A stretch of DNA of 64,000 nt, from assembly GCF_024347675.1 (NCBI RefSeq), contig NZ_AP024881.1, forward strand, positions 2,170,001 through 2,234,000. The letters are read 5' to 3'. The position numbers and the translations under genes were made by a program. Positions within the stretch are counted from its first letter, which is position 1. Each line of letters begins with the position of its first letter. This document shows, one piece after another, positions 1 through 64,000 of this stretch. This DNA comes from Vibrio ishigakensis (GTDB lineage: Bacteria > Pseudomonadota > Gammaproteobacteria > Enterobacterales > Vibrionaceae). The notes under the pieces are model-generated. The model had not been told where the DNA came from and did not search any database. It saw nothing but the letters and a program-made list of their open reading frames with translations.

Positions 1-1480
1 GACGCTCACGGATAACCTTAAGCTCTTCAAGACCGTTTGCCATTGCTTCACCTTCACGGAATACCGAGAAGCTGTTTTGCATGCAGGTTTGTAGGTCTTT
101 ACGAATCTGTGCTGGGTCTTCACCGCTGGTGCTGTTTTCCCAGCGCATGGTGCGCGCTAGAGACTCTTCGATGTCTGATTCAGAGGCATCACGAGCTTCA
201 GATTGCGCAGCCAGTGTTTCGCCTAGATGCAGACCGGTTGCACGGCCAAATACCACAAGGTCTAGTAGCGAGTTACCGCCTAGTCGGTTCGCACCGTGTA
301 CCGATACAGAAGCAATTTCGCCGCAAGCGAATAGACCTTGAACGTCAACGTCATTACCGTTCGCATCTTGCTTAATAGCCTGACCTGAAACCTGAGTCGG
401 AACACCACCCATCATATAGTGACAGGTTGGGATAACCGGGATTGGCTCTTTGATTGGATCAACGTGAGCAAAGGTGCGAGAAAGCTCAAGGATACCCGGT
501 AGACGAGACTCGAGTACGTCTTTACCTAGGTGATCTAGCTTAAGCTTGATGTGTGGACCCCATGGGCCGTCACAACCGCGACCTTCACGGATCTCGATCA
601 TCATAGAACGAGCTACCACATCACGACCTGCCAAGTCTTTGGCATTCGGTGCGTAGCGCTCCATAAAGCGCTCACCGTCTTTATTTAGAAGGTATCCACC
701 CTCACCTCGACAGCCTTCAGTCACAAGTACACCTGCGCCTGCGATACCGGTTGGGTGGAACTGCCACATCTCCATGTCCTGCATAGGTACACCGGCGCGA
801 AGCGCCATACCTACACCGTCACCTGTGTTGATGTGTGCGTTAGTAGTAGATTGATAGATACGGCCTGCACCGCCGGTTGCTAGAACCGTCGCCTTAGATT
901 TGAAGTAGCAGATCTCGCCGGTTTCCATGCAGATTGCAGTACAACCCACGATAGCGCCATCTTGGTTCTTCACCATATCTAGCGCATACCACTCACTGAA
1001 AATGGTGGTTTTATGCTTGATGTTCTGCTGATACAGGGTGTGCAGAAGTGCGTGACCGGTACGGTCTGCTGCTGCCGCTGTACGCGCTGCTTGCTCGCCA
1101 CCGAATTGCTTCGACTGACCACCAAACGGGCGTTGATAGATGGTGCCGTTTTCAAAGCGAGAGAATGGAAGACCCATCTTCTCAAGCTCGATAACAGATT
1201 CTGGACCGTTCTTACACATATATTCGATAGCGTCTTGGTCACCGATATAATCAGAGCCCTTAACCGTGTCATACATGTGCCACTGCCAGTCATCTTGGTG
1301 AGAGTTACCTAGGGCTACTGTGATGCCACCCTGTGCAGATACTGTGTGTGAACGAGTCGGAAATACTTTTGATAGCAGAGCGCACGAAAGCCCCTGCTCT
1401 GAAATTTGTAGCGCGGCACGCATACCCGCACCACCAGCACCAATGACTATTGCGTCAAACTCACGAACTGGAATCGTCAT
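1..1480 (-). CDS. sdhA: Succinate dehydrogenase flavoprotein subunit SdhA (3' end cut by window)
   Basis: Catalytic FAD subunit of complex II, oxidising succinate to fumarate on the cytoplasmic face of the inner membrane. The N-terminus read from the minus strand begins [19 protein letters not shown], a Rossmann GxGxxG FAD site at residues 14-19. It is followed by [10 protein letters not shown], with His45 in the position of the histidine that covalently carries FAD in the family. About 493 of the expected ~588 codons are present; the C-terminus lies outside the window. The ATG at 1478-1480 directly abuts the TAA of sdhD with no gap, so translation is probably coupled. It is third in the order sdhC-sdhD-sdhA, and sdhB presumably follows outside the window. 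Confidence 0.97.
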
Positions 1481-1828
1481 TTATGCCCCCCAAAGAATGA
1501 ATAAGCCAGAGAAGAAATAGCCAAATAGAACTGCAATCAATGCAAATTGCAGGCTTCCTCGAAGCAGAGTTGGCTTGATATAGTCAGTCAGCACTTGCCA
1601 CAAACCGATCCATGCGTGAATTAAGATGCTAGCTAGTGCGACCATAGTGAATACTTTTGTGAACAGGCTTTCAAAGAAGCCGTTCCACTGCATATAACCC
1701 ACATCACCGGCCATTAGGAAAAAGCCACAGATATAGATGGTGTAAAGGGTCAAGATAATGGCAGAGGCACGAATAAGGATGAAATCATGTACGCCATTAC
1801 GACCTAAGGTTGAAACGTGCTTTACCAT
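1481..1828 (-). CDS. sdhD: Succinate dehydrogenase membrane anchor SdhD
   Basis: Small hydrophobic anchor that, with SdhC, binds heme b and ubiquinone and holds SdhAB on the inner membrane. It has 115 residues, the same length as the Escherichia coli protein, with three predicted membrane helices (about 17-38, 55-76 and 88-112). His71 in the segment [13 protein letters not shown] matches the heme-b ligand position of the family. The start codon overlaps the end of sdhC by 7 bases, and the stop touches the sdhA start, so the three genes form one tightly coupled operon. Confidence 0.97.
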
Positions 1829-2202
1829 ACGATTACCCCTGCCAGTAGTGCTAGAACGCCTGTAATGATGAAAGAAACCTGCGCGCTCTTAGCGCCGCTT
1901 TCTAGCTCTTCGAAATACCCCAAGTCCTGACATAGGTGACGAATACCGCCCACAATGTGATAGAAAAGTGCGGTTAGCATGCCCCACAGAATGAACTTAA
2001 CGAAGAAGCCATCTACAAAACTAGCTGCTTCCATAAAGCCCTGTGGCGAGGACAATGAAGTAGAGAGTAACCACAACAACACACCCACGAATACAAACGT
2101 AATTACGCCTGAAACTCGGTGTAGGATGGATGCTATAGCGGTAATGGGAAAATGGATCGTTTGCAGATCCAGGTTGACGGGTCTTTGATTTTTCTTGGTC
2201 AC
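1822..2202 (-). CDS. sdhC: Succinate dehydrogenase cytochrome b556 subunit SdhC
   Basis: Heme- and quinone-binding anchor of complex II. The 126 residues carry the family segment [19 protein letters not shown] near the N-terminus and three membrane helices. YHIVGGIRH contains His82, equivalent to the heme ligand His84 of the E. coli protein. The start used is GTG at 2200-2202. The only good Shine-Dalgarno (AAAGGAG) lies about 15 bases upstream of it, which is long. A four-codon GTG minicistron fits that site better and ends overlapping the sdhC start (see findings). First gene of the sdh operon, divergent from gltA. Confidence 0.93.
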
Positions 2203-2402
2203 GGCGCGCTCACTCAGCTCCTTTGAGCATTGTTAAATGCAAATAGATGATGAATTCTCAAAAATTTAACAAAAGCTTACAGAATGTAAGAAATACTTCT
2301 GTAGCAATGAAGCCTTATAGTTGTCGTAAAACTGCCTGTCCGCCTCTTTTTAATCCAGAGCGAGGCCTGAACGGTCGGGGGATGGGGCTGAACTTCATCG
2401 TC

Positions 2403-2431
2403 ACTATAAGGTCGTTAACATACTAATACAA
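2403..2431 (-). promoter_or_regulatory. Candidate sigma-70 promoter for sdhCDAB
   Basis: On the minus strand TTGTAT (2426-2431) is followed after 17 bases by TATAGT (2403-2408), pointing at sdhC. This predicts a leader of roughly 195 bases before the sdhC start. The leader also holds a GCCTC/GAGGC inverted repeat around 2342-2365. Pattern match only. Confidence 0.45.
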
Positions 2432-2520
2432 TCGAGTTAACAAAATATGCTACATAGGCCAGACTTTTAATCTTTATATGTATAAAAATCAAAACAAGTG
2501 CACACAAAAAGTTATATAAA

Positions 2521-2549
2521 TTGACATCAATCCCGAACCTAAGTACAAA
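2521..2549 (+). promoter_or_regulatory. Candidate sigma-70 promoter for gltA
   Basis: A consensus TTGACA (2521-2526), a 17-base spacer and TACAAA (2544-2549) lie about 50 bases before the gltA start. A CCCGAA/TTCGGG inverted repeat (2532-2537 and 2550-2555) overlaps the core promoter. With the sdh promoter it fills the 399-base divergent spacer; I see no small gene there. The gltA ribosome site AAAGGAG is 6 bases before its ATG. Confidence 0.5.
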
Positions 2550-2601
2550 TTCGGGGCACCATTGGAGAAAAATGGAACAATAAATAACAAAGGAGAATGT
2601 T

Positions 2602-3891
2602 ATGGCAGACAAGCAAGCGACTCTTAACATAAAGGGTCAAGCGCCTATCGAACTGCCGATTATGGAAGGTACTGTTGGCCCAGACGTAATTGATGTTCGT
2701 ACACTGGGAAGCAAAGGCTTCTTTACTTTTGACCCAGGTTTTCTTGCCACTGCATCTTGTGAATCTCAAATAACTTATATCGACGGCGGCGCGGGTATCC
2801 TTCTACACCGTGGCTACCCAATCGATCAGTTGGCGAACAATGCAGATTATCTAGAAGTTTGTTACATCCTGCTTTATGGCGAAGCACCAACTCGCGCACA
2901 ATACGAAGACTTCAAGACCATCGTAGCTCGTCACACTATGGTTCATGAGCAAATTGCGAGTTTCTTCCACGGTTTCCGTCGCGACGCACACCCAATGGCG
3001 GTGATGTGTGGCGTAGTTGGCGCACTAGCGGCCTTCTATCACGACTCTTTGGACGTTGCCAATGACAAACACCGTGAGATCGCGGCGTTCCGTCTATTGT
3101 CAAAAATGCCGACTCTGGCAGCTATGTGTTACAAGTACAGTATTGGACAACCGTTCATCTATCCTCGTAACGACCTAACCTATGCAGAAAACTTCCTGCA
3201 TATGATGTTCGCAAATCCTTGCGAAGAGTATGAGGTTAACCCTGTGGTTGCTCGTGCTATGGATAAGATCTTTACCCTGCACGCTGACCATGAACAGAAC
3301 GCATCGACTTCGACTGTACGTCTAGCAGGTTCATCGGGTGCTAACCCATTTGCATGTATTGCAGCGGGTATCGCATCTCTTTGGGGCCCAGCACACGGCG
3401 GTGCTAACGAGGCTTGCCTACGTATGCTAGAAGAGATCGGTAGCGTAGACAACATCGAAGAGTTCGTAGCTCGCGCGAAAGACAAAGATGACCCATTCCG
3501 TTTGATGGGCTTCGGTCACCGTGTTTATAAGAACTACGACCCACGTGCGACTGTAATGCGTGAAGCTTGCCACGAGGTATTGAAAGAGCTAAACATCAAG
3601 GATCCACTACTAGACGTAGCTATGGAGCTTGAGCGTATCGCCCTTTCTGACGAATACTTCGTAGAGAAGAAACTGTATCCAAACGTAGACTTCTACTCAG
3701 GTATCATCCTTAAAGCGATCGGTATCCCAGTGTCTATGTTCACAGTTATCTTCGCTATCTCGCGTACTATTGGTTGGATTGCACACTGGAACGAGATGCA
3801 CAGTGACCCGCACAACCGTATCGGTCGTCCGCGTCAGCTGTACACAGGTGAAGCACAACGTGAATTTAAGTCTCTACACGAGCGCGAATAA
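2602..3891 (+). CDS. gltA: Type II citrate synthase GltA
   Basis: Condenses acetyl-CoA and oxaloacetate to citrate, the entry step of the TCA cycle, in the cytoplasm. It is 429 residues, typical of the hexameric NADH-sensitive Gram-negative type. The catalytic triad is visible: His265 in GPAHGGANE, His306 in [15 protein letters not shown] and Asp363 in NVDFYSG. The start follows an AAAGGAG ribosome site. It is transcribed away from sdhCDAB, the classic enteric/Vibrio pairing of TCA genes, and ends at a strong terminator at 3911-3936. Confidence 0.98.
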
Positions 3892-3910
3892 TTCACTCTC
3901 AACAACTAAA

Positions 3911-3936
3911 AAAGAGGCCATTTGGCCTCTTTTTTT
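3911..3936 (+). terminator. Rho-independent terminator of gltA
   Basis: A 10-base-pair stem AAAGAGGCCA / TGGCCTCTTT with a TT loop, then a T run. Its last two bases overlap the stop codon of the convergent ybgI gene. Confidence 0.9.
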
Positions 3937-4693
3937 ATACCGGATTATCAATATCGATAAAGGTGACATCCATACCATGTTCGGCTTCAAGCCACTCCCC
4001 TAGTGCCTTGATACCATAGCGCTCGGTAGCATGATGCCCGGCTGCAAAATAGTGAATATTCTGCTCTCTAGCACTATAGGTAGTGCGCTCTGAGATCTCA
4101 CCTGAAATAAAGGCATCTAAACCAAAGTCTGCGGCAAGATTGATAAAGTCCTGTCCACCACCTGTACACCAGCCTACTGTCTCTATAACGGTTTTATCAC
4201 TCTCAGGAGCAATATGCATCGGCTCACGATTTAGCACCTGACCAATCTTTTCAGCAAACTCACTCGCCTGCATTGGCGTCTTTAATCGGCCATACATGGC
4301 AACAGATTGCGGATGTCCCTCTAAACCACCCTCTACCACGATATCCAAAAGCTCAGCCAGACGAGCGTTGTTACCTATTTCAGGATGGATATCTAGCGGC
4401 AAATGGTAGCTATAAAGATTAATGTCATTCTTGATAAGTGCGCGAATACGGCGACCCTTCATACCCACGATAGGCTCTGGCTCGCCCTTCCAAAAATAGC
4501 CATGGTGAACCAAGATAGCGTCTGCATTTGCTTCAATAGCAGCGTCGATCAGCGCTTGAGAGGCGGTCACACCCGTGATGATTTTCTTCACCTCAGCTGT
4601 ACCCTCTACTTGAAGGCCGTTCGGTGCATAATCTTTGATAAGTTGTGGGGATAGCTTCTGATTTAGAAGAGACTGCAATTGTAAGTTATTCAT
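3935..4693 (-). CDS. ybgI: NIF3/YbgI family metal-binding protein (GTP cyclohydrolase 1 type 2 homolog)
   Basis: Member of the widespread NIF3 (DUF34) family, a ring-forming di-metal protein whose physiological role is unsettled; cyclohydrolase activity is only a homology label. At 252 residues it is close to E. coli YbgI (247). Family motifs are visible: VHHGYFWKGEPEP (metal histidines), HLPLDIHPEIGNN and AAGHHATERYGI near the C-terminus. I chose the internal ATG at 4691-4693 (MNNLQLQSLL) because homologs begin there; a longer frame reaches 4744. The gene is convergent with gltA and its 3' end overlaps the gltA terminator. Confidence 0.9.
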   Translation of the reverse strand: MNNLQLQSLLNQKLSPQLIKDYAPNGLQVEGTAEVKKIITGVTASQALIDAAIEANADAILVHHGYFWKGEPEPIVGMKGRRIRALIKNDINLYSYHLPLDIHPEIGNNARLAELLDIVVEGGLEGHPQSVAMYGRLKTPMQASEFAEKIGQVLNREPMHIAPESDKTVIETVGWCTGGGQDFINLAADFGLDAFISGEISERTTYSAREQNIHYFAAGHHATERYGIKALGEWLEAEHGMDVTFIDIDNPV

Positions 4694-4766
4694 TGTTTTA
4701 CCATGGTTAAGTTGCCGCTTTGTGCTACCTTGCAAGTTAATCAAACATTTGAAATTACGTCAAAGC

Positions 4767-5549
4767 ATGTACCCTCTTCTAACGCCCGAAACCCTAACAA
4801 GATTCGCCAACTGGATACAAAACAGACCAAACCTGATGTGTGGGGATGAGCCTATTGCTGAGCAGGCACCTTTCTTGAACAAAGAGCTAAGCAACACTCA
4901 TGACTATGAGGGTAATTCTAGGCTGGGCTTTATCTATCAAGATATTTGGCATCGCTTGTTTGAACAAAGCGGCGACTTCGATATTCGAGAGAGTGAACTG
5001 CAACTGTTCGATGAGGAGAAAACCATAGGCGAGCTGGATTTCATTCTCAAGAATCAATCCAGCGGAGAGTACGAGCACTGGGAAGTGGCCATCAAGTTTT
5101 ATCTATTAAAGGATGGGCTCTGGTATGGGCCAAATGCCATAGATAGGCTGGATAAGAAGTTTAAGCACATGCTTGAGCGTCAGCTGCAACATGGACAGCA
5201 ACCTTATTTCAAAGCGCTTTACCCTGAATATCAAAACCTCACCCCTAAGCTGATGATGCAAGGGCGCCTTTATACTAATCCCTTCTCGAATGAAGAGATC
5301 CCAACCCAGTGTGAGGGTTACCCTATCAAAGCCTCTGAGGTAGCCGGATTTTGGTGTTATCACCACCAGCTCGATCAGATTAGCGAAACCTTGTATCGAG
5401 TGCCTAAGCCACTGTGGGCCATAGGTCTAACCGAGTTTCATGAGCCCTTGCTTGAGCCTAGTAATCGCCCTGTCCACTGTCAGACAAAATCTGGACAGTT
5501 CTGGTTTGTGGTGCCAGAACATTGGCCTGAGAGTGGCCAGCCTACATAG
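4767..5549 (+). CDS. DUF1853 family protein, possible PD-(D/E)XK-fold nuclease
   Basis: Conserved gammaproteobacterial protein of unknown function, 260 residues. I recognise the DUF1853 pattern (LGFIYQDIW, GELDFI, HWEVAIKFYL). Asp91 in GELDFI, followed 15 residues later by Glu106 and Lys110 in EVAIK, resembles the catalytic core of the PD-(D/E)XK nuclease superfamily. I recall this family being placed in that clan but cannot check it here. The chosen ATG at 4767 gives MYPLLTPETL; a longer frame from 4722 would overlap the ybgI promoter region. No signal peptide or membrane segment. Neighbours give no functional hint. Confidence 0.75.
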   Translation: MYPLLTPETLTRFANWIQNRPNLMCGDEPIAEQAPFLNKELSNTHDYEGNSRLGFIYQDIWHRLFEQSGDFDIRESELQLFDEEKTIGELDFILKNQSSGEYEHWEVAIKFYLLKDGLWYGPNAIDRLDKKFKHMLERQLQHGQQPYFKALYPEYQNLTPKLMMQGRLYTNPFSNEEIPTQCEGYPIKASEVAGFWCYHHQLDQISETLYRVPKPLWAIGLTEFHEPLLEPSNRPVHCQTKSGQFWFVVPEHWPESGQPT

Positions 5550-5788
5550 AGTCTGTATTCCATACTTTCATATCTAGGATTAATGTTTGCACAATTTCTA
5601 TATCCGCCAATAAATCCAACTGCATCAATAACTTAATAATAGGAACATAACTTTTTGCGCAGATTACCAAGTTGTACCCATTTAATATTATCTTTACACT
5701 CTTTGTTACTTTCAGCGGCAATTGACTCACACAATTGTTTTTATGCGGAATCGATTACACATTAGATCATAGAAAAAGAGGTCTGTTT

Positions 5789-5923
5789 ATGTTGGGTTTG
5801 TTCGAGGGGGTTAGTATGGCAGTGATAGTGATTGTTAGCCCTGCAGTTATCTCAATGCTTATATTGAGTCGCAAACAAGGCAAACGAAGATTTGATGACA
5901 ACTTAGCACAGCCTAGAGACTAA
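5789..5923 (+). CDS. Putative 44-residue single-pass membrane protein
   Basis: Small ORF starting MLGLFEGVSMAVIVIVSPAV, with one strongly hydrophobic stretch (about residues 8-25) and then a basic, hydrophilic tail (SRKQGKRRFDD). A good ribosome site AAAGAGG lies 7 bases before the ATG. The frame extends upstream to 5735 but without a ribosome site. The topology looks like a small inner-membrane protein with the basic tail inside. Function unknown and family not recognised. It lies between the DUF1853 gene and the pgm terminator, which gives it no strong 3' terminator of its own on the plus strand. Confidence 0.5.
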   Translation: MLGLFEGVSMAVIVIVSPAVISMLILSRKQGKRRFDDNLAQPRD

Positions 5924-5944
5924 AAAGCCCCGCAAATGCGAGGC
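5922..5944 (-). terminator. Rho-independent terminator of pgm
   Basis: Read on the minus strand: GCCTCGC, loop ATTT, GCGGGGC (one G-U pair), then five T. On the plus strand the same pair becomes a C-A mismatch, so it suits pgm better than the small ORF upstream. Confidence 0.8.
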
Positions 5945-5966
5945 TTAGTATTAGTTCAGACTGGGA

Positions 5967-7613
5967 TTATAGACCAGCGTTCTTGAATACTTGGTTTACA
6001 ATCTCTTGAGCTTCTTGCTCAATCAGCTTCAGATGCTCAGCACCCTTGAAGCTCTCACAGTAGATCTTGTAGATCTCTTCCGTGCCTGATGGACGCGCCG
6101 CGAACCAACCGTTGTCTGTCGTTACCTTAAGACCACCGATAGCCGCACCGTTACCTGGGGCGTGAGTTAGACGAGCTGTGATTGCATCACCCGCTAGAGT
6201 CTCAGCCGAAACCATCTCTGGAGATAGCTTCTTAAGAACGTCTTTTTGAGGACCATTGGCAACTGCTTGTAGACGGGTGTAGCTAGACTCACCGTGCTTA
6301 GCTGCAAGCTCGTTGTAGTACTCTTGAGGATTCTTACCAGTAACCGCTGTGATCTCAGCTGCTAGTAGACATAGGATGATGCCATCTTTGTCTGTCGCCC
6401 AAGGAGTGCCATCTTTACGTAGGAAAGATGCGCCCGCGCTCTCTTCACCGCCGAAGCCAAACTTGCCTTCGTACAGGCCATCAACGAACCATTTGAAGCC
6501 AACTGGCACTTCACATAGCTCACGACCAAGGTCAGCCACTACGCGGTCGATGATTGCGCTCGATACTAGAGTCTTACCTACAGCAACCTCTGCAGACCAC
6601 TCGCTACGGTTGCGATATAGGTAATCGATACATACCGCGAGGAAGTGGTTCGGGTTCATTAGACCAGCAGGCGTAACGATACCGTGACGGTCATAGTCAG
6701 GGTCGTTACCAAAGGCTAGGTCGTACTCGTCTTTAAGCGCTAGCAGGCCAGCCATCGCGTAAGGAGATGAACAGTCCATACGGATCACGCCATCTTTATC
6801 TAGCGACATGAACTGGAAGCTTGGGTCAATTGCTTCGCTCACTAGAGTCAGGTCTAGGCCGTAAGCCTCTTTGATCTGACGCCAGTACTCAATGCCAGAA
6901 CCACCTAGTGGATCAACACCGATTTTAAGATTTGCTTTCTGGATAGCTGCCATATCAACAACGTTTACTAGGTCGTCAACATAAGGCGCTACAAGATCGC
7001 GCTCAACGAACAGCTCGCTTGCTTTAGCGTCTGCTACGTTCATGCGCTTAACATCACCCATACCCGCTGCGATGATCTCGTTTGCACGGTCTTCGATCGC
7101 CTGGGTTAGCTCGCCTTCAGCTGGACCACCATGGGTCGGGTTGTATTTGATACCGCCGTCTTGTGGTGGGTTGTGCGAAGGAGTGATAACGATGCCGTCA
7201 GCTTTATCAGCATTAGCTAGGTTATGAGTCAGGATAGCGTGGGAGATACCCGGAGTTGGGGTATAGCCTTGGTTTTCCTGACAGATAACGGTCACGCCAT
7301 TTGCAATCAGCACTTCGATAACGCTAGTAAACGCAGGCTCCGAAAGTGCATGAGTGTCTTTACCAACGTAAAGAGGACCCGTTACACCCTTGCTTGCGCG
7401 AACTTCTGCAACAGCTTGAGCGATCGCCATGATGTGGTTTTCGTTAAAGGTTGTTTTGTCTGAGCTACCACGGTGACCAGAGGTACCAAATTGTACCTTT
7501 TGCTCACTGTTACCAGCTTCAGGCTGGAGGAGGTAATAGTTTGATACCAACTGAGGTATGTTATGAAGATCTTCTTGCAGAGCCTTTTGGCCTGCTCGAG
7601 GATGCGTAGCCAT
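5967..7613 (-). CDS. pgm: Phosphoglucomutase (alpha-D-glucose type)
   Basis: Interconverts glucose 1-phosphate and glucose 6-phosphate, feeding glycogen and nucleotide-sugar synthesis. At 548 residues it matches the E. coli Pgm type. It carries the active-site phosphoserine motif TPSHNPP with Ser146, the Mg-binding DPDYDRHG loop and the sugar-binding GGEESAG segment, plus a C-terminal phosphate-binding [12 protein letters not shown]. The ribosome site AAAAGGA precedes ATG 7613. It lies downstream of seqA as in E. coli, but a terminator-like hairpin separates the two genes here. Confidence 0.97.
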
Positions 7614-7651
7614 AGTTGTAGTCCTTTTTATAATCGTATTTTTAAATCATT

Positions 7652-7688
7652 AAAAAGCCCACTCAAACCGGGGAGTTTTAAAGTGGGC
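7652..7688 (-). terminator. Rho-independent terminator between seqA and pgm
   Basis: On the minus strand GCCCACT ... AGTGGGC (7-base-pair stem, 18-base loop) is followed by a T run. It would stop or attenuate seqA transcription before pgm. Confidence 0.75.
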
Positions 7689-7702
7689 CAATCTTTTTTC
7701 CT

Positions 7703-8254
7703 TTAGATTGAGCGAGTTACTCGCTCGATGAGGTCAGTAGGGAAAGACATCCTCACCATCAATTGTTCCACCATCTGGCGCTTCCTGTCGGTATTATTAT
7801 TTGTGATCACCCAGAAAGGTGAGTCAGGAATCGCCCTTGGCTTAGTGGTTTTGCCACTCGCCAATAATGTTTCTTCGTTGTCCGCAAAGTAGATACGCTT
7901 GCGGCCCTTCACTTGAGTTGCCTCAGCAAAGCCATCTTTATCGATGCGGTGCAGCGCCGCTAGGATAAACATAAATCGGTCGATCGCTTTTTCGCGTGCA
8001 GCAAACTCGTCTGAGATAAGCACACTGCGGATCTCTTTAATAGGATCGAAGCTCGAGGTTGGTTTACCCACTACAATCGGAGTTGCTGCACCTGCTGGCT
8101 CAGCGTCTGCTTCAACTTGAGCTTGAGGTTCTTGCTGAGATTCACCATCCACATTCAATAAACGTCGTAAGATATCGGAAGCACTCTCTCCAATACGTTG
8201 GGTACGGCTCGCGATAAATCGATACAATTCGTCGTCAACTTCGATGGTTTTCAT
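7703..8254 (-). CDS. seqA: SeqA, negative modulator of replication initiation
   Basis: Binds clusters of hemimethylated GATC sites, sequesters oriC after initiation and organises newly replicated DNA. The N-terminal oligomerisation domain (MKTIEVDDELYRFIASRT...SASDILRRLL) is followed by an acidic/alanine linker (about 50-75) and the DNA-binding domain (about 80-183) ending PFWVITNNNTDRKRQMVEQLM. I start at ATG 8252-8254 because E. coli SeqA begins MKTIEVDDELY; another ATG two codons upstream (8260) is possible, and neither has a strong ribosome site. Divergent from ybfF. Confidence 0.95.
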   Translation of the reverse strand: MKTIEVDDELYRFIASRTQRIGESASDILRRLLNVDGESQQEPQAQVEADAEPAGAATPIVVGKPTSSFDPIKEIRSVLISDEFAAREKAIDRFMFILAALHRIDKDGFAEATQVKGRKRIYFADNEETLLASGKTTKPRAIPDSPFWVITNNNTDRKRQMVEQLMVRMSFPTDLIERVTRSI

Positions 8255-8340
8255 TCGCATTTCACAATCTGATTAGTTTAAACTGCGCCAGATTATAACC
8301 AGTTATTGTTGAGTTCTCTACGGAAAGCAAAAGGGAAATA

Positions 8341-9111
8341 GTGAAAATGTCGGACCAATTACATTATAAAGACCAAGGCGATGGAGAAATAATCATATTG
8401 ATCCACGGATTATTCGGAAGTCTGGATAATTTGGGGCTTTTAGCTCGAGATTTAGTCAAAGACCATAGGGTTATCAGTGTCGATCTGCGCAACCATGGCC
8501 GTTCTTTCCATAGCGATGACAACAGCTATCAAGCCCAGGCATTCGATGTTCTCAACCTTCTTAATCACCTCAAGATCGAAAATGCTACCCTGGTTGGTCA
8601 CTCTATGGGCGGTAAGGTGGCAATGCGTTTAGCCAGCCTAGCCCCGCAAATAATCAGCAAGATGATCATCATGGATATGGCTCCAGTCTCTTACCAAGTT
8701 GATCGACACGCTAATGTGTTTGCCGGGATCCTAGCGGTGGAAAATGGTGCACCTACTGCTCGCAGTGAAGCCATGGATTTGATGGCCACCGAGATTGAAA
8801 TGGACGGGGTTCGTCAGTTCCTGAGCAAATCTTTGTATAAAGTTGGAAATAGACTGGCGTGGCGCTTTAACCATAGGGTTTTGAAATCATGGTACTGGGA
8901 GATCACCGGTTGGGAGACCCTAGCACCCAACCCAGTCTCCACCCTTTTCATCAAAGGAGCGGATTCCGACTACATCACAGCTGAGTATCAAGCACAGATC
9001 CTACAACAGTTTCCGAATGCTAAAGCCCATGTCATTGCCAACACTGGACACTGGTTACATGCGGAAAAACCTGAGATGGTACTGAGAACCATTCGCAAGT
9101 TTTTGATCTAG
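8341..9111 (+). CDS. ybfF: Alpha/beta-hydrolase fold esterase YbfF
   Basis: Cytoplasmic serine hydrolase; family members cleave acyl-CoA or short ester substrates, but the physiological substrate is not established. It is 256 residues with the oxyanion motif HGLFGSLDN (22-30), the nucleophile elbow GHSMGG (Ser88) and a catalytic-His region NTGHWLHAEKPE near the C-terminus. The GTG at 8341 lies 5 bases after AAAGGG; an ATG at 8347 is an equally reasonable start. Divergent from seqA and upstream of the DUF2788 gene and fldA, as in other Vibrio as I recall. Confidence 0.88.
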   Translation: MKMSDQLHYKDQGDGEIIILIHGLFGSLDNLGLLARDLVKDHRVISVDLRNHGRSFHSDDNSYQAQAFDVLNLLNHLKIENATLVGHSMGGKVAMRLASLAPQIISKMIIMDMAPVSYQVDRHANVFAGILAVENGAPTARSEAMDLMATEIEMDGVRQFLSKSLYKVGNRLAWRFNHRVLKSWYWEITGWETLAPNPVSTLFIKGADSDYITAEYQAQILQQFPNAKAHVIANTGHWLHAEKPEMVLRTIRKFLI

Positions 9112-9191
9112 ATCTGCTCTAGATAAAGTTTTATTACAAGCAAGAATTGCTGTGATATAGTTCTGCGATTAATCAAGCATAAAGGGATGTC

Positions 9192-9410
9192 ATGCTCTAC
9201 GATTACATCGACAAGATAGAGTCTATCGGACTCGATCTGCTGTTCGCTTCTGTCTTCATTCTGATAGGTTTAGCGATCAAAGACGTACTAAAGCAGGGTA
9301 ATGTTCCACCGTTTGGGCGTCGAATCGTATGGCTGGTATTGTTTCTTGGCTGTGCTGGGTTTGTCGCTAAAGGCATTATCCAAATCTCATGGGAAGGCTC
9401 AGGTCTATAG
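9192..9410 (+). CDS. DUF2788 family small membrane protein
   Basis: A 72-residue protein with two predicted membrane helices (about 13-33 and 44-65) joined by a short polar loop (KDVLKQGNVPPFGRR). I recognise the DUF2788 pattern by this loop and by its place between ybfF and fldA. Function unknown. The ribosome site AAAGGGATGTC lies just before the ATG. It shares a direction and short spacers with fldA (45 bases), so co-transcription is likely. Confidence 0.8.
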   Translation: MLYDYIDKIESIGLDLLFASVFILIGLAIKDVLKQGNVPPFGRRIVWLVLFLGCAGFVAKGIIQISWEGSGL

Positions 9411-9455
9411 ACCTTGAAACAGGGCATCCACTTCAATCAATAAGGTATTCATTCT

Positions 9456-9983
9456 ATGGCAAGCGTAGGTATCTTCTTCGGCAGTGACACAGGTAACACT
9501 GAAGCTGTTGCAAAGATGATTCAAAAACAACTTGGTAAAAAACTGGTTCACGTTCAAGATATTGCAAAAAGCAGCAAAGAAGATATCGATAACTTTGACC
9601 TGCTACTACTAGGTATCCCTACTTGGTATTACGGTGAAGCACAATGTGATTGGGATGACTTTTTCCCAGAGCTTGAAGGCATCGACTTCAGCACCAAACT
9701 AGTAGCGGTATTCGGCTGTGGCGACCAAGAAGACTACGCAGAGTACTTCTGTGATGCAATGGGCACCGTACGTGACATCGTTGAAGCGAAAGGTGGCACT
9801 ATCGTAGGTTACACTCCTACCGAAGGCTATGAGTTTGAAGCATCGAAAGCACTAGTAGACGACGACAACTTCGTAGGTCTATGCATCGATGAAGACCGTC
9901 AGCCAGAACTGACTGACGAGCGCGTTAAAAATTGGGTTGAGCAGATCTACTCTGAGATGTGCCTATCTGAACTGGAAGACTAA
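9456..9983 (+). CDS. fldA: Flavodoxin FldA
   Basis: Soluble FMN electron carrier serving biotin, methionine and radical-SAM enzymes and replacing ferredoxin under iron limitation. It is 175 residues of the long-chain type. The phosphate-binding loop GSDTGNTEAVAK is near residues 9-20, with FMN-stacking loops PTWYYGEAQCDWDD and GCGDQEDYAEYF. The sequence is strongly acidic, as expected. It ends at a tight terminator. fur lies about 0.7 kb downstream, separated by an opposing DUF4442 gene, so the usual fldA-fur neighbourhood is interrupted. Confidence 0.97.
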   Translation: MASVGIFFGSDTGNTEAVAKMIQKQLGKKLVHVQDIAKSSKEDIDNFDLLLLGIPTWYYGEAQCDWDDFFPELEGIDFSTKLVAVFGCGDQEDYAEYFCDAMGTVRDIVEAKGGTIVGYTPTEGYEFEASKALVDDDNFVGLCIDEDRQPELTDERVKNWVEQIYSEMCLSELED

Positions 9984-10001
9984 TTCCAAATTATTCCAAG
10001 A

Positions 10002-10025
10002 AAAGGGACCTTCGGTCCCTTTTTT
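10002..10025 (+). terminator. Rho-independent terminator of fldA
   Basis: Stem AAAGGGACC with a TTCG tetraloop and GGTCCCTTT, followed by T residues. The purine-rich complement also fits termination of the opposing gene that ends at 10033. Confidence 0.9.
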
Positions 10026-10032
10026 ATTGTCT

Positions 10033-10536
10033 TTACGCCGCCTTACTGCGAGAAATATCCGTTACTTGCTTCGCTCGACGCCTGATATAAAGCACCCTTT
10101 CTATCTCAGCCACCACATCCCCGTGTTCATCCTTTACATAAATCACAAAGCTAGGGAAATGCTTATCGCCATTCGCGGTAGCATTACGGATCTGGGCTAT
10201 GATCTCTGGAGATAGCTGAAACTCAGCAGTGAGCTTTCCTCTACCCGGCTTGATATAGTGAATACTCGCCTTACTATCCCAAATCAGATAATCAGGACCA
10301 AACACCCCCATCAACATAAAGGGGTATATAGGGTCTGTCATAGAGAAAATATTGCCGCCGTAAGCGCTGCGATTCGCGTTTTTATTCCACCAGCGGTATT
10401 TCAGCGCCACCTTGGCATAACAAAAATCTTTACTAATAGTTTCAATGCGTATGCCGGAGCCGATAAAAACTGGCCAGCAATTGAATATTCTTTGTACCCA
10501 ATGGGGCTTCATTAACTTGTACCAGCTCGCTTTCAT
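10033..10536 (-). CDS. DUF4442 hotdog-fold protein (thioesterase-like)
   Basis: A 167-residue cytoplasmic protein with the pattern of DUF4442 / YiiD-C-like hotdog proteins. The features are a short N-terminal helix region, RWWNKNANRSAYGGNIFSMTDPIYPFML (the central hotdog helix) and strand-rich KASIHYIKPGRGKLTAEFQ. Hotdog proteins often act on acyl-CoA or acyl-carrier substrates; the substrate here is unknown. It is a single gene between fldA and fur, transcribed against both. It probably shares the fldA terminator from the other side. Confidence 0.75.
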   Translation of the reverse strand: MKASWYKLMKPHWVQRIFNCWPVFIGSGIRIETISKDFCYAKVALKYRWWNKNANRSAYGGNIFSMTDPIYPFMLMGVFGPDYLIWDSKASIHYIKPGRGKLTAEFQLSPEIIAQIRNATANGDKHFPSFVIYVKDEHGDVVAEIERVLYIRRRAKQVTDISRSKAA

Positions 10537-10695
10537 ACCCTTTACGTTAATAAGATGTTAAAATTTAAGTCACTATGCGTGATTTCCCACTGAATTACAA
10601 CGAAAAAACCATACCCCTATCCAAGCTGTGGTTTAATGTTTGTTAGGGTTTCAATATAATGACAATAGCTGAGCTAAAAAACTGTAGGAATTAAC

Positions 10696-11142
10696 ATGCC
10701 AGATAACAATAAGGCCTTAAAGGATGCGGGCTTGAAGGTAACACTACCTCGCTTAAAGATTTTAGAGCTACTGCAACAACCGGGCTGTCAGCATATCAGT
10801 GCTGAAGAGTTATATAAGAAACTGATCGATATCGGCGAAGAGATTGGCTTGGCAACAGTATACCGAGTTCTTAACCAATTTGATGACGCTGGCATTGTCA
10901 CCCGTCACCACTTCGAGGGTGGTAAATCTGTATTTGAACTTGCAACACAAGAGCACCATGACCACCTAGTTTGTCTAGATTGTGGTTCTGTAATCGAGTT
11001 TTCTGATGACCTGATTGAGCAGCGTCAGCACGAAATCGCTGAGAAATACAACATCAACCTGACCAACCACAGCCTATATCTATACGGCCGCTGTGCTACA
11101 GGTGACTGTAAAAACAATCCTAAGGCACATAAGCCTAAGTAA
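10696..11142 (+). CDS. fur: Ferric uptake regulator Fur
   Basis: Fe(II)-responsive repressor of siderophore and iron uptake genes. It is 148 residues, the same length as the E. coli protein. The winged helix (about 10-80) has the recognition segment GLATVYRVLNQFDDAG. The metal region EHHDHLVCLDCG carries Cys93 and Cys96, and the C-terminal pair is Cys133 and Cys138. I could not find a convincing Fur box in its own upstream region. A pilin-like gene starts only 11 bases after the stop. Confidence 0.98.
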   Translation: MPDNNKALKDAGLKVTLPRLKILELLQQPGCQHISAEELYKKLIDIGEEIGLATVYRVLNQFDDAGIVTRHHFEGGKSVFELATQEHHDHLVCLDCGSVIEFSDDLIEQRQHEIAEKYNINLTNHSLYLYGRCATGDCKNNPKAHKPK

Positions 11143-11153
11143 GACCTGCCTAT

Positions 11154-11762
11154 ATGATTAGAGGAAAAGGATTTACTTTAATCGAATTGATCGTGGTGAT
11201 CGTGATTCTCGCCGTGTTGGCGGTGGTTGCTGCGCCACGATTTCTAGATCTTAATAGTGATGCCCGCGAGTCTATGCTCAAAGGGGTAGCCTCTGAACTT
11301 CAACAAGCCATCAATTTTGCTCATCAGCGATGGGTGGTCGAAGGTATCGGCAATGTCGCGGTGGCCAATATGCCTGGCTACGCCGAAGGCACCGACACCA
11401 ATCCAAACAGTAACAGTATCGACAGTCATCTGGATATGAACGATGTTGGTTACCCGATTGGTGTTGATAAAAACCCTCGATTAAGTGCACCGCTCAATAT
11501 TGGGCGAGGCAACAAGGCCTGCTTCTTACTGTGGAACCGACTGCTAGACAGCTCTCTAGTCGCCACCGATAACGCCAATCAGATCGATGACTTTGACATC
11601 TACGCCACACGCCGTCGTGGTGAGGGCGAATTTAGTGGCGCCCAAACACGTTGTGCCTTTATCTATACCAAAGATGGTTTTAGCACCAATCCCAACAATG
11701 CTACACATGTCATCTGGTATGATTCGCGTACAGGCGATATCTCTTACGTCTTAAACGACTAA
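11154..11762 (+). CDS. Type IV pilin-like / pseudopilin protein, orphan
   Basis: Prepilin-type protein of 202 residues. A very short basic leader MIRGKG is followed by FTLIELIVVIVILAVLAVVA, so a prepilin peptidase should cut after Gly6 and methylate Phe. Glu at mature position 5 is present. After the helical spine comes a globular domain with two cysteines (CFLLWN and RCAFIY) that may form the usual disulfide. There are no other pilus genes nearby, so it would depend on an assembly system elsewhere (MSHA, competence or type II secretion). No good ribosome site is visible; translation may be coupled to fur 11 bases upstream. Confidence 0.85.
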   Translation: MIRGKGFTLIELIVVIVILAVLAVVAAPRFLDLNSDARESMLKGVASELQQAINFAHQRWVVEGIGNVAVANMPGYAEGTDTNPNSNSIDSHLDMNDVGYPIGVDKNPRLSAPLNIGRGNKACFLLWNRLLDSSLVATDNANQIDDFDIYATRRRGEGEFSGAQTRCAFIYTKDGFSTNPNNATHVIWYDSRTGDISYVLND

Positions 11763-11780
11763 TATCAAACAGCAGACATA

Positions 11781-11811
11781 AAAAATACCAGCTAATCTAG
11801 CTGGCATTTTT
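11781..11811. terminator. Bidirectional terminator between the pilin gene and glnS
   Basis: CCAGCT / AGCTGG stem with A-run and T-run on opposite sides, so it can serve both the plus-strand pilin gene and minus-strand glnS. Confidence 0.8.
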
Positions 11812-11825
11812 GTATCGAATTTCGC

Positions 11826-13490
11826 TTAGTTGGCGCTGATTTTAGCCCAAGTGTCGCGAAGTCCTACAGTACGGTTAAACACTAGTTTATCGCTAGAGCT
11901 GTCTTTGCTGTCCACACAGAAGTAACCGGTACGTTCGAACTGGAAGCCCTTCTCCGCTTCTGCATTTGCAAGGCTTGGTTCTACCACACCCTCAACGATA
12001 GACAATGAGTCTGGGTTGATAGTCGCTTTAAAGTCTTCCGCTGCCGCAGGGTTAGCTACGGTGAATAGACGGTCATAAACACGGATCTCAGCAGGTACGC
12101 CCTTCTCAGCCGATACCCAGTGGATAACACCTTTAACCTTACGGCCATCAGCAGGGTTCTTACCTAGAGTCTCAGCATCGTAGCTACAGAAGATAGTCGT
12201 TACCTTGCCGTCTTCGTCTTTCTCAATGCGCTCAGCCTTGATCACATAAGCACCACGTAGACGAACCTCTTTACCTAGAACCAAACGCTTGTACTTCTTG
12301 TTTGCTTCTTCGCGGAAATCGTCAGCTTCAATAAAGATCTCGCGAGTAAATGGTACCTCACGGCTACCCATCTCTGGCTTGTTCGGGTGGTTAGCGATTT
12401 CTAGGGTCTCTTCACCTTCGAAGTTTTCGATAACGATCTTAACTGGGTCAAGAACCGCCATCGCGCGCGGAGCGTTCTCGTTAAGGTCATCACGGATGCA
12501 AGACTCAAGCGAGCTGTACTCAATCATGTTCTCTTGCTTAGTCACACCAATACGCTTACAAAACTCACGAATAGACGCAGGAGTGAAACCGCGACGGCGC
12601 AAACCAGAGATGGTCGGCATACGTGGGTCATCCCAACCGTTTACTAGGTTTTCAGATACCAACTGGCTTAGCTTACGCTTAGACATCACGGTATTTTCTA
12701 GGTTTAAACGGCTAAACTCGTACTGACGAGGCTGACACTCGATAGTGATGTTATCCAGAACCCAATCGTAAAGACGACGGTTGTCTTGGAACTCAAGAGT
12801 ACATAGCGAGTGGGTAATGCCTTCCAGCGCATCCGAAATACAGTGGGTGAAGTCGTACATAGGGTAGATGCACCACTTATCACCAGTCTGGTGGTGTGTA
12901 GCAAAACGCACGCGGTAAAGCACAGGATCACGCAGCACCATGAATGAAGATGACATATCGATCTTCGCGCGCAGACACGCCTTGCCTTCCTCGAAGCCAC
13001 CATCACGCATCTTTTCGAATAGCGCTAGGTTCTCTTCTACAGGACGGTTGCGGTATGGACTCTCTTTACCTGGAGCTGTTAGCGTGCCACGGTATTCGCG
13101 GATCTCTTCAGGTGTTAGCTCTTCAACATAAGCTAGACCTTTTTCGATCAGCTCAACTGCGTAGCCGTAAAGCTTATCGAAGTAGTTCGATGAGTAGTGG
13201 ATGTCGCCAGACCAATCAAAGCCAAGCCACTTTACGTCGTTCTTAATAGACTCAACGTATTCAATGTCTTCTTTCTCAGGGTTAGTGTCATCGAAGCGCA
13301 AGTTGCACTGTCCCTGATAATCTTGAGCAATACCAAAGTTAAGACAAATGGATTTAGCGTGGCCGATATGCAGATAGCCGTTTGGCTCTGGCGGGAATCG
13401 GGTATGTACGCTGTTGTGTTTGCCATCCGCTAAATCTTTATCAATGATTTGGCGAATAAAGTTTGATGGACGAGCCTCAGCTTCAGTCAT
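11826..13490 (-). CDS. glnS: Glutaminyl-tRNA synthetase
   Basis: Class I aminoacyl-tRNA synthetase charging tRNA-Gln. It is 554 residues (E. coli 554). The HIGH signature is at 41-44 in [14 protein letters not shown], and the second signature VMSKRKL is near residue 270. C-terminal beta-barrel anticodon-binding domains follow. The start follows GAGGTGTTTAG. It lies downstream of nagE in the same direction but behind a nagE terminator, so it has its own promoter in the 186-base gap. The glnS-nag neighbourhood is shared with enteric bacteria. Confidence 0.98.
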
Positions 13491-13623
13491 CTAAACACCT
13501 CGTTAGTATTGTTCTGTAAAGTAATATTTTCTGACCCGCCATTGTATGCTTAACGCTAAATAACCTCAAGAAACCTAGTGCATTGTCAGAGCAAGTTACC
13601 TCTTATATATGGGCGTTTTAGGT

Positions 13624-13650
13624 AAAAAAAATGCCTCCCGAGGGAGGCAT
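13624..13650 (-). terminator. Rho-independent terminator of nagE
   Basis: Perfect stem ATGCCTCCC / GGGAGGCAT with a two-base loop, followed on the minus strand by seven T. Confidence 0.92.
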
Positions 13651-13676
13651 TAGGACAATCATTTTAATCTTATCGA

Positions 13677-15170
13677 TTAAGAAGGAAGTTGAACTGTTGT
13701 TAGGTCAACGTCTGCAGGGATGTTTTTCATCTCACCCGCAATGATTTCAGCCAGTGGGCCAAGGATGATTTGAACGTTGTTTGAACCTAGTTTCACAACA
13801 CCCATCGCACCTAGATCTTTCAATTGCTTCTCGTTGATTACGCTAGTGTCTTTTAGAGTTAGACGTAGACGAGTGATACAAGCATCGATTGTGCTTAGGT
13901 TAGCGTGGCCACCTAGCGCTTTTAGGTACTGCTTAGCTAGCTCAGAAGAGTTCTCAGAACCGCCAGTTGTTGCTGCGCCTTCATCTTCGTCTTCACGACC
14001 TGGAGTCTTAAGACCAAACTTCACGATTACAGTGCGGAACACAGCATAGTAAACACCGAAGAATACTAGACCTTGAACAACAAGCATGTACCAGTTAACT
14101 GCTAGTGGGTTGCGGCTTGATAGAACCAAGTCCACAAGACCTGCAGAGAAACCGAAGCCTGCAATCCACTGCATAGACGCTGCGATGAATACAGACACAC
14201 CAGTTAGGAATGCGTGTAGAACATATAGCGCTGGTGCTAGGAACATGAATGAGAATTCTAGTGGCTCAGTAACACCTGTGAAGAATGATGCGAAGCCTGC
14301 AGCGATCATGATAGAAGCAACTTTTGCTTTGTTCTCAGGTTTAGCCGTGTGGTAGATAGCTAGAGCTGCACCAGGTAGACCGAACATCATGATTGGGAAG
14401 AAGCCCGCTTGATACATACCAGTGATACCCACTGTTGCTGTACCTTCAGCGATAGACTTAGCGCCACCTAGGAAGTTAGGGATGTCGTTAATACCTGCAA
14501 CGTCGAACCAGAACACTGAGTTAAGTGCGTGGTGAAGACCTACAGGGATAAGTAGACGGTTGAAGAATGCATAGATACCCGCACCTGCAGAACCCATACC
14601 TTGGATAGACTCACCGAAGTGTACTAGACCGTCGTAGATTGCAGGCCATACGTACATAAGTACAAAAGATACTGCGATACCCGCTACAGACGTTAGGATA
14701 GGAACCAAACGCTTACCAGAGAAGAACGCTAGTGCTTTGTGCAGTTCAACGTGAGAGAAGCGGTTGTAGATCTCAGCAGAAATAATACCCACTAGGATAC
14801 CAACGAATTGGTTCTGGATCTTACCAAATGCTGCTGGAACAGCATCAGCAGGAATGCCTTGAATCTGAGAAACTGCACCTGGAGAAAGTAGCGTAGTTAC
14901 TACATACATCATTACTAGTGCTGCTAGTGCTGCTGCACCGTCTTTGTCTTTAGACATACCGTAGGCAACACCTACCGCAAATAGCCAAGACATGTTGTCG
15001 ATGATCGCCGCACCAGCTTTGATTAGAAAGCCAGCCAGAGCACTGTTGCCACCCCAACCCGTTGGGTCAATCCAGTAACCAATACCCATTAATATTGCTG
15101 CAGCAGGAAGTGTCGCCACCGGCACCATAAGTGCCTTACCTACCTTTTGAAAGTATCCGAGAATATTCAC
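13677..15170 (-). CDS. nagE: PTS N-acetylglucosamine transporter subunit IIBC
   Basis: Imports GlcNAc with phosphorylation to GlcNAc-6-P. It is 497 residues. An EIIC membrane domain (about 1-370, starting MNILGYFQKVGKALMVPVA) carries the glucose-family segment NRLLIPVGLHHALNSVFWF. An acidic linker and an EIIB domain follow, with the phosphocysteine motif TIDACITRLRLTL. There is no EIIA domain (unlike the longer E. coli NagE), so it should take phosphate from the separate EIIA-Glc (crr, also in this window). It is divergent from nagA-nagC, with NagC and CRP-type sites between. The ribosome site AAAGGAG precedes the ATG. Confidence 0.96.
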   Translation of the reverse strand: MNILGYFQKVGKALMVPVATLPAAAILMGIGYWIDPTGWGGNSALAGFLIKAGAAIIDNMSWLFAVGVAYGMSKDKDGAAALAALVMMYVVTTLLSPGAVSQIQGIPADAVPAAFGKIQNQFVGILVGIISAEIYNRFSHVELHKALAFFSGKRLVPILTSVAGIAVSFVLMYVWPAIYDGLVHFGESIQGMGSAGAGIYAFFNRLLIPVGLHHALNSVFWFDVAGINDIPNFLGGAKSIAEGTATVGITGMYQAGFFPIMMFGLPGAALAIYHTAKPENKAKVASIMIAAGFASFFTGVTEPLEFSFMFLAPALYVLHAFLTGVSVFIAASMQWIAGFGFSAGLVDLVLSSRNPLAVNWYMLVVQGLVFFGVYYAVFRTVIVKFGLKTPGREDEDEGAATTGGSENSSELAKQYLKALGGHANLSTIDACITRLRLTLKDTSVINEKQLKDLGAMGVVKLGSNNVQIILGPLAEIIAGEMKNIPADVDLTTVQLPS

Positions 15171-15288
15171 CTTACACTCCTTTAGAGGAAATTATTTAAT
15201 TCAGCTCTATCTCTACCCTGTCGCTTACCTAAAGCTCAGTGACAAGGAAGATGAAAACTTTTTTTAGCCCACCAATTTAGTCCCTTTC

Positions 15289-15316
15289 ATCATAAGCAGG
15301 TAAATTTGCATCGCAA
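15289..15316 (-). promoter_or_regulatory. Candidate nagE promoter
   Basis: Minus-strand TTGCGA (15311-15316), 16-base spacer, TATGAT (15289-15294). The -35 element lies inside the NagC-type operator, consistent with direct repression. Confidence 0.5.
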
Positions 15317-15321
15317 ATTAA
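15301..15321. promoter_or_regulatory. NagC-type operator 1
   Basis: TAAATTT-GCATCGC-AAATTAA, with a perfect core inverted repeat AATTTGC / GCAAATT at 15303-15319. This is the 21-base TTATTTT-N7-AAAATAA layout known for NagC/Mlc operators. It overlaps the nagE -35 element. Confidence 0.75.
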
Positions 15322-15333
15322 AACCCCATAAAA

Positions 15334-15349
15334 CGTGATGTCTATCATA
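15334..15349. promoter_or_regulatory. CRP-like site
   Basis: CGTGA-TGTCTA-TCATA matches 8 of 10 bases of the TGTGA-N6-TCACA consensus. It lies between the two NagC-type operators, the same arrangement known for the E. coli nagE-nagB spacer. Confidence 0.5.
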
Positions 15350-15394
15350 TGAGGGATGCGAATAGCCCGGTTTTTGTTAGCTCGATCATAAAAC

Positions 15395-15415
15395 TTATTT
15401 CACTATTAAAATTAA
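15395..15415. promoter_or_regulatory. NagC-type operator 2
   Basis: TTATTTC-ACTATTA-AAATTAA fits the TTATTTT-N7-AAAATAA layout with one mismatch in each arm. Its centre (15405) is 94 bases from that of operator 1 (15311), close to nine helical turns, and it lies just before a TATACT -10-like element (15430-15435) for nagA. Confidence 0.6.
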
Positions 15416-15457
15416 CTGCGAATTTGAGTATACTTGCCTATATGCCAAATTTATCCA

Positions 15458-15477
15458 CGTCTTATAGGACGTGCTTG
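15458..15477 (+). repeat. Hairpin in the nagA leader
   Basis: CACGTC / GACGTG inverted repeat around TTATAG, within the ~160-base 5' leader expected upstream of nagA. No T run follows, so it is an RNA structure or protein site rather than a terminator. The rest of the 430-base nagE-nagA spacer holds the operators listed and no gene that I can see. Confidence 0.4.
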
Positions 15478-15600
15478 TACAGCAATAAAATAAGTGGGAC
15501 CACCTGATTTCACGTGCCCTACAAACTGGACAAGGCAAACAGATTCTGTGACTCGCTCCCATGCTGCGGGTTACCAACATAAATTCAGGAGTAATACTCT

Positions 15601-16731
15601 ATGTATGCGTTAACCAACTGCACCCTGTTTACAGGCAGCGATACCCTGTATCAGCACGCGGTCATCATCGATGGCGATACCATAGTAAAGGTATGCCCTC
15701 AGGCTGAACTCGATTCTTCAATCAAGACTATAGACCTAGAAGGCGCAAATGTATCACCAGGCTTTATCGACCTTCAGCTAAACGGCTGTGGGGGCGTGAT
15801 GTTCAACGATGAGATCAACGCTGACACCCTGCAAACCATGCAAGCGGCTAACCAAAAGTCAGGCTGCACAAGTTATCTGCCAACCCTTATCACCTCTTCC
15901 GATGAAGATATGCGTGCAGCTATCACTGCTCAGCGTGAGTTCGAAGCGCAATATGCGAATCAGTCTCTAGGTTTGCACCTTGAGGGCCCATACTTGAACT
16001 TAGCTCGCAAGGGTATTCATACCGAGTCCTACATCCGTCAATCTGATGATGAGATGGTGGACTTTATCTGCGACAACGCAGATGTGGTGGCGAAGGTAAC
16101 CCTAGCGCCAGAGCAAAACAACCCAGAGCACGTTAAAAAGCTGGCCGAGGCAGGGATTGTGGTTTCAATTGGTCACACAAACGCCACCTATCAAGAAGCG
16201 CGCGAAGGCTTTGCCAATGGCATCACCTTTGCTACTCACCTATTTAATGCCATGACACCTATGACAGGTCGTGAGCCAGGTGTTGTGGGCGCTATCTACG
16301 ATACCCCTGAAGTATACGCGGGCATCATCGCCGATGGTTTCCACGTTGATTATGCAAACATCCGCATAGCGCAGCGTGTTAAGGGCGAGAAGCTGGTACT
16401 GGTTACCGATGCTACCGCTCCAGCAGGCGCTGAGATGACAGAGTTCAACTTTGTTGGCAAAACTGTGTATGTAAAAGATGGCAAATGCGTTGGCGCAGAC
16501 GGCACACTCGGTGGCTCAGCTCTGACTATGATTGAAGCGGTAGAGAACTGCGTGAAGCACGTGGGTATCTCTTTGGACGAAACCTTACGTATGGCGAGCC
16601 TGTATCCTGCGAAAGCTATTGGCATAGATCACAAGCTTGGACGCATAAAATCAGGTATGATTGCCAACCTTGCTATTTTTGATAGCAATTTCAAGGTATT
16701 GAACACTGTAGTAAACGGCGAAATGCAATAA
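15601..16731 (+). CDS. nagA: N-acetylglucosamine-6-phosphate deacetylase
   Basis: Removes the acetyl group from GlcNAc-6-P, giving GlcN-6-P, in the amidohydrolase superfamily. It is 376 residues. Metal and catalytic residues are visible: Glu128 in HLEGPYLN, His192 in IGHTNA, His213 in ATHLFNAM and the catalytic Asp270 in [10 protein letters not shown]. The family GLGGSA-like loop appears as TLGGSAL. The ribosome site AGGAG precedes ATG 15601. It forms an operon with nagC 9 bases downstream. No nagB gene is in this stretch; the deaminase must be encoded elsewhere. Confidence 0.97.
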
Positions 16732-16740
16732 AGGGTAACT

Positions 16741-17961
16741 ATGACTGGCGGACAGATTGGTAACGTAGACTTGGTCAAACAGCTGAACAGCGCAGCTGTC
16801 TATCGCTTGATTGACCAACAAGGCCCAATATCACGAATTCAGATCGCTGAATTGAGTCACCTTGCACCTGCAAGTGTCACAAAGATCACCCGCCAGTTGT
16901 TAGAGTTTGGCTATATCCAAGAGGTGGCTCAGCAAGCCTCCACTGGTGGTCGTCGTGCCATCTCTCTAAAGACACAAGTTACTCAGTTCCACACCATAGC
17001 GGTACGTATCGGTCGTGACTATCTACAGCTTTCACTGCATGATCTAAGCGGTGCGGTGTTGGCGCAAGATGAGTCTTCGATTCAGTATCGCGACCAAGGC
17101 GAATTGGTTGGACAATTGTTCGACAAAATCGCCCTGTTTAAAGCCTCTAACGAAGCGCGTATTCAACAGCTTATCGCTATCGGTGTCATCCTTCCTGGTC
17201 TGGTAAACCCAGTGCAAGGAGAGGTGGAATATATGCCGAATACCAAGATAGACGACCTGCCTCTGGCTAAGATGCTAAAAGAAGAGTTCAAGGTTGAGTC
17301 TTTCGTGGGGAACGACATCCGCGCTATGGCACTGGCAGAGCACTACTTTGGCGCAACCCGAGATTGCAACGACTCTGTAATGATCAGTGTTCACCGTGGT
17401 ACGGGCTCTGGCATCATATCTGGTGGTCAGGTATTCCTTGGTAGCAACCGTAACGTGGGTGAAATCGGCCATATTCAGGTGGACCCTCTTGGTGAGCAGT
17501 GCCAGTGTGGCAACTTTGGCTGTCTTGAGACCATCGCTGCTAACCCAGCTATCGTGAAAGGCGTAAAAGCGCGCCTGGCCCAAGGCTATAGCTCTTCTCT
17601 TGCCGATGAAGCGAACATAGATATAGATACCATCTGTGAACACGCACTAAATGGCGACGCCTTGGCTACCCAAAGCATAGTGCGCGTGGGAGATCAGCTA
17701 GGTAAAGCAGTCGCCATCGTTATCAACCTATTCAACCCCGAGAAGATCGTCATTGCAGGTCATATTACCAAGGCCAAAGAGATCCTCTTCCCGGCTATCC
17801 AACGCAATGTGGTGAGTCAGTCGTTGACCGCTTTCCACAAAGACCTACCTATAGTTTCATCGGATCTTGAACTGCAACCAACCATGGGTGCCTTCGCTAT
17901 CGTAAAACGAGCCATGCTAAATGGGATCTTGTTACAAAAATTAATGGATTCCGCACAATAA
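16741..17961 (+). CDS. nagC: NagC, ROK-family GlcNAc-6-P-responsive repressor
   Basis: Transcriptional repressor of amino-sugar genes, released by GlcNAc-6-P. It is 406 residues. An N-terminal winged helix-turn-helix (about 17-56, QGPISRIQIAELSHLAPASV) is followed by a ROK sugar-kinase-like domain. The ROK zinc site is intact: His244 in GEIGHIQVDP and Cys254, Cys256 and Cys261 in CQCGNFGCLE. It lies 9 bases after nagA, and likely acts on the two operators in the nagE-nagA spacer and possibly on the similar box before ptsH. Mlc is the close alternative, but the nag context favours NagC. Confidence 0.94.
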   Translation: MTGGQIGNVDLVKQLNSAAVYRLIDQQGPISRIQIAELSHLAPASVTKITRQLLEFGYIQEVAQQASTGGRRAISLKTQVTQFHTIAVRIGRDYLQLSLHDLSGAVLAQDESSIQYRDQGELVGQLFDKIALFKASNEARIQQLIAIGVILPGLVNPVQGEVEYMPNTKIDDLPLAKMLKEEFKVESFVGNDIRAMALAEHYFGATRDCNDSVMISVHRGTGSGIISGGQVFLGSNRNVGEIGHIQVDPLGEQCQCGNFGCLETIAANPAIVKGVKARLAQGYSSSLADEANIDIDTICEHALNGDALATQSIVRVGDQLGKAVAIVINLFNPEKIVIAGHITKAKEILFPAIQRNVVSQSLTAFHKDLPIVSSDLELQPTMGAFAIVKRAMLNGILLQKLMDSAQ

Positions 17962-18027
17962 CAGTTACTTTCAGCCTAATATTTGTGGTTGAATGTGCGC
18001 GAATTTTGTAACAGTTAGCAGGGTAAT

Positions 18028-19620
18028 ATGGATATAGTTCTGATATGTGTGGCGTTTATTGCTGGCTTTATAGCTCAACGGTGTAATCTGCCACCCCTAG
18101 TCGGATTCCTGCTTGCTGGATTTGGTCTAAATGCCTTTGGCTTCGAAAGTAACACAGCTATCCAACACCTTGCCGACCTAGGTGTTACCCTGCTGCTGTT
18201 TACGATTGGCCTGAAACTGGACATCAAGGTCCTGCTTTCTAAAGAGATCTGGGCCGGTGCCACCATACACAATGTTGCGTCCACCGCTTATTTCACTCTA
18301 GCCCTACTCGCTCTGCAGTTTATTGGTGTCAGTGCATTCGCCGATATGGGCATGACTCAACTAGTTATCCTAGGCTTTGCCCTTTCCTTCTCGAGTACCG
18401 TATTTGCTATCAAAGCGTTACAAGATAAGGGTGAGATGAACTCTGTGTATGGCACTCTGGCCATCGGTATCCTGGTTATGCAGGATATCTTCGCGGTTAT
18501 CTTCCTCACTGTCTCCACAGGCAAGATACCTGAGTGGTATGCCATCTTCCTGTTTGCCCTGCCACTGGCAAGACCGCTTCTATTCAAGCTCCTAGATAAG
18601 TTGGGCCACGGTGAGCTGCTGGTTCTGGGTGGCATCTTCTTTGCCTTAGTAACAGGCGCTGGTCTATTTGAACTGGTTGGTGTTAAAGCGGACCTTGGCG
18701 CACTGGTGCTAGGAATGCTTCTCGCCGGTCACAAAAAAGCTTCAGAGCTTTCTAAGTCACTGTTTAATATGAAAGAGCTACTACTAGTTTGCTTTTTCCT
18801 TAATATCGGTCTTTCCGAGCAACCGACAGTGACGGGCCTTGTAATGGCTATCCTGTTTATGTTCTTACTGCCAGTTAAGGCTCTATTCTACTACCTCATT
18901 ATCGACCGCTTTAAGTTTAGAAACCGTACCTCACTGCTCACCTCATTGACTCTGTTTAACTACAGTGAGTTTGGCCTGATTGTGGGTGGTCTCGCATACA
19001 AAGAGGGATGGATCACCGGTGATATCATGGTCGCTATCGCCCTTGCTGTATCTATCTCCTTTGTAGTATCCGCCCCTATTAACCGCTTCAGTAACGGTAT
19101 CTACAGGCGTAGCGCTCAATGGCTAAAAGAGCACAGTGACACTAAGATCAACATTCGCGACCAATTTATCCACCTAGGTGACTCTCAGGTAATGATTCTA
19201 GGTATGGGCCGTATCGGCACCGGAGCTTATGATGAACTGGTTCGCCGCCATGGTGAAATCTGTGTTGGTGTAGAAATCCGTGACGATACCGCTGGGCATC
19301 ACCAAAAATATGAGCGCAATACTATCCAAGGGGATGTGACCGACTCAGATTTCTGGGAGCGAGTGCAGAACATACAACAGATCGAATTGGTGCTTTTGGC
19401 AATTCCGAATAATCAGGGTAACCATTACGCCTTTGAACAGCTGAAGATCCGTGGCTACAAAGGCAAAGTCGCAGCTATTGCTGAATATCCGGATCAGGTT
19501 GATCAATTCTTAGAGCTTGGTGCAGATGCGGCCTTCAATATTTATCGAGAAGCGGGCAGCGGTTTTGCAACCCATGTCTGCGACACCCTCAAACCTGAAT
19601 TCACTAAAAACAGCGCTTAA
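18028..19620 (+). CDS. CPA2-family cation:proton antiporter with C-terminal nucleotide-binding domain
   Basis: Inner-membrane exchanger of the KefB/YbaL type, 530 residues. Roughly 11-13 membrane helices fill residues 1-360, including LADLGVTLLLFTIGLKLD and the GVKADLGALVLGMLLAGH segment with its conserved acidic residue. A cytoplasmic RCK/TrkA-N domain starts near residue 385 with the Rossmann motif ILGMGRIGTGAYDEL and ends at the C-terminus, without the longer RCK-C domain of KefC. The transported ion (K or Na) cannot be read from sequence. It follows nagC by 66 bases but has a terminator after it; probably a separate gene. Confidence 0.85.
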   Translation: MDIVLICVAFIAGFIAQRCNLPPLVGFLLAGFGLNAFGFESNTAIQHLADLGVTLLLFTIGLKLDIKVLLSKEIWAGATIHNVASTAYFTLALLALQFIGVSAFADMGMTQLVILGFALSFSSTVFAIKALQDKGEMNSVYGTLAIGILVMQDIFAVIFLTVSTGKIPEWYAIFLFALPLARPLLFKLLDKLGHGELLVLGGIFFALVTGAGLFELVGVKADLGALVLGMLLAGHKKASELSKSLFNMKELLLVCFFLNIGLSEQPTVTGLVMAILFMFLLPVKALFYYLIIDRFKFRNRTSLLTSLTLFNYSEFGLIVGGLAYKEGWITGDIMVAIALAVSISFVVSAPINRFSNGIYRRSAQWLKEHSDTKINIRDQFIHLGDSQVMILGMGRIGTGAYDELVRRHGEICVGVEIRDDTAGHHQKYERNTIQGDVTDSDFWERVQNIQQIELVLLAIPNNQGNHYAFEQLKIRGYKGKVAAIAEYPDQVDQFLELGADAAFNIYREAGSGFATHVCDTLKPEFTKNSA

Positions 19621-19625
19621 GTTAG

Positions 19626-19650
19626 AAAAGCAGTCGAAAGACTGCTTTTT
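19626..19650 (+). terminator. Rho-independent terminator after the antiporter gene
   Basis: AAAAGCAGTC, GAAA tetraloop, GACTGCTTTT and a further T. Confidence 0.92.
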
Positions 19651-19730
19651 GCTTATGGAATAACCGCAATTCCATCATCCTACTCGGTTTGTACTAAGCT
19701 TATGCAGTCGTAGTCGTCTTCAAAAAGTGC

Positions 19731-20891
19731 ATGCAAACCAATAACTTTTCCCATTTCGCGAACATTCAAAACCGCAAACAGATGCGACTTTGGTTACCTA
19801 TAGTCGCTGCTGTTTTGTTATTCCTAGGTTTCTTTATTCCCTATCTATCGAGAACCACCTTCTTGCTGGACTCAACCGAAGAGATTTATTGGTTTCGCTT
19901 CTTTCTCATTGCCATCGCTCCACCCGCACTCATGGCGCTTTGGTACATAGCGAAGACCCAGGTTGTAAATACTAAACTCAATCTAGCCATCTTAATGGGT
20001 GTCTCCATCCTAGTAGCCGGACTGCATGCCATCATGCTGACTCAGTCTCATACCCTAGCGCCCATCTCAATCATTTTGCTGAGCCTATTGGTAAAGGTGA
20101 TGATACTGCCAATGTGGGCCGTCGGCTCCCTATATGGGGTAAGCGTCATTACCGGCATCTTAGTGATTATGCTATTAGACGGCTATCGCGTTTTAACCCC
20201 CCACCTTTTCGCTTCTGTCTCGTTTACCTTGATATGGTTGCTCTATCTAGGTCAGGACCACTTTGTGACTCGAAAACGTCGCTTCGAGCACAATCAAGAG
20301 CAGTGGAAAGCCCACCAACAGATTACATTGCAGCTTCTAGAGCTAGAAGCGCAAAAAAAGAAACTACAAGCACTTGCCATCACCGATGGCCTGACAGGTG
20401 TGTATAATCGCGGCTATTTTGATGTGGAATTAGAAAAAGAGATCAAAAGGCTTGCTAGAAACCCCACCCCGCTAACCCTAGTGTTAGTAGATATTGACCA
20501 CTTTAAACAGGTCAACGATACCCTCGGGCACACCATCGGTGACGATTTTCTACAGAGGGTTGCGGTAGAGTTAAAACGTATTTTTAGGCGTTCAACAGAT
20601 TCTGTATGTCGTTATGGTGGCGAAGAATTTGCCATTATCCTGCCAAACACCGATGCCAAAGGGGTTGAGGTTCTAGTCGAAAAACTTCGCGAAGCACTTA
20701 AGCTTGCTAACCTACCCCATCCAAATGGTAGGGCATTGACCGTTAGTATAGGTGTAACCATCACTCAAAACGCAGATTTCTCCTCAAGCACTCTGATAAA
20801 CAGTGCCGATGACGCCTTGTATGCTGTGAAGAAACAAGGGCGTAACAACTACCAAATCACCCACTTAGAGCACAAAACCACCACCACTTAG
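19731..20891 (+). CDS. Membrane-anchored GGDEF diguanylate cyclase
   Basis: Makes cyclic di-GMP from two GTP. It is 386 residues. About six membrane helices lie between residues 18 and 175, then a charged coiled linker (180-213) and a GGDEF domain. The active-site motif is GGEEF (296-300) and the metal-binding DIDHFKQVND starts at 254. An inhibitory I-site RSTD (287-290) lies five residues before GGEEF, so feedback inhibition is likely. No EAL domain. The ATG at 19731 has no obvious ribosome site; the next Met (codon 18) is an alternative start. The sensory input of the membrane region is unknown. Confidence 0.9.
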   Translation: MQTNNFSHFANIQNRKQMRLWLPIVAAVLLFLGFFIPYLSRTTFLLDSTEEIYWFRFFLIAIAPPALMALWYIAKTQVVNTKLNLAILMGVSILVAGLHAIMLTQSHTLAPISIILLSLLVKVMILPMWAVGSLYGVSVITGILVIMLLDGYRVLTPHLFASVSFTLIWLLYLGQDHFVTRKRRFEHNQEQWKAHQQITLQLLELEAQKKKLQALAITDGLTGVYNRGYFDVELEKEIKRLARNPTPLTLVLVDIDHFKQVNDTLGHTIGDDFLQRVAVELKRIFRRSTDSVCRYGGEEFAIILPNTDAKGVEVLVEKLREALKLANLPHPNGRALTVSIGVTITQNADFSSSTLINSADDALYAVKKQGRNNYQITHLEHKTTTT

Positions 20892-21034
20892 ATGAAATCC
20901 AAACAAAGATAGCTTTTATTAAATATTTTCTATCTAAAGCATTCCAATACTAATTATTTTAATAAAGCGGGTTGTTTTTTTTTAATAAGATGGCAAATTG
21001 GTTTTAAACGATGTTAACGGTTTAAGGAAATACT

Positions 21035-22699
21035 ATGTGCTCAATATTTGGGATTCTTGATATCAAGAGCGACGCTGCCAAACTACGTCCAGTGGCTCTT
21101 GAGATGTCTAAGAAACTGCGCCACCGTGGTCCTGACTGGTCAGGTATCTACTCTTCAGAAAAAGCAATCTTGGCGCACGAGCGTCTAGCGATTGTTGGTC
21201 TGAATAGTGGTGCACAACCTCTGTATAGCCCAGACAAAAAGCTTATCCTTGCCGTTAATGGTGAAATCTATAACCACAAAGAATTGCGTACTCGCTATGA
21301 AGGCAAGTATGAATTCCAAACGGATTCTGACTGTGAGGTTATCCTAGCCCTATACCAAGACATGGGTGCAGACCTTCTTGAGGAGCTAAACGGTATCTTC
21401 GCTTTTGTTCTTTATGACGAAGAGAAAGACACCTATCTAGTAGGCCGTGACCATATCGGTATTATCCCGCTATACCAAGGTCTGGACGAGCACGGAAATA
21501 TCTACGTTGCTTCTGAGATGAAGGCGCTAGTACCAGTATGTAAAACCGTCTCAGAATTCCCTCCTGGCTGTTATCTAGAGAAAGGCGCTATGGCACCGAC
21601 TCGCTATTATATTCGTGACTGGAACGAATATGCGGCGGTACAAGGCAACAGCACCAGCAAAGAAGAACTAACTGAAGCTCTTGAGGCAGCAGTTAAGCGT
21701 CAGCTAATGACAGATGTGCCTTACGGTGTATTGCTATCTGGTGGCCTAGACTCTTCTATCACCTCGGCGGTAGCAAAACGCTTCGCAGCGATGCGTGTTG
21801 AAGACGATGATAAGTCAGAGGCTTGGTGGCCACAGCTACACTCATTTGCTATCGGCCTTGAAGGCGCACCTGATCTTAAAGCTGCTCGCGAGGTTGCTGA
21901 CCAGATAGGTACGGTTCACCACGAGATGACCTACACCATTCAGGAAGGCCTAGATGCTATCCGTGACGTTATTTACCACATCGAAACCTATGACGTGACG
22001 ACCATCCGCGCTTCAACGCCTATGTTCCTAATGGGTCGTAAGATCAAGGCTATGGGTATCAAGATGGTGCTGTCTGGCGAGGGGGCTGATGAGATCTTCG
22101 GTGGCTACCTATACTTCCACAAAGCGCCAAACGCACAAGAATTCCACGAAGAAACAGTACGTAAACTACTGGCACTAAACATGTTTGACTGTGCTCGTGC
22201 GAACAAGTCTCTAGCGGCTTGGGGCGTTGAAGGACGTGTACCTTTCCTAGACAAAGAGTTTATCGACGTGGCTATGCGTCTAAACCCACAAGACAAGATG
22301 TGTGGCAACGGCAAGATGGAGAAACACATCCTACGTGAGTGCTTCGAACACTATCTTCCAGATGCGATCGCATGGCGTCAGAAAGAACAGTTCTCTGATG
22401 GCGTAGGTTATGGCTGGATCGATACCCTACGTGAGGTAGCGGAAGCTAAAGTTACTGACCAGCAAATGGAAACCGCGCAGTACCGTTTCCCATACAACAC
22501 GCCAACTACCAAAGAAGGCTACGTCTATCGTGAGATCTTTGAAGAGTTGTTCCCACTGCCATCGGCAGCAGAGTGTGTACCGGGTGGTCCATCAGTAGCT
22601 TGTTCTTCAGCAAAAGCTATCGAATGGGATGAGTCATTCAAGAACAACGCCGACCCATCAGGTCGAGCAGTTAAAGCGGTTCACAACGACGCTTACTAA
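21035..22699 (+). CDS. asnB: Asparagine synthase B (glutamine-hydrolysing)
   Basis: Converts aspartate, ATP and glutamine to asparagine. It is 554 residues. The N-terminal glutaminase domain begins MCSIFGILD with catalytic Cys2. The synthetase domain has the ATP pyrophosphatase loop LLSGGLDSSI and the downstream GEGADEIFGGYLYF segment. The ribosome site TAAGGAAATACT precedes ATG. It is monocistronic, with a strong terminator right after the stop. Confidence 0.97.
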   Translation: MCSIFGILDIKSDAAKLRPVALEMSKKLRHRGPDWSGIYSSEKAILAHERLAIVGLNSGAQPLYSPDKKLILAVNGEIYNHKELRTRYEGKYEFQTDSDCEVILALYQDMGADLLEELNGIFAFVLYDEEKDTYLVGRDHIGIIPLYQGLDEHGNIYVASEMKALVPVCKTVSEFPPGCYLEKGAMAPTRYYIRDWNEYAAVQGNSTSKEELTEALEAAVKRQLMTDVPYGVLLSGGLDSSITSAVAKRFAAMRVEDDDKSEAWWPQLHSFAIGLEGAPDLKAAREVADQIGTVHHEMTYTIQEGLDAIRDVIYHIETYDVTTIRASTPMFLMGRKIKAMGIKMVLSGEGADEIFGGYLYFHKAPNAQEFHEETVRKLLALNMFDCARANKSLAAWGVEGRVPFLDKEFIDVAMRLNPQDKMCGNGKMEKHILRECFEHYLPDAIAWRQKEQFSDGVGYGWIDTLREVAEAKVTDQQMETAQYRFPYNTPTTKEGYVYREIFEELFPLPSAAECVPGGPSVACSSAKAIEWDESFKNNADPSGRAVKAVHNDAY

Positions 22700-22705
22700 A
22701 ACAAC

Positions 22706-22731
22706 AAAGGGATGCAGATGCATCCCTTTTT
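22706..22731 (+). terminator. Rho-independent terminator of asnB
   Basis: AAAGGGATGC / GCATCCCTTT stem with an AGAT loop and a T run. It may also serve the opposing rfaH gene. Confidence 0.92.
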
Positions 22732-22748
22732 AATTCTCGCTTGTTTAA

Positions 22749-23249
22749 TTAACCGTGTTCGATATCTTGGTTATTCACTTGGATCTCAACCGGCTTATTG
22801 ATCAGCGTTACCAGCAGGATTGAGCGCTTTTCACCATCGGCCTCTTGGTAGATGGCATCGATACCTGCGAACTGACCTGACTTGATAATCACCTTGTCCC
22901 CTTTCTCCGGTAGATTTACCTCAGAAACCGGCTCTAGCTGACTCTTCTCAATCTCTTTTAGGGTATACACGAGGTCGCCCTGAAGCTCTTTAGGGTAGGC
23001 ACCGGTACGAACAAAATCTGCGACACCTCGGGTTGAACGAATGGTGGTAAAAGTCGGTCCTACCTCGTAGTCGAAACGCACAAACATATAGCTTGGAAAC
23101 AGCGGCTCCAGCTTTTTTGTCTTCTTGCCTCGCACCAACTTTTCAAGTTTAAATTGAGGGTAATAGACCTCAACACCCTGATTCTCCAAATGCATCCGTG
23201 CCCGCTGCTGTTCACCGCGACGACAATAAAGTAAATACCACTGTTTCAT
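22749..23249 (-). CDS. rfaH: Transcription antiterminator RfaH
   Basis: NusG paralog that loads on RNA polymerase at ops sites and suppresses pausing and termination in long operons such as LPS and capsule clusters. It is 166 residues. The N-terminal NGN domain begins MKQWYLLYCRRGEQQRARMHLENQGVE and contains PLFPSYMFVRFD. A short C-terminal KOW-like domain (about 110-162) carries EKGDKVIIKSGQFAGIDAI. No ops element is visible nearby, as expected for a regulator acting elsewhere. It is convergent with asnB. Confidence 0.95.
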   Translation of the reverse strand: MKQWYLLYCRRGEQQRARMHLENQGVEVYYPQFKLEKLVRGKKTKKLEPLFPSYMFVRFDYEVGPTFTTIRSTRGVADFVRTGAYPKELQGDLVYTLKEIEKSQLEPVSEVNLPEKGDKVIIKSGQFAGIDAIYQEADGEKRSILLVTLINKPVEIQVNNQDIEHG

Positions 23250-23358
23250 AACCTAGCCTGAGTTTTTCTTTTTTTAACCCATACATTTTATCAAACATTA
23301 AAACTGTATGCCGTACCCTCGCTCTTGAGTGCTCATTTAGTCCGCTAAACTCGTTTAG

Positions 23359-24321
23359 CTAGGCACCATTTTCCACCAGCTGAACCATCATTTCGATATG
23401 CAGGTCATCATCATTAAGACATGGAATAAAGTTAAACACCTCGCCACCTGCTTCAATAAACTCATCTCGACACTCGCCTGAAATCTCTTCAAGGGTCTCT
23501 AAACAATCAGCTGAGAACGCGGGGGTAATGATATCCAGCTTTTTTGTGCCCTCTTTAGCAAGTTTATGTAGGGTTTTATCGGTATAAGGCTGTAGCCATT
23601 CCTCACGACCAAACCGTGATTGATAAGACATCCCTATTTGGCTTTCATCTAAACCCAACTCTTTAGCAAGCGCGGTAGTAGTAGCTTCACAATGCTTAGG
23701 ATAGATATCACCATTGTCAGCATAGCGTTTTGGAATGCCGTGGAACGAGCAAAGCAGATAATCACCTTGACCCTTTTCTTGCCAAGATTTTTTCACCGAT
23801 TCAGCCAGCGCCTTGATATAAAGCGGATGATCAAAGTAATCACGAACAATGCTATAAGCAGGAATCACGCGCATCTTATTAAGCGCCTTAGCTAGGCCAT
23901 CCACCACAGCCGCTGTGGTGGTCGCTGAATATTGCGGATAAAGAGGAAGCACCACCACTTTCTCAACCCCAGCTTGGATAAGCTTGTCCACCCCAGTTTG
24001 CAGGCTTGGGTTGCCATAGGTCATACCAAGTTCTACCGGCACATTAAGAGCTTTACCGAGTTTGGCTGCTTGTCGCTGGGAGTAAACCATAAGCGGAGAA
24101 CCTTCATCCATCCACACCTGTTGATAGAGCTTTGCTACCTTAGGCGAGCGCACTGGCAGAATAATGCCGTGCAGTAGTGGGCACCACAACCAACGGGTCA
24201 TATCCACTACTCTATGATCATGAAGAAACTGAGAAAGAAACTTTTTCACCGCTTGCGGCGTGGGAGCGTCCGGCGTGCCTAGGTTGACGAGTAGCACACC
24301 AATTTGAGGTTTGTTTTCCAT
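23359..24321 (-). CDS. hemH: Ferrochelatase HemH
   Basis: Inserts Fe(II) into protoporphyrin IX, the last step of heme synthesis, at the membrane surface. It is 320 residues. Family motifs: VNLGTPDAP at the N-terminus, [17 protein letters not shown] with the metal-site His near residue 194, and CLETLEEI with its catalytic Glu near residue 260. Just after the stop is a palindrome GCTAAAC-TC-GTTTAGC (23344-23359) without a clear T run. It shares direction with adk upstream, but a terminator lies between them. Confidence 0.96.
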
Positions 24322-24489
24322 AACATCCTGATCTAAAGGTTATTTATGTTTTAATAATCAGGCCATTATCAGCGCGCTGTGACTAGCATTGAAGATTCAG
24401 CGTCTTTACTTTTAATGGCTAATTTCTTATAGCTCACGGCTCGAAGATTCGATCATGACCAAGCAAGTGGCATGATAAATTTGAGAAAT

Positions 24490-24515
24490 AAAAAAGGGCG
24501 ACTCAACGTCGCCCT
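24490..24515 (-). terminator. Rho-independent terminator of adk
   Basis: Minus-strand GGGCGAC, GTTGA loop, GTCGCCC and a six-T run. Confidence 0.92.
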
Positions 24516-24550
24516 CTTAGTATCTCTACTATTCAGAGTTCTAGCAATGC

Positions 24551-25231
<681 letters not shown>

Positions 25232-25299
25232 TCACCAATTTAGCCTAAGTGACTGATAATTAGATGAATTTCGGTATACAGTTGTATTGCCTATAAATT

Positions 25300-25330
25300 G
25301 AGCCCTGAATGTTACCACAAATCAGGGCTC
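25300..25330 (-). repeat. Inverted repeat after htpG, weak terminator candidate
   Basis: GAGCCCTGA (25300-25308) and TCAGGGCTC (25322-25330), a perfect 9-base stem with a 13-base loop, between the htpG stop and the adk start. On the minus strand it is followed only by AATTTATAG, so termination would be weak. Confidence 0.5.
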
Positions 25331-25372
25331 TTTGTTTAATTTTGCGAAATCGATTACTTAAAGCGAGATCGG

Positions 25373-27274
25373 TTACTTAGAAAGCAACTGGTTGATAGCA
25401 CCTAGGAACTGGCTTGGATCTTCTAGAGAACCACGCTCCGCTAGCATCGCCTGACCAAGTAGCATCTCTACCCAGCGACCAAACTCAATTTCATCCGCTG
25501 TGTCAGCCATCTGCTTCACTAAAGCGTGTTCTGGGTTGATCTCGAAGATGTAGTTCACTTGAGGTGCTTCTTGACCTGCAGCCTCAAGCAGTTTCGCCAT
25601 TTGAGTGCCCATCTCGAAGTCGTCGGTCACTACTACCGCTGGCGTGTTCGCTAGCTTGAAGGTAGTACGAACCTCTTTCACGCGATCGCCAAGGTACTCT
25701 TTAGTGCGCTCAACAACAGATTTGAACTCTTCTTCTGTTTCTTTCTGCTTCTCTTTTTCCGCGTCATCTTCAAACTGGCTTAGGTCTAGACCCGCTTTAG
25801 TGATCGACTGGAACTGCTTGCCATCGAACTCAGTTAGGTAGTTCATTAGCCACTCATCGATGCGATCGTACATAAGTACAACCTCGATGCCCTTAGCTGC
25901 AAATTGCTCTAGGTGTGGGCTGTTTTTCGCCGCAGCATAGCTGTCTGCAGTTAGGTAGTAGATCTTATCTTGGCCTTCTTTCATGCGCTCAACATAACCA
26001 GCAAGACCTACGGTTTGATTTGCACTGTCTACATGAGTTGATGCAAAGCGAAGCAGGTTAGCAATCTTCTCTTTATTGGACATGTCCTCAGCTGGGCCTT
26101 CTTTTAACACCAGACCGAACTCTTTCCAGAAAGATTGATACTTCTCTTCGTCTTTATTTGCCATGCGTTCAAGCATAGTTAGTACACGCTTAGTACAAGC
26201 ACTGCGAAGAGACTGGGTTACCTTGTTGTCTTGCAGAATTTCACGCGATACGTTTAGTGGCAAATCGTTGGAATCAATCAGACCCTTTACAAAACGCAGG
26301 TAAGACGGCATAAACTGCTCAGCGTCGTCCATGATGAATACGCGCTGAACATACAGCTTCAGGCCACTCTTGTGGTCGCGGTTCATCATATCCCAAGGTG
26401 CTTTCGCTGGGATATATAGAAGACTGGTGTAGTCGTTCTTACCTTCAACCTTGTTGTGACTCCACACTAGTGGATCAGCAAAGTCATGAGAAACGTGCTT
26501 GTAGAACTCTTGGTATTCTTCGTCGCTGATATCAGATTTGGCGCGAGTCCAAAGTGCTTGAGCCTTGTTAATTTGTTCCCACTTGCTCTCGCCAGTCTCT
26601 TTACCTTCTTCATCCATCTCTTTAGTCAGGATAGAAACCGGAATACCGATATGGTCAGAGTATTTGCTGATCACATCACGAAGGCGCCATTCAGATAGAA
26701 ACTCTTTGCCTTCTTCACGCATGTGCAATGTGATATCAGTACCACGACTTTCTTTAACTATGTCTTCAATGGTGTACTCGCCTTCACCTGCAGAGTGCCA
26801 CTGAACCGCTTGATCAGCAGCAGTGCCAGCCGCGCGAGTGCGAACGGTAACTGAATCCGCAACAATAAATGCAGAATAAAAGCCAACACCGAACTGACCA
26901 ATCAATTGAGAATCTTTTGATTGATCCTCTGAAAGTTTTGAGAAAAATTCAGCTGTACCAGATTTAGCGATAGTACCAAGATGCTCGATTACATCTTCAC
27001 GGCTCATGCCGATACCGTTATCTGAGATGGTCAGAGTATTGGTTTTTTCATCAAATGACAGTTTTACACCTAAATCGGCGTCACCTTGGTATAAATCTGG
27101 ATTTGATAGAGCCTGGAATCTAAGCTTATCAGACGCGTCTGAAGCGTTTGAAATCAGCTCACGCAGGAAGATCTCTTTATTCGAGTAGAGTGAATGGATC
27201 ATCAAGTGAAGAAGTTGCTTCACTTCAGATTGGAAGCCACGAGTTTCTTTGTTAGCAGACACTGTCTCGCTCAT
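25373..27274 (-). CDS. htpG: Molecular chaperone HtpG (bacterial Hsp90)
   Basis: ATP-dependent homodimeric chaperone. It is 633 residues. The N-terminal GHKL ATPase domain has [20 protein letters not shown] and [11 protein letters not shown]. The middle domain includes [12 protein letters not shown] and the C-terminal part is the dimerisation domain. A sigma-32-like promoter lies about 80-105 bases upstream. It is divergent from toxRS, an arrangement I recall from Vibrio cholerae. Confidence 0.98.
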
Positions 27275-27351
27275 ATTAACTCCAATATAATCAATATCAT
27301 GTTGTACTTTTTGGACCTATTGCGGGAAATAGGCATCCTCTATGAGAGAGG

Positions 27352-27380
27352 AAATAAGGCTTTAGAATGTAAATTCAAGG
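27352..27380 (-). promoter_or_regulatory. Candidate sigma-32 heat-shock promoter of htpG
   Basis: Minus-strand CCTTGAA (-35, 27374-27380), a 14-base spacer and CCTTATTT (-10, 27352-27359), against the consensus CTTGAAA-N13-15-CCCCATNT. Confidence 0.6.
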
Positions 27381-27434
27381 TCAACCGCAACAAAAAAAAT
27401 GTTTTTTAAATAAAAATTTATTATGCTATGCCGG

Positions 27435-27458
27435 TTATTCGTCCTAAAACACGAATAA
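27435..27458. repeat. Perfect inverted repeat upstream of toxR
   Basis: TTATTCGT (27435-27442) and ACGAATAA (27451-27458) separated by 8 bases. It lies about 75-95 bases before the toxR start and could be an operator or an mRNA hairpin. No regulator can be named from it. Confidence 0.55.
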
Positions 27459-27480
27459 ACACACATTTCATAGGGAATGA

Positions 27481-27528
27481 ATGTGGCGGGAAAGGAAGTC
27501 GAAAAGACGAACATCAAAGAAGAACTAA
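27481..27528 (+). CDS. Putative basic 15-residue upstream ORF before toxR
   Basis: ATG at 27481 encodes MWRERKSKRRTSKKN and stops with TAA at 27526-27528, directly touching the toxR ATG in the same frame. AGGG lies 5 bases before its ATG, a better ribosome site than the one for toxR itself (AAGAAG inside this ORF). This suggests a translated leader coupling into toxR. The stop also proves that toxR cannot start further upstream in frame. There is no direct evidence of expression. Confidence 0.4.
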   Translation: MWRERKSKRRTSKKN

Positions 27529-28386
27529 ATGAGTAAAATCGGTATTAAATACATACTGGCGCAGAAGTATATTTTTGATCCAAACAACAACTCACTGGTC
27601 GACCAAACTTTAGACGATGCCATTATTCGTCTGGGTAGTAATGAAAGTCGTATCCTAACCCTACTTAGTGAACATCCAAATGAAGTGGTGACTCGAGATC
27701 AGTTGCATGAGTTTGTATGGCGTGATCAAGGCTTCCAAGTGGATGATTCAAGTCTAACTCAGGCGATTTCGACCCTGCGTAAGATGCTGAAGGATTCGAC
27801 AAAATCACCACAATTCGTAAAAACCGTGCCAAAACGCGGTTACCAGTTGATCTGTTCTGTTGAGCGCACTACCCCAGTTCCAGTACAAGAAGAGGCCCAA
27901 AACGACGCTGCAGGTGAGCCTGCTCTAGCGGCGGTTTCTAGTGGCTCTCAGTCTCAGCTAAAAGAATCTAAATCAGAACCTACGGTGAAAAAACCACCAT
28001 TCTGGACCACTTGGGATACCCCGACTCGCGTTCTATTGGCTCTAGCTTTGGTTCTGCCTCTGATTGCGATATTTATTCCTAACTCTGCGCCTTCAGCGTT
28101 TAGAGCAATTACCACAGTGCAAGATATTCCAGTAAAGACCACTGAAGGTCACCCTGATCTTGCTCGCTGGCTACCGAGCATTGAGATGTGTGTAAACCAC
28201 TATATCGATGCTTATGCCGATGATTCAGACCCAGTGGAAGTGATTGCTACAGCTAGCCAAGACCACCAGCTGTACCTGAACTACATCCACAGCCCAGAAT
28301 TTACGATTGAGAACAGCACGGTTCGTCTGGTTGCTTCTCAAGAAGATCTAAGCCGTATCTGTGCGCCAAAGAAGGGAAGTAAGTAA
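27529..28386 (+). CDS. toxR: ToxR, inner-membrane transcriptional regulator
   Basis: Membrane-spanning regulator of outer-membrane porins and virulence or bile-resistance genes in Vibrio. It is 285 residues. An N-terminal OmpR-type winged helix (about 30-112) has the family segments RLGSNESRIL, FVWRDQGFQVDDSSLTQAIS and VKTVPKRGYQL. A poorly conserved linker, one membrane helix (about 165-184) and a periplasmic domain follow. The periplasmic domain has two cysteines (IEMCVNHY and SRICAPK) matching the redox pair of V. cholerae ToxR. The stop TAA overlaps the toxS ATG by one base. Divergent from htpG. Confidence 0.97.
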   Translation: MSKIGIKYILAQKYIFDPNNNSLVDQTLDDAIIRLGSNESRILTLLSEHPNEVVTRDQLHEFVWRDQGFQVDDSSLTQAISTLRKMLKDSTKSPQFVKTVPKRGYQLICSVERTTPVPVQEEAQNDAAGEPALAAVSSGSQSQLKESKSEPTVKKPPFWTTWDTPTRVLLALALVLPLIAIFIPNSAPSAFRAITTVQDIPVKTTEGHPDLARWLPSIEMCVNHYIDAYADDSDPVEVIATASQDHQLYLNYIHSPEFTIENSTVRLVASQEDLSRICAPKKGSK

Positions 28387-28904
28387 TGAATCAGAAAACT
28401 GCAACTGTAATACTTGTCCTTTCTGCAATCTTTAGTGGCTGGTTGTACTGGGGAAGTGATGTAAAGATTGAGCAAATCCTAACCTCTCGCGAGTGGCAGA
28501 CCAATATGAATACCTTCATTGTGTCTGACCAAGCAGACGATGCTATCGGTCCGCTAAGCAAGGTTCATATCACGTCAAACGTAAAGTATCTGCCAAATGG
28601 CGACTACCTGCGTGAGTCGCGCATGCAGCTATTTAATGAGAACAAAGAGGTGTCTCTAACCATGAGCATTTCTGAAACTGGTCGTTGGGAGCTAAGCGAT
28701 AACTATCTGCTTATCGACCCTAAAGAGTTTAAAGACTCTTCAACCGCCGATTCTCAAGACTTTACCGATACCCAGCTACGCATGATTAAACAGGTATTCA
28801 TTACCGATGCGCAGCAGAGTCGCCGAGTGGATATTGTTAATGACAATTCCATACTGCTGACTAGCCTAGGGCACGGCTCTCGAGTCTTAGTATCAACCCC
28901 ATAA
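28386..28904 (+). CDS. toxS: ToxS, periplasmic partner of ToxR
   Basis: Single-pass inner-membrane protein whose periplasmic domain stabilises ToxR and helps sense bile. It is 172 residues, with a membrane helix at about 6-23 and the family segments REWQTNMNTFI, YLPNGDYLRES and GRWELSDNYLLI. It is translationally coupled to toxR (TAATG junction) and ends at a strong terminator, so toxRS is a two-gene operon. Confidence 0.96.
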   Translation: MNQKTATVILVLSAIFSGWLYWGSDVKIEQILTSREWQTNMNTFIVSDQADDAIGPLSKVHITSNVKYLPNGDYLRESRMQLFNENKEVSLTMSISETGRWELSDNYLLIDPKEFKDSSTADSQDFTDTQLRMIKQVFITDAQQSRRVDIVNDNSILLTSLGHGSRVLVSTP

Positions 28905-28930
28905 AAAAAGGAGGCTCAGCCTCCTTTTTT
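28904..28930 (+). terminator. Rho-independent terminator of toxRS
   Basis: AAAAGGAGGC, TCA loop, GCCTCCTTTTTT, immediately after the toxS stop; A-rich on its other side, so it can also serve yfcE. Confidence 0.93.
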
Positions 28931-28958
28931 GTTTCTCTTGTACCGTCCTAAAAAGAGT

Positions 28959-29504
28959 TTAGATGTGAGTGCTTGCCAACACATCTCCCTCAAAGCTCAC
29001 CACCTTGAGTTCTCTCTCTTCTAAAACACCAAAGCTTGCTACATTGCCGCCTTTAGGCAGAGTCACTGAGCCTGGGTTAAACAGGATGTAGTCACCCATG
29101 CTCTCGGCCACTGGAAGATGAGTATGACCATGTGCCAACACATCGCCCTCATTTAATGGTGGCAGTCTATCTTGGTTATATAGGTGGCCATGGGTTAGGA
29201 ACAAGCGCTTGCCGTCCTCTAGCAATACCTGGGCGAAATCACTGAGGACCGGAAAGTCTAAAAGCATCTGATCCACTTCACTATCACAGTTGCCACGCAC
29301 TGCGATGATCTGGCGTTTATATTGATTTAGAAGTTCGGCCACCTTAGCGGGAGCATAAGCTTCAGGTACCGGGTTACGTGGGCCGTGGTTTAGAATATCC
29401 CCAAGCAGGATAAAGTGCTCAGCACCGCTCTGTTTGAAGGCAGCGATGGCTTTTTCGGTAGAGGCTAAGCAGCCATGCAGATCAGAGGCGAAAAACAGCT
29501 TCAT
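28959..29504 (-). CDS. yfcE: YfcE-type metallophosphodiesterase
   Basis: Calcineurin-like phosphoesterase of the MJ0936/YfcE group, active on phosphodiesters in vitro; cellular substrate unknown. It is 181 residues from ATG 29504. Metal motifs in order: FASDLHGC, LGDILNHGPRN, VRGNCDSEVDQML, THGHLY and HGHTHLPV. I prefer the start giving MKLFFASD, because homologs begin there and GAG lies 9 bases upstream; an ATG three codons earlier (29513) is possible. It is a lone gene convergent with toxS. Confidence 0.9.
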   Translation of the reverse strand: MKLFFASDLHGCLASTEKAIAAFKQSGAEHFILLGDILNHGPRNPVPEAYAPAKVAELLNQYKRQIIAVRGNCDSEVDQMLLDFPVLSDFAQVLLEDGKRLFLTHGHLYNQDRLPPLNEGDVLAHGHTHLPVAESMGDYILFNPGSVTLPKGGNVASFGVLEERELKVVSFEGDVLASTHI

Positions 29505-29567
29505 TAATGACATCTCTAAGATTTGAATTGCGGTGATTTTAGCAAGCGCACAAAAGGGAGACCAGAA

Positions 29568-29978
29568 TTACTGGTCGCTCGCAAGCACCATGCCTTTTAT
29601 CACTATATTGTTATAGCTCACCATACCAAGGATTCGACCCTCTTCCACCACAGGAGCGCGGCTAACCCCAAAGCGCTCGAACAATCTGGCACAATACTTT
29701 ACGTTCATATCTGGAGATACACATAGCGCAGGCTTGCTCATGATCTCATACACATTAGTGCGAGCCGGTGCTCGATTCTTAGCTAACACTTTCTTAGCAA
29801 TATCGTTCATCAGCACTAAACCATACTCATCCTCATCATGCCTTTTATCCACGATGAGCGCCTTGACCTGATTCTCCCTAGCAATACCTATCGCCTCTTC
29901 CACCGTCATCAAACCATCCACTATGGCGTAGGTATCCGACATAACTGTCCTTACTTTTCGACTGCTGTGACTCTTCAT
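29568..29978 (-). CDS. CBS-domain pair protein of the DUF1538 operon
   Basis: A 136-residue cytoplasmic protein made of two CBS motifs (about 22-68 and 84-132; the second includes ALCVSPDMNVKYCARLFERFGVSRAPVVE and GRILGMVSYNNIV). CBS pairs usually bind adenine nucleotides and gate a partner enzyme or transporter. The start overlaps the stop of the P-II-like gene (ATGA); a later Met (MSDTYAIVDG, start 29942) is an alternative. It is the last gene of a four-gene overlapping operon with two DUF1538 membrane proteins, which makes it a likely regulatory subunit. Confidence 0.85.
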   Translation of the reverse strand: MKSHSSRKVRTVMSDTYAIVDGLMTVEEAIGIARENQVKALIVDKRHDEDEYGLVLMNDIAKKVLAKNRAPARTNVYEIMSKPALCVSPDMNVKYCARLFERFGVSRAPVVEEGRILGMVSYNNIVIKGMVLASDQ

Positions 29979-30325
29979 AGCTCTTTCTCAACCACCTTAG
30001 TTAAACTGGCTACCTGATGGGCAACCCCAACCGCATCCTCAATATCTAGCTGAACCGCGATGCCCTGCCCCGGCTGTTCATCAAACTCAGCGACATGACT
30101 TATCTTCTCCAGAATCTTTCGCGCCAAATGCTCCTCAACCACAAACAGCAGCACATCCTTTTGCACTTCGAGGCTAAGACCTAGAAAGGTTTTCTTTTTA
30201 TTCAGCCCCTCACCTCTGGCGTTATTGATGACGGTTGCACCAGTTGCACCCGATTCTCGAGCCGCATCCAATACCGCGTCCGTGCGACTGTCATCGACAA
30301 AAGCCAATATCAATTTAAAACGCAT
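29975..30325 (-). CDS. P-II-like signalling protein of the DUF1538 operon
   Basis: A 116-residue protein with the GlnB/P-II ferredoxin-like fold pattern: [33 protein letters not shown] and later DVLLFVVEEHLARKILEKI. The T-loop region is short and reads GEGLNKKKTFLGLSLEVQ, without the GlnB tyrosine that is uridylylated. It is therefore a divergent P-II-like protein, not GlnB or GlnK. Its start overlaps the end of the upstream DUF1538 gene by 11 bases. By analogy with AmtB-GlnK it may sense a small molecule and act on the membrane pair. Confidence 0.85.
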   Translation of the reverse strand: MRFKLILAFVDDSRTDAVLDAARESGATGATVINNARGEGLNKKKTFLGLSLEVQKDVLLFVVEEHLARKILEKISHVAEFDEQPGQGIAVQLDIEDAVGVAHQVASLTKVVEKEL

Positions 30326-31112
30326 TGGAATCCTCCTTGTTTGGCTGACGCCTTGCTATCCAATTAGTAATTTGTGCATATCCCATGACGCTTATCATGG
30401 GAAATAAGCTGGCAAAGGCGATAAGCCCAAAACCATCAATCAAAGGGCTCCGCCCCGGTACCGTCGAAGCAAGCCCTAGCCCAAGAGCGGTGACTAGTGG
30501 CACGGTTACCGTAGAAGTGGTTACCCCCCCCGAATCATAAGCAAGGGGCACTATCATGGGTGGTGAAAAGTAGGTTTGAATGATTACCACCAAATAGCCC
30601 ACAATGATGTAGTAGTGAATAGGGTCACCCTCGACGATTCGATAGCAACCTAAAGTGATGCCAAAAGCTACCCCGAGCGCCACCGCGAACCTGAGACCAT
30701 TCACCTTGATACTGCCCCCAGAAACCTGATTTGCCTTCATAGCCACTGCTATCAAAGCGGGCTCAGCTACAGTGGTGCTAAAGCCAATACAGAAGGCAAA
30801 TAGATAAACCCAGTAGTAATCAAACCACATCAAGCTCCCAAAATCGGTGATGCGCACCTGCTGCAAAAAGCTCGGCATAGTCAATTGCACCGCCATCATC
30901 TCCCCTAGCGGGAACAGCGCAAGCTCAAGCCCAACCAGAAAAAATGAAAGGCCAATGATGACCAATACAAATCCCATCAGAACCTGTTTGAGATTAGCTA
31001 TCGGTCTTCTAAGTACCGCGACCTGAAAGCCGAATAGGATCACCGCGATGGGAATCACGTCTCGAATGGTAGATAAGAAGACATCTAGCATTAGCTCGAT
31101 CATGTCAGCCAT
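30315..31112 (-). CDS. DUF1538 membrane protein, second copy
   Basis: Polytopic inner-membrane protein of 265 residues, about seven helices. It shares two motif blocks with its upstream neighbour: [18 protein letters not shown] and [23 protein letters not shown] recall a report of paired DUF1538 proteins from Halomonas (called UmpA/UmpB) acting together as a cation/proton antiporter; not checked here. Its start (MADMIELML) overlaps the stop of the first DUF1538 gene by 13 bases; the ATG at 31103 is an alternative. Confidence 0.85.
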
Positions 31113-31825
31113 ATCCCGTAAACCATGACAAACACCATAGGAAGCAAGGAGGCAAAGGCAATCAGTCCAAAGCCATCCAGCAAAGGGTTGCGCCCCTTGA
31201 TTGCCGAAGCAAGCCCAACCCCAAGGGCGGTAACCAAAGGCACTGTAATGGTTGAGGTAGTCACCCCACCGGAGTCATAGGCAATACCAATAATGCTCGC
31301 TGGGGCAAAGAAGGTCATTATCACCACCAGCGAATAGCCACCGATGATCATCATATGGATTGGCCAGCCTTTTATGATTCGAATTACTCCTAACAAGATG
31401 GCGCACCCCACCGACAGAGCAATGGTTATGCGAAGACCCATCGCATACTTTTCCATTCCCTCTTCACTTGCCGCTATCTGTCCTTCTTCAGCGGCCACCT
31501 CTGCGGCCTCCCAAGCCACTGCAGTAAGGGCGGGCTCGGCTATGGTGGTGCCAAAACCCAGAGCAAAGGCAAACAACAGCAGCCAAAACAAGCTACCTTT
31601 GCGGGCGAAGGTCTGCGCCATGCTCTCGCCTATAGGGAACAGCCCCATGTTGAGACCGAGTACAAACAAGGTCAGACCTAGAAGAACTAAAAATAAGCCA
31701 CTGAAAATAGTGATAAAATTAGGAAGAGGCTGCTGTAAAATGACCAACTGAAAGAACGCCACCACAAGGATTATGGGGACGAGGTCTCGGATGCTGCCGA
31801 TAAATGATCGTATAAAGGCCTGCAT
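31100..31825 (-). CDS. DUF1538 membrane protein, first copy
   Basis: Polytopic membrane protein of 241 residues from ATG 31823-31825, with motif blocks [18 protein letters not shown] and [22 protein letters not shown]. The glutamates and the SGGVTTST loop are candidates for an ion or substrate path. An acidic segment (about 107-122, [18 protein letters not shown]) between helices is absent from the second copy. The frame can be extended to a TTG at 31843, but GAG lies 6 bases before the chosen ATG. It heads the overlapping operon with the second DUF1538, P-II-like and CBS genes. Confidence 0.85.
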
Positions 31826-31999
31826 AGCAATCTCATTGGTCAAAAAGTGCGTACTTTAACTATGGTTTATATTCACACGCCTCGATGTGACATCGGGCGC
31901 GAATTGAAGGTGTAAACCAAGTGCAAAATCAACCCATTGCCGGATGCTTCTATACTTGAGGCATTGGCTTATCTCAATCTAGTCTTTGAAGAGGATTCA

Positions 32000-32905
32000 A
32001 TGCAGATACTGATCACAGGTGGTACAGGTTTTATTGGCAAGGCTCTAGTTAAGCAGCTCATTCCTAGTCACGTCACCGTCTTAACCCGAAGTGCTGACAA
32101 AGCGCGGGCTCAGTTCAAGCACCTCAATAGCAACACCTATGACCTGATTGAATCCTTAAATGAATTGAAAGACCTCAGTGCCTTCGATGCCGTAGTTAAC
32201 CTAGCAGGAGAGCCTATTGCTGACCGACGTTGGTCGAGCCTGCAAAAAAAGCGCATCTGTGACAGTCGCTGGGACGTGACCGAGAAACTGGTCTCTTTAA
32301 TGCACGCCAGCGAGACTCCACCCAAGGTATTTATCAGTGGCTCGGCCGTGGGTATCTATGGCGACCAGCAGCACAATACTGTCGACGAACGTAGCGAGTA
32401 TCCCGAGCAAGGCTTTCCACATAAGGTGTGCGCGCAGTGGGAAGAGATCGCCATGCAAGCGCAAAACGATCAAACTCGTGTCTGCTTGCTCAGAACAGGG
32501 ATCGTATTGGGATCAAACGGCGGCGCTCTAGGCAAGATGTTACTGCCTTATAAACTGGGGCTCGGAGGACCTTTAGGTTCAGGTAAGCAATATATGCCTT
32601 GGATCCATATCCAAGATATGGTTCGCGCCATCCAGTTTTTAATTGAGAGTCCACAGGCGCAAGGCGTGTTCAATCTCACCGCACCTCATCCCGTGCCCAA
32701 CAAAGAGTTCAGTCAGACCCTTGCCAAAACCTTGTCTAGACCTCACTTCCTGTTTACGCCTCAGCCTATGATGAAACTGCTGATGGGAGAGTCGAGCTGC
32801 TTACTATTCGATAGCGTGAATGCAAAACCAGTCAGACTCACTGAGATGGGGTTCAAATTTACCTATTCGCGCTTGCAACCTGCTTTGCAACAGATCCTTA
32901 ACTGA
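32000..32905 (+). CDS. yfcH: YfcH-type NAD(P)-binding epimerase-like protein (TIGR01777 family)
   Basis: Extended short-chain dehydrogenase of about 301 residues; substrate not known. It begins MQILITGGTGFIGKALVKQL with the GxxGxxG nucleotide loop, has VVNLAGEPIADRRW and a VFISGSAVGIYG segment typical of the family, and a C-terminal DUF1731-like tail. AGAGG lies 5-6 bases before the ATG; a longer frame from 31937 lacks a ribosome site. Divergent from the DUF1538 operon. Confidence 0.9.
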   Translation: MQILITGGTGFIGKALVKQLIPSHVTVLTRSADKARAQFKHLNSNTYDLIESLNELKDLSAFDAVVNLAGEPIADRRWSSLQKKRICDSRWDVTEKLVSLMHASETPPKVFISGSAVGIYGDQQHNTVDERSEYPEQGFPHKVCAQWEEIAMQAQNDQTRVCLLRTGIVLGSNGGALGKMLLPYKLGLGGPLGSGKQYMPWIHIQDMVRAIQFLIESPQAQGVFNLTAPHPVPNKEFSQTLAKTLSRPHFLFTPQPMMKLLMGESSCLLFDSVNAKPVRLTEMGFKFTYSRLQPALQQILN

Positions 32906-33017
32906 TCCACAAACTGAAAAAAATTTGCTGTTTATTTCTTGACGCCATAAAAGTGTAATAAAACGTGTGCATTATGTACGCATCCACGGTTATTTTGTTA
33001 TCGGTGTCGGAGACAAC

Positions 33018-33083
33018 ATGTCTTTAAACAAGCTTAACTGGTTAAGCGTGGGGGTTGTGCTTCTCGTTATTGTTTTGCTATAG
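33018..33083 (+). CDS. Putative 21-residue hydrophobic micro-protein or leader peptide
   Basis: ATG at 33018 opens a 21-codon frame. The peptide starts MSLNKLNWLS, continues with eleven residues that are Val, Leu, Ile or Gly, and ends in TAG. A strong ribosome site (CGGAG, 5 bases spacing) precedes it, and a structured terminator follows 28 bases later, so it looks like a complete small transcription unit. It is either a single-pass membrane micro-protein or a branched-chain-residue leader peptide. No ilv or leu gene follows (the next gene is cnoX), which argues against a simple attenuator. Unrecognised. Confidence 0.55.
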   Translation: MSLNKLNWLSVGVVLLVIVLL

Positions 33084-33108
33084 CCACCATACTCAAATAT
33101 CCAGACCA

Positions 33109-33146
33109 GAAACCCAGCGTCACATTTGTGAATTAGCTGGGTTTTT
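33109..33146 (+). terminator. Structured rho-independent terminator after the micro-ORF
   Basis: AACCCAGC (33111-33118) pairs with GCTGGGTT (33136-33143), followed by T residues. An inner TCACA-TT-TGTGA hairpin sits in the loop, and outer CCAGAAAC / GTTTCTGG repeats (33105-33112 and 33149-33156) could form an alternative longer stem. Confidence 0.8.
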
Positions 33147-33224
33147 GCGTTTCTGGACGCTTGAAATTTCAGGATTTAGCCCAATAAATTATACAGTTAT
33201 CTTAATTCACAGCAGAGACTCATA

Positions 33225-34079
33225 ATGCAGGCACAACTTATCGTCGAAATGAACCAAGAGAACTTCCAACAGATCCTTCAAGGTTCAATGGAAACACCAG
33301 TACTGACCTACTTTTGGGCTCCAATGAGTCAAGAGAGCGCCGAACTCCTCCCACAACTGCAACACCTTACGCAGCAATATGCCGGCGCCTTTACCCTAGC
33401 AACACTGAACTGCGAAGTAGAGCAAAACATCGCAGCGCAATTTGGTATCCAAGCCCTACCGACTATCGCTCTGTTCGATCAGGGTCAAGCCGTGGATGGT
33501 TTAGGTGGTCCTCAGCCAGTTCAGGCAATTGAAGAGATGCTGAAAAAGCACCTTCCGAGTCGAGATGAGCTTAACCTAAAGCAAGCGCTAGGCCTGATGT
33601 CTGAAGGGGAGCACGCGCAAGCATTAGCTATCTTCAAAACCCTACCTGAAGAGCTCCAAGCTCAGGGTGAGGTAAAGCTCGCGATAGCAGACTGCCTACT
33701 TGAAGGTCAGCAGTTTTCTGAAGCCGAGGTTCTGTTGCAGAAGATCCCTCTGGAGTATCAAGACAACTACTATAAAGGTCTAATTGCTAAGCTAGAGCTT
33801 CATGCACAAGCGGCAAACAGCCCTGAGATCCAAGCCCTAGAGCAGCAGCTGGCTCAAGATGAAACTAACGCTCAGATCGCAAACGACCTGGCCCTGCAGT
33901 ACCATCAAGTTAACCGCAGTGAAGAGTCTTTGGCTCTTATCTGGTCGTTTATCTCTAAAGACCTAAATGCACTGGACGGCGAGATGCGTAAAACCTTTAT
34001 GGATGTACTGACCGCCCTCGGTCAAGAGAACAGCACCGCCAAGCAATATCGCCGTCAGCTATACTCAATCCTATACTAA
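33225..34079 (+). CDS. cnoX: CnoX (YbbN), thioredoxin-like co-chaperone
   Basis: Holdase that protects proteins during oxidative stress and hands them to GroEL or DnaK. It is 284 residues: an N-terminal thioredoxin fold (1-110) and C-terminal TPR-like helices (about 115-284). The thioredoxin CXXC is replaced by Ser35-Gln-Glu-Ser38 in WAPMSQES, so it has no dithiol redox activity; the E. coli protein keeps one cysteine there as SXXC. A TTGAAA/TAAATT promoter-like pair lies in the spacer after the micro-ORF terminator. Ends at its own terminator. Confidence 0.93.
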   Translation: MQAQLIVEMNQENFQQILQGSMETPVLTYFWAPMSQESAELLPQLQHLTQQYAGAFTLATLNCEVEQNIAAQFGIQALPTIALFDQGQAVDGLGGPQPVQAIEEMLKKHLPSRDELNLKQALGLMSEGEHAQALAIFKTLPEELQAQGEVKLAIADCLLEGQQFSEAEVLLQKIPLEYQDNYYKGLIAKLELHAQAANSPEIQALEQQLAQDETNAQIANDLALQYHQVNRSEESLALIWSFISKDLNALDGEMRKTFMDVLTALGQENSTAKQYRRQLYSILY

Positions 34080-34118
34080 ATGACGTATTCCCCTGTTAAT
34101 TGGGGCACAGCTAGAATG

Positions 34119-34145
34119 AAAAGGGGCGTTTAGCGCCTCTTTTTT
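34119..34145 (+). terminator. Rho-independent terminator of cnoX
   Basis: AAAGGGGCG / CGCCTCTTT stem with one G-U pair and a following T run. Confidence 0.85.
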
Positions 34146-34260
34146 GTATCAAGTCATTTGCATAACAGATTGATTATTATTACAAATTAATAACTGAGAC
34201 ATATTTTTGACCTTAGGTTGAAGGTATAGTGGATGCTTAATTCCAATTAAGGGAACTCTC

Positions 34261-35178
34261 ATGGATTCAACTCTAATCACGATTGCGGTGTTTATTGTAC
34301 TGGCAGTGGTATTCATCATGTCAGCGGTCAAGACCGTACCTCAAGGTAGCAACTGGACTGTGGAACGCTTCGGGCGCTATACCAAGACGCTTCAGCCTGG
34401 CCTAAACCTAATCGTTCCGTTCATGGATACCATAGGTAATAAAATCAATATGATGGAGCGCGTGCTAGATATCCCAGCACAAGAGGTCATCTCAAAAGAC
34501 AACGCCAACGTTACTATCGATGCAGTGTGCTTTGTGCAGGTTATCGATGCAGCGCAAGCAGCATATGAGGTTACCGAACTGGAACATGCGATTCGCAACC
34601 TAACCCTAACCAATATCCGTACTGTGCTTGGCTCAATGGAACTTGACCACATGCTAAGTCAGCGTGACCTTATCAATACGCGCTTGCTGTCTATCGTGGA
34701 TGAAGCCACCAACCCTTGGGGGGTAAAGGTGACTCGTATCGAAATTAAAGACGTTCAACCACCAGCGGATCTAACTGCGGCCATGAATGCGCAGATGAAG
34801 GCAGAGCGTAACAAGCGTGCCGAAGTTCTAGAGGCAGAAGGTGTGCGTCAGGCAGAAATCCTTCGCGCTGAAGGTCACAAGCAATCTGAAATCCTTAAAG
34901 CCGAAGGTGAGAAACAAGCGGCTATCCTACAAGCTGAGGCCCGTGAACGCGCTGCGGAAGCAGAAGCTAAAGCAACAAAAATGGTATCTGATGCTATCGC
35001 TCAGGGTGATATGCAGGCTGTGAACTACTTCATCGCCCAAGGCTATACTGATGCCCTTAAGAGCATAGGTCAGGCTGAGAATGGTAAGATCGTTATGCTG
35101 CCACTTGAGGCTTCAGGTTTAATGGGTTCTGTTGCTGGCATCGCTGAGATGTTTAAATCAGATAAGGCTCAATCGTGA
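34261..35178 (+). CDS. qmcA: QmcA, SPFH/band-7 membrane protease modulator
   Basis: Stomatin-like protein, 305 residues, forming membrane microdomains and linked to FtsH. An N-terminal membrane helix (about 4-23) is followed by the SPFH domain ([24 protein letters not shown] onward). A long alanine/glutamate coiled coil (about 180-245, repeated AEGxxQ units) leads into the paraslipin C-terminus. It overlaps the next gene by four bases (GTGA), the standard qmcA-nfeD pairing. It follows cnoX, also its neighbour in E. coli. Confidence 0.95.
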
Positions 35179-35627
35179 TCGAACTTCTTTCACAGATTAA
35201 TCACTGGCACTGGCTCGCATTCGGGCTCGTGCTACTTTGTGTAGAGTTACTGGGCACAGCAGGCTATTTTTTGTGGCTCGGACTTTCTGCCCTTATCGTT
35301 GGGGCACTGCTCTCTGTCCTACCTCTAGGTTGGCAGATGCAGTGGATGAGCTTTGCCAGCTTTAGCTTAGTAACGACTTGGCTATGGTGGCGCTATCAGT
35401 CGAAGCGCGACAATAAGGCACATCAAGATTCGACACTCAACCAAAGATCGAAGCAGTTGGTTGGTGAAACCACGGTTCTAGAGAACGATTTTGTTGAGGG
35501 TCGTGGTCGCATTAAGTTGGGTGACACTTCATGGTCGGCTCGCTCTGATACTGAGATCAGCGCAGGCACACGCATTGAGGTGTACAAGGTCGATGGCATA
35601 GTGCTACACATCAGGCCAAAGCAATAA
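35175..35627 (+). CDS. ybbJ: NfeD-family protein, partner of QmcA
   Basis: A 150-residue membrane protein with two to three helices (about 13-77) and a C-terminal OB-fold domain (about 92-150) with the family segment [17 protein letters not shown]. The GTG start overlaps the qmcA stop, so it is translationally coupled. NfeD proteins act with SPFH proteins in membrane organisation; no protease domain is present, so it is the short form. Confidence 0.9.
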
Positions 35628-35635
35628 CAAAACGT

Positions 35636-35666
35636 AAAACGCTGAGTAAATACTCAGCGTTTTTTC
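35636..35666. terminator. Bidirectional terminator between ybbJ and the LPMO cluster
   Basis: A 13-base-pair stem AAAACGCTGAGTA / TACTCAGCGTTTT with T runs on both strands. Confidence 0.9.
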
Positions 35667-35696
35667 TCGCCATTCTACTCCAATAAATAATCTTCA

Positions 35697-36167
35697 CTAA
35701 TCCAAGGTTTCCCTAGTTATCTTTAACGTCACTTCTTGGCTTGGCTGACCTTTCAACACCAAGGTGTAGCTACCCCACTCATGAGTATTGATGTGGGTAA
35801 TCGTCATCTTTGAACTGTCACATTGCTGGTTATCAATATCTGCCCCTAAAACATCAGCACCCGCAATATCCATATCAAGCCCCTTACTATGAAAAACAAT
35901 TAGCTTCTCATCCCAGTTCTCGATAGAAAGATCTAGATAAGCCTCACCGGCTTTGTTCAAGGTCGTAGCGATGGAAATGGGTTCAGTCACGCTTAGGCTC
36001 ATTTGAGCCGCCTCATCGGCTGTATTTGCTACTTTCCAAGGCTTAGCTATCAGCTCACAAAGCTGCTGGTATTGCCGAGCAAAAAACTCATTTCTGGCAC
36101 TATCGTCTGCTAACACCAGACTCGGTGACGCCAACAACAGACCAATCATTATTTTTGATAACTTCAT
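35697..36167 (-). CDS. Secreted small protein of unknown function in the LPMO cluster
   Basis: 156 residues with a clear signal peptide (MKLSKIMIGLLLASPSLVLA, likely cut after LVLA). The mature protein has two cysteines (QLCELI near residue 37 and NQQCDS near 116), three tryptophans, and a strand-rich C-terminal half (TITHINTHEWGSYTLVLKG). I do not recognise a family. It starts 13 bases after the di-heme gene, so it belongs to the same transcript as the di-heme protein and LPMO. Roles worth considering: substrate or partner of the di-heme enzyme, or a copper or electron carrier; none is shown by the sequence. Confidence 0.75.
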   Translation of the reverse strand: MKLSKIMIGLLLASPSLVLADDSARNEFFARQYQQLCELIAKPWKVANTADEAAQMSLSVTEPISIATTLNKAGEAYLDLSIENWDEKLIVFHSKGLDMDIAGADVLGADIDNQQCDSSKMTITHINTHEWGSYTLVLKGQPSQEVTLKITRETLD

Positions 36168-36180
36168 TTCTAATTAAATC

Positions 36181-37239
36181 CTATCTATCACATAGCGATG
36201 AGTCAGCTTGCTCACAGAACGGAGAGTTAAACGGGTATCTCGTCCAGTCCCTGTCAATGGACAGTGCATTCAAGAAAGCAAGCAGTGCTTCTCGCTCCCG
36301 TCTAGTTATTTGAAACCCGCTTACCCATTCGCTCTTTGCAGGGTGTGCTCGACCATCTCCTTGATTTGTTCCATAGGTGAGCTTGCGCCCTCCCCTGGCA
36401 TAAAGGTCCAGTAACGATTCCAAGGATTGAATGCTACCATCGTGTCCCCAAGGAGAGGTGTGCGCTACGTTGATCAAGGAGGGGATACGAAACTTGCCAT
36501 TGTCTTTTTTCTTTCCCGAATGCCCCTCTAGACCAAGTTGACCCATGGGGTAACTTGGAAACCCTTCGGCATCCAGCGCGCCATACAATCCCGTGTTCCG
36601 AAAAGGCTCTTGCTCGTCGCTGGGGGTATCGAACAAGACACCACCATGGCACTTGGAGCAGTTTAGCCTGTCACCAGAGAAGAGTTGCCACCCTAACAAC
36701 TCTTGTGCACTAAGAGCCTTGTGTTGACCCTGCTGATAGCGATGAACACGAGTATCTTGGCTTTGAACAAGGCTTAAGTAGTCCTCGAGTGCGGTAGCAA
36801 CGCGCTCAATTGTTACCTCAGAGTCCCCAAACCCTGTCTCAAACATTGCTAGATATAAGGGCTTACGACTTAGCCGAGCTACCAAAAGCTCTACAGTCAT
36901 ACCCATCTCTAGGGGATCAACAGAGAACAGAGGGTTTAAGATGGCTTGCTCTAGCTCAGTAGCCCTTGGATTGGTCTGTGAAAACTGACGCCTATGAATG
37001 ACATTGAGCAGAGATGGGGTATTCAAAGTGCTTGGCTTACCATAAATATCTATGGTTTTGTTAAAGGTATTACTCCAGCCGTGAGTCGGAGAATGACATA
37101 AGGCGCAACTTCGATTGCTATGCAATGACAGTGAGGTATCAAAGAATAGATAGCGTCCCAGCTGCTGTGTGGCGCTTAGCTCACTGCCCCAACACACGCC
37201 ACTGATGATGAGCAGAAGTATGGCGATGTTCACTTTCAT
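36181..37239 (-). CDS. Di-heme cytochrome c peroxidase / MauG-like protein
   Basis: Secreted c-type cytochrome of 352 residues. A signal peptide (MKVNIAILLLIISGVCWGS) is followed by two heme c motifs, CALCH (45-49) and CSKCH (194-198), and the family block KFRIPSLINVAHTSPWGHDGS (about 249-269). This is the CCP/MauG superfamily: peroxidases, or enzymes such as MauG and MbnH that oxidise residues of a partner protein. I start at ATG 37237-37239, which gives a proper signal peptide; a longer frame reaches 37290. It lies between the LPMO and an unknown secreted protein with short gaps (51 and 13 bases). Confidence 0.9.
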   Translation of the reverse strand: MKVNIAILLLIISGVCWGSELSATQQLGRYLFFDTSLSLHSNRSCALCHSPTHGWSNTFNKTIDIYGKPSTLNTPSLLNVIHRRQFSQTNPRATELEQAILNPLFSVDPLEMGMTVELLVARLSRKPLYLAMFETGFGDSEVTIERVATALEDYLSLVQSQDTRVHRYQQGQHKALSAQELLGWQLFSGDRLNCSKCHGGVLFDTPSDEQEPFRNTGLYGALDAEGFPSYPMGQLGLEGHSGKKKDNGKFRIPSLINVAHTSPWGHDGSIQSLESLLDLYARGGRKLTYGTNQGDGRAHPAKSEWVSGFQITRREREALLAFLNALSIDRDWTRYPFNSPFCEQADSSLCDR

Positions 37240-37290
37240 GGTTAAAATCAAGAGAGATAAAGCCACCTGAACACAGGTGGCTATCATCAT

Positions 37291-38805
37291 TTAGTCCAGC
37301 TTTCTCCACTGCTGCTCGACCCAGTTTGGATCGCTAGCAACACCCGGCAAGAAGGCTTCATCATTACAATGGGCAGCCCAAGGGCCATAACATTCATAGA
37401 TGCCCTCACCTTCAAATTTCACCACATCCCCAGCGACATAGTTTCCAAAGCCTTCCGGATATAGATAGTCGTATTCGATATCTCCTTGTTCAGTTATAAC
37501 GGAGAACTCATAGTTTGCCTGCTCTAGAGCACCGTCAACTCGACCGGTAACACGCACCGTATACTCGCCTAACTCACTCACCTGCAAGCTTACTAGTGCA
37601 TCTGTGGTGCCCGATACAACCTGCTCAGGCTCAGTTTCACCCACGGCTTTCATGATCACGGTGAAGTCGTAAATATCTTGCTCACCGTTCTCAACCGCCA
37701 CTTCCACAGGAATAGATAGGGCTTCACCCTCTGCTAACTCATATTGAGATTCGCCATTGACCCAGGCTATAGAGGTGTCACTGCCATCTTGTTCAAGCTT
37801 CTCAACTAGATGCGACCATTCCTTGCTCACATAGTGGATATAGTTTTTCGCTGGGTCGTCACTCAGCTCAACCTCACCATCATCGTTTAATACGCCAACC
37901 TGAACGTATTCTGAGATAGTCGGGTTATCATTGATAGCCCTAGCTAAATCCAGCTTCCAGATATCATCGTTTTCATTGCTAGAGGTAATATCTTGGAATA
38001 CCTCGAACTCTTCTGAGTTGCTGTGCATCAGGCGAGCTTTCACACGATCACCTGCGGCAACCTCAAAGCTTTCGGTAGCGAAGGCTTCACTCTTCACCCA
38101 AGGTGATTTATCTGGTTCAGGGGCAGGGTTATGGTCACCCACGATGACATTGGCGCAGCTGTAGAATGCCTCAGGGCTATCCCAGACATTCTCAGGCGGA
38201 GCGCCTAGCACCTCGTGATGGGTATGGCTTACATCAGGACGTTGCCACACCTGATAGATAACGTGTTTTCCGGTTTTACCCTCTGGCCACTTCACCTTAA
38301 AGGTTTCAGTAGCATTTGGCTCTTCTCCATAGCCGTCAATGACCGTCAAACGCTCAAGGTCATCCCAGGTCAATACCTCGGTATCTGGGTCAAAGCCATC
38401 ACGGGTCACGAAGATATCCCAATACCAGGTTCGATGCGGAGCGGTATGGGTATAGACGATCTCAAACTCGCCGTTTGCGTCCAACTCAAGCTCTGTGGCA
38501 TAACGATTTGCACTCGGTACATCGAGAACCGAATACACGCCACCCTTTGAAGCCGAGCAGAGCTGTCCATCAGCAATAACCGCTTTATGGTCACCGCCTG
38601 GGGTGTTGTTTATCTCATTTTTTTGATTGGACACTGTGTCATTACACAGCTCAGAATCCGTGGTGCTTCCTTTAAAACAACTATTGGCGTAGTCCTGCGG
38701 ATATTCCATATATCCGTGAGCCGATACCGGAGCCACATACGCACCGCTAAGTGACGCACAGACTAAGCCTATTTGAAACGCTAACTTCTTTTGAATAAAT
38801 CGCAT
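37291..38805 (-). CDS. Secreted AA10 lytic polysaccharide monooxygenase, GbpA-like
   Basis: Copper enzyme that oxidatively cleaves crystalline chitin (or cellulose). It is 504 residues. Signal peptide 1-29 ends PVSA, leaving His30 as mature His1, the first ligand of the copper histidine brace; His124 in HTAPHRTWYW is the likely second. The AA10 domain (30 to about 220) ends AFYSCANVIVGDH. Two GbpA-like middle modules and a C-terminal aromatic chitin-binding module (YDYLYPEGF...WVEQQWRKLD) follow. The start at ATG 38803-38805 gives a standard signal peptide; an upstream frame reaches 38892. It is larger than V. cholerae GbpA (485). First gene of the cluster. Confidence 0.92.
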   Translation of the reverse strand: MRFIQKKLAFQIGLVCASLSGAYVAPVSAHGYMEYPQDYANSCFKGSTTDSELCNDTVSNQKNEINNTPGGDHKAVIADGQLCSASKGGVYSVLDVPSANRYATELELDANGEFEIVYTHTAPHRTWYWDIFVTRDGFDPDTEVLTWDDLERLTVIDGYGEEPNATETFKVKWPEGKTGKHVIYQVWQRPDVSHTHHEVLGAPPENVWDSPEAFYSCANVIVGDHNPAPEPDKSPWVKSEAFATESFEVAAGDRVKARLMHSNSEEFEVFQDITSSNENDDIWKLDLARAINDNPTISEYVQVGVLNDDGEVELSDDPAKNYIHYVSKEWSHLVEKLEQDGSDTSIAWVNGESQYELAEGEALSIPVEVAVENGEQDIYDFTVIMKAVGETEPEQVVSGTTDALVSLQVSELGEYTVRVTGRVDGALEQANYEFSVITEQGDIEYDYLYPEGFGNYVAGDVVKFEGEGIYECYGPWAAHCNDEAFLPGVASDPNWVEQQWRKLD

Positions 38806-38840
38806 TACAAGTTTCCTTCTATGGTTAACGATTTTTTTGC

Positions 38841-38863
38841 AGTTTCTAATTTGATTAGAAACT
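38841..38863. repeat. Perfect 10-base inverted repeat upstream of the LPMO gene
   Basis: AGTTTCTAAT, TTG, ATTAGAAACT. It lies 36-58 bases before the LPMO start codon. No T run follows in the minus direction, so it is an operator or an mRNA leader hairpin rather than a terminator. Confidence 0.7.
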
Positions 38864-38892
38864 AGGCGGTAGAAGCTGCGAGTGGAAATCAT

Positions 38893-38921
38893 TTAACCTC
38901 AATGATCCTTATTGAGGTTAA
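38893..38921. repeat. Perfect 11-base inverted repeat upstream of the LPMO gene
   Basis: TTAACCTCAAT (38893-38903), 7-base loop, ATTGAGGTTAA (38911-38921), about 90-115 bases before the LPMO start. With the neighbouring repeat it forms a tandem palindrome region. I see no gene in the rest of the 341-base gap to ligA. Confidence 0.7.
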
Positions 38922-39096
38922 GCAGATACGAATTGGCTCATAGCGGGACATAGAAGATCCGTATCGGATGCCTTGATGGGTAAGGGATATAGAGCTTTAA
39001 GGCTCAGTAAAAATCTAAAAATAATCTTATTTTCAGACATTTAGCCATAATGGTAGCAGATGGGGGAATAAAAAAGTCCCGCCTAAATTTCAGGCA

Positions 39097-39130
39097 TAAA
39101 AAAACGCTTGATGAGAGCACCAAGCGTTTT
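39097..39130 (-). terminator. Rho-independent terminator of ligA
   Basis: Minus-strand AAAACGCTTG, 10-base loop, CAAGCGTTTT and a longer T run. Confidence 0.9.
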
Positions 39131-39146
39131 AACTCAAAACTTAGCG

Positions 39147-41234
<2,088 letters not shown>

Positions 41235-41245
41235 TTAGCGAACCA

Positions 41246-42211
41246 CTACAGGACTTGGCTTGCCTGCTTTGCACGTTTCTTGGCTTCAAACTGCTGAACC
41301 TGACGCTTAAAGGCATCGATACGGTCGCGGGTCATCAGCGCGTATTTATCATCCAGAACGTTGCCACCTAAATCATCAGCAATCATCTGTGCTGTGTGTA
41401 GCATGATCTTAAAGTTCTGCTCTGCATCGCCGTAGCAAGGCAATGTCATGAAGAAAGAGATGCCGTCGGTTATGAAAGTTTCTGGATCATCGTGAGCCAG
41501 TGAGCCTGGCTTCATCATGTTGGCAACGCTAAACAATACTTTGTCGTTACCAGTCAGGTCTGCGTGGCGGTGATAGATGCTCATGGCGCCAAAGTGCAGA
41601 CCATTTTGCTCCATACTGTCAAACAACTGCGTGCCCACAAATTGCTGATTGTGGTTTGCCTTAACATGCAGCACCAACACCTCTAGTTGCTCCTCTTCAG
41701 GCTCTTCCTCTACAGGAGCTGCAGCAACTACCGGCTCAGGCTCAACCTCTATTTCTGGCTCGATGTCGAAATCATCGGTCGCACTAACAGAAGGAAGATC
41801 ATCGTCCATATGCTTGGAGTAAGCATCTGAGCTAATGGTAATAGTTGGAAGGTCGTCTGCCTTCATGTGTTTGGGCTTGATTGGCTCTTCTTGGTCTGAA
41901 TCTGTAATTGTTTCTGGTTCAGAGTCCAGAAGCGGATCAGAATAGTCATTGTCCATCGCGCCAAAGCTTGGCTCTTGTTTACTGCTCTTGGAAACCTTCT
42001 TCACAACCTCGAAGTCGTCATCCGCAATTTCTTGCTTAGCTACTGTCTCTTCAGCAGGCGCTGAGTCGGTTGATTCGGTTTCAAGTTTACCCAATGGTTT
42101 ATCAGAAAACTTGCCGCTTTGCTCTCGGCGATTGGTCCATAATCCGTGAATCAGTAGGCCAGCTATGGCTAGCACGCCTACTACGATGAGTACGATTCGC
42201 AATTCCTGCAT
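41246..42211 (-). CDS. zipA: Cell division protein ZipA
   Basis: Tethers FtsZ to the inner membrane at the division site. It is 321 residues: one N-terminal membrane helix (MQELRIVLIVVGVLAIAGLLIHGLW), a long acidic linker (about 30-180, with repeated PEPE/EEE runs) and the C-terminal FtsZ-binding domain (about 187-315, with MEQNGLHFGAMSIYHRH and DGISFFMTLPCYGDAEQNFKIML). Divergent from cysZ. Confidence 0.96.
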   Translation of the reverse strand: MQELRIVLIVVGVLAIAGLLIHGLWTNRREQSGKFSDKPLGKLETESTDSAPAEETVAKQEIADDDFEVVKKVSKSSKQEPSFGAMDNDYSDPLLDSEPETITDSDQEEPIKPKHMKADDLPTITISSDAYSKHMDDDLPSVSATDDFDIEPEIEVEPEPVVAAAPVEEEPEEEQLEVLVLHVKANHNQQFVGTQLFDSMEQNGLHFGAMSIYHRHADLTGNDKVLFSVANMMKPGSLAHDDPETFITDGISFFMTLPCYGDAEQNFKIMLHTAQMIADDLGGNVLDDKYALMTRDRIDAFKRQVQQFEAKKRAKQASQVL

Positions 42212-42388
42212 TTTTTGCTCTCTGCTTTACCTTGGTCAGATACCCATGAGTGGTTGAATCTACTTTAACAAAACTCATGTAAAGATTTGAATCTTTTAGT
42301 AGTTCTTGCTCATTTTATGCTGTGATTTTGAGCACGCTTTTCATATATTAGGCTCAAATTACTACAAACTGGGTCACAGGAAGACACC

Positions 42389-43150
42389 ATGTCGCATCAT
42401 TCTACCTCTCTACACCCTCAGTCACGAAGTGGATTCGGCTATTTCTTCGCCGGGGCTAAGATGGCTATGCAGCCTGGTCTGCGACGCTACGTGTTTATGC
42501 CTCTGCTCATTAACGTGCTACTCATAGGCTCTGCCCTTTTCTATCTGTTCTCCAACCTAAATAGCTGGATTGAACAGTGGATAGGTGGTCTGCCAGAGTT
42601 TCTAGACTGGTTAACTTACATCCTGTGGCCTTTGCTTGCTCTTACCATCTTAGCCACCTTCTCGTACTTTTTTAGTACCTTAGCCAATTTTATTGCAGCT
42701 CCATTTTGTGGACTGCTGGCAGAAAAGGTGGAACAGAGGCTGAGTCCGCAAGGAATGATAGACCAAGGTTGGGCGGATTTAGTCAAGGATGTGCCAAGAA
42801 TCATGGCTCGTGAATGGCGTAAGTTAGTGTACTTACTACCCAAGGCTCTAGGTTTGTTCCTACTTTTACTGATCCCTGCATTTGGTCAGACTATCGCCCC
42901 GTTCGTATGGTTTATCTTCACCAGTTGGATGCTCGCCATTCAATACTGTGACTACCCCTTCGATAACCACAAGATCGACTTCAATAGCATGCGCATGCAG
43001 CTCAAACAAAAGCAGTCCAAAGCCTATGGGTTTGGCGCCTTGGTCTCTCTGTTCACCGCTATTCCTATACTTAACCTAGTAGTCATGCCTATTGCAGTAT
43101 GTGGTGCTACGGTGATGTGGGTTTGTGAATTTAAGAATTCCAAGATTTAA
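42389..43150 (+). CDS. cysZ: Sulfate transporter CysZ
   Basis: Inner-membrane sulfate permease feeding cysteine synthesis. It is 253 residues with about four long hydrophobic segments and the family features SGFGYFFAGAKMAMQPGLRRYV and NFIAAPFCGLLAEKVE. The ATG at 42389 follows ACAGGAAGACACC. It stands upstream of cysK in the same direction, 126 bases before its start; both belong to cysteine assimilation. Confidence 0.95.
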   Translation: MSHHSTSLHPQSRSGFGYFFAGAKMAMQPGLRRYVFMPLLINVLLIGSALFYLFSNLNSWIEQWIGGLPEFLDWLTYILWPLLALTILATFSYFFSTLANFIAAPFCGLLAEKVEQRLSPQGMIDQGWADLVKDVPRIMAREWRKLVYLLPKALGLFLLLLIPAFGQTIAPFVWFIFTSWMLAIQYCDYPFDNHKIDFNSMRMQLKQKQSKAYGFGALVSLFTAIPILNLVVMPIAVCGATVMWVCEFKNSKI

Positions 43151-43276
43151 CAAGGTATTAGCGAATAGCCCATTAGCTATTAGATATAACCTTTTATTAC
43201 TTTATCACTGATATGTTGCGTCTTATTCTGGATGGGTATAAGACTTCGCACCAAACATGCACAAGGACATAGAGCA

Positions 43277-44245
43277 ATGAGCAAAATTTACGATGATAAC
43301 TCCCTTACCATAGGTAACACTCCACTGGTTCGTCTAAACCGAGTCAGTAAAGGCAACGTGCTAGCTAAGGTTGAAGCGCGTAACCCAAGCTTCAGCGTTA
43401 AGTGTCGTATCGGTGCTAACATGATTTGGGAAGCAGAGAAGCAAGGCAAACTAAAGCAAGGCATCGAAATTGTAGAACCAACCAGTGGTAACACAGGTAT
43501 CGCACTAGCTTTCGTTGCTGCTGCTCGCGGCTACAAGCTAACCCTAACCATGCCTGAATCAATGAGCCTAGAGCGCCGTAAACTTCTTAAAGCGCTAGGT
43601 GCCAACCTAGAGCTAACTGAAGCGGCGAAAGGTATGAAAGGCGCTATCGCCAAAGCAGAAGAGATCGTAGCGGCTAATCCTGAAAGCACGCTTCTTCTGC
43701 AACAGTTCAACAACCCAGCAAACCCTGCTATCCACGAGCAAACTACAGGTCCTGAGATCTGGGAAGCTACAGACGGCGAGATCGACGTATTCGTTTCTGG
43801 TGTAGGTACTGGCGGTACTATCACTGGTACTAGCCGCTACATTAAAAAGACTCAAGGCAAAGCGATTACTTCAGTTGCAGTTGAGCCAGCAGAGTCTCCA
43901 GTGATCAGCCAGGTACTTGCGGGTGAAGACGTGCAACCAGCACCGCATAAAATCCAAGGTATCGGCGCCGGTTTTATTCCTGGAAACTTAGATCTAGAAC
44001 TTGTCGACAAAGTAGTCACTGTTACCTCCGAAGAGGCGATTGAAATGGCTCAACGTCTGATGGAAGAGGAAGGTATTCTTGCGGGTATTTCATCTGGTGC
44101 TGCAGTTGTAGCCGCCAACAAGATCGCGGAACTGCCTGAATTTACTGGAAAAACTATCGTAACCGTACTTCCAAGCTCTGGTGAGCGTTACCTAAGTACT
44201 GCCCTATTTGCTGGGATTTTCACAGACAAAGAAAATCAACAGTAA
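43277..44245 (+). CDS. cysK: Cysteine synthase A (O-acetylserine sulfhydrylase)
   Basis: PLP enzyme making cysteine from O-acetylserine and sulfide. It is 322 residues. Lys42 in [14 protein letters not shown] is the PLP lysine, with the substrate loop [11 protein letters not shown] and the phosphate loop [11 protein letters not shown] start at ATG 43277 ([10 protein letters not shown]), the family N-terminus; an upstream in-frame ATG at 43232 would add 15 unrelated residues. Own terminator downstream. Confidence 0.97.
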
Positions 44246-44283
44246 ACTTATGAAAACTTGTATATAAATCAATTTTTCGACAG

Positions 44284-44309
44284 AAAAAGCCCCTTCTAGG
44301 GGCTTTTTT
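44284..44309 (+). terminator. Rho-independent terminator of cysK
   Basis: AAAAGCCCCT, TCT loop, AGGGGCTTTTTT. Confidence 0.92.
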
Positions 44310-44347
44310 ATTGATTCACGGCTAACATTTGATACTATGCCTTTGGT

Positions 44348-44368
44348 TTATTTTTCGCTTCAAAATAA
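44348..44368. promoter_or_regulatory. Mlc/NagC-type operator upstream of ptsHI
   Basis: TTATTTT-TCGCTTC-AAAATAA has perfectly symmetric 7-base arms in the 21-base layout shared by NagC and Mlc. It sits about 170-190 bases upstream of ptsH. Mlc control of ptsHI is established in E. coli; which ROK repressor acts here is inference. Confidence 0.65.
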
Positions 44369-44538
44369 AAGAAGCACCAAATTTGGGCTCGAAGATTTAA
44401 GTCATAAGAACTGAACTCGAACCTGCTGAAATCGGTACTAGCACAATAAATAGTGCTTCAACTGACAAACTAAACGTTGGTTGCCATAAGCCGATTCAGA
44501 ACTTAACAAACATAATCGACATAAATGGGGTAATTCAC

Positions 44539-44796
44539 ATGTACGAGAAGCAAGTAGAAATCACTGCAGAGAACGGTCTTCACACTCGCCCAGCGGCGCA
44601 GTTCGTTAAAGAAGCAAAATCTTTCGACGCAGACATCACTGTGACTTCTAACGGCAAAAGCGCAAGCGCTAAGAGCCTATTTAAGCTTCAAACTCTTGGT
44701 CTAGTTAAAGGCACCATGGTTACTATCTCTGCTGAAGGCCCACAGGCTCAAGAAGCAGTTGACCACCTAGTAGCTCTAATGGACGAGCTTCACTAA
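44539..44796 (+). CDS. ptsH: HPr phosphocarrier protein
   Basis: Small PTS carrier taking phosphate from Enzyme I to the sugar-specific EIIA proteins. It is 85 residues. His15 in [12 protein letters not shown] is the phosphorylation site, and Ser46 in [10 protein letters not shown] is at the regulatory serine position. It heads the ptsH-ptsI-crr set, but a hairpin lies between it and ptsI. The leader from the cysK terminator is about 230 bases and holds a ROK-type operator. Confidence 0.98.
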
Positions 44797-44815
44797 GCAA
44801 CGCATTTAGTATCTC

Positions 44816-44849
44816 AAAGCCACTTCGTTTAAATACCAAGTGGCTTTAT
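44816..44849 (+). terminator. Terminator-like hairpin between ptsH and ptsI
   Basis: AAAGCCACTT, 12-base loop, AAGTGGCTTT, then TATTG. The T run is weak, so partial termination (more HPr than Enzyme I) is more likely than a full stop. Confidence 0.6.
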
Positions 44850-44921
44850 TGATTTAATGCCCAGTTAGGCTAAAAATTAAGCCTAACTCTGCCCACAAAC
44901 TGACCAATTTGAGGTACAGCT

Positions 44922-46646
44922 ATGATCTCAGGCATCCTAGCCTCTCCAGGTATTGCTATTGGTAAAGCACTACTTCTTCAAGAAGACGAAATCGTTCTTA
45001 ACACCAACAAAATCTCTGATGACCAAGTAGAAGCTGAAGTACAGCGTTTCTTTGACGCGCGTAACAAATCAGCTGCTCAACTTGAGATCGTCAAGCAGAA
45101 AGCTCTAGAAACCTTTGGCGAAGAAAAAGAAGCGATCTTTGAAGGTCACATTATGCTTCTTGAAGACGAAGAGCTAGAAGAAGAGATTCTTGCTCTTATC
45201 AAAGGCGACAAACTAAGCGCTGATAACGCTATCCACAGCGTAATCGAAGAGCAAGCAACTGCCCTTGAGTCTCTAGACGACGAATACCTAAAAGAGCGTG
45301 CAACGGACATCCGTGATATCGGTTCTCGTTTTGTTAAAAACGCACTTGGCATCAACATCGTGTCTCTAAGTGACATCGATGAAGAAGTTATCCTAGTAGC
45401 ATACGACCTTACCCCATCTGAAACTGCACAGATCAACCTAGACTATGTTCTTGGTTTCGCTTGTGACATCGGTGGTCGTACGTCTCACACTTCTATCATG
45501 GCACGTTCTCTTGAACTTCCTGCTGTCGTTGGTACTAACGACATCACTAAGCAAGTGAACAACGGCGACATGCTAATCCTTGATGCACTAAACAACAAGA
45601 TCATCATCAACCCATCAGAAGCTGAGCTAGCTGAAGCTAAGAGCTTCCAAGAAGGTTTCCTAGCAGAGAAAGCTGAGCTAGCGAAACTGAAAGACCTTCC
45701 TGCGATCACTCTAGACGGTCACCAGGTAGAGGTTTGCGGTAACATCGGTACAGTTAAAGACTGTGACGGCGTAAACCGTAACGGTGGTGAAGGTGTTGGT
45801 CTGTATCGTACAGAATTCCTATTTATGGACCGTGATTCACTTCCAACTGAAGAAGTGCAATATCAGGCCTATAAAGAAGTAGCGGAAGCGATGAATGGCC
45901 ACGCGGTTATCATCCGTACCATGGACATCGGTGGCGACAAAGACCTACCGTACATGGATCTTCCAAAAGAGATGAACCCATTCCTAGGTTGGCGTGCAGT
46001 ACGTATCAGCCTAGACCGTCGCGAAATCCTTCGTGACCAGCTACGCGGCATCCTACGTGCATCTGCACACGGTAAGTTACGTATCATGTTCCCAATGATC
46101 ATCTCAGTAGAAGAGATTCGCGAGCTTAAAGCGGCAATCGAAGAGTACAAAGCTGAACTTCGTGCTGAAGGTCATGCATTTGACGAAGACATCGAGATCG
46201 GTGTTATGGTGGAAACTCCAGCAGCAGCTGCGATTGCACACCACCTAGCAAAAGAAGTTTCTTTCTTTAGTATTGGTACTAACGACTTAACTCAGTATAC
46301 TCTAGCAGTAGACCGTGGTAATGAGCTTATTTCTCACCTTTACAATCCACTATCGCCAGCTGTACTAACAGTAATCAAGCAGGTGATTGACGCTTCTCAC
46401 AAGGAAGGTAAGTGGACTGGAATGTGCGGTGAGCTAGCGGGCGATGAGCGCGCAACACTTCTACTACTGGGTATGGGTCTAGACGAGTTCTCTATGAGCG
46501 GCATCTCTATCCCAACAGTTAAGAAGGTTATCCGCAACGCAAACTTCGCAGAAGTTAAAGCTATGGCAGACGAAGCGCTGCAAATGGCAACGGCTGCAGA
46601 GATTGAAGCGCACGTAGCGAAATTTATCGCGGAAAAAACCAACTAA
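44922..46646 (+). CDS. ptsI: PTS Enzyme I (PEP-protein phosphotransferase)
   Basis: First PTS step: autophosphorylates from PEP and passes phosphate to HPr. It is 574 residues. His189 in [21 protein letters not shown] is the phospho-histidine, with the PEP-site segments [18 protein letters not shown] and [10 protein letters not shown] (catalytic Cys). The ribosome site TTGAGGTACAGCT precedes ATG. It lies 125 bases after ptsH and 40 before crr. Confidence 0.98.
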
Positions 46647-46686
46647 TAATATAATTCAATAGAAATTAATTGCTTAGGAGCACGTA

Positions 46687-47196
46687 ATGGGTCTGTTTGA
46701 CAAACTTAAGAAGCTGGTATCGGACGAAGGCAACACTGCAGGTTCAATCGAAATCATCTCTCCTCTGGACGGTGAAATCGTAAACATCGAAGATGTGCCA
46801 GATGTAGTTTTCGCTGAGAAAATCGTTGGTGACGGCATCGCAATCAAACCTACTGGTAGCAAAATCGTTGCACCTGTAAACGGTACTATCGGTAAGATCT
46901 TCGAAACTAACCACGCGTTCTCTATCGAGTCTACTGACGGCATCGAGCTGTTCGTTCACTTCGGTATCGACACTGTTGAACTGAAAGGTGAAGGCTTCAC
47001 TCGCATCGCTGAAGAAGGTCAAGAAGTTAAAGCTGGTGACACTATCATCGAATTTGACCTAGCGTTCCTAGAAGAGAAAGCGAAATCAACTCTTACTCCA
47101 GTTGTTATCTCTAACATGGATGAAATCAAAGAGCTGAACAAACTTTCTGGTGCTGTAACAGTTGGCGAAACTCCAGTTCTTCGCGTAACTAAATAA
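46687..47196 (+). CDS. crr: PTS glucose-specific IIA component (EIIA-Glc)
   Basis: Soluble phosphocarrier for glucose-family EIIBC proteins and central regulator of adenylate cyclase and inducer exclusion. It is 169 residues. His91 in [16 protein letters not shown] is the phosphorylated residue, with His76 in TNHAFSIE (numbers include Met1). It likely also phosphorylates NagE in this window, which lacks its own EIIA domain. AGGAG precedes ATG. Confidence 0.98.
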
Positions 47197-47212
47197 GTAC
47201 CTCTAAGGTAAT

Positions 47213-47243
47213 AAAAAACGCAGCCAGTTGGCTGCGTTTTTTT
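47213..47243. terminator. Bidirectional terminator between crr and the Dyp peroxidase
   Basis: AAAACGCAGCCA, GT loop, TGGCTGCGTTTTTTT; A-rich on its 5' side, so usable from both strands. Confidence 0.92.
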
Positions 47244-47254
47244 ATGCCTTAAGC

Positions 47255-48154
47255 CTAAGCCAAGGTTTTCAAAAGCGTTAGGCTTGGCGCAAAGAAATAC
47301 GCACCTGTGACCGCCCTGGTGTAGTTCAGAAGCATATCTGTCTTACCGTCAGTTTGGCCGTACATGCTCTCTAGCATGGCAGTGAAGTTTTCCAGTGTAT
47401 TGCAGTAAGCCGTAAACAAAAGACCGTGCTCGCCCGATACAGAGCCATATGGCAGGCTGTGACGCACTATCTTAAGGCCCTTACCCTCTTTCTTGATATC
47501 CACTCGTCCTACGTGGGACTCCTCATGCACATCATCCAGCTCGATCGAGTCTGGCTTAGTGCGACCCACAATCTCTTCTTGCTGAGCAACAGATAGATCA
47601 TTCCATGGCGGAAGGCTATGGATAAAGCGCTGCACCATCACATAACTGCCGCCTTCGAACTCACCCTCTGGGATAAGCGCAACATCTGCGCGTGCATCGC
47701 CCTTAGGGTTCTCTGTACCGTCCACAAAGTCGGTCATGTCACGCGAGTCCATAAACTTGTAACCATAGGTCTCGTCTACCACCTCAACATGCTCTGAGAT
47801 ATTCTGCATCAGCTTACGTAGCAGATAAAAATGCAGGTCATGGCGGTGAGAGTGACAGTGCAGATAGATGTCAGCATCTGTAGCTGGTGCAACCACATCG
47901 CCGCTTTCAAGGCGTGGGAAGCTAATTAGCTCTTTTGGTGGAGCCATCTCAAAGGCAGAGAGCCAAAAATCGTGAGAAAAAGCCACACTGCTGGTTAGGT
48001 GCGCGCCAGGTTGGTTGAAGTTAATCTCTCCAACCCAATCAGAAACCTGCTTAAGGTTTTGCAACACTAGGCTTCGGTCGCCCGTCACCTTCAAAAGTAC
48101 ATATAGGCCAAATGGGCCAGCTTCAGGCACGATAGCCGCTTGAGGTTGAATCAT
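47255..48154 (-). CDS. Dyp-type heme peroxidase (YfeX-like)
   Basis: Cytoplasmic heme peroxidase of 299 residues. The Dyp signature reads FVDGTENP with the catalytic Asp145. His214 in ESHVGRVDI is the likely proximal heme ligand and Arg231 in IVRHSLPYG the distal arginine, matching the YfeX layout. There is no Tat or Sec signal and no encapsulin gene nearby, so it is free in the cytosol. The physiological substrate is unknown. It shares direction with the DUF2919 gene upstream (43-base gap), a yfeX-yfeZ-like pair as in enterics. Confidence 0.92.
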   Translation of the reverse strand: MIQPQAAIVPEAGPFGLYVLLKVTGDRSLVLQNLKQVSDWVGEINFNQPGAHLTSSVAFSHDFWLSAFEMAPPKELISFPRLESGDVVAPATDADIYLHCHSHRHDLHFYLLRKLMQNISEHVEVVDETYGYKFMDSRDMTDFVDGTENPKGDARADVALIPEGEFEGGSYVMVQRFIHSLPPWNDLSVAQQEEIVGRTKPDSIELDDVHEESHVGRVDIKKEGKGLKIVRHSLPYGSVSGEHGLLFTAYCNTLENFTAMLESMYGQTDGKTDMLLNYTRAVTGAYFFAPSLTLLKTLA

Positions 48155-48195
48155 TTATCTCTCCCGAAATCTTGATTCCAAAACATATGTGTACG

Positions 48196-48225
48196 AGTCA
48201 AAGAGTCTTAAAGCACTCTTTGACT
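48196..48225. repeat. Perfect 11-base inverted repeat at the end of the DUF2919 gene
   Basis: AGTCAAAGAGT (48196-48206) and ACTCTTTGACT (48215-48225) with an 8-base loop, overlapping the last codons and stop of the DUF2919 gene. No T run follows on the minus strand. Confidence 0.55.
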
Positions 48226-48647
48226 CTATGACTGTTAAATAGATAAATCAGTATCCAGCTAAGGCCAACAATAGAGACTGCACTGCCCCAACTGAACTGG
48301 CCATGCCTTTGCATCACAGCAGACAGTTCTAGCAGCAATTGAGTGCCGGCAGTAAAAATGCTGACCCAGCGCCCGACACGCATCGCTTTTGCGATAAGGG
48401 GGCGCTCTGGATTGCGTAGCCCAATCATCCACATAATGATGATTGGAGGCAGACCTAACCACATCATAGTGTATAGATGAGAGACATTTGGGTAGATGAG
48501 GCCTAAGATCTCACTGCCTTTGTCTCGAGTTGCTGCCGCCATCACAAAAGCTACCCAACCACGGGCTAGGAATATCCAACTCACCCACAACCAAGCAGGC
48601 GCTTTCAGATAGCCGTGTTTATCGTAGTCTTCGATAAAATATCGCAT
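48198..48647 (-). CDS. DUF2919 (YfeZ-like) inner-membrane protein
   Basis: A 149-residue protein with four predicted helices (about 18-39, 57-77, 89-108 and 121-138). The start MRYFIEDYDKHGYLKAPAWLW and the segment WLGLPPIIIMWMIGLRNPERP fit the DUF2919 pattern. Function unknown. It sits directly upstream of the Dyp peroxidase gene in the same direction, as yfeZ sits by yfeX. Confidence 0.8.
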   Translation of the reverse strand: MRYFIEDYDKHGYLKAPAWLWVSWIFLARGWVAFVMAAATRDKGSEILGLIYPNVSHLYTMMWLGLPPIIIMWMIGLRNPERPLIAKAMRVGRWVSIFTAGTQLLLELSAVMQRHGQFSWGSAVSIVGLSWILIYLFNSHRVKECFKTL

Positions 48648-48705
48648 TTCCGTTACTCACAAATTTAGGCATAATTTCAACAAGATTCGATGACGCCTAA
48701 TCAAA

Positions 48706-49041
48706 ATGAAGAAGAACAATACGACAATCTCAGACGAAACCCAACAACAAGCGATGCAAGTAGCCAAGGCCACTCAAAGACCGGGGCAAACCAAGGAACA
48801 AACCAAGCTGATTGCGCAGGGTATTGCGAAAGGTATAGCTGAATACAAAAAGCAGCATAAACAGAAGGCTAGGCAAGCAGACAAAGCCAAGAAAAGAAAC
48901 GTTAAGGCTAAACAAGCCCAGGTGGAAGCCCCTGAAACAGAAGCTTCCGTAGAGAGCACGAATAGCGCTTCTAAACTGCCTTGGATACTGCTTATAGTTA
49001 GCTGGATTGGCTTTGCTGCATATCTAGCAATGAAAGACTAG
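48706..49041 (+). CDS. DUF2956 family membrane-anchored protein
   Basis: A 111-residue protein: a very basic, Gln/Lys-rich N-terminal region (about 1-70, IAKGIAEYKKQHKQKARQ), an acidic patch, then one C-terminal membrane helix (about 91-108, LPWILLIVSWIGFAAYLAM). I recognise the DUF2956 pattern (TIS..TQQQAMQVAKATQRPGQTKEQTKLIAQGI). Unknown function; possibly nucleic-acid or ribosome associated because of its charge, but that is a guess. Its stop overlaps that of the convergent gene by four bases. Confidence 0.75.
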   Translation: MKKNNTTISDETQQQAMQVAKATQRPGQTKEQTKLIAQGIAKGIAEYKKQHKQKARQADKAKKRNVKAKQAQVEAPETEASVESTNSASKLPWILLIVSWIGFAAYLAMKD

Positions 49042-49319
49042 CCGTTGAACTGGGACTCCAATTTCTTGGTGTTTACCTCAACCCATTGTTGGTCTAAAGG
49101 TCCCCAGTCAGAGACTTGATAATAGCCATCGTTATGTCGACGACCGTCTTGTACGAATTGCAGGCTGATACCGATTCCAGGTAATGCCTTCAAAACATCT
49201 TGAATAGTACGACGAGGCCAACCGGTACGTTCGATTAATTTAGGAACATTCGGTCGTTCCAAGCTGGCGACAAGGTGCGCGAGATACAGCCTGCGCGCAA
49301 ATACAGGATTCAATTCCAT
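49038..49319 (-). CDS. Small winged helix-turn-helix protein
   Basis: A 93-residue protein with a DNA-binding-like pattern: FARRLYLAHLVASLERPNVPKLIERTGWPRRTIQDVLKAL fits a helix-turn-helix, followed by a wing-like segment GISLQFVQDGRRHNDGYYQV. The start is fixed by a strong GGAGGT 5 bases before ATG 49317-49319; a TTG-started longer frame lies inside that ribosome site. It is probably a transcriptional regulator; target unknown. Tail-to-tail with the DUF2956 gene. Confidence 0.75.
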   Translation of the reverse strand: MELNPVFARRLYLAHLVASLERPNVPKLIERTGWPRRTIQDVLKALPGIGISLQFVQDGRRHNDGYYQVSDWGPLDQQWVEVNTKKLESQFNG

Positions 49320-49510
49320 TGATACCTCCAAAAATCATTGTTCTCATTATTGCTAATATCGACTATCGAAAATTGAGAAGGATCAACTCAAACCAAATCC
49401 AACATACTTTTTTACTAAATAACGTGAGCAAAGAAACTCTTACATTGCCTGTACACCCTCTCGTTGTAGTCTGTTAGGATGCTGTTAACGGCTTATAGAA
49501 AGGAAATAAA

Positions 49511-49861
49511 ATGAGCGTAATTATGTATGGTATCCCTAACTGCGATACCATTAAGAAGGCCAAGAAGTGGCTTCAAGAGCAGAATATCGAATTTGAATTT
49601 CACGATTACCGCAAACAAGGTGTCGATGAAGAGTTGGTTGCTGAGTTCTGCAAGTTCCTGGGCTGGGAACAAGTGCTAAACAAACGTGGCACAACCTACC
49701 GTCAACTGAGTGACGAGCAAAAGCAAAGCTTAAGCGAAAGCACCGCTATTCCCCTATTGGTAGAACACCCTGCCATGATTAAGCGTCCAATCATCCGTAT
49801 TGGCGATCTACTGCATATCGGCTTTAAGGCTGAGCAGTACCGAGACATTTTCCACATTTAG
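49511..49861 (+). CDS. yffB: YffB, ArsC/Spx-family reductase-like protein
   Basis: A 116-residue thioredoxin-fold protein of the ArsC/Spx family. It begins [21 protein letters not shown] with the single conserved Cys in PNCDT, and has KRGTTYRQL and a basic C-terminal part ([11 protein letters not shown]). True arsenate reduction is unlikely to be its role; E. coli YffB is suggested to be a glutathione-dependent thiol reductase. It lies 20 bases before dapE in a likely four-gene operon, the same pairing as in E. coli. Confidence 0.92.
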
Positions 49862-49881
49862 TAAATTTTAAAGGATCTAGG

Positions 49882-51018
49882 ATGCAAGTAAGTCCTGTTT
49901 TAGAGCTGGCTAAGGACCTTATCAGCCGCAAATCTGTTACTCCAGAAGATGCGGGTTGTCAGCCGTTAATGATTGAGCGTTTAAAGGCGCTGGGTTTTGA
50001 GATTGAAGTGATGCACTTCGAGGACACCCTTAACCTTTGGGCTCGTCGCGGTACACAGGCACCGCTATTCGCCTTTGCAGGTCACACAGATGTGGTTCCA
50101 GCCGGCAATCTTGACCACTGGAATACTGCACCGTTCGAGCCACAAGTCATCGATGGTTATCTGTATGGTCGTGGCGCAGCCGATATGAAAGGCTCTCTAG
50201 CGGCTATGGTAGTTGCTGTTGAAGAGTTCATCGCTAAAAACCCTGACCACAAAGGCTCTATCGCGTTTTTGATCACCTCAGATGAGGAAGGGCCATTTAT
50301 CAATGGTACTACCCGTGTGGTAGACACCCTGATGGAGCGTAATGAGATCATCGATATGTGTATCGTGGGTGAACCATCGAGCACAGACCATGTGGGTGAT
50401 GTAGTGAAAAATGGCCGCCGCGGCTCTTTCACCGGTGAGCTAACCGTTAAAGGTATTCAAGGTCATGTTGCCTATCCGCATATCGCGAAGAACCCTATCC
50501 ATCTTGCGCTACCGGCACTGACTGAGCTCAGCCAAATCGAATGGGACCAAGGCAATGACTTCTTCCCACCGACAAGCTTCCAGTTCCCGAACCTAAATGG
50601 TGGCACAGGTGCAAGCAACGTTATCCCTGGTGAAGTTCATGCCATGTTTAACCTAAGATACAGCACAGAGATCACCCACGAGGAAATCAAAGAGCGCGTA
50701 TACGAGGTACTAAACAAGTACGACTTCGACTACGAGATGAAGTGGACCCTAAACGGCGAACCTTTCCTAACCGGTACCGGTGACCTACTAGACGCAGTAG
50801 TAGATGCTGTAGCTAAGGTTAACGGTCAAGAGCCGCAACTGCTAACCACAGGTGGCACCTCAGATGGTCGCTTTATCGCTAAGATGGGTGGTCAGGTTAT
50901 CGAACTAGGTCCTGTTAACGCAACTATCCACAAGGTGAACGAATGCGTTAAGGCAGAAGATCTCGACCTTCTAGCGAAGATGTACGAAAACGTACTTGAA
51001 AACCTACTAGCAAAATAA
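49882..51018 (+). CDS. dapE: Succinyl-diaminopimelate desuccinylase DapE
   Basis: Di-zinc amidohydrolase in lysine and meso-diaminopimelate synthesis. It is 378 residues. M20 motifs: [26 protein letters not shown], the catalytic-base region [11 protein letters not shown] and [11 protein letters not shown], with the C-terminal [15 protein letters not shown]. Ribosome site AAAGGATCTAGG. It follows yffB and is followed 4 bases later by a peptidoglycan peptidase gene, a plausible cell-wall-linked operon. Confidence 0.97.
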
Positions 51019-51022
51019 GCCT

Positions 51023-51718
51023 ATGAGTAATCAATCCCCTTGGCTCGATGCCCAGCTTACCGGTTTGTGTGACTCTCACCTAAGGGAGTTGCAACTGCCG
51101 GAACAACAAGTGTTAGCCCATATAGACGTGGCATCAGATCTGCAAGCACTTGTAGAGGCCGCCTATGCTGAGGGGTTTGAGCTTTCCGTTGCCAGTGGCT
51201 TTCGAGACTTTAAGCGTCAGAAAGCCATCTGGGATGGTAAATTCACCGGTCTGCGCCCTATTCAGGATTCAGACGGTAACCCTCTCGATGCCAATGCGTT
51301 AACAGCACAAGAGAAACTTAAGGCTATCCTGCGTTGGTCTGCCCTACCCGGTGGCAGTCGCCATCATTGGGGTACAGACTTTGATGTGTATGCCAAGAAT
51401 CACCTTCCGCAGGACACGAAACTGCAGCTCGAGCCGTGGGAATACCTCCGCGGACATCAAGCAAGCTTCTACACCTGGCTGAAGAAAAATGCCCCTCGTT
51501 TTGGATTCTTCTTTCCGTACGAAAAAGACAAAGGCGGGGTTGCTGTAGAGCCCTGGCATATCAGCCACAAAGGAATATCCTCAGCGGCTATGTCAACATA
51601 CAGCGAAGCGGTTTTGTCTGCAGCACTGCTAAAGCACCCTGTCGAAGGCCTTGATACTGTGCTTGAACAGCTAAATACCATCTACACTCAATATATCATC
51701 AACATTTCAACGGATTAG
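51023..51718 (+). CDS. M15 family D,D-/L,D-carboxypeptidase (VanY/DacB-like)
   Basis: Zinc peptidase of 231 residues. Motifs: SGFRDFKRQKAIWDGKF, the zinc-site GGSRHHWGTDFDVY and the second metal/catalytic segment EPWHISH, in the order of the VanY/LAS peptidases. No convincing signal peptide is visible, so where it meets peptidoglycan fragments (cytoplasmic recycling or export by another route) is open. It starts 4 bases after dapE. Confidence 0.88.
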   Translation: MSNQSPWLDAQLTGLCDSHLRELQLPEQQVLAHIDVASDLQALVEAAYAEGFELSVASGFRDFKRQKAIWDGKFTGLRPIQDSDGNPLDANALTAQEKLKAILRWSALPGGSRHHWGTDFDVYAKNHLPQDTKLQLEPWEYLRGHQASFYTWLKKNAPRFGFFFPYEKDKGGVAVEPWHISHKGISSAAMSTYSEAVLSAALLKHPVEGLDTVLEQLNTIYTQYIINISTD

Positions 51719-51729
51719 GACGCGCAGTA

Positions 51730-51975
51730 ATGCTTATAGAATGGCTATTAAATCCATGGGTGATCATCATTATCGTGGTTAGCATAGTCGTAGGTAATAT
51801 TGCGGCGCTTAAATACACAGCTAACATGAAGGTGGGTACTATGTCTGATGAGAAGAAGCAAGATCTTGAACGTCTCAAGAAGCTAGATGAAGAGCGTCAG
51901 GCCAAAATCAACAAGCATATGAAGGACAAGAGCCCTGATGAGTCCGAGAGCGGTGGCTCCGAGGGTGGTGAATAA
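51730..51975 (+). CDS. DUF2897 family small membrane protein
   Basis: 81 residues: one N-terminal membrane helix (about 9-28, NPWVIIIIVVSIVVGNIAAL), then a basic coiled region (KKQDLERLKKLDEERQAK) and an acidic Ser/Gly tail. It matches the DUF2897 pattern; function unknown. It is last in the yffB-dapE-peptidase operon, 11 bases after the peptidase stop, and ends at a bidirectional terminator. Confidence 0.78.
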   Translation: MLIEWLLNPWVIIIIVVSIVVGNIAALKYTANMKVGTMSDEKKQDLERLKKLDEERQAKINKHMKDKSPDESESGGSEGGE

Positions 51976-51984
51976 TCTCAAATA

Positions 51985-52015
51985 CAAAAACGCCCAGTTT
52001 TAAACTGGGCGTTTT
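51985..52015. terminator. Bidirectional terminator between the dapE operon and bamC
   Basis: AAAAACGCCCAGTTT / AAACTGGGCGTTTT stem with a TA loop, T runs on both strands. Confidence 0.93.
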
Positions 52016-52020
52016 ACTAT

Positions 52021-53067
52021 CTACTCTTCTTCCGTTGTCGTAGCACTGTCATCTTTCATGACCGCTGCCAGCACCGGAAGCATCTGTTCTAGCATATCTT
52101 CGGTTACCGGCTTACCGCTAGCATCCGTAATATTGATGGAGGTACGGTTGCCTAAATCACCTAACAAGAAGGTGTAGCTCTCTGGGCTATAGCCAAGCGG
52201 CTTAGTACCTACGCGTTCCCAAAACTCATCATCTGGGGCCACATAACTCGCCTTGATAGTACCTTGAGACTGGTTACGCTCTTCAAGGTTAAAGCCCATC
52301 ACAGGCAGTAGCTCAGGCACACGTTGCCAGAACACATTGTACTCTGCGCGAGCGATGATGATTGGCAGGCCACTACGGTCTTTACCCATGCTTAGTGGGA
52401 TAACCTTAACTAGTTCTAGGGCTTCACGAGCTGCCTCTTCACGCACGAACTGATCGTAACGAGAAGTCACTAGGTTAGTCATAAAGGTGTTATAGCGCTC
52501 TTTGTTGGTGCGAGAGACAGGTAGCTCTTTACCACCCTCTTTCCAACCAATCAGGCTAATACGGAAGCCGTAGCGAGAGTTTTGCTCAAAGCGCTCAATC
52601 TCATAGCGACTCGCAAGCGTCTCTTCTTCGTCTTCTTCTTCCCAAACGATCCAATCGGTCTCAAGGCGGTTTTCAGTTTCCTCAGCTAAAGAGATTTGAT
52701 CTTGATCGGCAATCAAGGTTTTAACGGTTTCCCAAACCTTATCACGCTCTTCCTTGGTCAGAAGCCACAGGGTCACCTCACCGTCCTTTTGCTCTGTACG
52801 AGCACCTGGGATCAGCTCTAACACCTGTTGCGGTGGACGAATATCAACCTGCTTGCCGATACCACCAGTGTAATCACCCGCTGGGATATCGTAATCAGGG
52901 TAGTGCTCTAGGGTTTGATCTGGAGAGGAAACTAGAGGTGGAGTGGACTCAACATCTAGATACTTAAAATCGTCTTTCGCTTGGCGACGCTCGGCAGCAC
53001 TGCCGGCACAACCACTTAAAATAGCAACAGCTAGTGAGCTTACCACTAGCTGATTAACAAACTTCAT
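52021..53067 (-). CDS. bamC: Outer-membrane assembly lipoprotein BamC
   Basis: Lipoprotein of the BAM complex inserting beta-barrel proteins in the outer membrane. It is 348 residues from ATG 53065-53067, chosen for its AGGAG ribosome site 6 bases upstream. The lipobox is AILSGC with Cys20 in MKFVNQLVVSSLAVAILSGC. A flexible N-terminal segment (PPLVSSPDQTLEHYPDYDIP) is followed by two helix-grip domains. It lies downstream of dapA in the same direction, the conserved dapA-bamC pair. Confidence 0.95.
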   Translation of the reverse strand: MKFVNQLVVSSLAVAILSGCAGSAAERRQAKDDFKYLDVESTPPLVSSPDQTLEHYPDYDIPAGDYTGGIGKQVDIRPPQQVLELIPGARTEQKDGEVTLWLLTKEERDKVWETVKTLIADQDQISLAEETENRLETDWIVWEEEDEEETLASRYEIERFEQNSRYGFRISLIGWKEGGKELPVSRTNKERYNTFMTNLVTSRYDQFVREEAAREALELVKVIPLSMGKDRSGLPIIIARAEYNVFWQRVPELLPVMGFNLEERNQSQGTIKASYVAPDDEFWERVGTKPLGYSPESYTFLLGDLGNRTSINITDASGKPVTEDMLEQMLPVLAAVMKDDSATTTEEE

Positions 53068-53112
53068 CGGTACTCCTAACCGCAACCCGTTTGGGTTGCG
53101 TAATTCAGCGCT

Positions 53113-53991
53113 CTAAATCAGGTTCGCTTGGTCTAGAGCCGCTTTAACTACCTGCTGTCCTTGCTCCGAAAGTGGAGTCATAGGCAGACGCAGACCGCCA
53201 TGTTCAATTAACTTAAGATGACAAGCGGCCCATTTTACTGGAATTGGGCTGGCTTCTACAAACAAACCGTTGTGCAGACCCATTAGGCGTTGGTTAATCA
53301 CCTCTGCCTCATCAAAGTTGCCCGCAGCAGCCAACTTGAACATGTTCGCCATATCTTGCGCCGCTACGTTATTGGTTACAGAGATAACTCCGTCACCACC
53401 TAGCTTAACAAAATCAAGACCCGTCTCATCATCACCTGATAATAAGATAAAGTCTTTCTCACAAAGTTCCTTATGTTTCGCAACGCGATCTAGATCGCCT
53501 GTTGCATCCTTAACGCCCACGATGTTGTCGAGCTTAGACAGACGAGCAACGGTTTCAGGAGACATATCAACGCCAGTACGACCCGGTACGTTGTATAGGA
53601 TAATAGGCACAGTGCTTACGCGCGAGATAGCTTTGAAATGCTGATACAAGCCTTCTTGAGTCGGCTTGTTGTAGTAAGGAGTCACGCTTAGACAGCCTGC
53701 GATGCCTGAATCGTTCAACAGACGGCTGAATGTGACCGCTTCGTGAGTCGCATTTGCACCCGTACCAGCGATAACAGGAATACGGCCTGCTGCAAACTGA
53801 ACGGTTTTATTTACGACCTTCACATGTTCTTCAACAGTCAAAGTTGCTGACTCACCAGTAGTACCTACTGCAACGATGGCATCTGTACCTGCTTCGATAT
53901 GGTGTTCCACCAGTTTTCGTAGGCTCTTGTAATCTACTTCGCCATCTTGATTAAACGGTGTGATTAAAGCAACGATACTTCCTGAAAACAT
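53113..53991 (-). CDS. dapA: 4-hydroxy-tetrahydrodipicolinate synthase DapA
   Basis: First committed step to lysine and diaminopimelate, condensing pyruvate with aspartate semialdehyde. It is 292 residues with the Schiff-base Lys161 in [10 protein letters not shown], Tyr133 in [10 protein letters not shown] and the GTTGESATL loop. It is in an operon with bamC (45-base gap) and divergent from gcvR. Together with dapE 3 kb away it completes part of the same pathway in the window. Confidence 0.98.
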
Positions 53992-54241
53992 GATTCACTC
54001 CCTAAACGTTATTGAATTTGCATGGTACTTGATAGGGCTTGGCTGATACAAGGGATAGTGTGAGAAGAATTGCATTATTTGCGCTTATTTTGCATAAAGC
54101 CTGATACATGACAAAATCGTCTGCGCCATTTCAAAAAATTCTAACAATTCTGATCACAGCAAAAAAACAAAGCGTGTAAAATATTAAAATTCTCCCAAGT
54201 TTTGGGCGGCACTATTGCCGATTTTGCTAAGGATATGCCCT

Positions 54242-54781
54242 ATGTCTCAACACCTCGTCATCACTGCGGTTGGCTCAGACCGCGCAGGTATCGGTAACCA
54301 GGTTATCCACCTCGTCTCAGAGACCGGCTGTAACATCATCGACAGCCGTATTGCCATCTTTGGTAATGAATTCACTCTTATCATGCTAGTCTCCGGCAAC
54401 AACGCTCAAATTGCTCGTGTCGAACATGCCCTGCCCGCGCTAGGACAAGAGCAAGACCTGATCACCATGATGAAGCGCACCTCAAGACACAGAGAGACGA
54501 GCCAAAGCTTTACCCTAGAGGCACATATCCAGTCGGACGATAAGGTTGGACTGACCGAAGGCATCACGCACTTCTTTGCTGAACGTAATATCGGACTGGA
54601 CTCCTTAAGTGCTCGTACCCTAACCAAAGATAGAGCCCAAACCGAAGACGACCAATTTCAAATCAGTCTGACCGCTTCACTGTCAGACGAGTATAACCTG
54701 ATGGAGCTTCAAGAAGCCTTCACCGCATTGTGCGAACGCTTAGGCGTTTCCGGCACACTCAACTTTCTGAACAATGGATAA
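54242..54781 (+). CDS. gcvR: Glycine cleavage system repressor GcvR (ACT-domain protein)
   Basis: Cytoplasmic regulator with two ACT domains that binds GcvA and represses the glycine cleavage operon when glycine is low. It is 179 residues: first ACT at about 5-80 (HLVITAVGSDRAGIGNQVIHLVSETGCNIIDSRIA), second at about 90-175. The start at ATG 54242 is supported by AAGGA 8 bases upstream; a longer frame begins at 54215. It is divergent from dapA and next to bcp, as in E. coli. Confidence 0.93.
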   Translation: MSQHLVITAVGSDRAGIGNQVIHLVSETGCNIIDSRIAIFGNEFTLIMLVSGNNAQIARVEHALPALGQEQDLITMMKRTSRHRETSQSFTLEAHIQSDDKVGLTEGITHFFAERNIGLDSLSARTLTKDRAQTEDDQFQISLTASLSDEYNLMELQEAFTALCERLGVSGTLNFLNNG

Positions 54782-54794
54782 AAAAGGAAACGGT

Positions 54795-55259
54795 ATGCAA
54801 ACCTTGCAAGCAGGCACTCCTGCACCGGACGTCACTCTTCTAGACCAAGACGGCAAAGAAGTATCAATCAAAGACTTTAAAGGAAAGAAGGTTCTTTTCT
54901 ATTTCTACCCTAAAGCAATGACTCCAGGTTGTACGGTTCAGGCTCAAGGCTTACGTGATATCAAAGCTGAGCTAGACGCTCACAACGTAGTGGTTCTGGG
55001 CGTAAGTATCGATCCAGTTAAGCGCCTAGGTAAGTTTATCGAACGTGATGAGCTAAACTTCACCCTTCTTTCAGACGAAGACCACTCTGCGGCGGAACAG
55101 TTCGGCGTTTGGGGCGAGAAGAAATTTATGGGCAAAGTCTATGACGGCTTGCACCGTATCAGCTTCCTTATCGACGAGAATGGCGTAATTGAACATGTAT
55201 TCAACAAGTTCAAAACCAAAACACACCATGAAGTGGTACTGGATTATCTGAACCAATAA
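54795..55259 (+). CDS. bcp: Peroxiredoxin Bcp, lacking the usual resolving cysteine
   Basis: Thiol peroxidase of the BCP/PrxQ group, 154 residues. Peroxidatic Cys46 in TPGCTVQAQGLRD, with the Thr43/Arg active-site context. In E. coli Bcp the fifth residue after the peroxidatic Cys is the resolving Cys; here it is Gln51, so this would act as a 1-Cys enzyme or use an external thiol. The ATG at 54795 follows AAAAAGGAAACGGT, inside the 3' junction with gcvR (13-base gap). Own terminator. Confidence 0.94.
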   Translation: MQTLQAGTPAPDVTLLDQDGKEVSIKDFKGKKVLFYFYPKAMTPGCTVQAQGLRDIKAELDAHNVVVLGVSIDPVKRLGKFIERDELNFTLLSDEDHSAAEQFGVWGEKKFMGKVYDGLHRISFLIDENGVIEHVFNKFKTKTHHEVVLDYLNQ

Positions 55260-55267
55260 TCTAAAAC

Positions 55268-55291
55268 GGGCCGCTGAAAAGCGGCTTTTTT
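55268..55291 (+). terminator. Rho-independent terminator of bcp
   Basis: GCCGCT, GAAA tetraloop, AGCGGC, then six T. Confidence 0.92.
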
Positions 55292-55592
55292 GTTTCTTAC
55301 AAAAAGGCAGAGCCCTTTAAGCACATCACTTGTATGACAATTTAGGTGAAATCATCTTTTGTCTAAAAAAACATGAATCACCTCAGATATAGAACAGCAA
55401 CCTATAATCAAGACAAATTCTCGAGCCGAATTAACGGAACCTGCCTCACTCAATATCATTCAGGTTAAAAGATCTAACCCTGATAAAAGATGATATTTAT
55501 TAACTTGTTCCCGCCAACAACTTCACGCACTCTGAAATCATTATAAAACGTCATCACTATGCTCAAATAATCGTTTTTCTCGGAAAACCCCA
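55292..55592. other. 301-base gap with little recognisable content
   Basis: An A/T-rich stretch before the small ORF at 55593. It has a TAACC-type inverted repeat (GGTTA-N7-TAACC near 55466-55482) and a distant AGGTGA/TCACCT pair (about 55350-55383). I see no ORF with a ribosome site and no clear promoter. A small RNA cannot be excluded. Confidence 0.4.
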
Positions 55593-55802
55593 ATGATTTC
55601 ACAATACGCAAACTTTTCTCAAAGCTTCCCTATCGTCCATAAGATCATTGTCACCGCTGTAATGGTCGGCATTGTCAGTTCTATAGGTGCAGTCCTCTAT
55701 TATGAGTCAATTATTGGACTGCTATGTATGCCCATCACCTTCTTGCCGATTATCTTCTTTGGCAAGGCATCAAGCTACAAAGCAAAGTTCTGCCACGACT
55801 AA
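55593..55802 (+). CDS. Putative 69-residue two-helix membrane protein
   Basis: Small ORF, MISQYANFSQSFPIVHKIIV..., with two predicted membrane helices (about 15-37 and 40-57) and a short basic C-terminus. A CGGAAAA ribosome-like site is 9 bases before ATG. It is followed directly by a strong terminator, which supports it as a real unit. No family recognised. Confidence 0.6.
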   Translation: MISQYANFSQSFPIVHKIIVTAVMVGIVSSIGAVLYYESIIGLLCMPITFLPIIFFGKASSYKAKFCHD

Positions 55803-55837
55803 AAGAAAACAGCGCACCAATGGTGCGCTGTTTTCTT
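55801..55837. terminator. Strong bidirectional terminator
   Basis: AAGAAAACAGCGCACCA / TGGTGCGCTGTTTTCTT, a 17-base-pair perfect stem with an AT loop between the small ORF and perM. Confidence 0.92.
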
Positions 55838-55852
55838 AGAATCAAATCTAGT

Positions 55853-56926
55853 TTACGTTTCTGCCTTACTGGCTATCTCTTCTGTATGTCGAAAGGCATT
55901 GATAACCGCCTTAACTAGGGTTGCGAGCGGAATAGCGAAGAAGATCCCCCAGAATCCCCACAGACCACCGAACACCAATACCGACACAATAATTGCCACA
56001 GGGTGCAGGTTTACCGCCTCAGAGAACAAGATAGGAACGAGCACGTTACCGTCAAGCGCCTGAATGATGCCGTAGGCAACCAACAAGTAGTAAAATTGTG
56101 GTGATAAACCCCACTGGAACAGACCAACAATAGCTACTGGAATGGTAACCGCTGCCGCGCCGATATAAGGGATCAATACTGATAGACCCACTGCAACTGC
56201 AAGCAAGGCTGAATAACGCAGATCAAGAATATAGAAGGTGATATAACTCACCAGACCCACAATCAGGATCTCCAGTACCTTGCCTCGGATATAGTTAGAG
56301 ATCTGCTCGTTCATCTCGTGCCAAACCTGATCAGCCAGATTTCGGTTTTGAGGCAGAATACCACCTAGCATACCTAGCATCTCTTCTTTATCTTTAAGCA
56401 AGAAGAAGATAAGTAGCGGCACCAAAATTAGATAGATACCTACGGTTGCCAAGCTCACTAGAGATGCCAAAGAGCCCTTCACTATGGTCTCCCCCATACC
56501 CACAACCTTGTTCTTCACATCACCAAAGATGGTTTCAACATTAGTGATATTGGCAAGCTCAGGATAGCGCTCTGGGATAGAGTGAATATAACCCTGAAGC
56601 TCTAGATACATGCTAGGAATATCGTTGATAAGGTTACCCACCTGCTGCCAGATGGTTGGCACTATGCCTATGATGGCCACCAGCACTAGACTGATAAACA
56701 TCAGCAGCACACATACCACAGCAAAGGAGCGAGGTAGCCCTAGCCTGACCAATTGCGTCACAGGCCATTCAAGAAGATAAGCGAGGACAATTGCAACCAG
56801 AAGTGGTGCAATCAAACCGCCAAAGAAATAGATAGTTATGAAGCCAGCTAGGATGATAACAACCAAGCTCACCGCATGTGGGTCAGAAAAACGTCGCTGG
56901 TACCACTGACTCAACATTTTAAGCAT
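55853..56926 (-). CDS. perM: PerM / AI-2E transporter family membrane protein
   Basis: Polytopic inner-membrane protein of 357 residues with 7-8 helices, of the AI-2E/UPF0118 exporter family. Family features: FFGGLIAPLLVAIVLAYLLEWP near the N-terminus, GLSVLIPYIGAA and the C-terminal GGLWGFWGIFFAIPLATLVKAV. Members export varied substrates (AI-2, ions), so the substrate is open; PerM is the E. coli neighbour of bepA (yfgC), which fits here. A TusA-like gene sits immediately upstream with a 6-base gap. Confidence 0.88.
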   Translation of the reverse strand: MLKMLSQWYQRRFSDPHAVSLVVIILAGFITIYFFGGLIAPLLVAIVLAYLLEWPVTQLVRLGLPRSFAVVCVLLMFISLVLVAIIGIVPTIWQQVGNLINDIPSMYLELQGYIHSIPERYPELANITNVETIFGDVKNKVVGMGETIVKGSLASLVSLATVGIYLILVPLLIFFLLKDKEEMLGMLGGILPQNRNLADQVWHEMNEQISNYIRGKVLEILIVGLVSYITFYILDLRYSALLAVAVGLSVLIPYIGAAAVTIPVAIVGLFQWGLSPQFYYLLVAYGIIQALDGNVLVPILFSEAVNLHPVAIIVSVLVFGGLWGFWGIFFAIPLATLVKAVINAFRHTEEIASKAET

Positions 56927-56932
56927 GAATAA

Positions 56933-57154
56933 CTACTCTTTGATAATCGTAAGTTGATAACAATCGGATGCGTGTTCGAGCTGAGTTCGCCATTGATGGC
57001 GTTCAAAATATCGCACCATGTCTTCCACAGAGCTCTTGTCACTGACTAAAAGCTTAAGATCTTGTCCGCTTGTTACTTTAAGGCTAGCTCTTTTTGCAAG
57101 CAGCAAGGACATGGGGCAACGCTCTTTTGTTAAATCTAACACACTCGTTGTCAT
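56933..57154 (-). CDS. TusA-like sulfurtransferase-fold protein
   Basis: A 73-residue protein of the SirA/TusA/YedF family: LDLTKERCPMSLLLAKRASLKV, with the conserved Cys in the RCPM motif (CPxP in TusA itself). This fold relays sulfur from IscS-type desulfurases; the specific acceptor is unknown and this is not clearly TusA. I start at ATG 57152-57154 because GGAAAG lies 7 bases upstream; an earlier ATG at 57169 lacks a ribosome site. Likely co-transcribed with perM. Confidence 0.82.
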   Translation of the reverse strand: MTTSVLDLTKERCPMSLLLAKRASLKVTSGQDLKLLVSDKSSVEDMVRYFERHQWRTQLEHASDCYQLTIIKE

Positions 57155-57339
57155 GCTTAAGCTTTCCATAAAAGGAGTATTGTAATTCTTTTTAACAGAT
57201 GCTGTATACCCGAGCTGGCTATGGATGGTAATGTATAGCCATCAATGGAGTAAAAACGAAACCATTTCTCCCAGGAGTGGTCGTAACTATGTGGCAGCTA
57301 GCCACAAACTCGAGTTACAGTTCAAATAGGAAGTGTTTG

Positions 57340-58809
57340 TTGAATCCCTTCAAGAAAAAGCCATTACGATCAATGCTGGCCGTTGTTCTCAGCTCGTCAT
57401 TGTGCATGACTTCTCCCGCTTGGGCCAACACCTCAGACTTACCCGACATCGGCACTGCCGCTGGCGCAACGCTGACCATAGATCAAGAAAATAACTATGG
57501 TGACGCCTATATGCGTCTGCTGCGCGCGAGCCAACCGGTGATCAATGACCCCGTTCTAAACGAATATATAAATGCGCTAGGCTATCGTCTAGTAGCTAAC
57601 GCTGATGACGTAAAAACGCCGTTTACCTTCTTCTTGATTCGCGATCGTAACATTAACGCATTCGCTTTCTTCGGTGGCTATGTGGCTCTGCATACAGGCC
57701 TATTCCTGCACGCCAACTCTGAAGGTGAGCTCGCCTCGGTAGTGGCGCACGAGATAGCGCACGTTACCCAAAGACACCTTGCACGACGCATGGAAGATCA
57801 GGCACGTAAAACGCCGCTGACTATCGCCGCTCTGGCTGGCTCTATTCTTCTTGCTATCGCAGCCCCTGAGGCTGGTATTGCTGCAATTACCGCGACCCAA
57901 GCAGGCGCGATACAAAGCTCTATCAACTACACCAGAAGCAATGAGAAAGAAGCTGACCGCGTGGGTATGAACACCCTAATTAAGGCGGGGTTTGACCCTC
58001 ATGCTATGCCAATGTTCTTCGGCCGCTTGGCGGATGAATACCGCTATGCCAGTAAGCCGCCACCTATGCTTTTGACTCACCCATTGCCAGAAGACCGTAT
58101 TACCGACTCAAGGGCGAGAGCGAATAAGTACCCGATAAAGCCTGTACCTTCATCGCTAGACTTTCATTTCGCCAAGTCTCGGATTGTTGCTCGTTATGTA
58201 GGTATCAACAGTGATGCTGCCCTTGATTGGCTTCAGCGCAAAGAAAAACGTGCCTCTGCTGAGACCAAGCCAGCCTACCTCTATGGCAAAGCCTTAGTCT
58301 ACTTAGACACTAAGCAATTAGACAAAGCTGAGCCTTTGTTGATGGAGCTTAAAAAGCAGTTCCCGAATAACAACTTTATCTTGGATGCTCTATCAGACTT
58401 CTATATTGAGAGTGACAAAGGCAAAGAAGCGCAGACCATGCTTGAAACTGCGCTTGAAACTAAGCCAAGAAACCCAGTGTTAACCATCAACCTAGCAAAC
58501 GTAATGATAGAGGATGAAGAGTACGATAGAGCAGTAAGAACCCTGCAACGCTTCACCCATGACAACCCAAAAGACACCAATGGTTGGCATCTTTTGAGCA
58601 AGGCGTATGCGAGCCTTGGCGACTCGGCCAATGAGGTAGCCGCTCGTGGTGAGCTGTACGCTCTAAACGCAAACTGGAATAGAGCCATCCAGAGCTTTAC
58701 CCAGGCTGCACAACTCTCCGAGTTGGGAAGCCTACAACAAGCTAGGTTCGACGCAAGAATCGACCAGCTACTGCAACAGCGTGACCAATTTATGGCGCTA
58801 CAAAACTAA
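57340..58809 (+). CDS. bepA: Periplasmic metalloprotease/chaperone BepA
   Basis: M48 zinc protease that assembles LptD and degrades misfolded outer-membrane proteins with BAM. Using the TTG at 57340 (AGGAAG 6 bases upstream), the protein has 489 residues, against 487 in E. coli, with a signal peptide KKKPLRSMLAVVLSSSLCM...AWA. The zinc motif is HEIAH (137-141) plus the third ligand region NEKEADRVG, and a C-terminal TPR domain covers about 310-480. An ATG at 57277 gives a poor N-terminus. Upstream of arsC in the same direction, as in E. coli. Confidence 0.93.
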   Translation: MNPFKKKPLRSMLAVVLSSSLCMTSPAWANTSDLPDIGTAAGATLTIDQENNYGDAYMRLLRASQPVINDPVLNEYINALGYRLVANADDVKTPFTFFLIRDRNINAFAFFGGYVALHTGLFLHANSEGELASVVAHEIAHVTQRHLARRMEDQARKTPLTIAALAGSILLAIAAPEAGIAAITATQAGAIQSSINYTRSNEKEADRVGMNTLIKAGFDPHAMPMFFGRLADEYRYASKPPPMLLTHPLPEDRITDSRARANKYPIKPVPSSLDFHFAKSRIVARYVGINSDAALDWLQRKEKRASAETKPAYLYGKALVYLDTKQLDKAEPLLMELKKQFPNNNFILDALSDFYIESDKGKEAQTMLETALETKPRNPVLTINLANVMIEDEEYDRAVRTLQRFTHDNPKDTNGWHLLSKAYASLGDSANEVAARGELYALNANWNRAIQSFTQAAQLSELGSLQQARFDARIDQLLQQRDQFMALQN

Positions 58810-58825
58810 TCTAAAAGGAACTTTT

Positions 58826-59176
58826 ATGCCTGTAACCATTTACCACAACCCTCGCTGCTCTAAGAGCCGTCAAACTCTAGCTCTGCTGGAAGAGAAAGGC
58901 ATCGAGCCAGAGGTGGTTCTGTATCTGCAAGCTGAGCTGACTAAAGACAACCTAAAAGCACTTTACTCTCAGTTAGAGCTGAGCAATGTACGTGAGATGA
59001 TGCGTACCAAAGAAGCGGACTACAAAGAGCTTAACCTAGGTGCAGATGACGTAACCGATGAGCAGCTTTTCGATGCAATGCTATCGCACAGAAAACTGAT
59101 TGAGCGCCCTATTGTGGTAAATGAAGGCAAAGCACGTCACGGCCGCCCACCAGAGCAAGTGCTAGAGATCCTATAA
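58826..59176 (+). CDS. arsC: Glutaredoxin-type arsenate reductase ArsC
   Basis: A 116-residue thioredoxin-fold protein starting MPVTIYHNPRCSKSRQTLALL with Cys11 in the arsenate-binding NPRCSKSR loop and conserved arginines (MMRTKEADYKEL, LIERPIVV, GRPPEQVL). It reduces arsenate with glutathione and glutaredoxin. No arsenic efflux genes are near, so its role in arsenic resistance is uncertain; the bepA-arsC pairing is common in gammaproteobacteria. AAAAGGAACTTTT precedes ATG. Confidence 0.93.
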   Translation: MPVTIYHNPRCSKSRQTLALLEEKGIEPEVVLYLQAELTKDNLKALYSQLELSNVREMMRTKEADYKELNLGADDVTDEQLFDAMLSHRKLIERPIVVNEGKARHGRPPEQVLEIL

Positions 59177-59604
59177 TGAGTGCGGAAATGGCGCCTAACA
59201 CCAGAACGGCACTTAGAGTTGCACAGCTGGGTCATTTTTCCTTACTCGCCTTTGTATGTGCATGGCACTCTATTATCTCACCACCATCTGAATTCAGTGC
59301 TTTAGTACTGACCTTGGTTTGGGCTGTGCCCCTGCTATTTCCTATCAAAGGCATATTGCAGGCAAAACCTTATACCTTCGCTTGGAGTAACTTTATTCTT
59401 CTACTCTACTTCCTGCACTCTCTGACGCTTATCTATGTGGATGAAGGAGAGCGTTGGTTAGCCGTAGCAGAGTTGATTCTGGTGACCATTACCTTCACCG
59501 CTAATCTCTTATTTAGCCGTCTTCGCGGACGCGAACTCGGACTGAAGCTGAAAAAGCTTTCCGAGTACAAACAAGAAGAAGACGAAAGATTCTCGTCTAA
59601 GTAA
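59176..59604 (+). CDS. DUF2069 family membrane protein
   Basis: A 142-residue protein with four predicted helices (about 17-34, 40-55, 67-86 and 92-112) and a basic C-terminal tail (RLRGRELGLKLKKLSEY). It matches the DUF2069 pattern and is coupled to arsC (TAATG overlap, one base). Function unknown. Confidence 0.82.
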   Translation: MSAEMAPNTRTALRVAQLGHFSLLAFVCAWHSIISPPSEFSALVLTLVWAVPLLFPIKGILQAKPYTFAWSNFILLLYFLHSLTLIYVDEGERWLAVAELILVTITFTANLLFSRLRGRELGLKLKKLSEYKQEEDERFSSK

Positions 59605-59611
59605 CAGATAC

Positions 59612-59642
59612 AAATAACCCCGCGATTGCGGGGTTATTTTTT
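59612..59642. terminator. Bidirectional terminator
   Basis: AAATAACCCCGC, GATT loop, GCGGGGTTATTTTTTA, between the DUF2069 and DUF2066 genes. Confidence 0.93.
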
Positions 59643-59652
59643 ATTCTTCTGT

Positions 59653-60822
59653 CTAGCTCCATTCAAAGTAGAGCTCTTGCTCTTCTTCTGGTACAGGCTC
59701 AGGCATTTGCTCTGGCTGAGGTGCTTCAGGAGCAATTGCATCTGGCGCTGTTTCAGCTGGAATTACAGCCTCTGGAGCTGGCTCAGGCAAAGTGGTTGGG
59801 ATGGCTGGAGTGGCTTCAGTTACCTTATTGCTACGCAGCAGTTCACGTTGGAAGTCTGCTTGGTCAGTGAGCAGGTTAATACGGTAATCCACACTGCTAC
59901 CGGTTACCTTTTCAAGCTCAACCGATGCCACGCTTGGTAGACCTTGAAGCATCTTCTCAACAGTGAAGAAATCTTTCGCCGACTCGATACCACCAAAGTT
60001 TACGGTAATAGAAGAGGCAACCTCACCACTGCCTTTGGCAGCGCTCTTGTCCGCATAATAACGACCAAGCTCGGCAACAAACGCCTCGGTTACCTGCTGA
60101 TTAGTGCCGCTCTCTTGGCCGGTTACGGTCGCAAGGCTCGGATCGGCAATGTATTGAGGCTTATCATCGTATAGCGTCCAACGCAGATTTTGCTGATTAC
60201 CGTTTCGCTCTATACGCACAACCACGACTGCATCAGCATCATAGCGCTGACTCGATGCAGAAATCTGCTCGGTAAAGTTACCCCACAGCTCAGTTGCCTT
60301 AATGCTAGTCACATCATCGATATCACCAACAGGTACAACTATTGGTAAGCCCTTTTGACGAGCAACAGAGTTTAGGTTGGCTACTGACGTACGTCCTGAT
60401 TGTTCCCAGCTAATGGTGCGGTCATAACCGTTATCTTCCACTACCCATACCAATACTTTGGCACGCTCTTCTGGCCAATATGGCAGTTCCGCTTGCTGCA
60501 GCAATGCTTGGATCTGACGCGGGTTAAACGACATCTTAAGTGTCGGTTGTCCACCCTGCTCAGAAGGAGAAATAGTAGAAAGGAAACGACTGCTCTGGCT
60601 GATCGCCTTCTTTACTACTGGGTTATCCAAAGAGGCACTGTTACCAGTCGCCTTTACGATAACTTCACGCATACCGCTACGGCGAGCTAACTCCTCACCG
60701 CTGTACTTCGCATCCGCTTGTTGTTCGTAGACCACAGCCTCTACATCAAATAGATTGACCTTGGTCGCCGCAAAGCTAGAAAAAGAAGTTAACGCTACCG
60801 CCAAAAACGCACAAATTCGCAT
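59653..60822 (-). CDS. Secreted DUF2066 protein
   Basis: 389 residues with a signal peptide (MRICAFLAVALTSFSSFAA, cut near residue 18-19). The DUF2066 pattern (VEAVVYEQQADAKYSGEELARRSGMREVIVKATGN) is followed by mixed alpha/beta segments. From about 340 to the end comes a proline/glutamate-rich tail ending EEEQELYFEWS. Periplasmic, function unknown. Single gene; upp lies 88 bases upstream in the same direction. Confidence 0.85.
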   Translation of the reverse strand: MRICAFLAVALTSFSSFAATKVNLFDVEAVVYEQQADAKYSGEELARRSGMREVIVKATGNSASLDNPVVKKAISQSSRFLSTISPSEQGGQPTLKMSFNPRQIQALLQQAELPYWPEERAKVLVWVVEDNGYDRTISWEQSGRTSVANLNSVARQKGLPIVVPVGDIDDVTSIKATELWGNFTEQISASSQRYDADAVVVVRIERNGNQQNLRWTLYDDKPQYIADPSLATVTGQESGTNQQVTEAFVAELGRYYADKSAAKGSGEVASSITVNFGGIESAKDFFTVEKMLQGLPSVASVELEKVTGSSVDYRINLLTDQADFQRELLRSNKVTEATPAIPTTLPEPAPEAVIPAETAPDAIAPEAPQPEQMPEPVPEEEQELYFEWS

Positions 60823-60910
60823 ACAGAACTCAATAATATGAAGGTGTTATGAAATGATAAGTGACTAGACAGGCAGGCGCAAACCTATGGAGTGCGCCTT
60901 GACTTTATTC

Positions 60911-61537
60911 TTACTTAGTACCGAAGATTTTATCGCCCGCATCGCCAAGACCAGGAACGATATAACCCTTATCGTTTAGGCACTCATCGATAGCTGCAGT
61001 GTAAAGCTCAATGTCTGGATGTGCCTTTTCTAGTGCTTCAATACCTTCAGGTGCGGCTACTAGAACTAGCGCTTTAATGTTCTTACAACCTGATTCTTTT
61101 AGAAGATCGATAGTTGCAATCATAGAACCGCCAGTTGCTAGCATAGGGTCAACAACCAGAGCGATACGCTCATCGATGTTTGACGCTAGCTTGTTGAAGT
61201 AAGGCACAGGCTCTAGGGTTTCCTCATCACGGTAAACACCTACAACGCTGATCTTTGCACTTGGCATATGCTCAAGCACGCCGTCCATCATGCCAAGACC
61301 TGCACGAAGGATAGGCACTACAGTTACCTTTTTACCCTTGATTTGGTCGATCTCTACTGGGCCATTCCAGCCTTCAATAGTTACTCGCTCTGTCTCAAAG
61401 TTTGCTGTTGCTTCGTAGGTTAGTAGGCTACCTACCTCAGTCGCCAACTCGCGAAAACGCTTAGTACTGATGTCCCCTTCACGCATCAGACCAATTTTGT
61501 GTTTAACAAGTGGGTGCTTCACCTCAACGACTTTCAT
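60911..61537 (-). CDS. upp: Uracil phosphoribosyltransferase
   Basis: Salvages uracil to UMP. It is 208 residues with the PRPP loop [14 protein letters not shown] and the uracil-binding C-terminal segment [17 protein letters not shown], which closes the active site in the family. Divergent from purM, a conserved purine/pyrimidine pair in gammaproteobacteria. Whether the shared PurR site affects upp is not readable from sequence. Confidence 0.98.
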
Positions 61538-61634
61538 CTCTATCTCCAGAAAACGTAACTATAAACCTGTGAATTATATAACGAACAACCATAAGTATGC
61601 GAGCACAGTCGCATGCTTCCTTTTATAAAAAATA

Positions 61635-61653
61635 ACTGCGCAAACGTTTGCTA
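61635..61653. promoter_or_regulatory. PurR operator upstream of purM
   Basis: GCAAACGTTTGC at 61640-61651 is a perfect 12-base palindrome matching the PurR core ACGCAAACGTTTNCNT. It overlaps a TTGCTA (61649-61654) -35-like element that, with an 18-base spacer, leads to TAGAAT (61673-61678) as a -10, so repression of purMN by PurR with hypoxanthine or guanine is the expected control. Confidence 0.85.
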
Positions 61654-61721
61654 TTGCGACTTGACCCTTGTTAGAATAGCGCCGATTTTTCTTCCCTAAC
61701 TATTTATTCGAGGACTTTCCC

Positions 61722-62762
61722 GTGAGTGGTAACAAGGCTTCTCTTAGCTACAAAGACGCTGGTGTAGATATCGACGCTGGCAACGCACTGGTTGACAAAA
61801 TTAAAGGTGCTGTAAAGCGCACTCGTCGTCCAGAAGTCATGGGTGGCATCGGTGGCTTTGGCGCATTGTGTGAACTACCAACTAAATACAAGGAACCTGT
61901 ACTGGTTTCTGGTACGGATGGTGTGGGCACTAAACTGCGTCTCGCTTTGGACATGAAAAAACACGACACCATCGGCATCGACCTAGTTGCTATGTGTGTT
62001 AACGACCTAATCGTTCAAGGTGCTGAGCCTCTATTCTTCCTAGATTACTACGCGACAGGGAAGCTCGACGTAGACACAGCTGCAGACGTAGTTGCAGGTA
62101 TTGCCGAAGGTTGTGTACAAAGTGGTTGTGCACTGATTGGTGGTGAAACTGCTGAAATGCCAGGCATGTACGAAGGCGACGACTATGATGTTGCTGGCTT
62201 CTGTGTTGGTGTTGTTGAGAAACAAGAAATCATCGATGGTACTAAAGTAGCGGCTGGCGATGCACTTATCGCAGTTGGTTCAAGTGGCCCACACTCAAAC
62301 GGCTACTCACTAATCCGTAAAATCCTAGAAGTTTCTGAAGCTGACCTTAGCCAAGACCTTGAAGGTAAGACTCTAGGTGAGCACCTACTAGAGCCAACTA
62401 AGATCTACATTAAGTCTGCTCTTAAGATGATCGAGAAGCACGATATCCACGCTATCTCTCACATCACAGGTGGTGGCTTCTGGGAAAACATCCCACGCGT
62501 ACTTCCTGAAGGTACTAAAGCGGTTATCGACGGTAACAGCTGGCAATGGCCTACCGTGTTCAACTGGCTACAAGAGAACGGCAACGTCACAACTCACGAG
62601 ATGTACCGCACCTTCAACTGTGGTGTTGGCCTGATCGTCGCTCTACCACAAGACCAAGCTGAAGCGGCTGTTGAGCTTCTAAAAGCTGAAGGCGAGAACG
62701 CTTGGGTTATCGGTCAGATTGCACAAGCTACTGCTGAAGAAGAGCAAGTAGAGATCAAGTAA
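61722..62762 (+). CDS. purM: Phosphoribosylformylglycinamidine cyclo-ligase PurM
   Basis: Fifth step of purine synthesis, forming aminoimidazole ribotide. It is 346 residues. GTG start with GAGGA 7 bases upstream. Family segments [43 protein letters not shown] and [13 protein letters not shown] are all present. It forms a two-gene operon with purN, whose ATG follows after two bases. Confidence 0.98.
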
Positions 62763-62764
62763 CG

Positions 62765-63346
62765 ATGAAAAAGATCGTCGTCCTAATTTCAGGGAATGGA
62801 AGTAACCTGCAGGCAATCATAGATGCTTGCGCTAAGGGCGAAATCGATGGTCAAGTCAGTGCGGTTATCAGTAACCGCACTGATGCTTACGGCCTAGAAC
62901 GCGCAAAGCAAGCGACGATTCCATCTCATACTCTTTCGCACAAAGATTACTCCGACCGAGAGTCTTTTGATGCTGAGGTAATGAAGATCATCGACACCTA
63001 CCAGCCTGATCTAATCGTTCTCGCTGGCTATATGCGTATCCTGAGCGAAGGCTTTGTGAACCGTTATCTTGGTAAGATGATAAACATCCACCCTTCCCTG
63101 CTACCTAAGTATCCTGGCCTCAATACTCATCAAAGAGCTATAGATGCTGGAGACAGTGAACACGGAAGTAGCGTGCACTTTGTTACCCCTGAACTCGATA
63201 GCGGCCCTATCATAGAGCAGATAAAGGTAGCGATAGAGCCACAAGAGAGCGCTGAATCTCTAATGGCAAAGGTGCAAAAGGCAGAGCATCAACTCTACCC
63301 TAAGGTAGTGCAAGACATCTTATCCGGCCGAGTAACTTGGCAATAG
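62765..63346 (+). CDS. purN: Phosphoribosylglycinamide formyltransferase PurN
   Basis: Third step of purine synthesis, using 10-formyl-tetrahydrofolate. It is 193 residues. Motifs: VLISGNGSNLQAIIDA at the N-terminus and MINIHPSLLPKYPGLNTHQRAIDAGD holding the catalytic Asn and His, with the catalytic Asp in VTPELDSGPII. Ends at a strong terminator. Confidence 0.98.
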   Translation: MKKIVVLISGNGSNLQAIIDACAKGEIDGQVSAVISNRTDAYGLERAKQATIPSHTLSHKDYSDRESFDAEVMKIIDTYQPDLIVLAGYMRILSEGFVNRYLGKMINIHPSLLPKYPGLNTHQRAIDAGDSEHGSSVHFVTPELDSGPIIEQIKVAIEPQESAESLMAKVQKAEHQLYPKVVQDILSGRVTWQ

Positions 63347-63351
63347 ACGAT

Positions 63352-63378
63352 AAAAACAGGCTTCAAGCCTGTTTTTTT
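63352..63378 (+). terminator. Rho-independent terminator of purMN
   Basis: AAAAACAGGCTT, CA loop, AAGCCTGTTTTTTT. Confidence 0.93.
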
Positions 63379-63513
63379 GTGCCAAAAGAAATGCGTCAGA
63401 TCACATCCAAAAAATAAACCGTACGCTAGTTTATTGTTGCATATGGAAACCAACTTTAAGTAAGCGGTAGTCTTTGTTTCTTTGTCACCTGGGGGGGAGA
63501 TAAGGAAACTCAA

Positions 63514-64000
63514 ATGAACTTGAAATCATTTTTTGCTATTACTTTTGCAAGTTTTGCATCAATAGGTAGCGCTCAAGCTGATGGAAATTCAGCATACATA
63601 GTCAATGGTATAAATGCCGATGTGGATCAGTACCCTTCTTTTGTGAGCCTTTACGTTGATCCAACTGGCTACCTTTCTGATGATAAATATTTCCCCTATT
63701 GTGGCGGTGTATTGATTGATCCAGAGCACATTCTTACCGCAGCTCACTGCATCTATGGCGATGACCTAACCCAACTCTATACCTCGGTTGTTTTTAAGCC
63801 ACAGCACGAGATTCATCATCACCCGCAACACCACGGTTTTAGCCGCAGAGTCTCAGATATCTATTATCGTAAAGACTATGTTGACTCGGTGCGCCAAGGG
63901 CTACCAAATGATATTGCGATCCTCAAATTAGAGGCGCCGAGACAGGTTGGGGAAATCGTGGGATGGGATAGATACGAAACTTACCGACAAGACTTGAATA
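63514..64000 (+). CDS. Secreted trypsin-like serine protease (3' end outside window)
   Basis: The first 162 codons are present. A signal peptide (MNLKSFFAITFASFASIGSA, likely cut after AQA at residue 22) leads into an S1 peptidase domain that starts YIVNGINADVDQYPSFVSL. His78 in LTAAHC and Asp133 in NDIAILKLE are the first two members of the catalytic triad; the Ser lies beyond the window. A His-rich loop (HEIHHHPQHH, about 98-107) is notable. Many Vibrio S1 proteases carry a GlyGly-CTERM and are type II secreted (VesB-like), but that end is not visible. AAGGA lies 7 bases before ATG. A seven-G tract is just upstream. Confidence 0.9.
   Translation, partial: MNLKSFFAITFASFASIGSAQADGNSAYIVNGINADVDQYPSFVSLYVDPTGYLSDDKYFPYCGGVLIDPEHILTAAHCIYGDDLTQLYTSVVFKPQHEIHHHPQHHGFSRRVSDIYYRKDYVDSVRQGLPNDIAILKLEAPRQVGEIVGWDRYETYRQDLN

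Follow-up and report, generated by a model that had tools for sequence, protein, structure and literature searches.

An MbnH-lineage di-heme enzyme and a likely new substrate protein form a co-inherited gene pair repeatedly found beside AA10 LPMO genes

The locus analysed here (window positions 35697..38805) lies in a stretch of 64,000 nt of Vibrio ishigakensis (GCF_024347675.1, NZ_AP024881.1, 2,170,001-2,234,000), referred to below as the window. Its true unit is a pair of adjacent genes encoding a di-heme enzyme and a small protein, and AA10 LPMOs of different subtypes are repeatedly found beside this pair. The best reading of the pair is that a di-heme enzyme of the known MbnH type acts on a new, likely substrate protein that is unrelated to MbnP. 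The AA10 family consists of copper enzymes whose targets are polymers, chitin among them. The features of the locus, in window coordinates, are as follows.

37291..38805, minus strand: AA10 LPMO gene, 504 aa, with an AA10 domain, a GbpA_2 domain and a C-terminal module of ~56 residues
38707..38718, minus strand: His30-Gly-Tyr-Met, predicted mature N-terminus with the first copper-brace His (cleavage site inferred)
38428..38442, minus strand: APHRT with His124, the second brace His
38176..38238, minus strand: loop insert, residues 190-210, directly before EAFYSC, with a conserved His and Trp (by alignment)
37261..37282, minus strand: terminator-like hairpin in the gap from the LPMO stop codon to the di-heme gene, 9 pairs, GC-rich, with a T-rich tail
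36181..37239, minus strand: di-heme enzyme gene, 352 aa, signal-peptide-like start, MbnH clade
37093..37107, minus strand: heme site 1, CALCH (45-49)
37069..37080, minus strand: GWSN with Trp55, beside heme 1 (by alignment)
36970..36984, minus strand: FSQTN, in which Gln88 takes the place of the inter-heme Trp (by alignment)
36898..36915, minus strand: PLEMGM, whose Glu111 aligns with the bCCP/MauG acid-base Glu
36646..36660, minus strand: heme site 2, CSKCH (194-198)
36388..36408, minus strand: DLYARGG with Tyr280, a MauG/MbnH-type Tyr that aligns with the Met ligand of 1iqc
35697..36167, minus strand: small-protein gene, 156 aa, signal-peptide-like start, predicted beta-sandwich, likely di-heme substrate
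35904..35918, minus strand: NWDEK with Trp85, the second invariant Trp (47/47)
35814..35828, minus strand: Cys116, invariant together with Cys37 (47/47)
35766..35795, minus strand: HINTHEWGSY (125-134), motif HxxxHEWxSY
35636..35663, no strand assigned: hairpin, bidirectional terminator closing the cluster (fold z -3.8)

The ORF calls agree with the first-pass annotation, which had described three minus-strand genes separated by gaps of 51 and 13 bases: the LPMO (37291-38805), the di-heme enzyme (36181-37239) and the small protein (35697-36167). The LPMO is also as described, with an intact histidine brace: its AA10 domain (119 bits, residues 30-220) begins at the predicted N-terminal His30, His1 of the mature protein, and His124 supplies the second brace His. 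Its best PDB match is CbpD (7sqx, 1.3e-29), and it shares the GbpA_2 domain with GbpA but scores only 137 bits where the GbpA cut-off is 481; from both it differs by the loop insert before EAFYSC.

The pair is co-inherited, and its association goes beyond chance. The small-protein profile matches 22 of 329 Vibrionaceae genomes, and the di-heme profile (E <= 1e-90) matches the same 22 of 329 and no others. In every Vibrionaceae genome that holds either gene (22/22), the di-heme gene stands directly before the small-protein gene, and in L041-L043 the two overlap by 4 nt. Both Moritella loci read and a Plesiomonas MAG also have the pair adjacent. An order-wide sample gave 8/394 and a class-wide scan 1/369, in which the sole match is the window's own genome; a search of plasmids gave no match. 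The three-gene idea survived the check on which it had been staked, adjacency of homologs in other genomes: this is complete for the di-heme and small-protein genes (22/22), with an AA10 gene within 1500 nt in 14/22.

Judged by its sequence relationships, the di-heme enzyme belongs to the MbnH lineage. Both heme sites claimed for it, CALCH and CSKCH, are present together with a CCP_MauG domain (115 bits). In the PDB it matches 6e1c (175 bits), which bears the entry name 'Di-heme enzyme' and which we take to be MbnH; MbnH and MbnP are reportedly the subject of papers by Kenney (2019) and Manesis (2021). An identification of 6e1c as BthA was rejected, as the BthA paper gives 6NX0. Against the MbnH profile TIGR04039 the window enzyme scores 255 bits, below the curated cut-off of 362.85. 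The 10 pair enzymes form one clade (support 100/100), as does a 23-row set of these 10, 12 MbnH sequences and 6e1c (100/99), and a 141-row MbnH-lineage set from which other di-hemes are excluded has an SH-aLRT of 98; nesting of the pair enzymes inside MbnH has a support of only 87/68.

Residues were counted on a tree that draws on a wider set, the best 120 of 422 di-heme matches, and omits P0045 (own copy) and P0074 (a fragment). Groups were presorted by residues 55, 264 and 342, and a tree built without columns 55, 88, 264 and 342 returned the presorted groups as clades. On this tree, residue 55 is Trp in 53/53 of the clade and Phe in 88/88 other MbnH-lineage rows, whereas the inter-heme position 88 is Trp in 0/53 of the clade and in 87/88 of the others; P0076 has Trp at neither position. 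By alignment, 51 of the 53 clade members on the same tree carry the MauG/MbnH-type Tyr at the 280 position, and P0069 and P0070 of V. fluvialis, which lie within the W55 clade, have Asn there. The Met-His heme of a canonical bacterial cytochrome c peroxidase is not found, Tyr standing at the Met position by alignment. More distant relatives include P0078, a di-heme protein from a Myxococcota MAG. A structure model of the di-heme enzyme had a pLDDT of 51 and was not used.

The small protein is without a family, as had been claimed: nothing exceeds the cut-off in Pfam, and NCBIfam gives no match. Neither a CxxCH nor a cofactor domain was matched in it. Across 47 distinct homologs, an alignment that excludes the most distant relative P0026, residues His125, His129, Glu130, Trp131, Ser133 and Tyr134 are invariant (47/47), and Cys37 and Cys116 possibly form a disulfide. 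The structure model has a pLDDT of 92.6; its top Foldseek rows are the C-terminal domain of C. perfringens enterotoxin (TM ~0.5, rmsd mostly 8-12), which we judge to reflect a common beta-sandwich arrangement, and MbnP, CorA and MopE are absent among the structure matches listed. MbnP was considered as an identity for the small protein and rejected, given an hhalign probability of 7%, no NCBIfam match and no MbnP match in the genome.

Comparison with known systems places the pair closest to MbnH/MbnP (TIGR04039/TIGR04052, the 'metallo-mystery pair'), which is likewise encoded by two adjacent genes and whose MbnP-linked enzymes fall in one clade with 6e1c and the window di-heme. The window enzyme retains the Tyr and Glu of MbnH, and the partner carries an invariant Trp and Cys in both systems. 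MbnP adjoins all MbnH loci above the cut-off (12/12), whereas no MbnP (TIGR04052) match is found in the window's genome, G089, G115 or G123. The small protein is about half the size of MbnP and unrelated to it by profile; the window enzyme lacks the inter-heme Trp of MbnH and has Trp55, Trp264 and Cys342; the MbnP-MbnH order of the 12 loci read is reversed, with the di-heme gene first and the partner second; and the LPMO neighbour is a feature of the present pair.

In the CorA/CorB and MopE/SACCP systems of methanotrophs, a di-heme gene adjoins that of a protein in which Trp is converted to kynurenine within a two-His Cu(I) site, and the Cu(I) site of CorA consists of Kyn62, His64 and His114 (available portions of PMC3912023 and PMC3621798, the former for the CorA site). 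Compared by residues only, CorA joins Trp and His as W-x-H and adds a remote His, whereas the small protein has H129-x-W131 plus His125; a search of PDB sequences with the small protein at E <= 1 gave no match, CorA and MopE included. MauG, whose target in TTQ biosynthesis is Trp within a partner protein, shares with the window enzyme two c-hemes, a Tyr replacing the Met ligand and the Glu; however, the latter reaches 125 bits against the MauG cut-off of 443.85, has Gln at the position of the inter-heme Trp93, and the window neighbours scanned are not mau genes. BthA of Burkholderia is also a Tyr-ligated di-heme enzyme without the inter-heme Trp (Ser257; PMC6405878, partial text), but it matches the window enzyme weakly (6nx0, 29 bits, versus 175 bits for 6e1c), and its own gene adjoins a putative phosphatase.

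The first-pass annotation had offered three roles for the di-heme enzyme: tuning peroxide for the LPMO, feeding it electrons, or modifying a Trp of the small protein. The last is the best supported, in view of the enzyme's place in one clade with MbnH, its MauG-type Tyr, and the invariant residues of the small protein, among them two Trp and two His; peroxide tuning and electron feeding have less support. We tentatively favour, somewhat short of an even chance, an MbnH-lineage maturase driven by peroxide. Its likely target is an invariant Trp in the small protein, most likely Trp131, whose oxidation would yield a copper site serving the LPMO. Peroxide would generate a bis-Fe(IV)-like oxidant in the di-heme enzyme, in which Trp55 may act as the relay in place of the inter-heme Trp that was lost. 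Trp131 would then be oxidised, probably to kynurenine, as in MbnP, CorA and MopE, and the kynurenine together with His129 and His125 could bind Cu(I). The matured small protein might load copper into the LPMO, or hold copper released by the LPMO and so lessen peroxide damage.

An identical initial step would serve an unlikely alternative, in which the product is not a copper site but a redox cofactor formed from the protein itself (an oxidised Trp or a Trp cross-link of the TTQ kind) and the matured small protein passes electrons to the LPMO; the two invariant Trp residues, Trp85 and Trp131, suit this account, but the two invariant His residues beside Trp131 suggest a metal site. It is distinctly unlikely that the di-heme enzyme instead acts as a peroxidase, keeping H2O2 low around the LPMO, while the small protein donates electrons to it or serves it as a docking factor and nothing is permanently modified. 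Its CCP_MauG domain would fit such a role; off-pathway peroxide reactions do damage LPMOs (PMC12703677, in the part available), and, given an external donor, H2O2 reduction persists in BthA and in its Tyr-to-His variant (PMC6405878, partial text). However, the Met ligand position of CCP is occupied by Tyr (51/53 of the clade, on the tree drawing on the best 120 of 422 matches), the inter-heme Trp of bCCP is gone, and neither a CxxCH nor a cofactor-domain match is present in the small protein.

Of the Vibrionaceae pair loci, 14/22 have an AA10 gene no more than 1500 nt away, versus 0/26 control di-heme loci (Fisher p 6.6e-7, uncorrected for kinship). Eight of the 14 linked AA10 genes are upstream on the same strand and 6 are downstream and convergent; the other 8/22 pair loci have none within 1500 nt. 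P. aphoticum has a convergent AA10 gene ~11 kb off, with a second copy of the small-protein gene and other ORFs between. In Moritella, the co-occurrence of AA10 genes and the pair was uninformative. On the AA10 tree the linkage label changes at least 3 times, namely 4 by parsimony with the P. aphoticum AA10 scored as unlinked, and 3 if it is counted as linked. The AA10 of G883, split over two ORFs, is omitted from this tree and counted as adjacent in the 14/22, and that of Plesiomonas, cut by a contig end, covers 39% of the tree columns. In the literature, the words 'cytochrome' and 'peroxidase' are absent from the portion of the main text available of a V. coralliilyticus chitin transcriptome paper (PMC5209532), and the accessible part of PMC11087555 yielded no link.

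The 14/22 versus 0/26 contrast, the two orientations and the at least 3 placements on the AA10 tree argue against a quite improbable reading in which the pair serves some purpose apart from LPMOs, such as storing copper for a different enzyme, and AA10 proximity is neighbourhood inertia; that reading draws on the 8/22 Vibrionaceae loci without a close AA10, on the absence of AA10 in ~20 kb at both Moritella loci read (2/2), and on the hairpin that separates the LPMO and di-heme genes. Very improbable is that the di-heme enzyme modifies the LPMO's own Trp, perhaps within the insert that precedes EAFYSC, the small protein serving as adaptor: the insert motif with its invariant His and Trp occurs in 6/45 AA10s aligned, and 6/6 of these adjoin the pair, but the pair-linked AA10s of G860, the convergent loci and Plesiomonas fall outside the insert clade, and the constant partner is the small protein, not the LPMO.

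The pair bears on the open question of how bacterial LPMOs obtain their copper and electrons and how they withstand peroxide; for these bacterial enzymes no redox partner of an enzymatic kind had been identified, according to the part available of PMC9537276. Copper partners for AA10s have precedent, since azurin activated copper-free CbpD (PMC7902821, in part) and Cu(I)-binding CBM2s protect AA10s (PMC12703677, in part). The CBM2 of ScLPMO10C, with its MMH motif, is a fused Met-Met-His domain, whereas the candidate here is a protein in its own right, carries a His/Trp motif and likely has its own modifying enzyme. Taken to its full extent, the maturase reading would make the locus a new LPMO maturation system, a proposal we regard as rather doubtful as a whole: an MbnH-lineage di-heme enzyme whose heme-1 Trp replaces the inter-heme Trp would act on a HEW-motif beta-sandwich substrate, oxidised Trp131 would be a Cu(I) ligand, AA10 copper would be loaded or retaken, and several LPMO subtypes would have joined independently. 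With a copper-maturase-like pair genetically linked to an LPMO, the question would become testable in a chitin degrader, and the proposal, if true, would give Trp oxidation of the MbnH type a further substrate protein. The clade also amounts to a natural experiment on the inter-heme Trp, the presumed charge carrier of the superfamily, since it has dropped this Trp and has a Trp elsewhere.

The locus had further been described as operon-like and closed by a single bidirectional terminator. The closing hairpin (35636-35663) is present, but it is not the only one, a second, terminator-like hairpin lying at 37261-37282 (fold z -5.8; 0/200 shuffles equally good). A hairpin occupies the LPMO/di-heme gap in 8/8 LPMO-upstream loci folded, the window and 7 others, the weakest being that of L045 (z -2.0; 7/200 shuffles equally good). 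A clear T-rich tail (>=6 T in 10) follows it in the window, L043, L045 and L049, and a weaker one (3-5 T in 10) in L041, L042, L046 and L177, so that in some loci the hairpin may be no terminator. The description as operon-like thus holds for the di-heme and small-protein genes, and for the LPMO gene only given read-through. A single three-gene operon as proposed is unsupported, since the hairpin sets the LPMO gene apart and the pair also occurs without a close LPMO gene; the LPMO may be co-transcribed only partly with the pair. Read-through is possible, as the 51-base gap containing the hairpin probably has scant space for a promoter, and in that case, with the hairpin behind the LPMO gene, LPMO output would stay high and that of the maturation pair low.

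Gene calls on the window bear out the three minus-strand genes claimed by the first-pass annotation, namely an AA10 LPMO with an intact histidine brace, a di-heme c protein and a small protein without a recognised family, and by eye the starts of all three proteins look signal-peptide-like. The terminator that closes the cluster is not the only such site, as a second terminator-like hairpin separates the LPMO stop from the di-heme start. The features are as follows.

37291-38805, minus strand: LPMO gene, 504 aa, AA10 domain beginning at His30, second brace residue His124, GbpA_2 domain
37261-37282, LPMO stop/di-heme start gap: hairpin of 9 pairs, GC-rich, T-rich tail, z -5.8 on folding
36181-37239, minus strand: di-heme protein gene, 352 aa from the ATG at 37239, CALCH and CSKCH sites
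35697-36167, minus strand: small-protein gene, 156 aa, nothing over the Pfam cut-off, no NCBIfam match

The LPMO is the sole AA10 match in a search of the window's genome. The di-heme protein best matches the MbnH family in NCBIfam (255 bits, cut-off 362.85) and, in the PDB, 6e1c, which we take to be MbnH, and a 28-row profile of the small protein finds no sequence match in the PDB. One more CCP_MauG match lies elsewhere in the genome (G000:C1:941182-941610, L001).

The constant unit is the di-heme/small-protein pair. The small-protein profile and the di-heme profile (E <= 1e-90) each match 22 of 329 Vibrionaceae genomes, the identical ones, in 4 of 13 genera. Rather than being rarely adjacent, as would have spoken against a cluster, the homologs stand with the di-heme gene first and the small gene adjoining in 22/22 genomes, judged from match coordinates and from ORFs read in all 22, including G089 and the window. 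Outside Vibrionaceae, the small protein occurs in 6/11 Moritella genomes, with pair adjacency read in two loci, and a Plesiomonas MAG carries the pair; wider samples hold the small protein in 8/394 genomes of the order and in 1/369 of the class, namely the window's own.

The LPMO is a frequent neighbour of this pair. An AA10 lies <=1500 nt from the di-heme match at 14/22 pair loci versus 0/26 loci that hold other di-heme enzymes of this order and serve as controls (Fisher one-sided p 6.6e-7, kinship not corrected for); eight of the AA10 genes lie upstream in the same orientation and six downstream and convergent. "Next to the pair", as a label on the AA10 tree (14/53 rows, with a partial Plesiomonas AA10 added and the split G883 AA10 left out), needs 4 changes, at least 3 of them forced by well-supported branches. 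The AA10s of the window, L041, L042, L043, L045, L046 and L177 form one clade (100/100). The six of these seven that are part of a 45-row AA10 alignment share a motif of ~20 residues that includes an invariant His and Trp and closes with EAFYSC; it is found in 0 of the other 39 rows. The G883 convergent AA10 spans two ORFs (L167:6917-8277), either because the gene is interrupted or through an error in the sequence; in G860 (L178:1446-2585), the AA10 gene comes after genes for a further CCP_MauG protein and for a 333-aa product without a Pfam family, and the AA10 frame, read by eye, looks interrupted.

The remaining 8/22 loci have no AA10 <=1500 nt away. In a fifteenth locus, that of Photobacterium aphoticum, a convergent AA10 lies about 11 kb off; a second small-protein copy stands in between, ~5 kb from the pair beyond an apparent insertion-sequence ORF pair and ~5 kb before the AA10 (L044:15078-15686; L179:15098-16471), so that the neighbourhood looks pushed apart. 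At seven loci of one genus (L164, L165, L169, L170, L172, L173, L176), the gene ahead of the pair is C69-peptidase-like rather than an LPMO gene (assigned by Pfam in L164, by N-termini in the other six), with no AA10 in 10.5-11.5 kb; in the two Moritella loci read, a stretch of about 20 kb is free of AA10 genes. Elsewhere in the genome or nearby, an AA10 is present in all 10 pair-bearing genomes searched, which says little because AA10s are common in relatives (Moritella, 10/11 genomes).

Hairpins occupy the same gap in all seven further LPMO-upstream loci folded (L041, L042, L043, L045, L046, L049, L177; z -2.0 to -5.1; G860, with its AA10 also upstream, was left out). They differ in sequence, and a clear T tail follows in the window, L043, L045 and L049, a weak one in the remaining four. 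In the window, 13 bases separate the di-heme and small genes; in L041-L043, the two share 4 nt. The hairpins suggest that the LPMO gene is expressed strongly and the pair only weakly by read-through, or that the LPMO gene and the pair are transcribed separately.

In a tree of 36 di-hemes, 10 pair enzymes form one clade (100/100) and join 12 MbnP-linked MbnH and 6e1c in a 23-row set (100/99); a placement within MbnH, as opposed to alongside it, has a support of only 87/68. MbnP adjoins MbnH in all 12 MbnH loci (including G129 and G094), and the small protein matches MbnP with an hhalign probability of 7%; therefore, the relatives have MbnP in the partner slot, where the pair has an unrelated protein. 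In a wider 154-row set, the sister group of the pair clade (SH-aLRT 88) is a bridging set of 15 rows that includes one from a Myxococcota MAG.

The pair enzymes also lack one tryptophan and carry another elsewhere. In 1iqc, a Trp precedes the catalytic Glu by 20 residues; this Trp is present in 26/26 non-pair rows of the first alignment and in 87/88 MbnH-lineage rows outside the pair clade in the wider set, and in 0/53 pair-clade rows, which have Gln (45), Leu (3), Val (3) or Tyr (2) instead. MauG Trp93 and Glu113 are presumably 20 residues apart as well; for this pair of positions, PMC6405878 gives MauG Trp93 and BthA Ser257/Glu277. Trp55, six residues past the heme-1 His, is present in 53/53 pair-clade rows, where 88/88 other MbnH-lineage rows have Phe. 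A tree from which the columns concerned had been left out recovers exactly these 53 rows as a clade (SH-aLRT 100), and Glu111 (53/53) and Tyr280, at the CCP Met position (51/53), are also retained. From these alignments, we infer that Trp55 may replace the old inter-heme relay. P0070 (Vibrio fluvialis) and P0069 are diverged W55-clade di-hemes with a shorter chain and Asn for the Tyr ligand. In other Vibrio genomes (L031, L032, L034, L035), tandem di-heme pairs adjoin a small conserved protein whose start looks twin-Arg-like and, by eye, an oxidoreductase-looking gene.

PMC3912023 describes CorA as co-transcribed with the di-heme protein CorB and its Cu(I) site as Kyn62, His64, His114 and water, and PMC3621798 lists MbnP/MbnH and MopE/SACCP as similar pairs. 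By analogy with CorA/CorB, were Trp131 of the small protein oxidised, as we propose, the H129-x-W131 pair and His125 are predicted to be able to form the same kind of site. LPMOs are copper-dependent. Azurin activated CbpD that lacked copper (PMC7902821), and CBM2 modules that bind Cu(I) protect an AA10 (PMC12703677), precedents that lead us to a scheme in which the di-heme enzyme is probably the maturase of a copper protein, the small protein, that would in turn serve the LPMO. Among the open-licence papers listed, titles and abstract openings describe no MauG-like gene beside an LPMO. In Vibrio pacinii, the LPMO gene has a cytochrome b561-like gene (PF01292, 82 bits; L046:6515-7102) immediately upstream, its product being another possible redox partner.
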